Shown one piece after another: positions 1 through 64,000 of a stretch of 64,000 bases of DNA (the first letter of the stretch is position 1; each line of letters begins with the position of its first letter). This stretch comes from Brachypterus glaber (taxonomy: Eukaryota > Arthropoda > Insecta > Coleoptera > Kateretidae), in assembly GCA_958510825.1 (NCBI GenBank), contig OY294045.1, positions 9,847,916 to 9,911,915 on the forward strand. Direction: 5' to 3'. A model generated the notes under the pieces. That model was given only the letters and a program-made list of their open reading frames with translations, searched no databases and was not told where the DNA came from. The position numbers and the translations under genes were made by a program.

Positions 1-360
1 AAGTAATGGCTGAAAAAACTGTATTGTTTGTCTTTGAATTATAAGTTACTATACATATTTTAAACAATAATAATTATAATTATTAAACACAATATGCAAT
101 AAATAAACTCATACATATATTTAAGTATTAACTTGTATATTGTATTGTTGTAAAATTTAAATCTAATTACATATGCATTATATCACAATAAAATTAAAGA
201 ATAAAACTTAAATGTTAATTAATAACGATCATTACGATTGAATTTAATTCATGAATGACTAAAAAGTTACATATCTCTGTAGGCAATAATTATTGTAAAA
301 AAAATAATGCCTCATCACCTTTGATAATAATGAAAAGTCCAAACGTTAGTTTAATAAAGA
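1..360. other. AT-rich sequence, nothing recognised
   Basis: Very AT-rich DNA with no open frame of note, no inverted ends and no match to other parts of the window. It borders a non-LTR retrotransposon 3' fragment on its right, whose exact 5' truncation point could lie anywhere near 340-365. Confidence 0.5.
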
Positions 361-630
361 AATAATAGAATCAAGTATAATTCTGTTCTGTTTCTTTTTA
401 AGATTCTAAATAATATTATTGATTGTAAAGAGCTACTCCATATGCTGCGTTTTAATATACCTAGAAATGCTTCTAGAAATCCTCCACTTTTCTTAATTCC
501 CACATGCAGAACTAATATATTTATGTTTTCACCTATTAATAATATGTGTAGAATTTACAATGGTGTCCAGGGCAATTTGGACATTTTTAACTGTAAAATT
601 TCTAATATTAAGAGACTTACATTTGATTAA
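361..630 (+). pseudogene. C-terminal remnant of a non-LTR retrotransposon ORF2
   Basis: The frame open from about 364 to the stop at 628-630 encodes the tail that follows reverse transcriptase in Jockey/I-like non-LTR elements. It shows in order an FLFKILNN segment near 388-414, IDC, a FNIPRNASRN segment, a CRTN motif, a SPINNMC segment and a final LDIF. The same order of motifs appears in the longer copy at 59007-59821 and in 62446-62855. All domains upstream (endonuclease, RT fingers and palm) are missing, as expected from 5' truncation during target-primed reverse transcription. The ATG at 442 is only an internal methionine. It is a dead fragment, and the exact clade is not determined. Confidence 0.6.
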
Positions 631-785
631 CAATGGCTTTATAATATATTTATAATATAATAGGTATGTCCCACTGATTACATTATTTATATTTTGTATT
701 ATTATTAGTTTTGTGATCGTTGTAACTAACTCTGTAATTGGGTGTATTCCTGTCGAGTTTTTTATACATAAATAAATAAATATAA
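361..785 (+). mobile_element. 5'-truncated non-LTR retrotransposon, 3' end
   Basis: The C-terminal ORF remnant is followed by about 150 bp of 3' UTR containing CTGTAATTGG. That motif also occurs just before the tails at 12311-12320 and, on the minus strand, in the copy at 58822-59821. The element ends in an AAATA-type tail near 766-785. No convincing target-site duplication was found, so the left boundary is approximate. Confidence 0.55.
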
Positions 786-906
786 CAAATCAAAAAAAAT
801 ATTGCTTCACGTTGAATTATACCATATTTTTATAGTATATTATTTTGGGAAATAGCAAAAGCTGTCTTAGATTAGGAAAATTCCACAGTATACAAAATAG
901 CTAATA

Positions 907-1331
907 CACGGAAAGAAATTAGTGGGCTCTGCGCTATACATTATAAGATATTTGGTAACAGTGGCAAATTATAGTGATTTAAGCTATAGATTATAAGGGA
1001 CACAATAACTAATAATGTTAAAAATAAATTGGAAACGATTATATATATTACAGACACGATTATATTTATTACAGGCACTATTATAAATTTACAGAAATTT
1101 TATTATATTATAAAAATTATTAGCACGGACAATAATTAAATCTATTTAAGCTATAAATGCCATACTATTTGTTATATTTCATTATTCACTAAACAATTAA
1201 AGTATTTCATATAAATTTTTACACTGACTGCCATAATTGTAAGAGAAAGCCTTGTATTTATATAATAAGCGATTATAATTTGCTTGGTATGTGTGTTATA
1301 GCGCTCCTAGCTATAATTTTTTTTTTCCGTG
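907..1331 (+). mobile_element. CACGG-ended MITE, copy 1 (TA target site)
   Basis: A 425-bp non-autonomous element begins CACGGAAA and ends TTTCCGTG, with TA on both sides (905-906 and 1332-1333). The copy at 43270-43694 has the same length in inverse orientation. A third copy, split by another element, spans about 15745-16801. The TA duplication and short inverted ends fit a Tc1/mariner-like MITE. There is no coding capacity. Confidence 0.8.
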
Positions 1332-1333
1332 TA

Positions 1334-2223
1334 GGATCTTTCGAATTTAAACTTAAAAGATTATGTTATGGCTTTTTATTGCTTATCATGAAAGTTGCTT
1401 AATGTAAAACCACTTTAAAATATAGTATAGTCCAATACTATGGTCTGTTTCTTCAAGCAGATTCGAATATTGGGTGTGCGAATATACTGCGTAGTTTATT
1501 TTATGAAAGATGACTATATTCTATACACAAACATATACTATTCAAACCTGTTGTAAAAATATTTACAGTGCGATTTTTAATTCACTGTCTTGCTTGAAAA
1601 CACAGACCATAGTAGATAAAAGTGTACATTGGAATTGAACATCACAATAGTCACTTCTTTGACGTTTCTTTAACAACTTCTTATAAATATTTTAAATTAA
1701 AGAATTCGTAGAACATAATATTTAATCTGTTTCTTACGAAGAGTAAAATAAAGTGATACGAATCACTAGACGTCATGACTTTTTTCTTTCCTTTAATGTA
1801 ACTGATCAGAATTTATAAGTTCAAGATCAAATCACTTTTAAATGTTGAGTGTATAATTTTTTTATTTCTGTAGCTAATAAAGCATAAAGATCTCCACTAT
1901 ACGCTGACAGATACAAGTTAAATATATTTAAATGCGAAAGATATAGCTGATATTATAAGACATCTGTGTAATTTTCATATGAAATAATCTATACTAATAT
2001 TTTTCCTACTTTGACAGAAATTCTTAAATGCGATACAAAAAAAAAATAAAGAAGAAAGGCAGTCCTACTTCACGAATAGTTGCAAAAACTGGGCAACGTC
2101 GCTTAGTAAATAGTCTAAGTCTATTAGCCTCCATTATAAAAGGCTTTATTTATTAACTATGCCTGTCTATTCGATCCTTACGTACTATTTAAAACAATTC
2201 TTGTAGGCTAGCCCCACCCCTTA
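1334..2223. other. Unassigned AT-rich spacer
   Basis: No recognisable element or gene. A segment near 1440-1610 has two inverted occurrences of a short motif (CTATGGTCTGT near 1438 and ACAGACCATAG near 1603), so it may be an old foldback sequence, but no clean boundaries are visible. Confidence 0.4.
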
Positions 2224-2340
2224 GGGAGCGTTCAAGTATTACGTAACGCAAAATTTGGCCATTTTGACCCCCCCCATGTAACGCGGCGTAACATTTTCGA
2301 GACCCCCCCCCCTATTTGTTACGTAACATTTTACAAAAAG
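2224..2340. mobile_element. Degenerate GGGAACG-family MITE fragment
   Basis: The start, GGGAGCGTTCAAGTATTACG, corresponds to the end of the cleaner MITEs at 14327 and 19416. It is followed by TAACGC, runs of C and CGCGGCGTAAC blocks typical of this family here. A related block recurs at about 2628-2686. The right terminus is not identifiable, so this is a decayed or rearranged copy. Confidence 0.5.
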
Positions 2341-2378
2341 TAAAAAAAAATGAAAAGAAATTTTGCTTTATGGTTTAA

Positions 2379-2464
2379 ACCGGTTTTTAACCGGTTATTG
2401 CTTCCGTGTTTTAACCCAAAACCGGTCTGATGTAATTTCCGAAACCGGTTAACCGAAAACCGGT
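2379..2464. repeat. Cluster of five ACCGGT palindromes
   Basis: ACCGGT, mostly inside AACCGGTT, occurs at 2379, 2390, 2421, 2444 and 2459, in both orientations by symmetry. Such density is not expected by chance in AT-rich sequence. It may be the internal part of a repeat lying between the two GGGAACG-family blocks. Function unknown. Confidence 0.6.
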
Positions 2465-2689
2465 TATTGGCTATGGTTTTCCATCTCTAATTGTTTTTGT
2501 TTAGAGGATTTAGTTAACTGTTATCCACGCCGTGTGCAATAAAATTTGCAAGGAATCCGTCTCTTTAAGCCTAGATCGTTATTAAAAAAGTGATCCAATA
2601 AACATTTTATAAGTTTATAATTTTTTAAGTGTTACGTAACATTTTTACTGATACCCACTCTGTAACGCGGCGTAACGTTTTCGAGATTG

Positions 2690-3660
2690 GCTTGGCTGTT
2701 TTTGATCAGAATATCGATAAGAATAACTTTTCCAAAATTTGACCAAACCAAAACCACTTTTGCATAAAAAGGGAGCGAGCTTAAAAATGAGGAGGTAACA
2801 TGCAAACCGTGTTTTGTCACATCCAAAAGTTTTATCAGGAAACACAAAAAACTTATTTAGAACAAAATTATAATATTTTCTTGTTATTAATAGCTTGTAC
2901 AGATTCCAGATACACTGTAGATTAATACTTAACATATTTTTTCAAAAGCATACATAAGAAATATGAAAAAAATGTGAAATAAAATCGGACCAAACACGTT
3001 TTGACTGAACTGAGGGGACAAAGCATGTTTTGAAGGAAAACAACTTGGAAAAAGCTCAGTTTGAACGAAATTAGTTTATTAAGGGATCATTCTGGTTAAA
3101 AATTTTCAAAAAATTTATCGTTTTCTTTTACATTTTTCGAAATTAAAACGCGTTTTTCTCAATAGTATATGTAGACTTTTTGATAAATTTTCATTAAAAA
3201 AAAACTTTAAACGCGTTTTTCTCAAAACAACGTTTTTTCGGTCGGCTTAAATGAAAACAAACACGCAGTCAAATGACCGAAAATCAGCAATCCTATTGGC
3301 CAGGTTGACAAAGCATGGTTTGATCTGAAACTGAGAGGTGGACAAAACACACTCTGATTGAAACCCTAGTTTTTAACAATTATTTTAAATAGCTAAAAGC
3401 ATTTTTTAATTGAAAAGTGAGGTTGGTTCATGTGCAAATGACATAGAAGACTCTATCAATAACTCGTTTTCCAAAACAAGTGGACAAAGCACGGTTTGTA
3501 TGTTAACTCCTCAAATACGTTTGAAAAATATAGTCTGGTCAATAGTTATGAACTTTTTTGTGGGCCGGTGTTATTATTTTCCATTTTGTTTTATCATTTT
3601 ATCAGAAAAGAAAGCAGGTGTCACTGCTAAACACTTCATTGTTACTTCCTAATGCCGGGT
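2690..3660. repeat. Region with dispersed GGACAAAGCA-type motifs
   Basis: Variants of GGACAAAGCACGGTTTG appear near 3013, 3304, 3340 and 3480, and an inverted one near 2805 (CAAACCGTGTTTTGTC). AAACGCGTTTTTCTCAA occurs twice, near 3147 and 3211. The 80-codon frame at 3410-3652 covers part of this and shows no recognisable domain. I read this as an old repeat array or the interior of an unidentified element. Confidence 0.4.
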
Positions 3661-4201
3661 TTCCATTGTAGCATAACAGTTTCCCATAATTTTGCAGGAG
3701 AAGTTAGAGATCTACATTGTTGGTATATATTTTCCATGTGAAACTGTTCGTTGTAAATTATCTTCCAAATGAAGGACAATAATTAAATATGTAAATAAAG
3801 AGTACACTGAAATAGTAGTATCACTTATTATCAGTGATCGGACTTTGGATTTTTTAACAGGTACGCATTAAGGAAAACAGAATAATTTCATAAAAAGCAA
3901 GATCATTTAAATTGTATTTAAAGTAACAAAAATACATTATTATTGTTATGTAATTCTTGGTTTGTTTAATTTTAATTTCATTTAATTTTGCTCTTTTGTC
4001 TAATGTATTATTTTAAATATTCCTGTGCACAGGATTTCACATGTGAAATCAAACTAATTTAAATACCTACAGTCCAATAAAATAAAAAGTAAAACAAAAA
4101 ACAATGTGTACATAAATATGTTTTTTCCTTTTTTAAGATAAGCGAACAGATTTCAATATTCGGTCTGGTTCCTAGGTTGTTAAATATAAAATAGAAATTA
4201 A

Positions 4202-4311
4202 GGAAACGTTCAAGTATTACGTAACGCAAATTTTGATCATTTTGGACCCCCACCCCCTCTGTAAAGCTATTTTCCTATACCATTAACATGGGCGTAACAC
4301 TCTAAAATGAC
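4202..4311. mobile_element. GGGAACG-family MITE, partial copy
   Basis: It begins GGAAACGTTCAAGTATTACG after a TTA. It then carries the family's internal sequence in the orientation opposite to that at 19416 (a poly-C stretch, then TTTCCTATACCATTAACATG). The far inverted end is missing or diverged after 4311. Confidence 0.6.
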
Positions 4312-4713
4312 GTTTACTAATTTTGATTGTCACTTTTCAACCGTTATCATAGGCAACGAGTGGAAATAGGCACTATCTACTAACTAGGTCGTAGGAAAAT
4401 ACGTTTTTCTTTGCACCACTTACATCGGTAGACGTAGAAAGGTCATTTTGTTTACATAAATGGGTTTTAATACAAAAAGTAATGCATTACTTCAAAAAAA
4501 TTTAGAAAAGATTTTAATAATTTACTTTGAAAATAAAATACTTGAATAATTTCTTACATAACGCTTTTATTTACTATAGTAATACCAAAAAAATATCTGT
4601 ATACAATACAAGTAATATTGTTATTAAATACTATAAATCACGTTTTCCTTAATGCGGACCTGTTAAAAAATCCAAAGTCCCATCACTGCTTATTAGAGAT
4701 CAAATGATAGGGT
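4312..4713. other. Unassigned AT-rich spacer
   Basis: No recognisable gene or element. The text near 4640-4680 (GCGGACCTGTTAAAAAATCC) is an inverted partner of the text near 3840-3870 (TTTTTTAACAGGTACGCATTA). This suggests that 3830-4690 may be a larger, eroded inverted-repeat element into which the MITE at 4202 inserted. Confidence 0.35.
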
Positions 4714-5063
4714 ACACAAAAATAAAGGATATCTTGAATCAAAGCAAAACGATCTTGAACCAATGCCGCAATGGGTTTGGATATGTTCAACGCCATGACT
4801 GTCTTGGATCAAGTCCGCCGTTATCTTGGCATTTGAGATCCTAGATTTAAGGACATTTCCTTAAATCAAAGCCACTTAAACCATTTATTTAAGATCATAT
4901 TATCTTAAACCAAGTATGTAATTATCTTGATTTAAGATCATATTATCTTTATCCAAGATCATATTATCTTACACCAAGTATTGGTTTCAGATAATATAAT
5001 CTTAAATGAAGAGAATTATAATCTTGATTTAAGATTATAATTCTCTTGATTCAAAATCATATC
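4714..5063 (+). mobile_element. ATCTTGA-rich repeat, copy 1
   Basis: It is collinear and highly similar to 41515-41872. Both contain GGATATCTTGAATCAA near the start and several quasi-palindromic AAGATCATATTATCTT blocks. The copy at 41515 has perfect 11-bp inverted ends (AGAAAAAAAGG and CCTTTTTTTCT). In this copy the ends are eroded. It is probably a non-autonomous DNA element; the superfamily is not clear. Confidence 0.65.
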
Positions 5064-6075
5064 AAATTTAAAACTAGTGATTTCTTATGGTTTTATTTTC
5101 GATACAGGTTTTGGATTTAGGTTAAAATAAACCATTAAATTTCTAATGTTTTCTAATAGTCCAGTCCAATAACGAGGAATTCCTATTGCAATAAATATAC
5201 ATGAGCTGATATTTTAAAGGGTAGTAGTGGATGGTAACAGAACACTTCTGTTAGTTTTTCACGGGGTGGTTTGCGTAAGGGCTGTCCGCTATTTTGAATT
5301 TTAGGGGTATCTCGCTAAATATGTATTTTACGATAAAAATGCGTATAACTAATTTTGTCAAGGAGAAAATTTTCAATAATTTTTATTGGATTATTTTTTT
5401 TAAGCATTAATAACAATCCAGTTAAAATGCTCAAAAGTGGCCATGATGGGGGTGAAATTGTTTTTTTTTCGAAACAAAACCGTAACTAAAGACGGAAACA
5501 ACGATTTACCGCGCAAGGACACTAAGTTTGCAACACTTACCGCAGGGGTACATGTAGACACAAGACTACTATTTCTAATTTTATAGAGTGATTCCATTAA
5601 AAAATGATTTCATGAATTGTCACACATATAAGTGTCAAAAATATTATTAATAAAATACTATTTTAAATCCTTGGTAGTGAGAAAAACGTTTTTTTTTGTC
5701 TTCGGTCGTGTTTATGAACCTCAGCTCCGCTTCGGTCCACAAAATAACAATAACCTAGGAGTCAAATAACTATTACCTTAGGGAATCATTTTTAACATGG
5801 GATGTTTTTCCTGTGAGTTCCTAAATATAAAATAAATTAAAATATATATCCGCAATATTTCTTTGGTTATCTTATTCCCCTTCAAATGCACGTGGGCGAA
5901 AGCATAATTATTGTAATTTAATGGATTAAATTAATTTAACTTTATTTATGTAGTCGATTACACGAAATTGGACCGAGTCTAATTCGAAGGACAAATACTG
6001 TAACTTGAGTAGATTTAAATAGATAATCTGTTTTAAATAGATGGCTTGGTTTGTGATTAAAATGATTATTGTTTT
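5064..6075. other. Unassigned AT-rich spacer
   Basis: No supported gene or element. Short frames, including one on the minus strand at 5400-5597, have no recognisable domain. Confidence 0.45.
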
Positions 6076-6079
6076 TTAT

Positions 6080-6480
6080 CAAAAGTTCAGATATCGATTA
6101 AAAATTTAAAACTCATAATTAAGACTACTTAAACTACCTTTTTGAATATATTTGATATTCCAAGCTCTTAAAATGTAGGCAGGGGGCATAAGGCGAAAAT
6201 TTATTTAATGGAAAGGGGGTAGTTTGATACATCATTTTAAGGCTTATAAAATTTTCTATTTGACAATATATTTTTTTTAATTTTTTAGACATTTTTTTGA
6301 GGCTTTAAAATAGGGTTGAAAATGGGATTTTTTGGTTCGGACTTTCTAGAAATTTTTTACATTTTGGGGGTGCTGGAAAAAAATGATAATAACATTTTTT
6401 GTGTAGTTTTATTAAACTTTTTATGTGGTTGTTAAATTTTTCTTCTATTGTTCTATTGTAAATAAATAATAAAAAAGTTA
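6080..6480. mobile_element. Eroded relative of the CAGAGCGGTCC MITE family
   Basis: The stretch at 6080-6270 follows the first arm of the elements at 15908 and 21482 in order: a GATATCGA block, TTTAAAACTC, a CTTAAACTA block, ATATTTGATATT, AGCTCTTAAAATGT, a G-rich block, and ATACATCATTTTAA then CTTATAAAATT. The terminal inverted repeat is lost. Identification rests on motif order only. Confidence 0.5.
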
Positions 6481-6489
6481 CGACCAAAA

Positions 6490-6785
6490 CAAAAATTTAA
6501 CCCCCCTTTACCCGCTTCCCCCAACAGATTTTGCTCAAATATGAACTTGTCCAAGATAATATAAAAATACACCTGCATACTAAATTTCAAGTCGCTAGCT
6601 CAAGGGTTCTTAAGTTATCGTGGATTCAGACAGACAGACCGATAGACAGACATCATTTTTGTTGTTGCTTATTTTCATTTTTCTCGACGTTTCAGGAAAA
6701 AATAAGATGATTTAAGCCAAAAAAACAAAAATTGATTCTTTTTTTGGATCACAATACTTTCTTTTGAGAAAGTAAAAATTTTCTT
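6490..6785 (+). mobile_element. Repeat with (ACAG)n core, copy 1
   Basis: It matches 32700-33010 through ATTTTGCTCAAA, ATGAACTTGTC, AAGTCGCTAGCTCAA and AAGTTATCGTGGAT, a run of ACAGACAG units, TCTCGACGTTTCAGGAAAAA, and a CACAATACTTTCTTT end. In the other copy the outer sequences form inverted partners around TACTTTCT...AAAGAAAGTA. This suggests a non-autonomous DNA element with an internal microsatellite. Confidence 0.55.
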
Positions 6786-7365
6786 TTCATTTTTCCTTCA
6801 ATTTTTGTTTTTAATTTTTAAATCTCCAACTGCAACTAATACTTTTATCGATTTTAATACATTGTAATTTATTGCGAGTTTCTTCACAACCTTTCAAAAT
6901 TTGCCGACTAACCCTAAAATTTACCAGCTGCCAAAAAAATTATTAGTTTAACCCCTGAGCAAAACGGATGACAAAAAAGCTTATTACCTTTGATAATTTT
7001 CCGAATTTCTTTACACCTGAGCAAAACTAACACAAAGAAACCATTTTGTAGATTTTCCGATTCGTCTGAAGTTTGCCGACTGCCTTATTTTTCTCCAAAC
7101 AAAACTAATGACTAAAAAATGGTCACCTATCTTGTCTTAACAAGATTGCCGCTTCGTCTAAAGTTTGGCGACTCCTTATAAAAATACCGACTGGGTCATA
7201 AAAAAGTTTTTCCTATCATACAACTTTAAATTTTTCCTTAAATTTTCATATCGATCGGGTATTCTTTTCTGGCTTAGTTTTATGTGGAGCTATACTAGTT
7301 GTTTGTGTGCTGATCCTTCTGGCAATAAAAAGGAAAAAAAACCTGTAAAATTTTATAGAATCTAA

Positions 7366-8592
7366 CACAGTGCGACCCTGTTAAGAATAGATTTTTTAGA
7401 ATGACCACACAAATTTTCTTTTAGTTCTTGATAGTAGGCTATTCCCTCATTACATATCACTAGTCACCTAAATCGCAGCTGCTCCTTCTTGGGAGCTTTT
7501 TAACTTTTTCTGCTTTTTTTATTTATTTTTTTTTTTGTATTATTAGAAAAAAATCAATTATCATTAATACTTTGGTAGTGCCATACCGAAGGTAAAGGTA
7601 GTATAGTATTAACAACCAAAAAAATAATTGGTTGGTCATTCCAAAAAGCCTAAACCAAACTCTCAGTGTGCGTCATCAAGAATTTATTGGCCGAAAACAA
7701 CCCGTCGGCACGATCCAAAAATTTTGAAAACAATAATATCAATGTCATGGCATTATAAGTTTCTAAAAATATTTATTTCATCAAAATTAAATTAATTATG
7801 GCCTAAAAAGTATTTTCTGTAAACTAAGAAGAAGGAATAGTGAAGAAATGGAGATATGATCTGAAATCCTATTGAAAAATTTACAGTGACTGAAATCTAC
7901 TTCTGCGATATGTTCCTGTTTGTATATTTATTTGTCAAAATTAATGGAGAGCCCCTAGCGCAAGCATAAAGCTTATTTGGGGCTCTCCATGCCTCTGTGT
8001 AACTGCTCTAAAATAAATAAATAAATAAATAAATAGGGAATGGTCTCCCGGTAGTAATTTAACATAACAGCTTAAAAATTATTTGGTATATCAGTTTGTT
8101 TATATTTATTTTTAAACAAACAAAACAGAGACACACGTCATCGAGTATTTGTTGGTTAAAAACTAACCCTCAGCACGATCCGAATATTTTGAAAATAATA
8201 GGGAATGAAAGTACTTTACATAGCAGCGTAAAAATGATTTGGTAGATCAATTTGTTTATATTTTTAAGCCTACAAAACAGAGAAATACCGCCATCGAGCA
8301 TGTGTTGGTTGAAAACTACCCCTCAGCACGATCCCAAAATTTTGAAAAAAATAGGGAATGGTCTACCGGTAGTACTTAACATAACATACGTATTTTATGT
8401 AAAGTACTACCGGGCGACCATTCCCAATTTTTTCACAAAATTTTGGGAACAGAAAAAGCTAAAAATCTCTCAAAAAGGAACAGCTGCGATTTAGGTGACT
8501 AGTGGTATATAATGGTATATATACTATCAACAACTAAAGGAAAATTTGTGTGGTCATTCTAAAAAACCTAAACATAACAGGGTCGCACTGTG
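7366..8592. mobile_element. 1.2-kb snap-back element with 4-bp TSD CTAA
   Basis: The ends CACAGTGCGACC and GGTCGCACTGTG are perfect inverted repeats continuing with similarity for about 150 bp, for example TGACCACACAAATTTTC against GAAAATTTGTGTGGTCA. CTAA flanks both sides (7362-7365 and 8593-8596). Inside are diverged tandem units of about 150-165 bp (about 8058-8218 and 8219-8368, with a partial third near 7655-7740) and a second hairpin around 8340-8430. A retroposon 3' end interrupts the third unit. The frame at 8252-8494 is a by-product of the repeats. Confidence 0.75.
7740..8035 (+). mobile_element. Retroposon 3' end with terminal hairpin and (AAAT)n tail
   Basis: Near 7946-7990 a stem GGAGAGCCCC pairs with GGGGCTCTCC. 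It is followed by about 20 bp and then an AAAT-repeat tail ending at about 8035. A 3' stem-loop plus a short simple-repeat tail is typical of some non-LTR retrotransposons and their SINEs. It lies inside the snap-back element at 7366-8592, interrupting a repeat unit that resumes with AGGGAATGG. The left boundary and TSD are uncertain, and no ORF remnant is seen. Confidence 0.5.
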
Positions 8593-8618
8593 CTAATATG
8601 TGCTTTATTTTTAATATT

Positions 8619-8975
8619 CAGTCATGACTCATCAACGTTGAAAATAAACACAGAAACATAGGCTTACGAAATAATTTTGCCGAATTAGGAGGGAAATTTT
8701 AAAAAGTCACTAAATCGAAACATTTGACGACTAAATATATGTATATATATATCGGTGTTTTTAAAGAAAAAACCGACATTCGATTTTTATCTTGTAAGAA
8801 TACGAAAGTTTATATTTTTATTCATCGATAACTTTTTTCCCACCTTACTCGTTTAAATGGAATCATTAAAAAAACTCAAGATAAAAAGAAATAAAAATGT
8901 AAATATTTAAAACCTCGCGACAACGCTAGAGTCGACGCGGCGCCTATGCGAGTACTGGAAATTTGCCGAGTACTG
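8619..8975 (+). mobile_element. CAGTA-ended hAT-like MITE, copy 1
   Basis: A 357-bp element between perfect 8-bp duplications TTAATATT (8611-8618 and 8976-8983). It starts CAGTCATGACTC and ends CGAGTACTG. Copies at 39867-40260 (inverse) and 45770-46263 also have 8-bp duplications, which fits a hAT-superfamily MITE. Near its end is a GC-rich island, GTCGACGCGGCGCCTATGCG. Confidence 0.85.
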
Positions 8976-9275
8976 TTAATATTCTATTTTTCCTTGCCGT
9001 AAAATCTTTTCATCGTGCACAATTTTTTGATTTCAAGAAACGTCAGACTATAATAGTTACATAATAGTTATATAATATATATTATATGAAAGAAAATTTA
9101 CTTTGATACATTTTATATATTATCTAAAATAAAATGCATTTTTGCTTTTGATGAATCAAGTTTTTAATGATACTTTACATTGCATCAAAGAAAATTTATA
9201 TGAAAAGATATCTTTAATCAAAAAAGTTTAGTGTAGTTTTGTTAATATTAAATCTTAGTTTACGTAAAAAATATA

Positions 9276-9550
9276 CACTGCCACACTTTAAATTCGGGAC
9301 ACCTAAAAAATTGCCATTTTTTAAATTCAAATATTTCGAATACTACTTAATGGATTTGACTGATTCTTTTTTTATAGGTGAATTTTTTGTTTTAAAGCTT
9401 AAACAATCTCTATTTTCCGTGTCTCGTATCTTCCCCCCAAAATTTTACGGAAATGGCTCCGCAGCGAACGTGTTAAACTCTCTTTTTGTGGGACCCATAT
9501 CAAAAATATACAATAACTTTCTTTTAAATATAATGCTCTATTAGAGAGCC
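9276..9550 (+). mobile_element. Solo end of the CACTGCCGCAC element family
   Basis: From CACTGCCACAC at 9276 to about 9410, the sequence follows the left arm of the snap-back element at 10650-11678. Shared stretches include GGGACACCTAAAAAATTG and TTAATGGATTTGACTGATTC. A TA precedes it at 9274-9275. The second inverted end is not found. The 101-codon frame at 9239-9544 is incidental. Confidence 0.55.
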
Positions 9551-9564
9551 ATTAAATGGCTAAA

Positions 9565-9691
9565 TTTCAATTATCCTTTCATCCCGACAAGCAGTTGCGG
9601 TTAATCCTGCTGTATTACAACATGAGCAATGCAAAAACGTCGTTGCTGCAGCTCAAAGAGTTCCCGAGTTGTTAAATAAAAACCAAATATG
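9565..9691 (+). pseudogene. Short protein-like fragment, unidentified
   Basis: A frame of about 41 codons, bounded by stops, has a composition unlike the surrounding AT-rich frames. It is rich in Ala, Val and Gln (AVAVNPAVLQHEQC, then VVAAAQRVPELLN), with GC at many third positions. It has no suitable start codon. I cannot name the protein. It may be a fragment of a captured exon or a decayed transposon ORF, lying between a CACTGCC-family end and the CAACGAACT-ended MITE. Confidence 0.3.
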
Positions 9692-9755
9692 AAGCCACTG
9701 AGGCGCTCAGCCCATGTTTGGAACGTTATCCATATTTTTTTGATGTAGCATTACC

Positions 9756-10429
9756 CAACGAACTAACAACTCTTCTCTCTAGAATACGCATACCGTTAAT
9801 ATAAAGTATCGCCAACATCTCGGTTTGTTTGTAAACAAATAGTGGGTATATTCAGGCCTGAACAATAACAACACAGGTTTACAAAAAAAAAAGTCAGGAC
9901 TATTTGACCGGACCATGGTATTCCTAGGTATATTGGCGCCCTGAATCAGATCCCGGGGTCAGTTTTGCGCCATCACGTCAGGAAAACGAGATTTCAAGGT
10001 CATTTGGAGGTCAAAATGGTGATTTTTTGGGAGCGGCCCCGGGACAACATCTTAACGTTCAGTAAGTATTCAAGACCTACACAGTTACCCATGAAGTTAA
10101 CAGGTCACTTGAGGTTGTCCCGGGGCCGCTCCCAAAAAATCACGATTTTGACTTCAAATGACCTTGAAATCTCGTTTTTTTGACGTGCTGGGGCAAAAAT
10201 GACCCCGAGATCTGACTCAGGACGCCAAAATACCTAGGAATACCATGATCCGGTCAAATAGTCCTGACTTTTTTTTTGTAAACCTGTGCAATTACCGGTA
10301 ACTGTTGTTGTTGTCTCTGTTAGAACAAAGCTGTGCGAGTAAGACAGACAAATGTATATGTTGGCTACGTTTTTGTCAGTTTTTACAAATGAAATGCCTA
10401 TTCTAGAGAGAAGAGTTATTAGTTCGTTG
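9756..10429. mobile_element. CAACGAACT-ended hAT-like MITE, copy 1, interrupted
   Basis: It begins CAACGAACTAA and ends TTAGTTCGTTG between perfect 8-bp duplications GCATTACC (9748-9755 and 10430-10437). The uninterrupted relative at 41048-41301 is 254 bp. The extra length comes from a 417-bp palindromic element at 9872-10288. The 8-bp TSD and CA...TG ends fit a hAT-like MITE. Confidence 0.85.
9872..10288. mobile_element. Palindromic element nested in the hAT-like MITE
   Basis: The ends CACAGGTTTAC and GTAAACCTGTG open a near-complete hairpin that includes GTCAGGACTATTTGACCGG against CCGGTCAAATAGTCCTGAC and GGGAGCGGCCCCGGGACAAC against its complement. It splits the host element between AACAATAACA and ATTACCGGTAAC. 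Direct comparison with 41048-41301 shows the host sequence is otherwise continuous. The TSD is short and ambiguous (CA or similar). The 72-codon frame at 9965-10183 is a product of the hairpin. Confidence 0.75.
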
Positions 10430-10649
10430 GCATTACCCCTTAAAATGAACGCATCTGTGATTCTTATCCTGAATAAATATTTTCGTTTTCCTTTTATTGG
10501 CTGAAGCGGTAAATATTTTTCACGATTGATTTACTAAATTTAATATTCAGCACGATTTGTGATATAGAATTTGCGTTTCGCTTATTGGCTAAAAATTCAT
10601 ACGATTTAACGTAAATCTAAATAGGAAAGCATCAAAAGAAAAACATATA

Positions 10650-11678
10650 CACTGCCGCACATTAAATTCCGGACACCTAAAAAATTGACATATTTTAAAT
10701 TCAAATATTTCGAAAACTAATTAATGGATTTGACTGATTCTTTTTTAGTTTTAAAGCTTAAACATTCTCTACTTTTGATTGTTTTAAGAATGATTAATTT
10801 TTTTTTTTCGTATTAACAGGAACAAATAATGTACAACTATGTTTTTTACCCCATCTTCTAGGACTTGCATGGTACGCCACTGCAACTGTTTATCAAATTA
10901 TTAAAGTCTTTCTTATTGCCGCAGTTTTAATGAATATTTTCTTTTTTATTTTTGTACATTTTTACTTATGGTTTAGGAGACATCAGGATTTTCCTGAAAG
11001 TTGTCATTTTTTCAGTTAACTTAAAAAGTACTACATGAATTTGATTGATGCTGTGTTTTAAATTTGAAGCTTAACCGAGTTACGGTTTTCTTCTAATCAA
11101 GTTTATCAAAAACATTAATTGGTTTTGAAAAACTTGAGTAGAAGAAAAAATAGGGCCACTTCGTCCAGCGGCAGTTCTGCGAAATCACCGTTAAGCCTCC
11201 GTCAGACGGCAATAAAAAGTTGCCCCGGAATGAAGAAACTGTAGAAGAAGAAGTAAAAGACATGAGCGTAGAAGAAGAAGTAAAAGATATGAGCTTCAAA
11301 TAAAAAACTCTGTTGATTTAGTACTTTTTGAGTTGACTGAAAAAATGACAACTTTCAGGAAAATCCTAAAACAGAAGTAAAAAAGTAAAAAAATTAAAAA
11401 AAATATATTCATTAAAACTGCGGCAATAAGAAATACTTTAATAATTTGATAAACAGTTGCAGTGGCGTACCATGCAAGTCCTAAAAGATGGGGTAAGAAA
11501 CATACATTATTTGTTGCTGTTAATACGAAAAAAAAATTTAATCATTTTTAAAACAAACAAAAGTAAAGAATGTTTAAAACTAAAAAAGAATAAGTCAAAT
11601 CCATTAATTAGTTTTTGAAATATTTGAATTTAAAAAATGTCAATTTTTTAGGTGTCCGGAATTCAATGTGCGGCATTG
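10650..11678. mobile_element. 1-kb mariner-like snap-back element with coding-like insert
   Basis: TA duplications (10648-10649, 11679-11680) flank ends CACTGCCGCAC and GTGCGGCATTG. The two arms, roughly 10650-11030 and 11317-11678, are long inverted repeats. Examples are ACTTGCATGGTACGCCACTG (about 10862) against CAGTGGCGTACCATGCAAGT and TTGCCGCAGTTTTAATGAAT against its complement. The central 280 bp is unique and contains a more GC-rich, coding-like stretch. The structure is a foldback MITE. No transposase remnant is recognisable. Confidence 0.8.
11154..11303 (+). pseudogene. Coding-like 49-codon insert with a duplicated motif
   Basis: Between an in-frame TAG (11151-11153) and a TAA (11301-11303) lies a frame without ATG at its start. 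It reads through HFVQRQFCEITVKPPSDG and ends with two copies of VEEEVKDMS. At DNA level, GTAGAAGAAGAAGTAAAAGA is tandemly duplicated. Its base composition is less AT-rich than the arms around it. It resembles a captured piece of coding sequence inside a non-autonomous transposon, but I cannot identify a parent protein. Confidence 0.35.
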
Positions 11679-11680
11679 TA

Positions 11681-12088
11681 TATTTTGAGATTTGTCGGGT
11701 GTCTTATGCAAAGCTGTTATAAATTTTTACAGAGTTTGAAAGTACACATTCGTTTCTACATGGAGGGTTCCGTAGATAAAATGTACTAGATATGAATAAT
11801 ACTTTTGTTGTTAGTTTTTTTTTCACTAATTTTTGTTTTTTTGTTAATAGCTGTATTATGGTTCTTGTTAAGCAAGTACTCTTTTAGTTTAAATTTAAAA
11901 ATAGAATAAACAATTAATAGTTTTTCTTACTTCTCTAGAAATTAAATAGTTATTTGTGTTTTAATGCATTATAATGCACGAAATAACGTATTTGCTTGAA
12001 GATCCACACAATGTTTTTTAGACGGGTTAAAATTGAAAATAAAAATACTTTATATAATGTTTTAAGTTGTGTTGCTATCATAGATAAG
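11681..12088. other. Unassigned AT-rich spacer
   Basis: No recognisable element. A polypyrimidine and TTTTTGTT-rich region with no supported ORF. Confidence 0.45.
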
Positions 12089-12600
12089 AGAACTATGCAG
12101 TTTCGGGCTGCTGGCCCTCTTTAGAGGGAATAATTAATTGTATAGTTCTAGAGTATTGGCCAAAATGTTGATTTTAATTTCTACCATTTCAGTGATATAT
12201 CGTATCTGTATTTGTTATATTGTTATAATATTAGATATTTTATTACATTGTTAATTAACTTTAAACCTTTATTTTGTAAACTTTAATTTTGTAAATTTTC
12301 AAATAATATTGTCCTGTAATTGGTTTTTCTGTTGGGCAATAAAATAAAAATAAAGATTATTATTATTATTATTATTTAGTACCAAGAGTAAACTCTGCAC
12401 GCTGATTAAGAAAACTTTTTTAGACTTTATTCGCAAAAAAAATATAGTTATTAGATTGATGTAGACTTGTGCGCCATCTATTGCTAGATGTAGACAACTA
12501 CTCATACCTCTTCCAGTCTGGAGACTTTGAATGGTAGCTGTAGGATGATTAGAAAATAGATTGATGGAATAATAAACTATAAGTCTTTTGTTTTTATTTC
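12089..12600 (-). repeat. Rearranged copy of the hammerhead-bearing repeat
   Basis: GCAGTTTCGGGCTGCTGGCCC (12091-12121 region) and 12376-12536 match 63675-63866 closely, including TGATGTAGACTTGTGCGCCA and GGAGACTTTGAATGGTAGC. On the minus strand the ribozyme core reads CUAAAGA instead of CUGAAGA, and the 3' strand of stem I is not conserved. A non-LTR 3' end has inserted inside the core (12122-12375). After 12536 the sequence switches orientation: GATGATTAGAAAATAGATTG (about 12545) is the complement of 63630-63650. This copy is split, inverted at one end and presumably inactive. Confidence 0.7.
12122..12375 (+). mobile_element. Non-LTR retrotransposon 3' end inserted in a ribozyme core
   Basis: The tail CTGTTGGGCAATAAAAT followed by ATT repeats (12356-12376) is the same 3' terminus as that of the copy ending at 62975. 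CTGTAATTGG precedes it, as in the copies at 361-785 and 58822-59821. Comparison with 63690-63705 shows the repeat interrupted exactly here. TTTAG occurs on both sides, a probable 5-bp TSD. Only 3' UTR sequence is present. Confidence 0.7.
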
Positions 12601-13230
12601 GGTACATGTGTATGACTACTTTTTCTAAAACAATGAGTAACGAATGAATCTAATTTCGAGTAGGGATGTCTAAAAAAGTTATTTATTATTAACAATAATT
12701 ATAATTATCGAACTCTCTTATTTATTTAGTAGCTTTAAGTTACTTGATAGACAAGGGTCAAGACATTTATTTTTATAAACTATTCACGAATGCTGCTAAA
12801 GTTTAATCGTTTTTGTTGAGCTCCGACTGGTCCTTGAACAGGACATGTTACAGGACAAAAACTGATTGTATCAAAGTTGGTCGAGTAAGGCAACCGTAGA
12901 CACAGGCTGTCGGTCGGAATTAGTTACGTACTTTGACACAGAATACGCAACAAAAAGTCGGTAATGGATGTTTTTATGTTGAACTTTGTTTTGGATTAAA
13001 TTTGCCCGTATTTGTACATTTATTTTATTAAATATTTTCAACAAACAATTTCACAAAAATATTTGCTAAATGCAGAAAATGTTGCACTTTAATATTACCG
13101 AGAAACAAACAAGTCCAATCTAATCCAATTCCAGTATGGCTTTTCCCTTTGGGTATAGATGGATATGGCATTAATGTTGATTTGTTTTATGTAGAACATA
13201 TACAAAGCCAATTGTAAACAAACCACTATA
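12601..13230. other. Unassigned spacer
   Basis: No supported gene or repeat boundary. Slightly higher GC near 12820-12960, but frames there are short and carry no recognisable motif. Confidence 0.4.
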
Positions 13231-13622
13231 CACTCTAAAGTCCGTCAATCTTACAGTAGTTTTAACTGTAATAATTAAAGCAAATTTACAATGTCAGAAT
13301 GTGAATTTACAATATTTATTAAATTAACCTCAGTATTACTGGGTTTAGTAAAATCTCAGCTCTTTTCCTGTCGGTGCAATAATTTTGCATTAAAATTCAT
13401 CCATGTGGTCCAAAAGCCCGGCACTTTTACAATATTGGTTGAAAATTACCATAATAATAGCTTACATTCTACAAAAGATAGCAGTAAAATTACCAAAATA
13501 AAAATTCACATTTTTACAGATAACTGTGAATTTACAGTCTGATTTAAATTTATCACTTTCTTTACTGGCAACATATGACCTACTTTATTTGCTGTAAAAT
13601 TACCATATTTGCATTTACAGTG
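13231..13622. mobile_element. TA-flanked MITE with CACTSTAAA ends
   Basis: TATA precedes CACTCTAAAG at 13231, and TTTACAGTG ends at 13622 before TA (13623-13624). The inner parts carry short inverted motifs such as TTACAGTA and GAATTTACA repeated in both orientations (13262-13320 and 13510-13545). Consistent with a Tc1/mariner-like MITE with moderately diverged ends. Confidence 0.6.
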
Positions 13623-13624
13623 TA

Positions 13625-14326
13625 GCGGTGAGGTTGCGAGGAGGTGAAGTATAACATATTTGTCAACAAATCACTATAGCGGTAAAGGCCAGCTCGATCT
13701 AGTATAATTATCGACCTACGCAAAACCGACTCACTCTGTAGTGATGTTTGCGCAGACGCCAACTTATAAAAAAAAAATCTCTTTGAAATTCATAAATATC
13801 CACGTGTACAACGAAATACATTGAATTTAAATTTAACATCACATATTAATAATCACGACTCACTTAAAACTTTACAACTAAACGAACACTTTCACGACAT
13901 TACATAAAATAAAAAATAAAATTAAACAAGTCCTGTGCATATCAATGATTGCGATGCTGATGCTGGAGTAAATCCGCCAAAGCGGTCACACCCGTCCCTT
14001 ACAAAGTTCACGCTGCGACTAGGTTCCCTACAAGTTAAATCTACAAAATATAATGTCAAATAAATAATAAAATTTATCCTCTTGGGCAGAAGGACTTCGG
14101 TCGATAGCCCTTTGGCTTTGGCTAATAAATTTATATTTATCTATCTAATCCACTAGCAGCAACGGTTGTCAGAAGAAAAAAAAACATTTCTATTGGCATA
14201 TATTTTATTTGAACTTTTTTGCAGTGGTAAAGTATTTAAAACAATATTTTTATGAAAAATAAAGACTCATCTACTGCTGTGCTAAGCACAGAGGTGGTAA
14301 CTTACTTTTTTGTCAAAAATGAGTTA
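13625..14326. other. Spacer with a possible retroposon tail
   Basis: Near 13935-13990 a stretch (ATTGCGATGCTGATGCTGG, then CCGCCAAAGCGGTC) resembles the text near 29640-29690 inside the 711-bp duplication. Near 14080-14145, GGACTTCGGTCGATAGCCC followed by GGCTAATAAA and a TATTTATC-rich end looks like a retroposon 3' end with a polyadenylation signal. This second reading is weak. Confidence 0.35.
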
Positions 14327-14437
14327 GGGAACGTTCACGTATTACGTAACGCTCCTAGGGGGTAATGGTATAGGAAAATAGCGTTACAGGGGTCCAAAAT
14401 GATCAAAATTTGCGTTACGATATTCTTGAACGTTCCC
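14327..14437. mobile_element. GGGAACG-family MITE, short copy
   Basis: It begins GGGAACGTTCACGTATTACG after TA and ends GAACGTTCCC, 111 bp in all. It shares GGTATAGGAAAATAGCGTTAC and TTTGCGTTACG with 19416-19567 but lacks part of the G-rich middle. The right flank reads TTA, so the TA duplication is imperfect by one base. Confidence 0.75.
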
Positions 14438-14833
14438 TTATGATGTAATAACAATCAATGAATATTTTTATCGTATTATTAAACGATTTAATTCATTTTT
14501 TTTTTAATAAAATTACTCTATTAAAGCTACCGTATCTTCTTTAAAGTTGTCAGTTACTAAGACAATTTGCCGTATCTATCGTAACTTAAGAAGTTACGAT
14601 AGAATGCCTTAGTATAATAATAATAATTAACGAGATTCGTTTATTAACAACTTGTAGTTAATAACAAATGTTGCCTGGGGTTCCAAATAGGCAAAAACTT
14701 TCAGTATTTACTACTACACTCTTTATCTAATCTAAATGTGGCGCCGACCATTGACATAAACAAACAATTTTTGACAGGTGATGGTTTAAAATGCTAGTTA
14801 CTAAATTTTGTTTTGCTAAATCATAGCTACTCC
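14438..14833. other. Unassigned AT-rich spacer
   Basis: No supported feature except a short inverted pair near 14575-14600 (CGTAACTTAAGAAGTTACG), which is a small perfect hairpin. Confidence 0.45.
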
Positions 14834-15072
14834 TCTAATAAAAAGGATTTATTTGGATATGGCCAATTAAATTATTTGGTTGTAACAAATTTTATTTGAT
14901 TCAAATAAATATTTAGTTCCTGTAAACAAATATTTTAATTTCAAAATGATTTATTAATGGGAACAAAATTATTTATTTGACAGAAATTAAATTTATTTGT
15001 CACAACCAAATAATTCAATTGGCCATATCCAACCAAATATTTTGTTGACACAAATAAACTGTTTTATCAGTG
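14834..15072. mobile_element. MITE of the CACTGATAAAAAG family, copy 1
   Basis: The right end GTTTTATCAGTG is followed by TA. The left end is eroded to CTAATAAAAAGG. Inverted internal arms include ATTTGGATATGGCCAATT against AATTGGCCATATCC and TTATTTGGTTGT against ACAACCAAATAA. The left 170 bp matches 50824-51000, whose element has intact ends and TA duplications. Confidence 0.7.
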
Positions 15073-15074
15073 TA

Positions 15075-15744
15075 CTTTTTTTCAACTTAACATTTTTAAA
15101 AACGCTATAACTTCTGAACGAAGAAAGATAGGACCTGCGTTTATATGAATATTTCTTCATGAAATTTAATCTAGTTTTCGTTGCCAAAGTTTGTAAACGG
15201 GCTAATGAATCACCCTGTATAAAATTTCTTGTTTCGACAATATTAATTATTGTCATCAGGAGTTTACCGGAAAATCAAAGAAACCTAGATCTGGATTTTT
15301 ATTATATATTTGGTATTCCAAGTTTCTAGAATATTGATCGTTACCAGGAAAATCAGAGAATACATTTTTGTTTTTAGTTCGATATCATACGGTATTGAAT
15401 TTTAAAATGGCTTTTTATTCACCAAAGTTTAGATTTTTTTTTATTTTATTATGACAACAACAAAAATGATCTAAAGTCCTTTTTACGATTTTGTAAAAAA
15501 ACTTGTATAAAACTGTTCTATGATATAACTTGAGAGAGAATATCTTCAAAGAAAGCTCTGGTTAAATAAATTACAGGACTCGCGTTTGAAGTGATGTTTA
15601 AACACTGGTTTCAACATACACCTTAAATAATGAACCGGAAGGAGTATAACTCCTCTTTTTATGTACAGAAAACCCTCTGATACAATATTTAGTGCAGCTA
15701 GTAATATGCTTTCCCGTTTAATTTGTTTTAAATAAGGAAAAATC
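15075..15744. other. Spacer with a mariner-type end motif
   Basis: ATCACCCTGTATA near 15211 resembles the inner-to-outer end of the CAGGGTG-type elements found at 46360-47022, but no partner end was found. The rest has no recognised feature. Confidence 0.35.
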
Positions 15745-16801
15745 TTATATATAAATAAAAGACTTCCTGTTACAATTATGGCATTCAGTGTAAAAAATTA
15801 TATGAAATACTTTCATTGTTTAGTGAATAACAAAATATAATAAATAGTATGATATTTATGGCTTAAATAGATTTAATTAATATTCCGTGCTAATAATTTT
15901 TATAATACAAAGCGGTCCAAAAGTCACCCCCCCCCCCCTCTTAACTTTTGAACCAGTTGAGATATCGACTTCAAATTTGGAACTTTTAAATAAGACAACT
16001 TAAACTATCTTTTAGAATATATTTAATACTTTCAGCTCTTAAAATGTGGGCATGGCGGCACATTTTTTTAAATGAAAAGGGGATCGTGTAATACATCATT
16101 TTAAAGCTTATAAAATTCTCCATTTAACTCCATATTTTTAAATAAAAAAAATTGGGTTTAAAATGGGGTTGAAAATGGGTATTAATGTCAAAATTCCTCT
16201 AAAAAAAACAAATAATTTTTTAAAAATGCCTAATTTCATCATAAAAAAATGTTAATTATACTTTTAAACTAATTTTAGTTGACATAAATAAAAATTTATA
16301 AAAAAAAACTTAAAAAATCGAATGTTTTGGCACAAAAAATTGAAAAATCAAAACCTTAAAAAACATTTTTTTTTAATTTTAAAAATGTTAGTTTAAATAG
16401 AGAATTTTATAAGCTTTAAAATGATGTATAACACGACCACCCTTTCCATTTAAAAAAATGTCCCCCATGCCCCCCTGCCCACATTTTAAGAGCTGAAAAT
16501 ATCAAATATATGCTAAAAGATAGTTTAAGTTGTTTTATTTAAGTTCTAAATTTGAAGTCGGATATCTCAATTCTTTTAAAAGTTAAAAGGGGGGGGGTGA
16601 CTTTTGGACCGCACTGTATAATAAAATTTCTGTAATAAATACAATCGTGTCTGTAATAAATATAATCGTTTCCAATTTATTTTTGACATTATTAGTTTTC
16701 GTGTCCCTTATAATATAAATATAGCTTAAATCACTATAATTTGCCACTGTCACCAAATATCTTATAATTTATAGCGCAGAGTCCACGAATTTCTTTTCGT
16801 G
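15745..16801 (-). mobile_element. CACGG-ended MITE, copy 3, split by another element
   Basis: 15745-15907 and 16619-16801 are the two halves of a copy in the orientation of 43270-43694. The outer left end is missing and the right end reads TTTCTTTTCGTG. The halves join exactly when the inserted element at 15908-16616 and one TA are removed, restoring TTTTATAATATAATAAAA as in the intact copies. Confidence 0.8.
15908..16616. mobile_element. CAGAGCGGTCC-ended MITE, copy 1, nested
   Basis: A 709-bp element with ends CAAAGCGGTCCAAAAGTCAC and GTGACTTTTGGACCGCACTG. TA duplications lie at 15906-15907 and 16617-16618. Long arms of about 200 bp are inverted copies of each other, and the middle has unique sequence (GTTAATTATACTTTTAAAC). 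The copy at 21482-22200 is the same element in reverse orientation. Tc1/mariner-like by its TA site; no coding capacity. Confidence 0.9.
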
Positions 16802-17129
16802 TATATGAAAAAGAATTTAAAACAACTGTCATAAATCCTTGTAATAGTTGTTTTACTTATTCAATCCAACTTAACATTAGTTTAAAGTTTTTTAAAAAAT
16901 TTTATACGGAAATTAAATTTTGTCGCTCTAAAATATTACAATTATGGGGCACTCAATATAATTCTGTTAATTAAGTATGGAAACAACCACTTAATCAAAC
17001 CCTAACCTATTATTATTTATTTCAAGAATAATTTATTACAAGAATACTCATTATTTTCATTTCATATGTGCAATGATAAATTGTTCGAAGGACATACGAT
17101 ATATGTTTTCGATAAATGTATATCCAGTA

Positions 17130-17918
17130 GGGCATTTTAAAAAACAGTTTTTTTTGAAAATTTTAGCCTCCCCAGGTTTGTCGGAAAAATACCATAACTA
17201 TACTTTGTGACAAGTTAGAGTCCAATTTTCATTGAAAATACATTAAAAATTATATTATTTTTATGAGGCACGATTTATTTTAATCAAATATAGTGTAAAA
17301 TGCATAAACTTAAATCTGTGCCGAATTTTAGCTTTTTGAGCTAAAATTTGGCACAGAATATTGTTTTCAATTAAAGAAATATAACTTTTATTTATTTAAT
17401 TTTTAAATTATTGGGCCATGTAAATGAAAATTTAGCAAAAGCTTTTTCTTACTTTTTTTAGGTAAAGGCCAATTTTGGTAAATTAAACGTAATGTACCAA
17501 AACTAGCTTTTACTTAAAATTTTTGAGAAAAAGTTTTTGCTAAATTTTTATCCACACTGCCTAATAATTTAAAAATAAAAAAAAATAAAAGTCATATATT
17601 TTTTAAATGGAAACAATATTCTGTGCGAAATTTTAACTCAAAACAATAAAATTAGCCTTCTCCCACTTTATTTGAAAACTGAAAAAAAAAAATATTAAAA
17701 AATTTAATTTTTAAATGAAGTTGTTGGGTATATTTCGTTTTTTAAGTAAAATTTGCCACAGATGTGATACATATAAAAAAAGATATTTTTAATTTGTTTT
17801 CCAATTTTAAAATTAATTAGGTGGACCATAATTATTATTTTTTGAGCTGAAATTTGGCACAGAATTAAGTTGGACTTGGACTTAAAATTTTAAAAAATTT
17901 ATGTTATTTGAAATGCCC
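17130..17918. mobile_element. GGGCATTT-ended element with TTTGGCACAG hairpins
   Basis: TA (17128-17129 and 17919-17920) flanks GGGCATTTTAAA and TTTGAAATGCCC. Inside, variants of GAGCTAAAATTTGGCACAG occur in both orientations near 17315, 17335, 17620, 17750 and 17845. The pair at 17317-17356 is a strong palindrome. It resembles a snap-back Tc1/mariner-like element whose interior consists of repeated hairpins. Confidence 0.65.
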
Positions 17919-17920
17919 TA

Positions 17921-19415
17921 ATATGTAGACAAAAACAAAAGTATTAAAAAAAAATTGTGACAGTTGAATGAATTATAAAACGGCGAGTCTGCCTTTACAC
18001 TCCTAAAATGGCGAGTAACTTCAGTACAGGTGGATCGACCTTGCAAATTACACTAGGCAACACGGTTTCTTGCCCTGATTGAAGTCATATGTTTTTAAAC
18101 TAATTTTGTCCCTGAGACCGAATCTGGCTTTAGAGTGTTTCTACTACCTTAAGTTTCTGAGAAAAATGAGATAAAAGTGGTAAAACATCATTATTATAGC
18201 CCTCTGTTCTAAAAGCATGAGAGATACAAATATTTTGAGGGCAAATTTGGATTGGGCGACTCATAGGTAAAAAAATAAGGATACCAGGGAAACAAATATT
18301 TTTAAAAAATGGATCCTGACACAACTAAGTATTGGTGATGGCCACGAACTCATGCTAAAAAACGTCAAAAAGCATCACTAGGGGGTCAAAAATACACTAG
18401 AAATAAGTTACGTAATACGGTCCTTATGTAATCAAGTAACATTTTTATGATTTAGAACCATTAAAAAAAAACGACAAAAAATGCGAAATATTTTTTTTAT
18501 ACATTTTTTTTTTAATTAGCATAATTGCCTGTACTAAAATTTAAAAAATGACAAATGCAGGATTTTTTTAAGGTTAAATTCGGATTTTGGGTCTAAAAAT
18601 TGATAAAAAAAAAATATTTTATTTACTTTTTACGAGCAAATTAAGCTAAATAAAACAATATTTCTATATACATTTTTGTAGAGAATTTTATAAGCAACAA
18701 ATTAAGCTATGAAATTTTTACACAAACTTGACAGTTTTGCCACAAATGAGCAATTAAGTAAACTGTGCACTTTAATTTTAAGCTTTTTATTTTTTTTTCG
18801 CATACTTACTGTAACAGTAGGTCCTTCGCATATGGATTTTTGAATTCCTCGTATTTTATTTAATATACCCTAAAATTTACAAAATCCTTCTATTTTTTTT
18901 AAACTTATATCTCAAAAATGTGAGGTGCTGGAACTTTTCTAAGAACAGATTCGGATTCTACGCCCTTTTATCATTAAGATCATTTAGGATTGAAAATATT
19001 TATTCATTTACCAATTCGTCTAAAAAATAATAAACATTTATAGGCGAATCATTGTTTTTATAGCATAACATAATTTTTTTAAACGTCAACCGCATAAACC
19101 ATATGTTTACGCACAAATCTACATACGTATATTTTTCGGTATTTTTTTTTCGCTATGTTTTTAATACCACGTTTTTTTTTACTTTAAAAATTCTGTTCGC
19201 AAAAAAATCTTTATAATATACAGGGTGTCCGGTAACTCGCGTCGGAGCGGAAAACCACCGAATCATCTGCCAATGAAAAATGTCTTTGCAAATAATTAAA
19301 GTTCTATCTTGAACGGCTACTGAGATAAGACATTTAGTATGTATGTTATTATCATTTTTTTTATTATAATATATTATTATTATAATCCACGTATGTTATT
19401 ATTATTTATATCTTA
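17921..19415. other. Unassigned AT-rich spacer
   Basis: Contains GTTACGTAATACGGTCC near 18408, an isolated end-like motif of the GGGAACG family. TACAGGGTGTCCGGTAACTC at about 19219 is a typical outward-facing mariner-type end with no partner identified. No gene is supported. Confidence 0.4.
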
Positions 19416-19567
19416 GGGAACGTTCAAGTATTACGTAACGCTCCTAGGGGGGGGTGGGGGGTCATTTTGGAGTGTTACTCCCATGTTAATGGTATAGGAA
19501 AATAGCGTTACAGGGGGGGAGGTCCAAAATTATCAAAATTTGCGTTACGTAATACTTTAACGTTCCC
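19416..19567. mobile_element. GGGAACG-family MITE, most intact copy
   Basis: A 152-bp palindromic MITE from GGGAACGTTCAAGTATTACG to CGTAATACTTTAACGTTCCC, flanked by TA (19414-19415 and 19568-19569). The middle carries G-rich runs and the conserved GGTATAGGAAAATAGCGTTAC. It is the reference for fragments at 2224, 4202, 14327, 37351 and about 40286. Confidence 0.85.
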
Positions 19568-19616
19568 TAAACACTATTTTAATTTATTTCAGTAGTATTT
19601 TAACATAGTTATTTAA

Positions 19617-20331
19617 GGGGTCTACCCTCTTTAGACGGGCAAAGATAAGGCTATTTTCACGAATTTTTTTGACCGGTATACGTCATAAATATGGACATAA
19701 AAAGTGTTAGGCCTAAAAAATACACTATTTGATTACACAAGAAAATTTTTTTTATATTTATTTTAATCAGTTTTTATACATAAAAATGAGGGAGAAGACT
19801 GGTCCAAAAAAAAAGATGAGTGTGCGCTGTTGATGAAATATCTGGAATGGATGATCTGAAAAAAAAAAAAATAGTTTTAGATTCAGTAAGTAAATGGCTA
19901 TAGCGCATATCATACGATTTTTGAAATTTTGAGTTTAACTATTTATTTTTGGCAAAGAACGACGGAAAAAACGTGATTTTTCGTACTTTTTCGAAAAATG
20001 GCTGCCATTTTGTCATTTTGAAAAAAAAAATCGTATGATATGCGCTATAGCCATTTACTTACTGAATCTAACACTATTTTTTTTTTTTTCAGATCATCCA
20101 TTCCAGATATTTCATCAACAGCGCACACTCATCTTTTTTTTTGGACCAGTCTTCTTCCTCATTTTTATGTATAAAAACTGATTAAAATAAATATAAAAAA
20201 AATTTTCTTGTGTAATCAAATAGTGTATTTTTTAGGCCTAACACTTTTTATGTCCATATTTATGACGTATACCGGTCAAAAAAATTCGTGAAAATAGCCT
20301 TATCTTTGCCCGTCTAAAGAGGGTAGACCCC
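19617..20331. mobile_element. Giant near-perfect hairpin element, TTAA-flanked
   Basis: GGGGTCTACCCTCTTTAGAC at 19617 is mirrored by its complement ending at 20331. Almost the whole 715 bp is an inverted repeat with a loop of about 60-90 bp around 19935-20010. TTAA stands on both sides (19613-19616 and 20332-20335), as in piggyBac-type insertions, although a TA target with one more inverted base pair cannot be excluded. The arms differ at only a few positions. Any transcript would be a long double-stranded RNA. Confidence 0.8.
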
Positions 20332-20790
20332 TTAATAGAATAGTAAAAAACATAAAAACTAATTTTTAATTCGTTTAGTTTTAAAATACGTAGTTTTTTA
20401 TAGCGAAAATAATATCTTCCCAAAATATGACAACTTTTTTTAATCTTTATTTCTTTCTTCTTCATTTTTTTGTGAAATTTCTTGTTTTCATAGGAAAACC
20501 ACATTTTCCACAACAAACTGAAATAAACTGATAATAATTAACGGATTTAAACCGGAGTCATCAGAATTTCAAATCTCATACTTGTGCATGTGTGTTTAGC
20601 ACTAATCCCGATAAGTTTCCCTTTGAATTGTGTCAACACTTCCAATCTCGCTTCCAATGCACGTGATAACGAAGGGTACTTACTAAGTCACTACTCTATC
20701 ACTTCTAGTTAGATGGAATACGGCTGTAACAATAGTCACACAAATTTTTGAATAGGTAGGCACACTTACCCAGTATTTATTTTAAAGATA

Positions 20791-21175
20791 CACTGTAAAA
20801 AGTAAACTGAATATTCAGTTACAAATGGATAGGAAATCCGAAGTTATTATCCTATACAATTGTACTTTAATTTTAGTTCAAACACGTAACATTTCATGTC
20901 TGTCCTTAAATATTAAAGTAAGTGATAGGATCATAACTTCCTATCCATTGTAACTGAATATTTAGTTACAAATGGATAGGAAGATATGATCCTATACAAA
21001 TGTACTTTAATTTTTGTTAAAAACGCTATAGTTCTACAGTCACATACTTTAATATTTAAGGAAGGACATGAAATGTTGCGTGTTTTTAACAGAAACTAAA
21101 GTACAATTATATAGGATAATAACTTCCGATTTCCTATCCATTTGTAACTGAATATTAAGTTTACTTTTTACAGTG
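20791..21175. mobile_element. CACTGTAAAAAG-ended MITE with duplicated interior
   Basis: A 385-bp element flanked by TA (20789-20790 and 21176-21177), with ends CACTGTAAAAAGTAAACTG and TTTACTTTTTACAGTG. The block AGTTACAAATGGATAGGA occurs at about 20817, again at about 20964, and inverted near 21134, so the element is a hairpin that contains two nested copies of its own arm. Confidence 0.85.
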
Positions 21176-21481
21176 TATTTCACATTTCTAAAAATTTGGT
21201 TTGTCACCACAAATATTTTATCATGTGAGAATGATAAGGTTGCAAAGCCATTACCGATCAAAGTTGCATAACTTTCAAACACATTAGCTTAGTTGCTTGG
21301 AACTTTATCATTGTTACATGTTGATTTAAATAAGGCACCATAACTACTGGGTAGTTTTTGGTAGTTTAAATCACTTCTACGTTGTTCTACGTTTTCCAAA
21401 AGTTAGTATATAAAGTTCTAAACCTTAACTCCCTCTAAATAAATCTAAACTTACCTAAAAAATGCTAGTACTGCTTTTATA

Positions 21482-22200
21482 CAGAGCGGTCCAAAAGTCA
21501 CCCCCCCCCCCTCTTAACTTTTGAACCAGTTGAGATACCGACTTCAAATTTGGAACTTTTAAATAAGACAACTGAAACTATCTTTTAGCATATATTTAAT
21601 ACTTTCAGCTCTTAAAATATGGGCACGGGGGCATGGGGCACATTTTTTTAAATGGAAAGGGGGGTCGTGTGATACATCATTTTATAGCTTATAAAATTCT
21701 CTATTTAAACTAACATTTTTAAATTTTTTAAAAATGTTTTTTAAGGTTTTGATTTTTAAATTTTTGTGCTAAAACATTCGATTTTTTAAGTTTTTTTTTT
21801 ATAAATTTTTATTTATGTCAACTAAAATTAGTTTAAAAGTATAATTAACATTTTTTTATGATAAAATTAGGCATTTTTAAAAAATTATTTGTTTTTTTTT
21901 AGAGGAATTTTGACATTAATACCCATTTTCAACTCCATTTTAAACCCTTTTTTTTTTAATTTAAAAATATGGAGTTAAATGGAGAATTTTATAAGCTTTA
22001 AAATGATGTATTACACGACCCCTCTTTCCATTTAAAAAAATGTGCCCCCATGCCCCCCTGCCAACATTTTAAGAGCTGAAAGTATTAAATATATGCTAAA
22101 AGATAGTTTAAGTTGTCTTATTTAAAAGTTCCAAATTTGAAGTCGATATCTCAACTGGTTCAAAAGTTAAGAGGGGGGGGGTGACTTTTGGACCGCTCTG
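21482..22200. mobile_element. CAGAGCGGTCC-ended MITE, copy 2, intact
   Basis: A 719-bp element from CAGAGCGGTCCAAAAGTCAC to its complement, flanked by TA (21480-21481 and 22201-22202). It is the inverse-orientation twin of 15908-16616, shown by the central GTTTAAAAGTATAATTAAC. Confidence 0.9.
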
Positions 22201-22202
22201 TA

Positions 22203-24300
22203 TGTAAGATTAATAAATGCCATGTTTTATTACTGGAACCATTGTGTTATGATGCGCATATTTAGTATTGTGTTAAATTTTTTAAAATAAAAATCCTTCA
22301 ATCAGAGTATAAATACATTCTGGCTTCACGAGATTTGCTTCGGCAGAGTCCGGTTGTTCTAAGTTTAGAGTCGGACTTTTTGGTATAACTTAAAAGTTGA
22401 CTCATAGATTTAATTGTATAAACAAATATTATTTATTGTTAAAATGATCGTTTCAAATGTTATGAATAGTAATTATGTTGCGAATTTACGAGAAACGAAG
22501 TCTTTGTCGGGCTAATTCAATATAGTTGTTTTATTTAGAAAAATACCGTGACAAGTGCATTGTCAAAGAAATTTAATATTGACTTAAAAATCCTACAAAA
22601 AGAGATGCGAAATTCAAATATGATTCAGTTTTGTTCAGTGTGTCTCCGTGTCAACTAAAAAGTGCCAGTGTAGTTCCTGTTAGGAATAATTTTGAGAATT
22701 AATCTTGAATTAAAAATGTTTTTAATATTTTTAATATCTAACTTCAAAAGATTTTGGAACTTGAAATATCAAACTTAAAAATAATTACATAATTTTGGAC
22801 ACTCATAAATATGGTTGGTATGAACGCTGATAGAAATTTTGGCGATAAATTAGACTTTGAAAATTATTGTGTACAGTTGAAATCTCAATCATACAATGAT
22901 TTAATTTAGTAGTGTTTGCTACTTTATGATACGAGGAAAAATTTAAAATGTAGAAGCTTTGCTTAGAAGTAGGACTTAGACGTAAGAAGATATATTTAGA
23001 TGTACTTGAAGAATTTAATCAAATTTATTTAATATATTATTCTTAAGTTAAGAATTATTGTTTTAATCTGTTTCCAAGGCGCCGTCTTACTAGAACTTAC
23101 AGCTTCCTAATAAAGTGGTAACTGGTGGTTAAGTATATTCTCCGCTCGGCTATACTTTAACTATATGATAGAAGATTGGATGGCTAACCTTACTGAGTAA
23201 GTTATTATAATCACCGCTCGGCTGATAATTTAACATAACGTTTTCCATGATAAAATTCCACTTCCTAAAGTTATAACTGAAAAATATTCCACTTCATACA
23301 ATTATAACTAAATTTTCCACTTCAAAACACTTGAATTGTTTTGGACTTTACCTCCAGAAACATTTCTGTTTTGGATAATTTCAATTTATTGTGTAACTTA
23401 CTGTTCATGTTGAGCTAAGCAAGAAACCGTGGACTAAGTTCAGGAAAAAGTAAATATGCACAACAAATACACACACACTCTGAAATTTGTGCGGTTTCAG
23501 TCACAGACTGTAAACATATGCATTCTCTTCTATTCATGTTCTTTTCCAAACACATATAATATTGTAAACTGAAATAAGTAGAAAACAAATAATTCCATAA
23601 TATTATCCTTTATGCAGTTTAACTAAACGAGCTAGACTAGCTCGGTAAACAAGTCAGGATCTTTGTTTAAAATTCTATACGAGCGAAAAAAGAACATTTG
23701 AATTGAGCTTGTAAGCTCATTGTTTTATATGTATATGCTGGGTAATTTGAAATAAAAGTTAAAAGTAAAGATATGGTAATTACATTTTAAATAGGTACGT
23801 AATTTTTCATTTAAAATACTACTAATCTTTGTAGCTAATTAACCTTTTCTATGTTTCAAACAAAGAGCAGAATAAGAGAAAAAGGCAGTATAACATGCGT
23901 TCTTTTCATTTATTTATACTTTAACATACATACATATACGTCACAAGAACTGAATACTTCCTTATTAATTTTCCTTTTCGTTCCGTCTCACAAAAAATCT
24001 AGAGTCACTCTATCAGCGCTAGATAGTGATTCTAAAACAACTAGGATTTTTTTTTCTCGTGGAAACTTTGTCTTTAGAAGCCAAATATTGCAGGAAAGCT
24101 TAAACCCATTTCATAAATTCTCAACTTCCTAGAAATTTATAGGTTTTGATACACACTGACAATCGATGACTGTACTGCATACTGAACGTTTTTGCATATA
24201 TAGAACCCCACCAAAGTTTAGTAAACTATTACATTTTTTTTTTCAAAAAATCAGTTTGGACTTTTATGTCCAAAGTTTTATAATTTTTATGTCTTTTTAG
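22203..24300. other. Long unassigned region with a weak promoter-like motif
   Basis: No gene is supported. A TATAAATA motif at about 22309 is followed about 30 bp later by a more GC-rich stretch (GGCTTCACGAG, then CGGCAGAGTCCGG). It could be the core promoter of a retroelement LTR or an unseen transcript. A 32-codon frame starting at 22811 (MVGMNADRNFGDKLDFENYC) is protein-like at its beginning but stops early. Two similar phrases, CCGCTCGGCT near 23142 and 23214, are a diverged repeat. All of this is weak. Confidence 0.3.
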
Positions 24301-24345
24301 CCCTTAAGAAGCCTAAATATTAGGTGAAACGTTGGCATGATTATG
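24301..24345 (+). ncRNA. Hammerhead-like remnant
   Basis: CTTAAGA, then a 5-bp hairpin (CCTAA against TTAGG), then GAAACGTTGG follow the order of hammerhead core elements: CUGANGA, stem II, GAAA, stem III. The invariant G of CUGANGA is a T here, and no stem I partner is visible, so it could not be active as read. GAAACGTT after such a hairpin is common in Penelope-like element ends. I treat it as a decayed copy. Confidence 0.3.
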
Positions 24346-25259
24346 TAATGCAATAATGTTTTTATTTGCTTCATTTCCGTGTGTTTATCACAAATAACCC
24401 TAAATAAATTTCAGGAAGGTACCTGTTGGAAATATTATTATTATACATATTGTGTAAAGAATGATTTAAAGTTTCTGTATTAAATCCTTTTCCTCTATTA
24501 ATGTTTCCACAATGTATCTATACATACTATGTAGTAGTACACAATATTTATCTCATAATATTATGAGGGTTAAGTTGTAAAAGCTTAGGTAACTTAATTA
24601 GTATTTTAAATTCACTAACTCCACTGCACATGCAGCTCAAGTCCTTAAATTAAAAGCGCATTTAATTAAACCTCTTTGAAACTAATTAAAGAATATGCAG
24701 TTTTATATCCTAGTTAATACCAAAATTGAGCATACAGTCTGTACCTTGTTTAAAATTAGTTTGCTTATCTGATGCTAAGCTGCCAACTATAAAACGACGC
24801 GTCGCGACGTCGGCTTATTTTATTGTCACTTCTCTCAAAATTATGGAGGAACAGAAAAATTAATTTTTCAAATAAGATGTGTCAAAACCAGAGCACGGCC
24901 ACAAATTAATTTAATTGAAATCGGAGCAGCATTTAAAAAATTATTTGATTTTTTTTTTCTGGTTTTATTGATAACCTTGGTAATTCAAATAAAAATACAT
25001 ATAAATTTCCTTTTCCCGGTCCCCTAGCATTAAAGTACTCATTTTTTTATCATATTACTTAAAAGTAAACTAGAAGTTTTTCTGGTGTTTTGGAAAAATA
25101 ATAATTCAGATATAATTCTGAAATAACAATTTTCAGTTTTTTAATCACCATCGTTAAAGAAGTAGATATATGATATTAATAATGATCAAGATTCACCGGT
25201 TTTAATTTCTAAGGAATCGAGCCTTCATAAACGGATAAAAAATACTATTTGCTTATGTA
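24346..25259. other. Unassigned AT-rich spacer
   Basis: Nothing recognised except the isolated GC-rich palindromic string ACGACGCGTCGCGACGTCG near 24793. Confidence 0.4.
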
Positions 25260-25339
25260 ACCCCTTCACAGGGCAGTGAAAATAGAGTTTTCGTGCCAAA
25301 AATCTGATGAATTTTGTTTTTTTTTTTGAAAAAACATGA

Positions 25340-25565
25340 TATTATCATATTGTATGTTTTTGGGTCGCTGAATCTGAATCCGGGGTCAGAATTTAAAAGT
25401 TAGCATTCAAAATGGCCGATCCAATATGGCGGATTAGATTTTTTAAAGTATCTCGGATTTGCTTGAAACTTGTTACTCGGGGGTTTTTGGGGTCGCTGAT
25501 TACGAATCTGGTGCCAGGTTTTCAAAATAGCGGATCCAATATGGCGGATTAAATTCTCCTGATGA
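25340..25565. repeat. Diverged tandem repeat (GATCCAATATGGCGGATTA)
   Basis: Two units of roughly 120 bp share GGGTCGCTGA, GAATC, CAAAAT and GATCCAATATGGCGGATTA (about 25422 and 25533). GGGTTTTTGGGG followed by a related TACTGATTA phrase also occurs at about 34206. This is an interspersed repeat family of unknown type. Confidence 0.55.
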
Positions 25566-25751
25566 GCAGATTATACTTGTACAAAATCTCAGCTTTGTTA
25601 CTTTCAGTAGATACGCGGTTTTGCAGTCAGACGTTACGCGGTTTTGCAGTTGGACTTTAAGCGGTATTACAGTATCACGGACGATATAGTGGGGTTTTTA
25701 ATCATTGTTGTTTTTGTTGAAAAACAAACTTTATTGCGGATGTAAGATCTA

Positions 25752-26553
25752 CAGGGTTCTCACCAATCCTGGAAAACCTTGAAAACCTGGAAAACGCATG
25801 GAATTTAGATTCCCACCTGGAATACCTGGAATTTAACATTTTTTTCTTAAAAAACACGTTTTTTTACCTGGAATTTTGTAATAGCACCTGGAATTTAACA
25901 AAAAGTTCAAACATATAATTTGTTTAAGAAAAATTAAATACCATTAGCACAAAAATTAAACGATATAAAAAAACATCCTAAATTTTTAGGTGATTTTAAA
26001 AGCCTGTAACTTGGCGAAAAATAGTAGAGCAATGATAAAATAGTATATTACGCACCGGGTACGCAAACCTAGTTTTAGTACACGAGAGTGCTTTTTTCTT
26101 ACGAGGCACAGCCGAGGAAACAAAGTACTTTTTTGTTTTTTTTTTTCAACCTCAACGTATCCCAAAGAAACCCTCAAACGTTCAAACCATTTTTTTTTAT
26201 TGTGATCCGAATGATTGAAATTGTCACTTTTGCTAAAAATCATAAAGGATAAATTTTTCTTGTTTTTTTGTTCATTTTTTGAAGATTTTTTTTTTCGAAA
26301 AAAAAATTATTTTACAAAATTTACAATGCCGCGAGGTATATCAATTAATTATATTACAATCAATTGCCTGAAATGATTTTTTTTTTGAAAAAAAAAATCG
26401 AAAAAAATAAATATTTTTTTTTTATTTTTTGTTACTTTAACATTATTATTATATACTAAAACTATTTTACTGTACCTGGAATTTTAATAATTTTTACCTG
26501 GAAAACCTGGAAAATACCTGGAATTTAAATGTCAGTTTTTGGTGGGACCCCTG
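25752..26553. mobile_element. CCTGGAA-rich element with CAGGG ends
   Basis: ATCTA stands on both sides (25747-25751 and 26554-26558), and the ends CAGGGTTCTCACCAA and TTGGTGGGACCCCTG are imperfect inverted repeats. CCTGGAATTTAA, CCTGGAAAACC and close variants are repeated many times at both ends. The flanks match each other beyond the TSD: GGGGTTTTTAATCAT at about 25691 and GGAGTTTTTAATCAT at about 26561. Either the flanking DNA is itself a repeat, or a longer duplication accompanied the insertion. Superfamily not determined. Confidence 0.6.
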
Positions 26554-26559
26554 ATCTAG

Positions 26560-27863
26560 TGGAGTTTTTAATCATAGTTATTTTTTTTGACAAACGTTGT
26601 TGTAATAAAAAAAATACTTCTAAAAAAATTAAATTAGTTTTTAAAATTTGTCTTTTTTACTCCAGACTATCCCGTTTGCTACTTTCTAACTGTATCGGCA
26701 GATTTTCTTGCTGCTACGAGAAATGTAAATTTTCTTGCTGCGACGAGAAAATTGCATTATGTAGTGATATTCTTGCACGTGCCTCGAATTCAAGTTCAAA
26801 TTAATCCGATCAAACAGTTACAAACATATTTTGTCTTTATTACATGGTGTATACATGAGGTACACATCTCTCACCAAATTGTGGTTCGGAAACTCACATA
26901 GATTTTATATATAAAAAACTTTGCGGTGCTAAATTTGCAATTCATAATTTAAAAAGTATCTCGTTACTACTACATTTTAATTCTACATTTAATGAGTAAA
27001 TAAAAAATAAAGCATTCCATTTAAAAAAAAATGAGTTTTTTATGTTTGAAAATCCAAAATTTTGAATATTAATTTTAAACGCCCTCTATAAAACATTTTA
27101 TTTTTTGTACATAAAGTAATTAGATGCACCCTTTTAAGATAAGCTTCCAAAATTGTATTAATTTTTAACTAAAAGTAAATAAATTAAAGCATCACTAAAG
27201 ATCCATTTTTTCTAAAAAAAAATATATCTCAAAAACTATAAACAATAGACCCATATAATATGATATTAAAATAAAGGTATTTTTATGACAAGTAAGATGA
27301 CATAATAAAAAATATACCATTCCATTTAAAAAAATTAAGTCAGATTTTACCCACCCTAGGATGACTATCCTGTATATTTCAAAATATTTTTAGAATATGC
27401 CTTTTTTAAAACCATACAACTTTTCCCTTTAAAGTTTTTCTCTAAAGTGGATAGTTTACTATATATCGGCTTCGTTGTGACACCCTGTATATAAAAAAAA
27501 ATAAAAATAGAAAAAAAATATATTTTTTAAAAATAAAAAAACACAAAATAATAGTAAAGATAACATTTAAATACATATCATTAAACTAAAGAGCTCTCTT
27601 GATAACTGAACCTGTAGTTGAATTTGGCCATTGGGCTACCAAAATTTAGCTTAACTTTATGGCTTTTTTACGTTAAATTTTATTTTTACTCGTAAAATGT
27701 CTTTATTTGCAGTCATGAAATGCTTATCAACATTAATTAACAACATAAAAATAAACGTTAAATAATGAGTTTAATATTACCTACTTTTAGTATTCAGACT
27801 TATTATAGAGTCATTAAATACATGTTGTATTACAGGGTTGCCATCGTTTAGGAAAAACCGCAC
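26560..27863. other. AT-rich region with a mariner-type end
   Basis: CATTCCATTTAAAAAAA occurs near 27015 and 27325 in similar contexts, and GTGACACCCTGTATATA at about 27477 is a typical element terminus. It probably contains an eroded Tc1/mariner-like element ending near 27487, but the left end is not identified. The 91-codon frame at 26529-26804 has no recognised domain. Confidence 0.4.
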
Positions 27864-28021
27864 TGAATATTAAAAAATTTAATATTAAAAACAAATATTA
27901 AAAAAAATGAATATTGAAAAAATTGAATATTAAAAAAAAAATTGAATATTAAAAAAATTGAATATTAAAAAAATTGAATATTAAAAAAATTGAAAATTAA
28001 AAAAATTAAATATTAAAAAAA
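27864..28021. repeat. 16-17-bp minisatellite (GAATATTAAAAAAATT)
   Basis: About nine imperfect tandem units of GAATATTAAAAAAATT with small length changes in the A run. A simple AT-rich minisatellite. Confidence 0.85.
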
Positions 28022-28640
28022 TATATATTTGACTCAGAGACAACTTTTTTGTTTTTTTTTGTAGAATTAATGTGTATCTTCTTCTTCTTCGTCAGGCTTT
28101 ATGGTTTTAGCTGGCGGGGCTATCCCAACAACCAATCTTAAATTCTTTTTAAATTTTCCACTCCCTTCAGCATAGGATCTGCAACAAAGCAGGTCTGGTT
28201 TGTCATATTCCTATGTTGCTTGTTTTTTCCCTTCACACCTATGTAGGTTGTCTACATATGTGTGATGCACATATCTGGTCAATCTGAAACTGAATAAAAA
28301 TTGCAGACAATCATACTTATTTGTTTGCGACAATATAAATCCTTTTGTTTAACTTCTAACATAAAAATATTTCAATCTCTAGTGGTTTTCGGACATAAAC
28401 TAGGCAGCAGCGGATAGACCTACTACTATCACAAAACGCAAAAAAGCAAAGTATATCAGCGACAGTATATGCCCTTTTCTGGCGGGGGTTTCCTTATTAC
28501 AGTTTTTCCATTTTTTTGTTATAAAAATTTTCCCGAATGCATATTTTTGACTTTTTTTTGTTAAAACCACTTAAATAGTATAAATAACTCGTTTCATTAT
28601 ATACGTCGATTAATTACTATAGGCCATTGTGCCTCTCAAG
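28022..28640. other. Unassigned region, slightly richer in GC
   Basis: 28080-28260 is less AT-rich, and its minus strand has short protein-like frames without a recognised domain. It may be an old retroelement UTR. No boundary could be fixed. Confidence 0.35.
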
Positions 28641-28780
28641 TAAGTAAATAAGTAAGTAAGTAAGTCTTTATTCGTGCTAAAATATACAAAAGTATTAACA
28701 CTCGTCAAAATAGCACGCATCCTGCCTTATGACGCTTTAATCGTAAAGTTGAAGCGCGCTGGCTTATCCAGAAAAAATCC
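28641..28780 (-). mobile_element. Non-LTR 3' end with (ACTT)n tail
   Basis: On the minus strand, AGCACGAATAAAGACTTACT is followed by a run of ACTT units (28638-28664). A polyadenylation-like AATAAA just before a simple-repeat tail is typical of CR1-like and related non-LTR retrotransposon 3' ends. No ORF remnant is visible to the right. Confidence 0.5.
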
Positions 28781-29011
28781 GTGTTATATTAAACTTTTGG
28801 CGCACTTGTCCATCAAAAAACTTGCCGCAAGCGGCTAGTTTTTTTTTTTACTTGGTCGCGTGTTACGTAAGAGCTGTCTGTGCCGTTGATATTTTTATGT
28901 GTGGTGAAAATTACTTAAAAAGAAAAACACCAGTGTTGCCAGTAGTAATTTACGCTTAGATAAATTTATTACTGGACATGTAGGAGTTCTTTAAATTCGA
29001 AACGGTCTTCC

Positions 29012-29722
29012 ACAACATGTACCGCGGGACTCGTATCGGAAAAGCCTTAGAGCCACTCTATCTATCTGCGGGTTCGTCGTAAGTGTGTGGAGCGAAAAAA
29101 CAAGCAGTGAAGATATGTAATGCTACGCATTTCATTATATACTGTTCACAGTAAATGGAAAATTGCAGTTTCCCAAACAATTTTTTAATTTTTTTTTTTT
29201 TTTCGAAAAACGAAATTTTTTTGAAAATTAAAAAAAATCAAAGAAAAAAACCAGTTAACCCTTATTAGTCACAATTTTTTTTCTATGTATGCAAACAAAT
29301 AAACAAATTTAATTCAGTATAATACAGCTCTCCTCAAACTCTAAGGAAACAAAACTCGAGCAAAAACTAAAAAAAAATGCTTTATTTTTATTTTTTTTTT
29401 CTTCTTTTTAGGCATAGCAAATATAAAAAAACACCATTAAAATTATCATTAGTTTAGGCTCGGGAGGGTAAGGGTTAAAAAAATATCTTTTTTGAAAAAC
29501 AAAAAATCTTTGAAAAAATAAAAATAAAAAAAAACTTAAAATTTTTTTATTTAAGTATATTTATTATAAGTAATAAAATAATACCTTCACGGCTCATTAG
29601 TGATAAAATAAATCGAATCTGGGCATATCAGTGATAGCAATGTTGATGCTGGGCAGCCATATTGGATTCGCCCAAGCGGTCTTTCCGCGTCAAATAAATT
29701 CCAAAGCCTGTATTTTTGGTTT
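29012..29722. repeat. 711-bp tandem duplication, unit 1
   Basis: Every line I compared between 29012-29722 and 29733-30443 is identical at a constant offset of 721, including long A/T runs. The units are separated by 10 bp (GGACTTTTGG). The unit contains CGTATCGGAAAAGCC and GTGAAGATATGTAATGC, the latter recurring at about 31630 and inverted near 34890. There is no ORF of interest. It is either a very recent duplication or an assembly artefact. Confidence 0.85.
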
Positions 29723-29732
29723 GGACTTTTGG

Positions 29733-30443
29733 ACAACATGTACCGCGGGACTCGTATCGGAAAAGCCTTAGAGCCACTCTATCTATCTGCGGGTTCGTCG
29801 TAAGTGTGTGGAGCGAAAAAACAAGCAGTGAAGATATGTAATGCTACGCATTTCATTATATACTGTTCACAGTAAATGGAAAATTGCAGTTTCCCAAACA
29901 ATTTTTTAATTTTTTTTTTTTTTTCGAAAAACGAAATTTTTTTGAAAATTAAAAAAAATCAAAGAAAAAAACCAGTTAACCCTTATTAGTCACAATTTTT
30001 TTTCTATGTATGCAAACAAATAAACAAATTTAATTCAGTATAATACAGCTCTCCTCAAACTCTAAGGAAACAAAACTCGAGCAAAAACTAAAAAAAAATG
30101 CTTTATTTTTATTTTTTTTTTCTTCTTTTTAGGCATAGCAAATATAAAAAAACACCATTAAAATTATCATTAGTTTAGGCTCGGGAGGGTAAGGGTTAAA
30201 AAAATATCTTTTTTGAAAAACAAAAAATCTTTGAAAAAATAAAAATAAAAAAAAACTTAAAATTTTTTTATTTAAGTATATTTATTATAAGTAATAAAAT
30301 AATACCTTCACGGCTCATTAGTGATAAAATAAATCGAATCTGGGCATATCAGTGATAGCAATGTTGATGCTGGGCAGCCATATTGGATTCGCCCAAGCGG
30401 TCTTTCCGCGTCAAATAAATTCCAAAGCCTGTATTTTTGGTTT
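29733..30443. repeat. 711-bp tandem duplication, unit 2
   Basis: Second copy of 29012-29722. Downstream, CGTATCGGAAAAGCCTT appears again near 30608. This shows that parts of the unit belong to a more widespread repeat. Confidence 0.85.
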
Positions 30444-30834
30444 TTTTCTTTTGTTTTCTGTTTTGATTTTTTTATATTTTCCTTTTTTGAATTTTTTTGT
30501 TTTTTTTTTTTATATGAACTACCTATAAACTAAAATATTCTTTTGTTGGCAGCTGTATTTTTCTTTCCATTCTCTTACGACCGCCACTATACGGAGTGAC
30601 TAAGTCGTATCGGAAAAGCCTTTGGGAAAATTCGATATCAAGTGCCGGTCATCGTGTCAGACTGTTAAAAAACGGAAGGAAACGGGTATAATGAAAATTA
30701 AGTACACGCTGGAGGGTTGGCTTTTCCTTGCAATTAAATTCTATTGCTTTGGATCATAAAGATGATGATTTTCTGTCGATATTCAAAGACAAGGTGTTAG
30801 AATGTTATTATACTATTCACAGAACCTGAGCTAG
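30444..30834. other. Spacer between the duplication and a retroposon-like repeat
   Basis: Contains a further CGTATCGGAAAAGCC phrase but no gene. Confidence 0.4.
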
Positions 30835-31010
30835 GATAGTATTATAGTCTGACGCACGGATCTGTGGCTAGGGGAAATATTTTTGGAATGTGTGTGCAAA
30901 TGGGAGGCCCGTTGTAGGCACGCACGCCTTATAACGCTCTTGACGGAAAGAAGAGAGCGCGAATGATTCCTCCTCCTTGCGTCAAAGACTTTCTTTCATG
31001 CGGAGAACTA
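30835..31010 (+). mobile_element. Retroposon-like 3' segment, copy 1
   Basis: Highly similar, in inverse orientation, to 35555-35727. Shared blocks include GACGCACGGATCTGTGGCTA, GGAATGTGTGTGCAA, TTATAACGCTCTTGACGG and CTTTCATGCGGAGAACTA. In the other copy this block precedes an AAAT tail, which suggests the 3' end of a retroposon. It has no identified ORF. Confidence 0.55.
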
Positions 31011-32156
31011 TATATGGTAATTTCAAATTCCCCAGAATCGCCAAAAAATATCCTAGAAAAAAAATTATTGGATACAAATTTGTTTCATGAAAAAATAAAA
31101 AACTTTTTTTTATAACTCAGGAACGAATAACCCGATCGACTCGAAATTTTTAGGAAAAATCAAGTTTTATGAGGGGAAGTTCTCTATTGTTTTTGAAAGT
31201 TATCCCCCCAAAAACAAAAAAAAAGTTATGGGGGGGGGTTAAACTTAATAAAAAAAAATAAAACTATCATTTTCAAAAAAAAATTCAAAATTTTTCGTTT
31301 TTTGCAGAAATAAAATTTTAAAAAAATTGAAAAGTTTTGAAAAGTATTTTTTTTATTTTTTAAAAGTTTTTAATATATCTAGCAGTTATTAAAATATTAA
31401 GGATCGTCATAATAAATGGTCCACCCTGTCTATCCAAGATACAAATACTAATACTGATAACTAAAATTTGATATAAATATATACAAAGCAAAATATCTAT
31501 TATAGAAAGGTCAAACTATCAATTTCAATATTTGTAGACAAGGTATCGATCAAAGTTGTAATATATTCAGGCTTGTCCTAATATTTAGCGAACAAATATT
31601 AATGATTACATAATATGTAATCTAGAATAAGCCGTGAAGATATGTAATGCTTCGCATTCCATATTATAATCTTCACAGTGGATAGCACATTGCGTTTTTT
31701 CTAGAAATACTTTCCAAAATATGATTTTTTTGAATCGCTCAAGCCCGCTTCTTACTTTTTTTTTGTTTTATAATATTTATACCAAACATTTAATCTTTTC
31801 TGCAAAATTGAAGTTTTTTTATATTTTTTTTTTGCTTGCCTTTAACTTTTTTTTATTTTTGGAGTTATTTTTTCAAAAACAATAGGGTTCCACCTCTTCA
31901 GAAATAGATTTTTCCTAAAAAATTCTACGTATTGATAGCTATCGCTTATTTTGTTCTTGAGTTATCATTCACACAACATTTCCGATATAGACGGACAGAC
32001 GAACAAAAACTAAAGTTGTTCAGAATTTAACAAAAAAACATTAAATTTTTTATAAAAATTTTTTGATCTTGGTTAGTTTTTAACGTTTTTAGAAATATAA
32101 TTATGTATTATAGTTAACGTTTAATAAGCGGACATTTTAACAAAAAATAGACCTAT
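31011..32156. other. Repeat-rich spacer without a gene
   Basis: 31120-31240 resembles 34605-34730 in the same orientation (CCGATCGACT, AGGAAAAATCAAGTTT, CCTATTGTTTTTGAAAGTTA-like phrases). This is another dispersed repeat. GTGAAGATATGTAATGC recurs at about 31630. No ORF of interest. Confidence 0.45.
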
Positions 32157-32164
32157 AGGTTTAC

Positions 32165-33573
32165 TAGTGTTGCCGCCTAAGGCCTATCGACTCGCTATCG
32201 TCTCGTTATCGCTAAACAGAACGATAGCGAGAGCTGGAAAAATATCGTATCGTTGTAACGATAACGAGAGGCCTCTCGCCCGTAACGAGACCAAAGCGAG
32301 AGCGATAACTCTCGTACAGTCAGATAAAAACATTTGACACAAACGTCATTATTTAATTTTTGAATTTAATGATTTTTAAAATGCAAATATATTTAATATG
32401 CATTATGCAGCATATATTAGCCCATTATAAAAGGCTTTTATCTTTTAAAATCCTATAGCAGGCAGAAATTGCTTCAAAATTATCCTATTTTTATAGCAGA
32501 TATAAAAATATGGCAGTTGCACTAAATACCTAATTAGGCTTATAGTAAGTATGGTAGTATATGACTAATACGAGGGGTAATTTTAAAGAAGGCAAAAAGG
32601 CCAGCGCTGATGTTAGTAGGACCTGAGTGCTAAAAATCGATTTTAATAGTCTTTATATATTTTGCTTTCCCATTTTTACTTTCTAAAGAAAGTATTGTGA
32701 TAGAAAAAAAGCAAACATTTTCTCCCTTTTCCCAAACCGATTTTGCTCAAAAATGAACTTGTCGAAGATAATATAAAAGACATCTGCATACCAAATTTCA
32801 AGTCGCTAGCTCAAAGCGTTCCTAAGTTATCGTGGATACAGATAGACCGATGAACAGACAGACAGACAGATCGACAGACAACCAAACAGACAGACCGACA
32901 GACAGACGGATATATTTTTTTTGCCTTTTTTCTCGACGTTTCAGGAAAAAAATAAGATGATTTAGTTAAAAAAATGTATGCTTTTTTTTCTATTACAATA
33001 CTTTCTTTGTGACAAGGTAAAAATGGGAAAGCAAAATATATAAAGACTATTAAAATTGATTTTTAGCACTCAAATCCTACTAACAGCAGCTCTGGCCTTT
33101 TTGCCTTGTTTTAAATTACCCCTCGTGTTAGTCAGATACTACCGTACTTACTATAAGCCTAATTAGGTACTTAGTGCAACTGCCAGGAGTTCATATTTTT
33201 ATATCTGCTATAAAAATAGGACAATGTTGAAGCAATTACTGCTTGCGATACGATTTAAAAAGATAAAAGCCTTTTATAATGGTCACATATATGCAGCAAA
33301 TTATCATTTTACGAAGATATATGCATTTTAGTAATTTTTGACATATTCTTTTTAAATGTGACATTTGAGTCAAATTCATTTAACTAATATTAGATGGCTG
33401 AAATACTCAAATTTTACGGTGGAACGATAAGTATCGTTATCGCGAGAGGTAGGCGATAACGAGAGGCCTCTCGTTATCGTTTGTGCGAGACGATAATTTT
33501 TGAAATATCGCATCGTAGTTGCGATACGAGAGGTATTTATTGGCGATAACTATCGCTTTAGGCGGCAACACTA
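32165..33573. mobile_element. 1.4-kb hAT-like element with long inverted arms
   Basis: TAGTGTTGCCGCCTAA at 32165 and TTTAGGCGGCAACACTA ending at 33573 are flanked by AGGTTTAC (32157-32164) and AAGTTTAC (33574-33581), an 8-bp duplication with one mismatch. The arms are rich in GATAACGAGAGGCCTCTCG-type motifs that themselves form hairpins. The arms stay similar for about 500 bp, for example CATTATAAAAGGCTTTTATC against its complement near 33262. A different repeat is nested in the centre. There is no transposase. Confidence 0.8.
32690..33015. mobile_element. Repeat with (ACAG)n core, copy 2, nested
   Basis: AAAGAAAGTATTGTGAT at about 32688 and ATTACAATACTTTCTTT ending near 33008 are inverted ends. 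Between them lie the same ordered motifs as at 6490-6785 and a longer ACAG/GACAGACC microsatellite (32840-32910). It sits in the middle of the hAT-like element at 32165-33573, so it inserted later or was captured as its interior. Confidence 0.6.
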
Positions 33574-33581
33574 AAGTTTAC

Positions 33582-34600
33582 TAGTGCGCTAAAAACGTTT
33601 TATGAAACGAGTGCTTTATACAATTTTTCTATGTCGCTCTTAAATTTTTAAAAACTTACATTTAAATTGATGACTGATTTGGGGATTTTTATTGCGGGTT
33701 GGCATTACAGTCTTCGCCATGTTTAAAATTGTTTTTGTTTTTTCGAAAAAGTTAGTAAAATTCCGTTTTTTTGCCATATTATTGGTTCTGGCAAAGAAAT
33801 AACAAAAAAGTGCTATTTTTTAATTTTTTTTAATCAAAATTACACATAATTATTAGTTGATCCTGAAAATTTCAAAAAAATAAAAAGGGCGGTTTTGAGA
33901 AAAATTGCCTTAAAATTTTTCGCCGCCATCTAAGTTAAGTCAATGTCACATTTTCGAGAAATTTAAAAATTTTGAAAAAAATTAAAAAATCATATTTTTG
34001 AAACGATGAGTTTTTGAAAAAAATCCCGTGGAGGTTTTTTTCTAACATCGGTGGGCTACACATAAAAAAAATATCAGCGAAATCTGTGACCCATGCCCTC
34101 AGCCCTTCCTGAATCGGCGCGGATATCATCAGAACTAACTAGTTAAGGTGATAATTTTGAACAAACATTGTCATCTAAGGGTTTTGAACAAACATTATCA
34201 ACTAAGGGTTTTTGGGGTTACTGATTAAATATGTACATACCTATATTAAACCATCTAGGACCCTAAAATCTCCAATGGAGATTTATTGAAAGCCTAAATA
34301 AACAAGCATATCTGAAAGTGCTAATTATTCCCATCGTAATTGAAAAGTTTTGGTATATGAGATTTGATTATGGAAAAAAATTAAAAATGGTTATTTAAAA
34401 ATGTATTTTAAAGCATTTGAAAATACTCGTAAAGATTTAAAAAAAAAATATATTCTCTCGAAAAATAAAGTTTTAGTTCAATATACTATCTCGTACTATT
34501 ATAGTACGATTATAATAATCATTATGTTCATTTTGATTTTTGAACATTTCCCCATCGATTTTACGTCCGTCCGTCCGATGTCACGATTTTTGTGAACACA
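33582..34600. other. AT-rich spacer with small repeats
   Basis: CTAGTGCGCTAAAAACG at 33582 and ACGAGTGCTTTATACAATTT are found inverted at about 56630-56680, another dispersed repeat. Near 34150-34210 TTTTGAACAAACATT occurs twice with AACTAAGGGTTTT, a small tandem duplication. No gene. Confidence 0.4.
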
Positions 34601-34604
34601 GTAA

Positions 34605-35434
34605 CACAAGAACAAATAATCCGATCGACTTGAAATTTTCAGGAAAAATCAAGTTTATAAGGGTGAAATCCCTATTGTTTTTGAAAGTTATCTTCTCAAA
34701 AACAAAAAAAGTTATGGGGGTTTACTTAAGAAAAAACTGCAATTAAAAAAAATCAAATTTTTTTCGCAAAAAGAAAAAAAAATAATATTTTAATTTTTTT
34801 TTACTTTAAAAAAGAATTGTTAAATTTTTCTTTAAAAGTTTTTTTTTTCAAAATATTTTCGTTTTTTGCAAGAAGAAAATAAAAAAAATATAGCATTAGA
34901 TATCTTCACGGCTTGTTTAAACGTTGAAAATATTATTTCGAAAAACATGCGAGTCTCAAACATATTAAAAATAAAAACATCCGTATTATTCTCGCATTAT
35001 TTTCAATCTTTTGTAGTGTTATTCTTGAAAATATTGATTTGGGATTTTTTTTTTCTAAAAAAAAATTTGAACTTTTTTTTTCTAAAAATTTAAAAGGGGA
35101 TAATATTTTGTTGGCAACCTTTTTATTACTTGCAATGATTTAAGAATGCAGTATATCTGTGACATTGTAGGTGGATTGGTCTGTGAACTGAATTGTCTTG
35201 ATTTTCTTGATTGAAGAAAATGACTAAACTACGTCCAGAATAGTGAAAAGAAATTTTCTGTTGGCAATGTTGGCAATAGAGACGAGACGAATAAAAACTG
35301 TTCATGTGAAATAATGGGTATAGAATAGAGAGAATTGGGGTAACTCTGTCTAGCGGCGGCTTTCCTCGAAAAGGGCTATACATTTTTGAAAAAAAAAATA
35401 TCAAATCCAGGATTTTATGCGTCCAAATCCAGGA
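34605..35434. other. Repeat-derived spacer
   Basis: 34605-34730 is the partner of 31120-31240. ATATCTTCACGGCTTGTTT near 34898 is an inverse match to the 711-bp unit. The minus-strand frame at 35126-35437 has no recognisable domain. Confidence 0.4.
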
Positions 35435-35730
35435 CATTTATTTATTTATTTATTTATTTATTTATTTGAGTAATTTTACAAATGCTTTCTAATACAGGAC
35501 GGTTTGTAACGATTTTATATCCTCACTGAGAATAATTAAGTAATAAAGTAAATCTAGTTCTCCGCATGAAAGAAAGTCTCCGACAAAAGGGGGAAGAATC
35601 ATTCGCGCTCTCTTCTTTCCGTCAAGAGCGTTATAAGGCGTGCGTGCATACAACGGGGCTCTCACTTGCACACACATTCCAAACATATTTCCCGTAGCCA
35701 CAGATCCGTGCGTCAAACTATACTAAACTT
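35435..35730 (-). mobile_element. Retroposon-like 3' end with AAAT tail, copy 2
   Basis: Read on the minus strand, the GACGCACGGATCTGTGGCTA block at 35725 is followed by the sequence shared with 30835-31010 and then by an AAAT repeat tail (35437-35467 on the plus strand as TTTA units). The minus-strand frame 35489-35716 contains no known motif. The structure fits a 5'-truncated retroposon. Confidence 0.55.
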
Positions 35731-37350
35731 TTTTGCTTATTATATGTACTCTTAGTGTAACGTAAGCAACGTATTCCCTTGTAACGTAAGCAACTTATAT
35801 TTCAACTTTTAATACAGAACTCAGCAATTGTTAAAGATTTTAAACTTTTTAGCCTGATTTCTTAAACCTTTTTAAATGCACATTTAGTTTTAGAAAGATT
35901 TTATATTCTGGAATAGAAGAGAAATTTAAAGGTACACGTACTTAAGTCAAAATCTATGTCACAAAATGTAACGTAAGCAACATTACATAAAATTATAAAT
36001 TTATCACAAATTAAACTTATTATACTAATTATAAGTATGTTCTGTTACTTTGTTATTTACTAAAAATAAATATTGTATTTAAATGTTATGCCTTTTAATA
36101 TAATTGAGAATATCGGGAGAAAGCAAGCAATGTCCATTTTTGGCCAAGTTGAGATTACCGCGCCATCTGCTAAATTATTATGTAGACTAACAGTTCTGCT
36201 AAATATAAAAAAAATATATCCCCCTCCCCTTAAGTTAGAACATAAAAAAATCGCCAATTATTTGAAATTTTCGCGAAAATTTTATTTTTGCAAGTTTTTA
36301 AAAGTGCATAAAAATAGTTTTAAATAAAAAATCTGCAAAATTATATATTAGTATATAAGCATATATACATGTTAACCTACATGACTATACAGAAGACATA
36401 ATTTTTTTCTTCAAGTTGAGTAAAAAAAATTAATTTCAATTCGAAACCGGGTGGATTTTCTGTTTTTTTGCCTAAAACTTTTTTCGGTGTACTTTTTTTG
36501 ATTTTTTCTTGTTGGAATATACTTTTTTATGTAAAAATACACAAAAAAGTTTCTGTGATTTAACATCGCAGGTTTAACCGTTTTAAAGATAAATGCATTT
36601 AAAGGTAAATTTTTACGCATGAAGAAAATAAAAAAATATAAAGCCAAAAAAAATATTTTAGTAATGAGTGGTTATTTAACATTAAAAATTATATACAATC
36701 ACTTTTTATCCGAAAACAGGTACCGATATTTTTCAAGGTATGAGTAATTTAAGCTACCTCTAAACATTAATCGTTTTGGCTCATTTTTGAGTAGCCACCG
36801 TTTTTTACGAGCGTTTTCGATTTCAAAAATCGGGATTTTTTGACACACCCTATTACTTAAAAAAACGTTTTTTTATCTTTCTAAAAAAGTGTATCTTTTA
36901 CGATTTTCTTTCAAATGGAAATTGATTTCTTATGTCATCAGGTATGTTTTAGTCCAAAAAATGTAGGGGTCCACGAAATTTTTATTTAAAATCGTCCAGG
37001 TAAACCGTGTATAGGAAAAGTCCTACTGAATAATTCTATCGATGTTCGCTGACAGAAAATTAGTACTAAAAAAAATCACTGCCTCCGGAACTATACTTTA
37101 AAATCACCGCTAGATGGAGTGACTGTAGAGAACACGGGTTAGACGTCTAAATTATCTGTTTCTGAATTGGAATTATTTAGGGCAAACGTGAACATCGTTT
37201 TACAAGATGTGCTAATATATACTATTAATATAATATGGTGTCTAATATTCTAATGTGTCTAATAGACTGTATACAGTCTATTATAATAGTTTAATTTAGG
37301 CGTCTAGGATCAAACCCTTTTAACGTCACTGAACTTAACTCAAAAATTGC
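35731..37350. other. Spacer with TAACGTAAGCAAC phrases and eroded repeats
   Basis: GTAACGTAAGCAAC occurs near 35757, 35786 and 35968, and again at 43701. TTTACTAAAAATAAATATTG at about 36057 matches about 43183, so one larger repeat family underlies both places. 36470-36640 loosely resembles the interior of the CAGGGTG element at 46360-47022 (GGATTTTTTGT/TTCTTG blocks). No gene. Confidence 0.45.
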
Positions 37351-37384
37351 CAAATTTTGCGTTACGTAATAATTGAACGTTCCC
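37351..37384 (-). mobile_element. GGGAACG-family end fragment
   Basis: ATTTTGCGTTACGTAATAAT followed by TGAACGTTCCC and TTAA is one terminus of the GGGAACG family without the rest of the element. Confidence 0.6.
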
Positions 37385-38810
37385 TTAATGATACAAAAAC
37401 TAAAAACATATTTTATACAGCCATATGGGTAATTGCGTCACTCCAAAATAGTAAAATCTCTGGGTGTTCATATGGACAGCGGGCTTGTGTTCCATAGACA
37501 TATAGATTATATAGATATTTTAGAGTATGTATATTTCTTGCTGGTACTGTATCTTTTAAGGTGACAAAAAGTTAATTATAGTACTTCTTAAGCTCTTTCA
37601 AATAGGTATCGTAAGAACTGGAATTTAATTAAAAATAAAACAGTTGAGGTGGCTGGTAGCTAAAGAGTAGAAGTTAAAACCCTCATGAATTAAATTAAAA
37701 TTATTTTTTAATATTGAGCCAGCTAAGGGTTGGTGTATTTAATTTTTGTTTTTAAAAAAGCATAGTTTTTCTTTCAAATGACGCATCACAATGGTGGTTG
37801 CTATTTAAGATTCTAATGTTGGGGTAGCTGGGAGTGGTTGCTATTTAAGATTCTAATGTTGGGGTAGCTGGGAGTTACAACCCCCAAATAATGTACTTAA
37901 ATTTTCCCCTAAAAAACATTTGATCTATTTTAAAATTTTGATATTTTGCTGTTAGCGGGATTGCTGTGTTTGATCCTTTTCTAATAATCACCCTGTATAC
38001 CTAAAGTAGACACAGTCAAGAATAAATAGCACTGTGAGGATAGTTATGGATGTCAATATTTTATTTAGTAAATTTTGATGATATTCTTAATGAAAAAGCT
38101 TTGGTTTGTAGGAAGAACATGGGGCTTTTGCCATTCTTCTCCCTTATCTACACATTTCACGTTTTCTAGAATTTTTTTATGGGCTGTTACTTTTAAGATG
38201 GCAAAAAGACCTCCCCAAAGCTAGAAATTAACATAACATCCGTAGAAACTTGATTACATAATAAGGATGCTGCGAGACGATACTGCGAGTTACATAATGA
38301 CAAAAATGCTTCGTAATGGACAGTAATCATCCAATTATAATACGAGAAACTCATTCCAGTTAATATTAGGTTCACTCTATTTAGCGACGCCAAGCGTCGG
38401 AAAAGTAGGAACAGAAAAATAATTCTCCGAACACAAGAATCCTCTCACCTCGCCTCTCTCCCTCCCTATGTAGTACAAAAATGAAAAATAAATAAAACAT
38501 TTTTTAAAATAAAATGTTCATAAATAAAAATTCAAATTTACAGCAAAAATGTTTGCCAATATATCAATTTAAGCGAAATATTGCAAAAAAGTAATAGTTT
38601 TTACCCATCATGATTTATACCAAAAATAATCCCATCCGGGAACTATGTTTCAAATTTAAAGTCTATAGTCTTTTCCCGAATGGACAGACCGACAGACAAA
38701 TTTATTTTTTTTGTGAAAATTACTTTTTTTAAAAAATCGTATCGTCTATTTTAAAACGTCATATCTCTGAAAAATATATTAGTAAAAATAACTTAAAACT
38801 AAATCATCTT
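37385..38810. other. Unassigned spacer
   Basis: Apart from the 40-bp duplication listed separately, nothing recognised. ATCACCCTGTATACC near 37989 is another isolated mariner-type end. GGACAGACCGACAGAC near 38680 echoes the (ACAG)n repeats. Confidence 0.4.
37794..37873. repeat. 40-bp tandem duplication
   Basis: Two identical 40-bp units beginning TGGTTGCTATTTAAGATTC and ending GGGGTAGCTGGGAG. A recent local duplication. Confidence 0.9.
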
Positions 38811-39330
38811 CAGGGTGATCAATAACTTGCATGCTAAAATTTAAAAGGTGATTATGTGAAAAAGTCCTATAAAGGTTGGTGCGCAAATAAGGGAGGTACG
38901 GCCCCTTAAAAATTGTAATAAAAATAAGGTTATTAATTGATAACTCTGCAATAAGTTTATGTTAACTTATTTTTTTGATTTTAAATGTATTAGGCTTAAC
39001 ACATTTTTGTCCCAAACTTTTTTTTGTTTACTTGTTTTGGATTTTTTGTAAAAAATATGGATTCCTTGAGTAAAAATACATAAAAAATGTCATATAGCGT
39101 AACACTGTAGGAGCAACCGTTTTCAAAAAAAATGCAATTAAGAGGAAGTAACATTTTGTGCCACCAAAAACGTTACTTTTTAAAAGGCTAGTACTATTAA
39201 ATGTAGGTGTTTTGGTGAAGAATACTTTTTTGCTCAATATTAAATGAAGAATGCCTTGCATCATTAAAATTGATCCTTTTTTTTATTCCCCATTTCCCAT
39301 TTCCGGACCACATCTTTTTTGTATTCTACC
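38811..39330 (+). mobile_element. CAGGGTG-ended element, copy 2, right end missing
   Basis: It begins CAGGGTGATCAATAACTTGC and follows 46360-46930 in the same order: CCTATAAAGGTTG, AATAAAAATAAGGTT, AGGCTTAACACA, TTTTTTGTAAAAAATATGGA, GCAATTAAGAGGAAGTAAC, TTAAATGAAGAAT and CATTTCCGGACCA. It lacks the terminal inverted end on the right. Confidence 0.7.
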
Positions 39331-39858
39331 CTTATCCCTAAATCCGCCGATAGATGGAGTGACTCTAGTAAATATAACTAATGTAAATTGCTTTTTAAAC
39401 TATATCCAATAACTATCCATGTCAAAGAAATATGTTTATTCTGACGCTTACAGATAAAGATATAACAAAGTTAATAACAGAGCTATATTGTTGGGAATAA
39501 TGTCTGCTTTTTTAAGCTACATTCTTACCAATCTTACCAATACACTAATAATAATTATGCGATAGAGAAAGCTTTTCCTACATCCACCGATATAATAGTC
39601 TCTACTATACAGGGTAATTTTTTTAAATGACTCCCTTATAACATTTTTATTTAACCCTTTGAAGCACGCATTTTTCTGAATTCTTTCTATTATTTGAATA
39701 TAGACCTCATAATGTGGAGACCATAACAGTGGCATATTCCAGGTTAGAACGCACAATGGACCTATATACATAGGATTTGTGATACTTGTGTTAAATACTT
39801 GCAAGCATAAAAATACTGGATGTAAACATATTTATATTTAAAATTCCATAATTTGTTT
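39331..39858. other. Unassigned spacer
   Basis: No gene. The 95-codon minus-strand frame 39517-39804 has faint resemblance to a non-LTR C-terminal region (an IIERIQKNACFKGL segment, preceded by a WSPHYEVYI-like phrase). If real, this would be a further minus-strand non-LTR fragment. Confidence 0.35.
39517..39804 (-). pseudogene. Possible non-LTR retrotransposon ORF2 fragment
   Basis: The minus-strand frame reads ...GPLCVLTWNMPLLWSPHYEV and then YIQIIERIQKNACFKGL. In Jockey-like elements the region after RT reads roughly WSP...IDRIERIQ.(K/R)FL, and the spacing fits. The segments before and after do not match well, so this is a tentative reading of a heavily decayed copy. Confidence 0.4.
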
Positions 39859-39866
39859 CTAATCAA

Positions 39867-40260
39867 CAGTAGTCGGCGAATTTCCAGTACTCGCATAGGC
39901 GCCGCGTCGACTTTAGCGTTGAGGCGAGGTTTTAAATATTTACATTTTTATTTCTTTTTATCTTGATTTTTTTTAATGATTTCATTTAAACGAGTAAGGT
40001 GGGAAAAAAGTTATCTACAAATAAAAATTAAAAACTTTCGTATTCTTAAAAGATAAAAATCGAGTGTCGTTTTTTTCTTTGAAAAACACCGATATATATA
40101 CGTATGTATAGTTAATATTGTTGTAGGTAACAAATTAATCGTCAAATATTTCGATTTATAAAAATTTCCCTTATAATTCGGCAAAATTATTCCGTAAGCC
40201 TATGTTTCAGTGTTTATTTTCAACTTTAATGAGTCATAACTGAGTTTACGCCGAATACTG
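39867..40260 (-). mobile_element. CAGTA-ended hAT-like MITE, copy 2
   Basis: Inverse orientation relative to 8619-8975. Ends are CAGTAGTCGGCG and CGCCGAATACTG. Flanks CTAATCAA (39859-39866) and CTAACCAA (40261-40268) form an 8-bp duplication with one mismatch. The GC-rich CATAGGCGCCGCGTCGAC block is conserved. Confidence 0.85.
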
Positions 40261-40268
40261 CTAACCAA

Positions 40269-41039
40269 TTAGTACTTGTTTCCAATACGTAACGCAACAT
40301 TTTGTAAATATTGACCACCCTCTCCCCCATGTAACGCTGAGACTTACTTCTACCCCCTATAAATACGCAACGACGTATTAAAAGGTAGTTTTGAATTTTT
40401 CATCAAGAATAACTTTTAAAATAATATTTTCTTTCTGTTTCAGGTATGTCAGAAAAATATTTTTTCTCTGCAGGTTTTCCCGTAAGTTGTTTAAACTTTT
40501 TTAATCGAAACTTTTATCGCTAGATTAATTTGTAATACGATTTTAAAATAGCTATAGGTTCCAATTAAAATTTTAATCCGGAATTCAAGTTCTTATTTTT
40601 ATCACATCCTTTAAACCTTGTGCATTAATCAAAAATTACACTGCCTTGCAAAAGTGCAATATCTGCTAAGACTGGGAACTAGCGAACGTGACCTGGTCTC
40701 GGGACCGAAAATAAAGGTTCCGGGACCAAGGTAGTATTTCCATATTATTAAATCCACCTAAACAAAATCAAAATCTAATGAAAACATAGACATTCTTAAA
40801 TTCAAAACAATAATCTTATATAAGAACATATTTATCCAATAATATTCACCCGACGAGCAGTAAAATTTAAAATTTCGGGATTTCGGGACCATTGTTGATG
40901 CAACCAGAAATCAGGTAAGGGCAACAACACAACTTGTTTTGGTTTCAAATCTAACAAGCAAAACAATTTGTCTTTTTGTCCTTACCAGATTTATGATTGT
41001 AAGGTCCTGGGAATTTCAACTCCACCACAGAGAAGTTGA
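40269..41039. other. Spacer with GGGAACG-family debris
   Basis: 40286-40375 contains TACGTAACGCAACATTTTG, poly-C and CATGTAACGC blocks of the GGGAACG family. GGTCTCGGGACC near 40695 is a perfect short palindrome. No gene. Confidence 0.45.
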
Positions 41040-41047
41040 CTGATTTT

Positions 41048-41301
41048 AAACGAACTAATAACTATTCTCTCTAGAATAGGCATTTCATTTGTAAAAACTG
41101 ACAAAAACGTAGCCAACATATACATTTGTCTGTCTTACTCGCACAGCTTTGTTCTAACAGAGACAGCAATACCAGTTACTGGTAATTGTTATTGTTCAGG
41201 CCTGAATATACCTACTATTTGTTTACAAACAAACCGACATGTTGACGATACTTTATATTAACGGTATGCGTTTTCTAGAGAGAAGAGTTGTTAGTTCGTT
41301 G
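41048..41301. mobile_element. CAACGAACT-ended hAT-like MITE, copy 2, uninterrupted
   Basis: A 254-bp element between perfect 8-bp duplications CTGATTTT (41040-41047 and 41302-41309). It starts AAACGAACTAATAACT and ends GAGTTGTTAGTTCGTTG. It defines the uninterrupted form of the element at 9756-10429 and of the two halves at 62157-63177. Confidence 0.9.
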
Positions 41302-41309
41302 CTGATTTT

Positions 41310-41514
41310 TAACAAATAATAATGATACCGTTGTTTAAACCGTTATTTAAATTGTTATAGGCAGTACCTGACACAGTGCACGGCCAGCACGGGCCCGAGC
41401 ACAGGTAGTTAGCTGAACCCGCAAAAAAACAGACTTTTAAAAAAAGTTTTTAATTTAAATAAAATTAGGGCATTTGATTTTAATTATTGCCTGTAAATGT
41501 TCTCATACGCACAC
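41310..41514. other. Short GC-rich spacer
   Basis: GCACGGCCAGCACGGGCCCG near 41378 is unusually GC-rich for this window. No feature could be assigned. Confidence 0.35.
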
Positions 41515-41872
41515 AGAAAAAAAGGATATCTTGAATCAAACCAAAACGATCTTGAACCAAGGCCGCCATGGCTTTCGATATGCTCAACGCCATGTCTGTT
41601 TTGGATTAAGTCCGCCGTGATCTTGGCATTTGAGGTCCTAGATTTAAGGACATTTCCTTAAATCAAAGCCACTTAAACCATTTAATTAAGATCATATTAT
41701 CTTAAACCAAGTATGTAATTAGCTTGATTCAAGATCATATTATCTTTATCCAAGATCATATTATCTTACATCAAGTCTTGGTTTAAGATAATATAATCTT
41801 GAATGAAGAGAATTATAATCTTGATTTAAGATTAAGATTATCTTGACTTAAAATAGAGCCGCCTTTTTTTCT
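41515..41872 (+). mobile_element. ATCTTGA-rich repeat, copy 2, intact ends
   Basis: Perfect 11-bp inverted ends AGAAAAAAAGG (41515-41525) and CCTTTTTTTCT (41862-41872). Interior is collinear with 4714-5063. AAGATCATATTATCTT recurs at least three times as quasi-palindromes. No clear TSD. Confidence 0.75.
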
Positions 41873-42397
41873 ATACAAAGTTCTTTACAAATGGCCTATT
41901 GGGTCTCCGGGTATTTGGGAATTTTCCATATTATTTTGATAAGGGTACCAGCTTAAATTTTTCTGTACAAAGTTTTTTCTGATTAAGTCAATCACACATT
42001 TCAGAAATCCCACATGTCCAAAAACTTGTGTGGTTTCTGTTGAAAATAAACTACATTAAAGAAGTGGATTTTCGGTAAAAGCCCCACATGCCCAAAAATG
42101 TGGACATGTGGGGTTTCTTATTTTTTACCAAGCTTGCCGGGCCCCCAGATGGCCGGACTTGGCAACTTTGCACCCACTTTGACCCTTTGTGTCCGGGTTT
42201 GATTATAGGAGGGCAGTAAAAATTATTTAAAAAGTAAGTCAGTGTTTAAATCCAGAACATTAACCAATTTAAATTGTTTAAATTAACATTGTGGAAGTTT
42301 TATAGTTTTGGTCGTTAAATTAAGTCCAAATATGAAAATTATTCATGCGTTTAAAAAATTAATCAACAAAAAAAAATACTGCTAAAATAATTATTAT
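41873..42397. other. Unassigned spacer
   Basis: CCCCACATGCCCAAAAATGTG with neighbouring CCACATGTCCAAAAACTTGTG variants (about 42009, 42094 and 42108) forms short hairpins. No gene. Confidence 0.4.
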
Positions 42398-42660
42398 GGA
42401 GGCATAGCGTAGTGGCTGGCGCGTATGCATAGCAAGTCTACTATCGTGAGTTCGATTCTCACTGGCGCCGATTTGCCTTTTTCAGTTAATTAATAATTGA
42501 AATTTGGCGAAGGCGATAAGTGAAACGGACACTCCCTAGAAACTGGTTCGAAAGTCAGTATAAGCCGGTGGTTCCCTCTACTACTAGCCCACACAAGTCC
42601 TGGACTTAGGGGATGCTTAATTAAGTAGAATAGAACGAGGTTAAACAAACAAAACAAATA
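42398..42660 (+). mobile_element. tRNA-derived SINE, copy with head
   Basis: 42398-42472 is tRNA-like. TAGCGTAGTGG (42405-42415) fits an RNA polymerase III A box and GAGTTCGATTC (42448-42458) a B box, 32 bp apart. A clean acceptor stem does not form, so this is not a functional tRNA gene. A body follows (TTTTTCAGTTAATTAATAAT, ACTGGTTCGAAAGTCAG, CCTCTACTACTAGC, GTCCTGGACTTAGGGGATGC) that recurs without the head at 54077-54250. The 3' end is A-rich, with AAACAAACAAAACAAAT. Confidence 0.75.
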
Positions 42661-43269
42661 CCGTGCGTGTCAGAAGTACACCCCCTACCCCCCTACTAAC
42701 TTTTGAACTGCTTAAGATAATAACTTAAAATATGGACCACGTAAATAAAATAACCCAAATAATTTTGATGTATATTTGAGGAGGTGAATTTCCAAACGCA
42801 GTTTTTCACTTTGTGACATAGCAGCTTGTCACTTAGTAAACAATACAATTTGATTGTCAAGTAATTGACAAGCTGCTATGCCACAAAGTCAAAAACTGCG
42901 TTTTGAAATTCACCTCCACATTTGATATTTTTATTGGGCACAGTGGAGGTAGGGGAAAAAAGGGTATTTTTTTAATTAATTAATTAATGGGCACAAGGTC
43001 GGATGATACATCATTTTAAACTCATAAAAATCTCTAATCGACTATATTTTTGACATTTTTTTTTTGGTAAAAAGTGTTGAGAATGAGAATTTTTGACAAG
43101 ATTTCTTTTAAAAAATCAAGCAATTTTTGTTTTTGGGTTATTCCAGCAAATCGTGATTATAATTATGAATACATCTTTTTTTATTTACTAAAAATAAATA
43201 TTGCATTTAAATATTATGTCTTTTGATATAGTTGACAAATTTATACATTTAAAATTTAAAATAGGCGTA
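42661..43269. mobile_element. Eroded CAGAGCGGTCC-family copy
   Basis: CCCCCTACTAACTTTTGAACTG near 42690, AAATAACCCAAA, ATATTTGA, ATACATCATTTTAAA and CTCATAAAAATCTCTAATCG follow the arm order of 21482-22200. The ends are diverged. A 138-bp hairpin MITE is nested at 42780-42917. The last part (43185-43269) belongs to the repeat shared with 36057. Confidence 0.5.
42780..42917. mobile_element. 138-bp hairpin MITE with 8-bp TSD
   Basis: GGAGGTGAATTTCC and GAAATTCACCTCC begin a nearly complete hairpin that includes CAGTTTTTCACTTTGTGACA against its imperfect complement. The loop is only about 25 bp. Flanks are ATATTTGA (42772-42779) and ACATTTGA (42918-42925), 8 bp with one mismatch, which fits a hAT-like MITE. 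Confidence 0.8.
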
Positions 43270-43694
43270 CACGGAAAAAAAAAATTATAGCTAGGAGCGC
43301 TATAACACACATACCAAGCAAATTATAATCGCTTATTATATAAATACAAGGCTTTCTCTTACAATTATGGCAGTCAGTGTAAAAATTTATATGAAATACT
43401 TTAATTGTTTAGTGAATAATAAAATATAACAAATAGTATGGCATTTATAGCTTAAATAGATTTAATTATTGTCCGTGCTAATAATTTTTATAATATAATA
43501 AAATTTCTGTAAATTTATAATAGTGCCTGTAATAAATATAATCGTGTCTGTAATATATATAATCGTTTCCAATTTATTTTTAACATTATTAGTTATTGTG
43601 TCCCTTATAATCTATAGCTTAAATCACTATAATTTGCCACTGTTACCAAATAACTTATAATGTATAGCGCAGAGCCCACTAATTTCTTTCCGTG
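43270..43694 (-). mobile_element. CACGG-ended MITE, copy 2
   Basis: 425 bp, inverse orientation of 907-1331 and very similar throughout. TA on both sides (43268-43269 and 43695-43696). Confidence 0.85.
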
Positions 43695-43696
43695 TA

Positions 43697-45160
43697 AGAT
43701 GTAACGTAAGCAACGCTGGAATTGCCCTTTTACATTTTTTCCGAGAACGGGTCTGGGTCCCACGACTCCCGGGCCATGGTAAAAAGCAAGACAATTTATT
43801 TATTTAGGCATTTATTCATTTTAAACCAGCTTAGCAATTATCTATCAAACATAAGTACGTATAAATACGAAATAAAAATACAATCCATACTGGTTCGGTG
43901 GAATATCGTGGGGTAGGAGGTCTCTCCATATCAGCCCACGGGCCCCTTCAACTCGCTAGCGCGGTCTGCGGATTCCTGACGAGTGGGCAGCCCGTCGACC
44001 TTGAGCCTAAACGGACCCCGAGTCAAGGGGGACAAGAAAACAATGCAATATCGATATATTTTGTTGCATTGGAAATAGTCCGGGAAGTAGGGAGCTAATT
44101 CTTTACTTGACAAAAGCGTTTTTGTAACAAGTTTGAGGTATTCTAAAACATTATAACGTTATATTAAATACACTATTAAAATTGTAGATCCATATTGTTT
44201 AATAATACAACAACGTTGTTAACACTATAATAGTTTTTTGAGGAAGGATAATTAATAAAGATGCGACAATCATGTTTTTCCAACATATTGAAAGTATGCA
44301 TTTTGGGTTAACATTTTTATGTTCATTATTATACCCAACGATAAGCATGTACATGTACATGTAATTCATGTGATGTAGTTTCTATATGCACATAAATGAA
44401 TTTAAAATACATCACAGAACACCCACATCACAGCTCGTCAAACGTAGGAAGAGAGTTTTTAAATATGGATACACCCCCAAACCACGCGGTTGAATTCACC
44501 AGGTACGCGTACCGCCTATCTTTCTTCCTCCTCTCTTTCTGTCTTGTACGCAGTCCATCACATTCCCACGTCTCTTCCTACCAGGCTCTGCTAGCCTCTC
44601 TGCACGACAAAGAAAAACCTGATCGGTTAACAGTTTGTTGTTGTTAATCAAACAATCGCACTCGTTTCTAAATACCGAACACGTTTACTTCTTTGTTGTG
44701 GTTAGCGCATATACAACTATTTATTGTTGTATACTATAACCTAGTTACGTTATTAATCACCCTATTGTTCTATCTGTGTGCCATTTTTGCTCTTAGTGCA
44801 AATGAAATTAGTAGTAGTACATAGTAGTAGTAGTAGTAGTATAAATCCTCGTACGAAGCATCATAATTTGTGCAACCTTCGTTGGTACTTTACTCATATT
44901 ACTTTGATAAAAAAAAATGTTCATACTACTTAAAATTCGCTACCCCCCTTAACTTTTGGACTTTTGGTCACATTTTTAAAATAAAAAGTAACGATTATAT
45001 GCCAAAGGAGAGTTTAAGTTTGCAAGGGTACGGGCTTCTGAAACGCACTGTAGAGTCATTTACTGCTTACATATGTATATTTAAATTTTAACGTGTATAC
45101 ATAAAAAACATTTTTGATAATAATTCATTCAACCTTAAGGTTTGTTTTTTTCGGCTTGTA
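43697..45160. other. Region with GC-rich islands, no identified gene
   Basis: 43730-43790 and 43895-44045 are far more GC-rich than the rest (for example GGGTCCCACGACTCCCGGGC and CCCGTCGACCTTGAGCC), and so is 44420-44620. Frames at 43898-44098 (+), 43931-44113 (-) and 44396-44647 (+) cover these but show no recognisable domain. Candidates are a foreign or host exon, a retroelement UTR or a captured sequence. A GTA microsatellite lies at 44808-44842. Confidence 0.35.
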
Positions 45161-45304
45161 GCGCTTATCTAAAAGGAACCAATCGACATTTTTAACGAAA
45201 TTTTGTTAGGCATGGGAATAGGTTCTTTAGGCTTAGTACAACCTATTCCCATGCCTAAAAAAAACTTTGTTAAAAATGTCGCTTGGTTCCTTTTAGATAA
45301 GCGC
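45161..45304. mobile_element. 144-bp hairpin element
   Basis: GCGCTTATCTAAAAGGAACC at 45161 is matched by its complement ending at 45304, and AGGCATGGGAATAGGTT faces AACCTATTCCCATGCCT. The loop is under 20 bp. The TSD is not clear. It is a foldback MITE or a hairpin-forming repeat. Confidence 0.7.
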
Positions 45305-45761
45305 ATTATTTCTTTCATGTTAATTAAAAGATACTAAGCAAAAATCTACTCTTTTTTTTAAATTTATTCATTTCCACCTCCATCGAACCAAGTTTGGAGT
45401 CTCGCTATTAGATTCTGACGTTTCGTTAAAAAAACAACAACAAAAATATAGATAAGGACTATTCGTAAAAGATATCAAGCTAATTTTGCCAATTTTTGAA
45501 CTCTCTTTTATGTTTATCAAAACTCGTCTGAAAATAACAAAAAAAATAAAAATATTTAAGGTTATATATAAGAACCGTAATTTTGTAGTCATCGACGTTG
45601 ACTATTGCAAAGGCTAATAAAAATTGCTATTGACATCACTGCATGTAGCTGATTTATTACTAGAAGTAGAAGAAGAAATAAACATATATTTGCGTTATTA
45701 AAAAATCCGCTGTTCTACTTCTTTTTGGCAAATATAGTACACCCTGTATAACTTCTATAAT
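45305..45761. other. Unassigned spacer
   Basis: ACACCCTGTATAACTT near 45740 is another isolated mariner-type terminus. The minus-strand frame at 45368-45592 has no recognisable domain. Confidence 0.4.
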
Positions 45762-45769
45762 GTAATAAC

Positions 45770-45966
45770 CAGTAGTCAGCGTACTCAGTTATGACTCATC
45801 AACGTTGAAAATAAACACAGAAACATAGGCTTACGGAATAATTTTGCCAAATTATGAGGAAAATTTTTATAAAGATCTCTAAATCGAAACATTTGACGAC
45901 TAATTTGTTACACACAACAATATTGACTATACATATTAACTATACATAATATGCATAGTTACATAT

Positions 45967-46044
<78 letters not shown>

Positions 46045-46263
46045 TTTTTCAAAGAAAAAACCGACATTAGATTTTTATCTTTTAAGAATACGAAAGTTTT
46101 TAATTTTTATTTATCGATAACTTTTTCCCACCTTACTCGTTTAAATGGAATCATTAAAAAAAATCAAGATAAACAGAAATAAAAATGTAAATATTTAAAA
46201 CCTCGCGTCAACACTAGAGTCGACGCGGCGCCTATGCGAGTACTGGAAATTCGCCGAGTACTG
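45770..46263 (+). mobile_element. CAGTA-ended hAT-like MITE, copy 3, microsatellite-expanded
   Basis: Perfect 8-bp duplications GTAATAAC (45762-45769 and 46264-46271). Ends are CAGTAGTCAGCG and CGCCGAGTACTG. A (TA)n run of about 70 bp at 45970-46039 has expanded where the copy at 8619 has only a short TATATATA. This accounts for much of its greater length. Confidence 0.9.
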
Positions 46264-46359
46264 GTAATAACAATTATTTATTATTTGCTGTACCTTGAAA
46301 CCATGTAGGCTTGTTATAAGTACCTATAGGTACTAGTATGTGTCTGCATATATTGTATA

Positions 46360-47022
46360 GAGGGTGATCAATAACTGGCATGCATCCAAAAATATCAAAA
46401 AAAGTTCCTATAAAGGTTGATCCGCAAATGAGCCCTAAGGGCCCTTTAAACCTGTAATAAAAATAAGGTTTTTAATTAATTACTCTGGTACCCTTTAATC
46501 TAGAGCATGTATACTATTATTAATAAGGGCAATAAGTTTATGTTAATTTATTTTTTTTGAATTTATCCAGTGGCGTCCCTAGACGGAAAAATGTATTAGG
46601 CTTAACACACTTTTGCCCCAAACTTTTTTATGTGCACTTTTTTTGGATTTTTTGTAAAAAATATGGATTCCTTGAATAAAAATACATAAAAAATGTCTCA
46701 TAGTGTAACATTGTAGGAGCAACTATTAAAAAAAATGCAATTAAGAGGAAGTAACATTTTATGCCACCAAAAATGTTACTTTTTAAAAGGCGATTACTCC
46801 TTAAATATTAAATTTAGGTGTTTTGGTATACTTTTTTGCTCAGTTTTAAATGAAGAATCACCCTGCAGCATTAAAATTTTATTTATGCTTTTTTGTTCTC
46901 CATTCAATATGTCATCTTCGAACGGCCGTAGCTCCCTTAGGGCTCATTTCCGGACCAACCTTTATGGAAACTTTTTTTCATATACCTCTTAAATTTTGGC
47001 ATGCCAGTTATTGATCACCCTG
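46360..47022. mobile_element. CAGGGTG-ended mariner-like element, copy 1
   Basis: 663 bp. GAGGGTGATCAATAACTGGC and GCCAGTTATTGATCACCCTG are inverted ends, flanked by TA (46358-46359 and 47023-47024). Inner inverted pairs include CCTATAAAGGTTG against CAACCTTTATGG. The frame 46735-46992 is incidental. A second copy lies at 38811-39330. Confidence 0.8.
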
Positions 47023-47207
47023 TATATTGGTCTCGTACTCTACTTCTGGTTGTCCTTCGAATTCTGCGTTCTTACAGTGAAAACTCCATTGTGGCATACC
47101 GTTTCATTAAAATAATTTATGAGAACCGTTTGTTAGATACTACATATATGGCTCCCATGACTTAAAAGCCGACAAATCAGCAATTATTAATCCATAAGTA
47201 AAGCAAA

Positions 47208-47940
47208 AAGAAAACCGACGTTATATGTATATAGATTTTTAAAACCAAAAATCATACCCGAAATGCTTTCAACGTAAATCAAGAAGAGGAAGAAGAAGAA
47301 GAAGATTGCTAGTATAATAAAGAAAAAAGGAAATGATGAAACAAGTAGTTTGGAAGGCACAGTGTTCCTGAACGATCAACGTGATTGAAAAACATGGCAG
47401 AAAAATTTGACTAATTTAAAAAATGAGTAATTTGGATATGCAATTTAATATTTCTGTTGAACATGGTATCTTCAGAAGATAATTATTTTCCAAAACGTGT
47501 ACTTATGATTTGGCTATCGATGTTTCTAGAATAATAATAATAAAATTTATTGAATAAAAAGGTAAAACGTGATACAATAATAAAAAATAAATCAATAAAT
47601 ATGCTACAATACACTTAAATGTATAATAAGTGAACTTTCCACTATTATGATCCATGGCCATATTTTTCTCTATGTTTCCCAATCCCGTTGATGGTTTAGG
47701 ATCACTGTGAAGAATAACTATATGTATATAGATTTTTAATACTAAAGGGTTACCCCAAATGGTTTGAACATAATCAAAAATGAGTATTGATAGTATGATA
47801 AAGGAAAACGTAAAAGATGAAACAAGAAAAAGGAAGGCGCAGTGTTCCTGAACGATCAACGTGGTTGAAAAAAAAAATGGCAGACAAATCTGACTTATTT
47901 AAAAATGCGTAATTTGGATTTACAATTTAATAAATCACCG
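47208..47940. repeat. Direct repeat pair of about 230-260 bp
   Basis: 47208-47470 and 47719-47940 share ATATGTATATAGATTTTTAA, AAGGAAA...GATGAAACAAG, GTGTTCCTGAACGATCAACG, GAAAAA...ATGGCAGA and GTAATTTGGAT...CAATTTAATA. The first copy contains a GAA microsatellite. Between them, near 47526, AATAATAATAATAAAATTTA looks like the 3' tail of a minus-strand retroposon. Type unknown. Confidence 0.6.
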
Positions 47941-48391
47941 TAAAGGAGGAAGTTAAAAAGGCTGCAAAAAATATGTTTTAATTGGACAGAAACTATAAGA
48001 AAACAGAAAAAGTCTGTGAGAAGTATGAACTTTAAGATAATATTACACCTAAGATGACTTTGAATGTAAATTTATCTAGATTACCAAAAAATATATTCCT
48101 GTATATGAAATGTTTATATACAGCGAGGTCTTTGCCCCTAGAACTTTTCATTATTTCGATCGACATGACAATTCGTACTAAACTGATTATTAATCAGCGA
48201 TTTATACAAATCAGTTCATATAAATTAAAAAAACAAACATAAAAAACCCAAACACAGATATATGGGTATATTTAGTAAACGTTCCACTTTATCAATAAAA
48301 ATCCAAACCAAAACCAAAACTAACCAAACCAAACTGCCATCAATCCCACGGAAATACCCTTACATAAAATAAAAATAATGTATAACGATTT
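47941..48391. other. Unassigned AT-rich spacer
   Basis: ACCAAAACCAAAAC-type short repeats near 48300-48335. No gene. Confidence 0.4.
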
Positions 48392-48541
48392 TCGCTGTAA
48401 AAGTCATACGCGGTAAAGGCCGTTCGCGGTAATAAACTGCGCGTTTATGGTCTTCGCAGTAAAGGGCATACCGCATACAATGGCTTGTCGCGGTAATGGC
48501 GATCGCGGTAATGGTCTTCGCGGTTGTTTCATCGCTGTAAA
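48392..48541. repeat. Array of TCGCGGTAA-type motifs
   Basis: TCGC(G/A/T)GTAA variants recur at about 48392, 48408 (ACGCGGTAA), 48425, 48454, 48488, 48503, 48518 (ending GGTTG) and 48531, spaced mostly 14-35 bp. The array is GC-rich against an AT-rich background. It looks like a decayed minisatellite. The minus-strand frame 48404-48685 is a product of the repeats. Confidence 0.65.
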
Positions 48542-49330
48542 GTACGGCTCATAAGATATACAAGCCTTGAAACAAGAGAATCTTGCTTTAAACGTAGAGG
48601 AAACGAAGCAAATATGGGCTACCCATTTTATTTTTTCTTGTAAAAAAATAAATAAAACTTTAGTTCCAATACCAAACGTACCCAACGATAGCTATATTAA
48701 TTAGTCACAACCTGTTATAAATTCATATTGATTAAAACAAATAATAAATTCATTATTTCGTAAATAGTGAGAAGGTGCACTTTTGTGTCGATTTGAAATT
48801 GACCCTAAATATGGGCTGCCCCCAAAATTGTGTAATAAATATTAGATTTGAAGTGGCAATCAATCTTATTGGTCGCAATAAGTTAAAAGTATAAAAGTTA
48901 TATCTAAAATGAAATAATAAATCAAATAACTCTTAATATAGAACGTGGTATATTAAAAATTTTTAAAGCTTTGAAGGTACCCATCTCGTACTGCCTCATC
49001 GCTATTATAGCGCGTTCCATATCGCCCTCGTTCCATTTTCTTCTATTCTTGGCTGTTGCTGATCTTTTCTTGGCCTCCTAGAAACAGGGATGGCCCATAT
49101 TGCAAAAATACTCGGTGTATACAACAAAAGAGGTTATGTCTAAAACTCAGTAATTAGAAGAAAACTAATAAGCACACAGCAAAGCCCGATTAAGTGGCTT
49201 TAATTTGTTGCAGAAATGGTTTTGAAAACGTTCTATCAGGTAACGGAATTTATAAACTTACCTAAAAAAGTTCTGTGGCTTGCTGAAAAGGACGGAAAAT
49301 AAAAATAAATTCTCAAACGTCAACGAATGT
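48542..49330. other. Unassigned spacer
   Basis: No recognised feature. Confidence 0.4.
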
Positions 49331-49334
49331 ATGA

Positions 49335-49560
49335 ATTAATTAATGAATCTTTACTGTGGAAGTTTAACTTCGCTATTTACGATTTGCGATAGTCGGATGC
49401 AGAGAACTGCATCGGATAGCTGAGAAACCCACCTAGCCCATATTACAAGACCCAGCCCACATTTGCTACCCTTCATCTCTTCCTCTATATTTAGAATAGA
49501 TTTGTCGGATTTTGTATTTAAAAGATTTAAATATGAATGTCCTATTACATTGTAACGCAT
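49335..49560 (-). mobile_element. Possible retroposon 3' end
   Basis: On the minus strand a GC-richer stretch (GGCTAGGTGGGTTTCTCAGC, then GATGCAGTTCTCTGCATC, a perfect hairpin) is followed by AGTAAAGATTCATTAATTAA. An ATTA-type tail after a hairpin would fit a retroposon end. No second copy was found in the window. Confidence 0.3.
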
Positions 49561-50011
49561 TTAAATGAATTTCTCCTAATAGCACGTTATCCTTCAATAA
49601 ACTTCTTGTATATCGACGCGTTAAGAAAAAGAAATATGCTATTTATAATATCTAATGGACTGTATGGGCAAATAGTTCCGTTTAAAGCTATTACAAAAGC
49701 AATTTTTTGTTCTTGCAAACTACATAAGTTTATTAACATCGGATTAAGATATTTTATAACTTTCTTAAATAATTCAGTGCAAATTAAATTAATCGGTTGA
49801 TGTTTTTTGATTTAATATCGTAAAATTTTAATTCAATATTTATAATCTGTTAAATTAATAGCTATTAACGTTTCTGGTTTGATTACAAAGATTAATAATT
49901 ACATATAATAACAATAAAACTAGCACCAACAATAAAGTAGATAGCATAAGATTCCTTACAATTAATTGGCTTCTCCAGACGAGTATTATACGTTTACTTC
50001 GATCACGAAAT
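49561..50011. other. Unassigned AT-rich spacer
   Basis: The 87-codon frame 49537-49800 has no recognised domain and reads as chance. Confidence 0.4.
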
Positions 50012-50152
50012 AGTATATTCTATAACTAGTATGGAATAGACAATATTCCGCGCGAGCGGAAAGTTTGTCATACGAGCCGGCAGGCGAGTATGACGGTCCC
50101 GCTAGCGCGGAATGACTATTCCATACGTGTTGTAGACTATACTTTTTCTTTG
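50012..50152. mobile_element. GC-cored hairpin element
   Basis: AGTATATTCTATAAC and TATGGAATAG at the left face TATTCCATA and GTTGTAGACTATACT at the right. ATTCCGCGCGAGCGG faces CCGCTAGCGCGGAAT. The loop contains CATACGAGCCGGC and GGCGAGTATG, another inverted pair. About 140 bp in total. TSD not resolved. Confidence 0.65.
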
Positions 50153-50823
50153 ACTGCAAATATGAAACAATGTATGGCTTTAAACTGCGGACTGGTTAGA
50201 AACAATGTTTTTTGTGACTTGACATTGTAAATGCAACAAAACACATATTTTTAAATAACGAAATTAATGTTATTTAATAATTTTATCAAATCAGTACTTA
50301 AAAAAGATTTTTATTTAATTTTAGCACATATTTTTAAATTATAATGCAAAAAATGAAGGTTATTTCAGTTTGTTGTGAGAGATATCAGGTTTAAATATTT
50401 AACAATAGATGGAGCAGTTTTAATTTTTTGAACTAAATTGAGAAAAAACTGGTCAAATATTAAGAAAAACTAATAAACTTTATGTAGTTTTAACGCAAAA
50501 CTTTAAGTTGCATTAAATTATTCAATGTTTCATGGCAAAATATATATTTTTTTGCTAATTTTGCTACAGTTTTCTTTACTGTTATAAACAAGAGATGGCA
50601 CTACATGTGCTCATTCTAACACTTGATACGAAATATTCATACCGTATCTAGAGCTAGAATGGATTAATTCTGTGTTTGAAAAGTGTGTGTATTTGCTTAC
50701 ATTCTAAAGCGGTCGTAGAAAAAAATACTTTTTTTGTCCAAAATCTAAAATTTTTGTAGAAGGAAACGTGCTCTCAACGTAATTTGTTTAGAAAAATTAA
50801 GTTTAATAAAATAGTCGATCATA
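50153..50823. other. Unassigned AT-rich spacer
   Basis: No recognised feature. Confidence 0.45.
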
Positions 50824-52058
50824 CACTGATAAAAAGGATTTATTTGGATATGTCCAATTAAATTATTTGGTTGTGAGTAACATATTTTAAGTCAAATAAA
50901 TATTTAGTTCGTGTAAACAAATATTCTTATTTCATTCATTCATTTATTAATGGAAGCAAAGTTATTTATTTGACAGAAATAACAATCATTTAAAATAAAA
51001 AAGTTATGGCGCCACTTAAAAAAATATTAGAAATATCCCAATACAGTTTAATTAAGTTTAACTCAAAACTTTACCAGGAAAAAGATAATACTTTTTTGTC
51101 TTATTCCAATACTATTAAAAATTCACCTTAACTCGCTGCAGCTGCAGAAGAAGAAGAAGAAGAAGGGATCCCAACTCACTACTTCAAAAATCTATACTCA
51201 GAAAATGTCATTGTAATTTTAATACTAAATTTTATTTGTAAATGGATATTTGTTATTTATATCTCCACCATTGGTATTTAATACTTTACTTGTGATATTA
51301 AATACTACAATGTGTGTATTATATACAATATGTTGTCATACTACCACATCACAAGGTGCTGGTACATTTGGATCCCCACGCAACATGTGTTTATTAATAT
51401 CATGTTATAGTAAAAATTACTGTAACATTGGGTAAAGCATATCACACTTATAGTATGGTATACTTTGAGTTGTTGTTAAATTGTATTACTGATCTAGTTT
51501 AAAGTATGTTCAGAAAAATTAACAATCAGTAAATAATACCAAAATTTTAATTAGTAATAATTAATTGATTGCAACCACACACAATTACACACAATAATCG
51601 GTCCTTTTTTTACTTTTCTCTGTATTATTACTAATTAAAATTTTGGTATTATGTACCGATTGTTATTTTAATAAATACTGTAACATACTTTAAACTAGAT
51701 CAATAACACAACCACGACAACTTGAAGTATACCAAACTATAACTGTGATATAATTTACCAAATGTTACAGTATTAATAAACACATGTTGCGTGGGGATCC
51801 AAATATACCAGCACGGTCTCTATGGTAGTATGACAACATTTTATATACAATACACATATTGCAGTATTTAATATCACAAGTAAAGTATTAAATATCAATG
51901 GTGGCGATATAAATAAAAAATATGTATTAACAAATAACATTCAGTATTAAAAATACAACGAAATTTTTTAAGTGTATGTTCGTTATAATCTTGTATATTA
52001 AACAAATTTTGTTCTATACATTATTCAAGTAAATTGGATGTATATCTTTTTATCAGTG
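50824..52058. mobile_element. CACTGATAAAAAG-ended element, copy 2, long form
   Basis: TA (50822-50823 and 52059-52060) flanks CACTGATAAAAAGG and CTTTTTATCAGTG. The first 175 bp matches the short copy at 14834-15072. The interior is dominated by a second long inverted repeat at about 51218-51955. The frame 51250-51435 is incidental. Confidence 0.75.
51218..51955. mobile_element. Long inverted repeat nested in the TA-flanked element
   Basis: Arms of about 340 bp. Examples are ACTTTACTTGTGATATTAAA against TTTAATATCACAAGTAAAGT, TTTGGATCCCCACGCAACAT against its complement, and TACCAAAATTTTAATTAGTA against its complement close to the loop (about 51575-51615). It is probably an independent snap-back element inserted into, or captured by, the element at 50824-52058. 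Boundaries approximate. Confidence 0.75.
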
Positions 52059-52589
52059 TAAAACTCGTTAAAAGGATAAAGGCTTTTTGACATCCACTTC
52101 TCCTGCAAATCTTTGAAATTAACACGACGAAATCAGAAATCAAGATGACTTGCAAAGAGCATAAAAGATAGTTGCCCCCATCTCATAAGGGCCACTCGCG
52201 GCATAGCATTGTGAGCGGTTAATGAGGCGGAAGTACCGAAGAATAATGAAGACCTGAACTATTTAATTATGATGTTAGATTCTTCGCTGGTCTCATGATA
52301 GAAAAGTATATAATTTACTGTTTAAAATTATCAGTTTTTATCTTTTTTTTACCCGGCTACAGAAACGCTGAAGGATGATTATGTTTTGAGCGTGTTTTTT
52401 ATATGTACGTATGTCAGATATTCCACAATGACGGATGCATTATAACGCATTAGTACAATATTTTGTCAAATATTTAAAAAAAAGTCTCAAAAACTAAAAC
52501 TGATATTAAAGCTGGTATGAAAAATAGTAAGTGGAGATAAGCTAAAATAATAGTAGTTTTCGTAACGAGTAAGCGACTTTAGTCCTTAG

Positions 52590-52650
52590 TGCACGAGAAT
52601 GAAGTTTTTTTGACGACGCGATGCGAAGTCAAAAAATCATTCGAGTGCAC
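52590..52650. repeat. Hairpin AGTGCACGAGAATGA
   Basis: GTGCACGAGAATGA and TTTTTTTGAC face GTCAAAAAA and TCATTCGAGTGCAC, leaving a loop GACGCGATGCGAA. It abuts the long inverted repeat that starts at 52648. Confidence 0.7.
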
Positions 52651-53751
52651 GGTGTTCTAGAAGAACATTTAAATGACATGACAACTTCCATTTTTTTTTT
52701 CTTTTTGGACTTTGTTATATGAGCTCTAATTAAAAAAACAAGACCAAAATTTTAAAAATCGTTAGAGCCGTTTTTGAAAAAAATGTGTTCTTTAGAAAAA
52801 AATCTTTGATATATCACGTTAACATACTTGGTTTGACCTCGATGTCTCAGACCAAACTTGGCATAGTGGTACCACTATGGTACCCAAGTACTTCCACCAT
52901 TTTTTTTTCAAACGGTCCATCCGTTCACGATACTGGGTGTCCCCCCAGGTTATTGATAAGTTAAGTCTCCGTAATTTGAAAAGGTAATTTTTTTGTAAAA
53001 AAGCATTAAATGGGAGCCAAAGAAGATTTTATTGACTTATTATTGACTTATTTCCAAAAACTTACGTTAAATTATACCCAAAAGAAAATTGATTAATATA
53101 TCCAAAACCAACTCATAATAACCCACTCTCCTGGAACCACTCGCAACTTTGTTTTAAATACCACCCTTCTATTAATAAATAATAATTTTTATTTAGAGTC
53201 CCTTAAAATCTAAGATAAGACTTATAATAAATGGTTGAATTCAGAATGAAGTGCACTTTCATAGTCTTAAATAAGAATTGGACGGTGCTATTTGAAAAAC
53301 AGAAGTTGAGGGTGGTTTCAAGGGAGTGGGTAAGCAAGGGTCGGTTTTAAATAAGTCAGTAAAGTCTTCTTTGGCTTTGATTTTATGCTATTTTTTTAAA
53401 AATTTAATACCTTCTTAAATAACAGAGATAAGCTATATAAAGAACTTGGTGGGACACCTAGTATAGTGAACGGATGGACCGTTTAAAAAAAAAATTGGTG
53501 GGAGTGATTAGGTACCATGGCGGTACCAATATGCCAAGTTTGGTGAAAATCCGAGACATCGAGGGCAAACCGAGTATGTTAGCGTGAAATATCAAAGATA
53601 TTTTCTAAAAAACACGTTTTTTTCAAAAACGGCTCTAACGATTTTTAAAATGTTGGTCTTATTTTTTTAATTAGTGCTCATATAACAAATTCCAAAAAGA
53701 AAAAAAAGTGGAAGTTGTTATGTCATTTAAATGTTCTTCTAGAACACCGTG
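52648..53751. mobile_element. 1.1-kb long inverted repeat
   Basis: CACGGTGTTCTAGAAGAACA at 52648 and its complement ending at 53751 are perfect ends. The arms remain alignable for about 300 bp and more weakly to the centre, for example GAACGGATGGACCG against CGGTCCATCCGTTC and AAAGAAGATTTTATTGACTT against AAGTCAGTAAAGTCTTCTTT. It is a snap-back element without a clear TSD. There is no coding content. Confidence 0.7.
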
Positions 53752-54076
53752 ATCTGTAGACACGAGTATGTGTTAAAAGACTAAGCATTTTATATTTCCA
53801 CTGCTCGTTTTCTGGAGGAATCTCTTTAACGAAGTTGTCAAACAGTTATGCCATGTTAGAAAGGTTATCCATTGTAACGGGGTAATTTTTTCGGATTAAA
53901 TTGCGGGTGGATTTATGTTTGAGCAACACGTGAACCGTAATTGCTAATAATTAAATTATTGCGCTGTGCGGTTAATATAAGATTAAAATTTCGTTTGAAA
54001 TCTAAATTGTTATAAACTGCAGTTCTGCCGTGCTAAGCTGAAGGGTAGAGTTATAAATCGTTCAGTATGAGATGCA
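53752..54076. other. Unassigned spacer
   Basis: Nothing recognised between the inverted repeat and the SINE body copy. Confidence 0.4.
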
Positions 54077-54250
54077 TTTTTCAGTCAATTAATAATTGAA
54101 ATTTGGCGAAGGCGACTGGTGAAACCGAGAAACTCCCTATAAACTGGTTCGAAAGTCAGTTAAAGCCGGTGATTCCCTCTACTACTAGCTCACACAAGTC
54201 CTGGACTTAGGGGATGCTTAATTAGGTAGAATAGTACGAGGTTATACAAT
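54077..54250 (+). mobile_element. SINE copy lacking the tRNA-like head
   Basis: It matches 42478-42645 from TTTTTCAG through AAATTTGGCGAAGGCGA, ACTGGTTCGAAAGTCAG, CCTCTACTACTAGC and GTCCTGGACTTAGGGGATGC to ACGAGGTTA. The A and B boxes are absent, so it is 5'-truncated. Confidence 0.7.
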
Positions 54251-54874
54251 CATGTGAACATGTAATTTACCACGGTAAGGCATTCTCTGTGTTGTCACAG
54301 GTAGACAGACAGACAAACCGACTGATAGACTGATTTTTTTTTCGGAAATTAGCTTTTTTACAGAACAAAGAGTGCCAAAAGTCACACCCCCCCCCTCGCC
54401 TCTTAACTTCTGAACCAGTCGAGATATTGACTTCAAATTTGAAACACTTAAATAAAACAACTTAAACTCTCTTTTGGCATATATTTGATATTTCTAGCTT
54501 TTAAAGTGTGGTCAGGGGGGCTTAAATGGAAAGGGGTAATTTTTATCTTTAATCAAATAAAATTCTCTAGTCGACCATATATTTTTTAATTCTTTTAACC
54601 TTTGTTTTTAATAATTTCATTTTCAAATACAATTTTAATTTTTTTTCTATTTACTATTTTTCAAAAATTGTTTGACTTTTTTAAAGAAATTTTGACAAAT
54701 TGCCATTTTCAACCCTTTTTTATGCCCCCAAAAAATGTTAACAAATGTTAACAATAAAAAATAGCAATATGTTTAAATAGAGAATTTTATAAGCTTCTTA
54801 AATCTTATAAAATTCATCATTCATCATTTTAAAAAACCCTCTTTTTCGTTTAAACAAATACCCCATTTTAAAAG

Positions 54875-55074
54875 NNNNNNNNNNNNNNNNNNNNNNNNNN
54901 NNNNNNNNNNNNNNNNNNNNNNNNNNNNNNNNNNNNNNNNNNNNNNNNNNNNNNNNNNNNNNNNNNNNNNNNNNNNNNNNNNNNNNNNNNNNNNNNNNNN
55001 NNNNNNNNNNNNNNNNNNNNNNNNNNNNNNNNNNNNNNNNNNNNNNNNNNNNNNNNNNNNNNNNNNNNNNNNNN
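54875..55074. other. Assembly gap of 200 N
   Basis: Exactly 200 undetermined bases, a typical placeholder length. The true size is unknown. Any translation across it, such as the minus-strand frame at 54824-55096, is meaningless. Confidence 0.99.
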
Positions 55075-55164
55075 TTTGCATCATGTAATAACCCATTTTT
55101 TAAAAACTGTTTGATTTTTTTAAAGAAATTTTGACAAAAATTCCCATTTTTAAACCTATTTTAA

Positions 55165-55400
55165 CCCTTTCATGGGCAGGTTTTGTCGCATATTCGCTTA
55201 TGTCATTTTAATGACATTTTTAATATTTTTTGTAATTATTTTTTATTCTATAACTTTACATGCTTATACATTCTTTTTAGTTTAATATGCCTAATAACTA
55301 TTACATTAATAATTATAATTGATGAAATGCAATACAATTAATTTGGAGCAAGATAGTGCTAATTAGCTGGGAATTATACTTCCCACGGCCTACGAAAGGG
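55165..55400. mobile_element. piggyBac-like MITE nested by TTAA
   Basis: CCCTTTC at 55165 and GAAAGGG ending at 55400 are inverted ends, with TTAA immediately outside on both sides (55161-55164 and 55401-55404). 236 bp, no coding capacity. TTAA targeting and CCC-type ends are the signature of piggyBac-superfamily elements. Confidence 0.8.
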
Positions 55401-55670
55401 TTAAACCCCAAAAATAATTACTTGAAAAAAATAAAAAAATATGTTCCCAAAGACAGTTTTATAAGCTTTAAAATAATGTACCACATGACCCCCTTTTTAT
55501 TTAAAATAATGTCTCCCTTGCCCCCTGTCACTAGTTTGCCCCTAAACGTATAAAATATATACCAAAAGATTACTTATTTGGTTTATTTAATTTACGTGTT
55601 CCAAATTTCAAGTTGATACTTTTAGCCGTTCAAAAGTTAAAGTTGGGACGGACTTTAGACATGCACTGTA

Positions 55671-58140
55671 TAAAACGTCGAAAACAAAATTAAAAGTAAT
55701 TGGACTTCACTATATGGGAAAATAATTTGGTTGTATTTAAAATCAGTAAAAAGAATTTAAAAAATGATACAAACGTAAAAAGTTGATACTTTACGTGATA
55801 ATATTGTGTACTTAATTATTAAATATAATTATTAATATCTAAACCGGAAAAAATATTTCCGCAAGTTGAATTTTTCCAGCTTATCTGTCTGTAACTAAAT
55901 AATCGGAAATTGCTTTTTTCCAACATTCTATTTATAAGTAGAGAGTTATATTTTTATATACTATGTATGGGAACTGATTTAATAAGAAAATATAGGTACT
56001 ATATTATTAAGAAAATAGGGTATATAAATAGTATATTTAATGAAAATTTACTATGCTCATCAGCCTTACTCTTAGAAAATTTTGTCTTGAGTACCTTTTT
56101 ATGGTTGCCAACCTCGAACAAAATGTATAGCACAGAAAGTAAGTGATGCTATAGGAGAATATTAAAAGAAGAGGATATTTCCACGTCTGACGTACACGTC
56201 CAGTATTTTTTGGCCGATTTTAAGAGTTTTTAAGCTTTTTTCTATTTTGCGACTCTTCTAAGCTCATAATCACATAATCACACGCATTTTACGTGTTCTT
56301 ATAGGCGCATAAGAGGTATCTACTTTTATCCTTTTGGGTTGGCAACTGACAAAAGCTTATCGCTTGACGTTTTCGGTGCAAATGTCAACTTTGCTTTAAA
56401 GTTTAATTTTCTACAAAATTTTGTGTTTAGGTTATTTTTACCGTGTTAAAATTGTGGGGCTTGGTTACTTGCAGTGAAAAAAGAGAAAACATGACTATAA
56501 AAAATATCAAAATGTCACGTGTTCTTAGAATTTTAAACATGGCGAAAATAGTAATGCCACCCCGAAACAAAAATTCCTAAATCAGTTTTTTTTTTAATTT
56601 TAGAGCAAAATAGAAAAAATTGTATAAAGCACTCGTTTCATAACACGTTTTTGGCGCACTAGTACTTTTACTCGTGCGCTAAAAATGTATGTTATGAAAC
56701 TAGTACTTTAATATACTATTAAGGTATATTTTTCGTCAGAATTGTATTCTCATCTTTTAAATGGGGGGTCTACGCCCTCCCATTAGCATCAGAAACACCA
56801 AACAATCGAAAAAAAAAAAACAAAACAAACCAAAGAATTAGGTTATGTTAGGTGGGACGTGAAAATAGCCACTTCGTATTAAAAATAGGCTGTAGAAATT
56901 TTAGGAAATGTAAGAATTTTCTACGGAATTAGCCTAAAACCAGCTTTGGAGTGCCATAACAATAGAATAATTATTCCTTTAAGATAAATGTTTTAAATGT
57001 TCGCATTATTACTATTACTTTATGCGAAAACTCCACAATTTTTTTTATGTAAAATTATTCTTTATTTCTGAAATTAGTTTTTTATTTATTTTTTATGTAA
57101 AATAAACTATTTCACTTATACTGATTTATCTTTTCAACGCAGATTTACAGTATTGAACCTGTGTTTCACCAGCAGAAGAGAGATATCCGGTCATAAGGAA
57201 GTTTTCGAGTTGGTCGAGCATAAAGAGTTATGTACTCGGAAAATTTAATATTCAATATATTATAAAGACATTTTGCACTGCTCTAATACAGGACTTTCAT
57301 AATCATAGGGAAAATCCTTACCAAAGTGACATATAGCTGCTATTTCACGCTTATTTGTGATCATTGAGCACTGATTAAAGAAAATTTTTCATAATTATTG
57401 AATTAAAATTATCCTTTATTAAGATAGTACAATTGGTGGCACCATCTAGTGTTGCACAAAAGTACTAGATTTGATGGTGGTATTAAACTTTATTTCATCC
57501 ACGGCCGTGATTAATAAGCCTATAAACTACGGGTCTGTAAAAATAAACCGTGGATAAAGTATAGTATTCTACTCCCGTATAAAGGCTATTAATCATTCGG
57601 ATGATTATGCCACTCGCCTGGTGGCTCGTGTCGTAAAGTTCACCCTCATTGTTAATACCATTTATTGTATGCTCATTGAATAATATACTATTATTAATAT
57701 TTAACAGTCACAATATTAAGGTTTGTTGATTTATAAATTGACCTAGACCCTTAAAAATTAAGGCTAATACGTGGATTTGCACTGTCAATATTGTTTTGGT
57801 ATATCAAAAGTATTTTGCTTAGAAATTATATCCTTATAAGGATATTGTTAAAAAAAATTAAAGATATTTATTTTGATAATATCATTGATATAAATTAATT
57901 TCCTTTTAATACCCACTTGTCTTGTCGATAGGAACAGATGGCATTTGAATCAGTTGTCTCTAAAAGAAAAATAATTATTTAAAAAAATCTAAACATAACG
58001 GCACGATAGATATAACAGCTTGATATATTAATAGCAATAGCCTCCAATACACTTTTCATATTGTAGAAAAGCTTTTACTGCAAATAGGCCAGTCGAAATA
58101 TCTACTTTTCAGCGAGTTTGAAAACCAGGCGGAACTATTT
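55671..58140. other. Long unassigned region
   Basis: No supported gene. 56630-56690 is an inverse match to 33582-33640 (GCGCACTAGT, AAAGCACTCG). GGCCGTGATTAATAAGCC near 57502 and AGGCTATTAATCATTCGG near 57585 form a loose inverted pair with CCGTGGATAAAG and TTTCATCCACGG, suggesting a further hairpin element at about 57483-57600. Frames are short and featureless. Confidence 0.4.
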
Positions 58141-58225
58141 ATAAAAACTCTTAAAGATAGGTGATTGATACGACAGTTTTTTGTATTTTAGCATATGTAT
58201 TAAAGAAAATATAAAATTATCGCCT

Positions 58226-58257
58226 AGCGCTTTCAGTCTATTTCAGACTATCATCAG
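58226..58257 (-). ncRNA. Hammerhead-like core in left pseudo-LTR
   Basis: On the minus strand the order is CTGATGA, a hairpin with stem AGTCT/AGACT, GAAA, then GCGCTAGGCG that could form a short stem III. All core positions of CUGANGA...GAAA are present. I cannot find a local partner for stem I, so it may be active only as a dimer, or not at all. Penelope-like elements are known to carry such ribozymes in their pLTRs. Confidence 0.55.
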
Positions 58258-58277
58258 GGCTGGGCTCTGAAAAGTAA

Positions 58278-58634
58278 GAAGACCCAACCCCAATTTTTAA
58301 AAAATGTGGTATTTACAAATTAACTTGCCAAAATTGCTCAAAATTTTATTTAGGAAAAACCACAAGATCCATTAACATAAGATGTAGCGAACACTTAAAA
58401 AGGCCCAACCATTCTGCTTTTGGCCATCACCTAAAATTCAACAACCACCAATTTAGCCCTGAAAATAACATTGAAATCATTCACCATATATCAACACACA
58501 AACATGACCTAAAATTAAGTCTGTTAGAAGACCTAGAAATTACCCTTAATAAAAAACACAAATCCAATTTCTGCTTAAACAATCAAACTAACCTAAACCA
58601 TAATTTTCAGCCTCTTTTTAAAAACCTAATTTAA
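58278..58634 (+). pseudogene. GIY-YIG endonuclease domain of a Penelope-like ORF
   Basis: This open frame of about 118 codons ends at a TAA (58632-58634). It starts within the truncated element without an ATG. It shows GIYKLTC (Gly-Ile-Tyr from 58308), a second Cys, then FYLGKTTRS (the YIG motif with Leu), and IRCSEHL, where the conserved Arg and downstream acidic/His residues of GIY-YIG nucleases are expected. This Cys-spaced GIY-YIG form is typical of the C-terminal endonuclease of Penelope retroelements, which nicks target DNA for reverse transcription. The N-terminal reverse transcriptase is absent, so the copy is dead. Confidence 0.8.
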
Positions 58635-58821
58635 ATTTTATCTTTTTCAAATTTAGCGCGTTTTTTCTAGTGACTTTCTGTTTTTGTCTCCTCAACGTTT
58701 TTCACAAGTTCTGTTCTGTCAAAGGCCTTATTTGACAATGACCATAAAAATTTTAATTTTAACTTATTTTAAATGTATTGTATAACTTAATGTATGGAAC
58801 CTTGTTCCTCCTTTTTATGTT

Positions 58822-59821
58822 TATTTATTTATTTCGATATACCACCCAACAGCCGAGGCCAATTACAGGGTGGGAATTATACACAATATAATATACACAT
58901 ATATATATATACAAATACAGAAACATTATAATACTTAAAGTTAAGACTTAAACATTAAAATACTGCAAGAAAAAAAATAAAAATGAAAGAAAGAACAGGA
59001 ATAGTACTAACTTAAATTTAACCTTTTAATTGCAGTTAGGCTAGTACTGAATATGTCAAGACTATCTTGCAGGGAATCGCAGGTACTACATATAAAATAA
59101 ATTGGGGAGGATTTCAATACATTTGTCCTAGGAGTTCTTAGATAAAAAGTTAAATTATCACGAGCTCCTACTCTTGGTACATGTATTGGTATTTTATCTA
59201 ATATATCTGGGCAGTTTATACCAAAGTGCAAAATTTTAAATAAAAATGTAAGGCCTAATCTTTTTCTCATGTTTTCAAGTGAGTCGAAGCCAAATCTATT
59301 AAGCAGTTCGGTGTGTGGATACCCAATGGGAGGGTAAACGCCATCTACCTTAAACTTTAAAAACTTTAAGAACCTCCGTTGAATTCCTTCCAAGTGATCG
59401 GCATGTGTCATATAACCTGGGTTCCAAATAATACATGCATACTCCAATTTAGACTGCACAAACGTAGTATAAAGTAATTTTAACAAAGATATGTCTGTGA
59501 ATCCTGTTGAATTGCGTATTACAAAGCCTAAGTTTTTGAAAGCTGCTTGCACAACATTTCCAATATGCTTATTGAAGGAAAGTTTACTATCGAAAGTAAT
59601 CCCTAAGTGATTTGTTACCCAGCGTGTAATTAAAAATTATAGGATTTTTCTTTCTTGTAAAAGTCATTACTTGGCATTTATCAACATTTAAAGGTAGATT
59701 GTTTTTGTCACACCAAGCTTTTACTTTTTCAAGATTATTCTGGAGCCGCAAACAGTCTAAAAGCGATGTAATAGCTAAGAAAAATTTTGCGTCATCGGCA
59801 AAAAGTAAATAGAAAATGTTA
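58822..59821 (-). mobile_element. Jockey-like non-LTR retrotransposon, 5'-truncated
   Basis: Exactly 1000 bp between perfect 7-bp duplications TTATGTT (58815-58821 and 59822-59828). On the minus strand it runs from the RT catalytic FADD through the C-terminal region and a 3' UTR containing CTGTAATTGG and TGTTGGGTGG, to an AAATA tail. It is nested in the Penelope-like element's 3' UTR. Confidence 0.85.
59007..59821 (-). pseudogene. Reverse transcriptase C-terminal half, frameshifted
   Basis: The frame begins, on the minus strand, with NNIFYLLFADDAKFF (FADD encoded at 59791-59802, the catalytic Asp pair of RT). It continues with W..KNNLPLNVDKCQVMTF, a thumb-like segment. Near 59605-59620 one extra base shifts the frame into GITFDSKLSFNKHI, QSKLEYACIIWNPG and GIQRRFLKF, and then HVPRVGARDN, RTPRTN and SPIYFICS, ending at 59007. 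This order is standard for Jockey-like ORF2. The first ATG in the second frame (59552) is not a genuine start. It is inactive through truncation and frameshift. Confidence 0.85.
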
Positions 59822-59984
59822 TTATGTTATCCTGTTGTAGTGGCTCTGACAAGTAAGTAACTTTTCTAATTTTCTTTTTCACGTAAAAAATTTTTCACAT
59901 AACCTCAAAATTTCAACGACCCGCATTTTCACAAAATATTTTATAAACCCCCCCGTCTTCTTACTTTTCAGAGCCCAGCCCTGA

Positions 59985-60017
59985 TGATAGTCTGAAATAG
60001 ACTGAAAGCGCTAGGCG
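59985..60017 (+). ncRNA. Hammerhead-like core in right pseudo-LTR
   Basis: Inverse copy of the left core: CCCTGATGATAGTCTGAAAT, then AGACTGAAAGCGC on the plus strand. Sequence identical in the core positions, so both pLTRs have kept it. The stem I partner is not evident. Confidence 0.55.
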
Positions 60018-60089
60018 ATAATTTTATATTTTCAATAATACATATGCTAAAATACAAAAAACTGTCGTATCAATCACCTATATAAAAAC

Positions 60090-61036
60090 CAGCATACAAG
60101 TCAAAAATCATTCATATTAACTCTTAAAGAATCCGAATGTAGCATTTTTTGTTTTAAATAAATGTAAATTTTTACTTGATACCTTAAGTTACGAAAAATA
60201 GAATTAAAAATCTTTGTCTATTCAGAAGTTCAAAAGCCATACTGTTTGACAAAGCCAAACCAAACAAACGGTTTTCTAAAATATGTTTATTTATTTACCT
60301 CTCGAATGGACTGCCGCCTATTTAGATTAGATAAAGAGAGAAGTTCTACAGAAAGAGATAAAAGTATAATTATTAATGTTTTAAAATAAAATTATGCATA
60401 TTTTAGGAAAAAAATAACATTTTAGATCATATTTTAAATTACATTAAGGTAAGATATTTGTTTTTTTTTATTTTTATAACACAGTTATGTGTACAGTAGG
60501 TCTAAAGTTTCCTAGGGAACTTATGACCTACTCCTTAATTTGAAAGTCATTGATAAAACCCCGTTGTGTGTGCAGATTTTGTACTTGTTTTTGTGTTTAA
60601 TAAACTGTTTTATGTATTCTTTAATAATTTTGCATAAAATGCATATTTTTTGTTGCACTGTGATAAAATCCAAATATAATATTTTAGGGAATTTTCTTTT
60701 TGGGTTGGTATTGAAGACCTAAATTTATGTTGCCTAACGTATTGGACTGCTGTCCATTCGCAAGTAAAAGTAATTTACCGATAAACGAAAATCAAAAAAT
60801 GCGATTTTCTCGAAAAAGGCTTTAACGATTTTGTTTGTAATCCTTGATTCCAAATTACGACATCTTGAAGTTGCACACAAGTGGAGTCATCTACCGGCTA
60901 ACATCAAAGTTTATGCAGAAAACTTACTTTGAAGATGTAAACTAACAGCCGGTGAAAACTATTTTATTAATAACTAAATGGCATTAAAATTTAGAGTAGG
61001 AATTTATTGCAAGTATTTTAAAAGTTACTAAAGTTT
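60090..61036. other. Unassigned AT-rich spacer
   Basis: No recognised feature. The 60-codon frame 60540-60722 has hydrophobic composition but no identifiable identity. Confidence 0.4.
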
Positions 61037-61037
61037 A

Positions 61038-61447
61038 TTTTTTTAAGGTATAGTTATTTTAAATTTGCCGCTAAATACTCCACAAAGTCCGATTTACACT
61101 GAAGCATGTGGCTTGTTTTGAATGTCAACATAACCAAAATTTATAATTTTTTTTTTACTTACTTTGTTTTTATGATGTTTTGATGTAAAAAAGAGAATAA
61201 AGCTGTTGCTAAAAACACTTTTGTATTTCTGTAGAAACAAATTTTGCTTATAAAATCGCTTTTATTCCAATAATTTAGAGGAATAAACCATTGTTTTGTT
61301 CTCGTTAATGGCAACGTCAACGTTTTACGGTTGTGTAAATTGGGCCTAGTCATTTCGCTTACGACGCATGCGTATCTTACGTTGCTATGGTAATTTTGAG
61401 ATTGTTTACAAGTGGGAAGGTTTAAAATGGCTATACCTTAAAAAAAA
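61038..61447. mobile_element. AAGGTATAG-ended MITE
   Basis: TTTTTTTAAGGTATAGTTAT at about 61037 faces ATGGCTATACCTTAAAAAAA ending near 61447, with TTTAAA just inside each. TTAA stands next to GGTATAG and CTATACC, so a piggyBac-like origin is possible. The T and A runs blur the borders. About 400 bp, non-coding. Confidence 0.55.
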
Positions 61448-62148
61448 AAACTTTATCTAGAGTGTTTTTTGATTAGTTTACAGATTTAATTTATTATGTT
61501 CTTTTAGTTTCAACGTAAATTAATAGATAGATCTTGGAACTGCGTTAAACGATTGAAAGATGCATTATCGAGTTGACCAAAATATGCGGTATTTTTTTTT
61601 CATTTCAATAGTAGTAAAAAAAAATAAGCATTATAGGATTTATCGATTTTTTCGGAAAGATGTGTAAAATGTTCCTTCTTGTCTAAAACTAGGTATGTTG
61701 ACTGGCCGAAACGTTCTAATTTACGATATTGAAGTAATACACGTGTTTTTATTAAAGTTTACGCTTCTGAAGGAAAAGTAATGGCATAGAATTCATTTCA
61801 TATTATTGATTTGCTACACGCGCTATTGCCGGGTAAAAAAATAATCCAATGAATTTAAATTTTAAAAATCTCTTAAAGAAAAAAAACATATCGAAAAAAA
61901 TTTATATTCAGATTGCTTTTAACCTCTTCAAAGACGATTTTTTTGTTTAAATTAATTTGTAAAAACAAGTAAACAACTAAAGATGTACGAATCTTAGCCA
62001 TTGGATGTCGCTTGTGATTGGAAATAAAGCAAATGAAAACAGCTAGAGCCACTGAGCGTTAATGAATTCGGTGAATATCATTTTGCGGAATTAATTTTTA
62101 ACTGTATGTCCCTGAAGATGTTAAAAATAAACCTAATTTTATCAGCTA
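61448..62148. other. Unassigned AT-rich spacer
   Basis: GGCCGAAACGTTCTAATTTACG-type sequence near 61704-61726 followed by CACGTGTTTTTATTAAAG resembles the 3' ends of some Penelope-like elements, but the hammerhead CUGANGA element is not present. No gene. Confidence 0.35.
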
Positions 62149-62432
62149 GATCCAAACAACGTAAAAACTGACAAAAACGTAGCCAACATATACATTCCTC
62201 TGTCTTACTCGCACAGCTTTGTTCTAACAGAGACAACAATAACAGTTACTGGTTATTGTTATTGTTCAGGCCTGAATATACCTACTATTTGTTTACAAAC
62301 AAACTGAGATGTTGGCAAAACTTTATATTAACGGTATGCGTATTCTAGAGAGAAGAGTTGTTAGTTTGTTGCAACGAACTAATAACTCTCTAGAATACGC
62401 ATACCGTTAATATAAAGTATCGCCAACATCTC

Positions 62433-62941
62433 CTTTTCCTTTTCCTTTGTTCGGTCTAAACTTGAATATGGAGCAATTATCTAGTATCCATATTACAATC
62501 AGCATATAGATAGTATTGAATCTGTTCAGCGTAGATTTTTAAAATATTTTTCGCTTAAGACAAATGGAGTTTATCCTCCCAGAGGAGCTGATTTAACGGG
62601 CTTAATGGCACAATTTGAATTTCAATCACTAAACACGCGTAGAGTTAAAATATCAGTTTCTTTTTTATACAACATTTTGCATAATAATATTGACTGCAAT
62701 ACGCTTTTGTCTCAAATTAACTTTTTAGTGCGACACGACACTCTACTACATTTTTTCTTTCCAGACCAAATACTAATCTAATGCTTAAGTCTCCTATATA
62801 TGTGATGTGCAAGAATTTTAATAATATTTCAGGTCTTTGTGATATATTTTTCTAATTTAAAATGTATTATTAGTTTTATAAGTTAACTTTATTGTATTAT
62901 ATAAATGTCCTGTTTGTATTTACTGTTGGGCAATAAAATTA

Positions 62942-62975
<34 letters not shown>
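62433..62975 (+). mobile_element. 5'-truncated non-LTR retrotransposon nested in the dimer
   Basis: 543 bp between ATCTC duplications (62428-62432 and 62976-62980). It splits the MITE motif CCAACATCTCGGTTTG seen whole near 9812. It ends with CTGTTGGGCAATAAAAT and a run of ATT units (about 62941-62975), the same 3' end as at 12122-12375. Confidence 0.9.
62446..62855 (+). pseudogene. Non-LTR ORF2 C-terminal remnant with stop and frameshift
   Basis: FVRSKLEYGAII is followed by an in-frame TAG (62482-62484) where Trp is expected (cf. IIWNPG in 59007-59821). Then IDSIESVQRRFLKYF, KTNGVYPPRG and SVSFLYNILHNNIDC follow. In the T run at 62751-62756 the frame shifts, and the tail continues as LSRPNTNLMLKSPIYVMC to a stop at 62853-62855. 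It is clearly homologous to 59007-59821 and 361-630. Confidence 0.85.
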
Positions 62976-62977
<2 letters not shown>

Positions 62978-63177
62978 CTCGGTTTGTTTGTAAAAAAAAT
63001 AGTAGGTATATTCAGGCCTGAACAATAACAATAACCAGTATCTATTATTGTTGTCTTTGTTAGAACAAAGCTGTGCGAGTAAGACAGACGAATGTATATT
63101 TTGGCTACGTTTTTGTCAGTTTTTACGAATGAAATGCCTATTCTAGAGAGAAAAGTTATTAGTTCGTTGGTTCGTTG

Positions 63178-63570
63178 GATCCAAACCACCTACCATTCTA
63201 TAAAAAATATTCAGATTCATATTACCATGTTTGACATACCTACTTCCGAACCATACTTTATGCCAGTTAAATAATAAGTAAGAGATAAAAGCACTCACGA
63301 ACACAATAAATGCAACGTTTTCCTAAAAATTTCTTCACTGGTCCCCAGGGCTTTGTAATAAGCTATAACAAAATCTTGTGTATTGCAAATCTAAATCATA
63401 ATGAACCAAGCAATGCAGCCTTATTATGTTCATTGTACCTTTACGGATTCACGTGTTAAAATCATATTATATAACGAGTTGAATGAATCTACATCCATAT
63501 TAATAAGGCACGTAAATTATCCATTCCATACTATAAATAAAGAGTAAAACATTTATAAGGGGTTAAATAT
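63178..63570. other. Unassigned spacer
   Basis: Nothing recognised between the dimer element and the ribozyme-bearing repeat. Confidence 0.45.
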
Positions 63571-64000
63571 TAAGGACAGAAATTTTTAATTTTAAACAAA
63601 ATTATAAAAATATTAATTTATTATTCCATCAATCTATTTTCTAATCATCGTACAGAGTGATATTGGTAGACTGACAGTTTCGGGCTTCTGGCCCTCTTCA
63701 GTACCAAGAGTCAACTCTGCACGCTGATTAAGAAAACGTTTTTAGACTTTACTCGCAAAAGGAATATAGCCATTAGATTGATGTAGACTTGTGCGCCATC
63801 TATTTCTAGATGTAGACAACTACTCATACCTCTCCTAATCTGGAGACTTTGAATGGTAGCAAGTTGAAGACTTGTGTGTCTCAAGCACATAGTACCACTA
63901 ACGGGTGGTTAGACGTAGAATTCGTAAGGACAGAAATTTTTAATTTTAAACAAAATTATAAAAATATTAATTTATTATTCCATCAATCTATTTTCTAATC
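63571..64000 (-). repeat. Hammerhead retrozyme-like tandem repeat, unit about 355 bp
   Basis: AAGGACAGAAATTTTTAATT and the following 75 bp at 63571-63645 are repeated identically from 63926 to the end of the window, a period of about 355 bp. One complete unit is therefore visible and the array may continue beyond the window. The unit carries a complete hammerhead ribozyme motif on the minus strand, so transcripts of that strand would be cut into unit-length RNAs. No ORF is present. The length, the ribozyme and the tandem start match metazoan retrozymes / hammerhead satellites. A rearranged copy lies at 12089-12600. Confidence 0.7.
63656..63714 (-). ncRNA. Hammerhead ribozyme, type I
   Basis: Read on the minus strand: stem I UUGGUA (63707-63702), core CUGAAGA (63701-63695), stem II GGGC-CAGAA-GCCC (63694-63682), GAA plus A15.1 (63681-63678), stem III ACU-GUC-AGU, cleavage-site C (63669), then UACCAA (63668-63663) closing stem I. 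GAGU and ACUC further out add four more pairs across an internal loop, where loop-loop contacts are expected. All invariant positions are present (CUGANGA, GAAA, UH). Predicted cut lies between 63669 and 63668. It is a strong structural match, but activity is not proven. Confidence 0.8.

Follow-up and report, generated by a model that had tools for sequence, protein, structure and literature searches.

The stretch analysed here, referred to as the window, comprises 64,000 nucleotides of the Brachypterus glaber genome (C2:9847916-9911915 of a 648-Mb assembly) and ends within a tandem array of a 354-bp unit (Table 1). The first-pass annotation had placed the repeat copy at 63926 and estimated the unit at ~355 bp; the recurrence of the first 76 bp without a mismatch stands, and position and length are corrected to 63925 and 354 bp. 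The repeat also continues beyond the window: in the assembly, the array occupies C2:9911486-9914813, which is 3,328 bp or 9.4 units, with its left end at unit 1-3, its right end at unit 142 and TAAATAT at both sides. The unit has a GC content of 36%. It holds no stop-to-stop frame of 75 aa or more and is therefore not a Penelope-like element (PLE) itself, and the A-box and B-box patterns of a SINE pol III promoter are both without match on either strand of 63571-64000.

Table 1. Positions of the retrozyme and Penelope features within the window.
Feature	Position	Strand	Remarks
Older second copy, unit 105-131	12098..12124	-	25/27 identical; core mutated to CUAAAGA
Older second copy, unit 127-290	12375..12538	-	152/164 identical
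Older second copy, opposed arm, unit 85-44	12538..12579	+	40/42 identical, inverted; outer end at E2
Inverted pLTR arm of 5'-truncated Penelope copy	58157..58283	-	127 bp, 98% to 59955-60081; base 58157 may be duplication
Penelope GIY-YIG endonuclease fragment	58278..58631	+	PF01541, E 8.8e-05
Direct pLTR arm (to 60081) and 37-nt tail	59955..60118	+	tail on this arm only
Left target-site duplication TAAATAT of window array (L047)	63564..63570	+	right copy past window, directly after array
Retrozyme unit, first full unit of array	63571..63924	-	354 bp; spacing 354; ribozyme RNA is minus strand
Reverse-transcription start E1, as read from inserts	63571..63573	-	unit 1-3; also left end of window array
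Tail between E1 and E2, about 46 nt	63571..63616	-	borne by one arm of two-armed insert
Reverse-transcription start E2, as read from inserts	63606..63620	-	unit 36-50, mostly 44-49; opposed arm at other loci
Type I hammerhead, complete core and stems I, II, III	63650..63722	-	descriptor scan
Predicted self-cleavage site	63668..63669	-	after C17 (complement of G63669); unit 99|98; from motif position
Near-palindrome AGAGTCAACTCT	63707..63718	.	unit 137-148; zone of 19/64 inner ends
Start of second unit, cut by window end	63925..64000	-	76/76 bases identical to unit start

The hammerhead on the minus strand consists of the core CUGAAGA, a stem II of GGGC/GCCC closed by the loop CAGAA, the sequence GAA, and a stem III of ACU/AGU with the loop GUC, which places C17 at 63669. 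The initial reading of a complete motif with its core, 4-bp stem II, 3-bp stem III and cleavage C agrees with a descriptor scan that demanded core, stem II, GAA, stem III, H17 and stem I. The scan returned 63722..63650 as the sole complete motif of the window, and 0 motifs in 600 first-order Markov windows of equal size, searched on both strands. Stem I had been described as 6+4 bp and is instead formed by 9 bp (one G.U), a 6x4 internal loop and 6 bp. The covariance-model check suggested earlier gave no match at the locus: 63400-64000 is without any Rfam match even at E<=5, and none of the Rfam hammerhead models reaches its gathering score anywhere in the window. Among stretches with up to 6 mismatches from the 33-nt catalytic region, collected from the 40 genomic places described below, 106 of 126 have retained an intact core and stems II/III; the fetched copies differ too little from each other to reveal covariation.

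Nearest-neighbour energies offer further detail about the likely active form. For the isolated 73-mer, another fold (-28.3 kcal/mol) is predicted to be more stable than the hammerhead fold (-20.2 kcal/mol). Two copies arranged as a double hammerhead reach -52.9 kcal/mol, compared with -40.4 kcal/mol for two single ones, the best dimer fold being at -59.4 kcal/mol. Since the double form is better in energy than two single forms, these calculations suggest that the hammerhead may act in pairs, in line with reports on type I ribozymes whose helix III is weak (PMC7761336). When treated as circular, the ribozyme strand is predicted to fold better than its shuffles (z -4.8, 60 shuffles), and so is the other strand (z -3.3).

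Against the possibility that the unit is single-copy, raised at the outset, we found at least 149 matches falling in at least 40 places of the host assembly. Both counts are lower bounds, because 40 of 827 first-look candidates were scored and these lean toward the best matches. Exact scans of viral contigs gave 0 matches, and a genome-contig scan gave 8 bacterial matches, none of which contains the ribozyme core. All 40 places were fetched and mapped. Both flanks are readable in 37 of them (L055, L066 and L072 were left out), and in 33 of these a common word of at least 7 bp, with a median of 12, is present at both ends of the insert, which we read as target-site duplications (TSDs). These words may hold up to 3 nt of element per side, and the same applies to the control, in which left and right flanks from different places were paired and only 4% share such a word. 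Duplications of this length are absent from L039, L041, L052 and L060.

Dispersed copies carrying TSDs speak for a retroelement and not for a plain satellite, and they support the earlier proposal of a metazoan retrozyme that is moved in trans. Unequal crossing-over or DNA-level circles might instead have spread a tandem satellite in which the ribozyme is a fossil, an origin that would accommodate arrays of up to 9.4 units, the near identity of their units and the alternating pattern described below. The duplications, the fixed ends and the opposed arms all speak against such an origin, as does the intact state of most ribozyme stretches, though many copies are simply young, and we regard it as very improbable. 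The Dolichopoda pDo500 satellite (PMC2837043) is likewise an insect repeat with a hammerhead that may work in single or double form; it is described as satellite DNA, unlike the dispersed inserts with duplications seen here.

By the pipeline count, 32 of the 40 places display two arms, the left one in unit sense and the right one reversed, with the RNA 3' ends pointing outward. Four places with a duplication are single-armed (the window array, L048, L070 and L071), and all of them start at E1. Another four fall outside these classes: L055 meets an N run, and L052, L060 and L066 are complex or exceed the fetched stretch, L052 having shown an opposed E2 arm in an earlier mapping. Across the 40 places, 36 E1 ends could be called, 35 of them at unit 1-3, the lower limit of the caller being unit 1 and extensions of 1-2 nt being indistinguishable from chance. 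The right arm of L039 passes unit 1 and runs to unit 340. Both ends are resolved in 30 of the two-armed places (all but L041 and L072), and 27 of these pair one E1 end with one E2 end, so that in these inserts exactly one arm bears the tail of ~46 nt. The exceptions are L039, L063 (E2 and E2) and L075 (E2 and unit 10).

Around the near-palindrome AGAGTCAACTCT, at unit 121-150, lie 19 of the 64 inner ends of the arms, and at the ribozyme site (unit 97-100) there are none (0/64). With no insert end at the cleavage site, the inserts give no sign that cleavage occurs. Of the 32 joins between arms, 23 show an overlap of 1-8 bp, although 10 of these overlaps measure only 1-2 bp and could be due to chance; the other 9 joins contain a gap or added bases. 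An arm longer than 354 nt is present in 30 of the 32 (in L065 by just 2 nt), and both arms exceed this length clearly in L073 and L077 and marginally in L074 (358 nt).

The window contains a second, older copy of the unit at 12098-12579, with an opposed arm of its own. Its 6-bp duplication is weak, as 8.6% of random pairs reach this length. We had considered this copy as the insert of a ribozyme-cut linear monomer, a reading that we dropped because the 40 places, with no inner end at unit 97-100, lend it no support. A comparable older two-armed copy (94-96%) lies at L042 563-887, ~2 kb from the young one, and shares the loop II variant 117T>G with the older copy of the window. Within the latter, 12125-12374 is occupied by the 3' end of a LINE, which bears GGGCAATAAA and an (ATT)n tail related to that at 62906-62972. 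This is the sole LINE insert of the window with a readable duplication (5 bp, TTTAG), and it has no second arm. A protein search with the LINE ORF matched 26 proteins, among them one of Tenebrio molitor at 41% identity. A further LINE fragment (62485-62977) is enclosed by 135-bp inverted repeats (62160-62294 and 62993-63127, 96%), and 62160-63127 might be a foldback or MITE-like element into which a LINE has inserted. Judged by eye, sequence like these inverted repeats also flanks the retrozyme locus L071.

Elsewhere in the window, a 300-bp direct repeat (29012-29311 and 29733-30032) is 100% identical at a spacing of 721 bp. A tRNA-Ala (agc)-like sequence at 42397-42471 (Rfam 37 bits, cut-off 29) could be a gene or a SINE head. 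At 4891-5034 and 41688-41855 lie two arrays that resemble each other, both built of partly palindromic 21-22-bp units (AAGATCATATTATCTTAATCC).

Twin priming, known for human L1, gives 5' inversions, and in its classical form the two arms should hardly overlap. The unit might thus be moved by a LINE (Jockey/CR1-like) enzyme, with the opposed arm as a product of ordinary twin priming, and the LINE fragments with (ATT)n tails in the window, one of them inside the older copy, are in keeping with such a partner. However, a second arm is present in 32 of the 40 places and has a fixed start in 27 of the 30 resolved inserts, which is more than occasional inversion would leave. The two arms longer than a full unit in L073 and L077, and marginally in L074, are at odds with the small overlap expected, and the one LINE insert of the window with a readable duplication displays neither a second arm nor more than 5 bp of duplication. 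Moreover, extension of both strands by a PLE has been contrasted with R2 and L1 (PMC11167929). Taken with these features, a LINE as the mobilising enzyme appears improbable.

Arms that run through more than one unit allow for a comparison of successive laps, which bears on the form of the template. At positions covered by at least two laps (leaving aside unit 30-50 and the outermost bases of the arms), we found 105 variants, of which 91 are limited to a single lap, 6 occur in every lap and 8 in a subset of the laps. L061 harbors a variant that is absent from all other fetched places and present in 3/3 laps across both arms, indicating a common template or a common source for the two arms. In L059, a variant likewise absent from all other fetched places is present in 2/2 laps. 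Two of the 8 partly shared variants alternate over 9 units of the window array, as from a two-unit template; partial lap sharing is also seen in L057, L066, L072 and L075. These patterns fit an origin of some inserts from circles of one or two units, with linear multimers or, in single arrays, later unequal exchange as the alternative.

The template could accordingly be an uncut linear multimer transcribed from tandem loci and mobilised by a PLE, the hammerhead taking no part in insertion. The arms cross the cleavage site without any inner end at unit 97-100, 8 of the 14 multi-lap variants (including the alternating pair) are confined to some laps, and a PLE whose ribozyme has been mutated remains able to insert in vitro (PMC11167929), all of which speaks for such a template. 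On the other side, private variants in every lap (L059 and L061) are expected of a one-unit circle, and equally of a uniform parent array, and most of the fetched ribozymes (106/126) are intact. We consider the uncut multimer unlikely, if a serious contender, and a circular rather than linear template somewhat the more probable form.

Penelope copies of this genome display similar insert structures. The window holds a 5'-truncated Penelope copy at 58146-60130, flanked by the 12-bp duplication AACTCTTAAAGA at 58146-58157 and 60119-60130. An alternative duplication, TATAAAAAC, was dropped for the better pair AACTCTTAAAGA with the 37-nt tail. The insert is interrupted by a minus-strand Jockey/CR1-like fragment (frames 59010-59636 and 59590-59826). 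CTGATGA motifs at 58201-58257 and 59981-60037 were rejected as canonical hammerheads, as they sit in the arms of this PLE and are of PLE type with an extra U. In L095, another copy, one arm carries a tail of 34 nt and the duplication measures 11 bp, so that one tail (34-37 nt) and a duplication of 11-12 bp are found in two of the three PLE copies examined; the third, L094, has a shorter left arm. A GIY-YIG search of the genome, in which 150 of 3126 candidates were scored, gave 12 opposed PLE neighbours within 6 kb among these 150, and in 12/12 the 3' ends point outward. The retrozyme and PLE footprints of this genome match in their geometry, in having a single tail and in the length of the duplication.

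At the level of sequence, compared with stretches from 7 PLE loci (open frames of 787-827 aa) and the window copy, the unit displays no similarity beyond AT-rich pieces (best E 0.018). The link to Penelope thus rests on insert structure rather than on sequence. The unit has no RT or GIY-YIG ORF, and in the two PLE copies with a resolved tail this measures 34-37 nt, compared with about 46 nt in the unit. A PLE-type ribozyme is visible in 5 of the 7 PLE loci, the window copy, L094 and L095, and none was seen in the stretches from C1:92475959 and C1:22893657. By eye, these ribozymes (L082, L084, L086, L087, L088, L092, L094, L095 and window 59981) have an extra U after a CUGANGA core and a palindromic stem III of AGCGCU type (AGGCCU in L084), as expected for dimeric action; the canonical ribozyme of the unit has neither.

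These comparisons also bear on whether the unit is a solo pLTR or an internal piece of a PLE instead of a separate element. Both the unit and PLEs have their ribozyme a short way upstream of two closely spaced starts, which would speak for such a relationship. The non-coding spacing of 354 bp contrasts with the 2797 and 2898 bp of tandem PLE arrays, the unit ribozyme has neither the extra U nor the PLE stem III, and no sequence similarity connects the two in the 7 loci and the window copy, which makes a derivation of this kind most improbable. The tandem Penelope arrays themselves lie at C1:101631582-101643539 (period 2898 bp) and C1:22893657-22896792 (period 2797 bp) and have open frames of ~800 aa.

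Known PLEs offer a mechanistic parallel to the two-armed inserts. A PLE protein, once purified, cuts both strands and extends them, starting internally, and its tail of 30-40 bp is located between two start sites (PMC11167929). In Adineta vaga, an inverted pLTR completes the typical PLE insert, with a 31-bp tail on one inverted pLTR and a 9-bp duplication; Adineta Pen1 has mostly direct pLTRs only, so that inverted arms are not universal in PLEs (PMC3846280). The unit shares with PLEs of the Penelope/Poseidon clade (PMC11167929, PMC3846280) opposed outward arms, a tail on one arm, duplications of 9-12 bp, AT-rich targets and a ribozyme just upstream of the starts. Against a Penelope origin of the inserts, each arm of the unit has its own start, in AU-rich sequence, whereas the starts of the Anolis PLE are alike on both strands and lie in an AC-rich stem loop (PMC11167929). 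On balance, the two-armed, one-tailed structure favours Penelope over LINE machinery. Of the partners named in the first-pass annotation, the Penelope-like one gains support from this structure, and the Jockey-like one is disfavoured.

We propose that the unit belongs to the metazoan retrozymes, is non-autonomous and owes its mobility to Penelope-like machinery, a combination that we hold to be likely. The minus strand would be transcribed, and hammerheads, probably paired, would cut the transcript to 354-nt units that could be ligated into circles. As read from the inserts, both 3' ends of the cut target then prime reverse transcription at fixed internal RNA sites, one start lying at unit 1 (E1) and the other about 46 nt upstream (E2). 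Each cDNA is able to cross the ribozyme cleavage site and often becomes longer than one unit. Joining of the two cDNAs, mostly with a short overlap, leaves two arms with their 3' ends outward, a single tail and a TSD of ~12 bp. The inserts themselves show the dispersal, the duplications, the arms and their multi-unit length, the starts and the joins, from which self-cleavage, circular RNA and a PLE as the enzyme are inferred steps. That the mobilising machinery is Penelope is quite probable in our judgement.

The identity of the element as a metazoan retrozyme is very probable. It shares with the non-LTR retrozymes of coral, mussel and axolotl (PMC7229834) a type I hammerhead in tandem repeats of 150-450 bp, a GC content below 50%, the lack of coding capacity, TSDs longer than 4 bp and the co-existence of PLEs. 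Duplications of metazoan retrozymes, when present, are reported there to be longer than the 4 bp of plant retrozymes. Plant LTR retrozymes are likewise non-autonomous and ribozyme-bearing, and their spread is thought to proceed via circular RNA; they differ in their type III ribozymes within LTRs, their 4-bp duplications and their Gypsy-type partner (PMC4918200, PMC7229834). Metazoan retrozymes are described as tandem repeats in PMC7229834, unlike the mostly two-armed inserts with two fixed starts and one tail found here. The available text of that paper describes no two-armed retrozyme inserts, from which we claim no absence from print.

For the enzyme that moves metazoan retrozymes, LINEs or PLEs have been considered, with PLEs as a strong candidate because of shared ribozymes, tandem copies and co-existence (PMC7229834). 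The element of B. glaber joins the metazoan retrozymes, and its insert architecture points to Penelope machinery. The insert footprints are physical evidence on the question of which enzyme moves these elements, and they offer a mechanism by which short arrays could arise in one step. By extension, metazoan retrozymes may be parasites of Penelope, a small ribozyme-made RNA circle being copied by a Penelope enzyme from two fixed starts, one per target strand, with each cDNA travelling around the circle, and the arrays being rolling-circle products; we see the chances of this broader proposal as evenly balanced. If it holds, retrozyme arrays would carry the Penelope footprint wherever they are found, and the combination of two opposed arms, one tail and two fixed starts provides a test usable on any genome with retrozymes.
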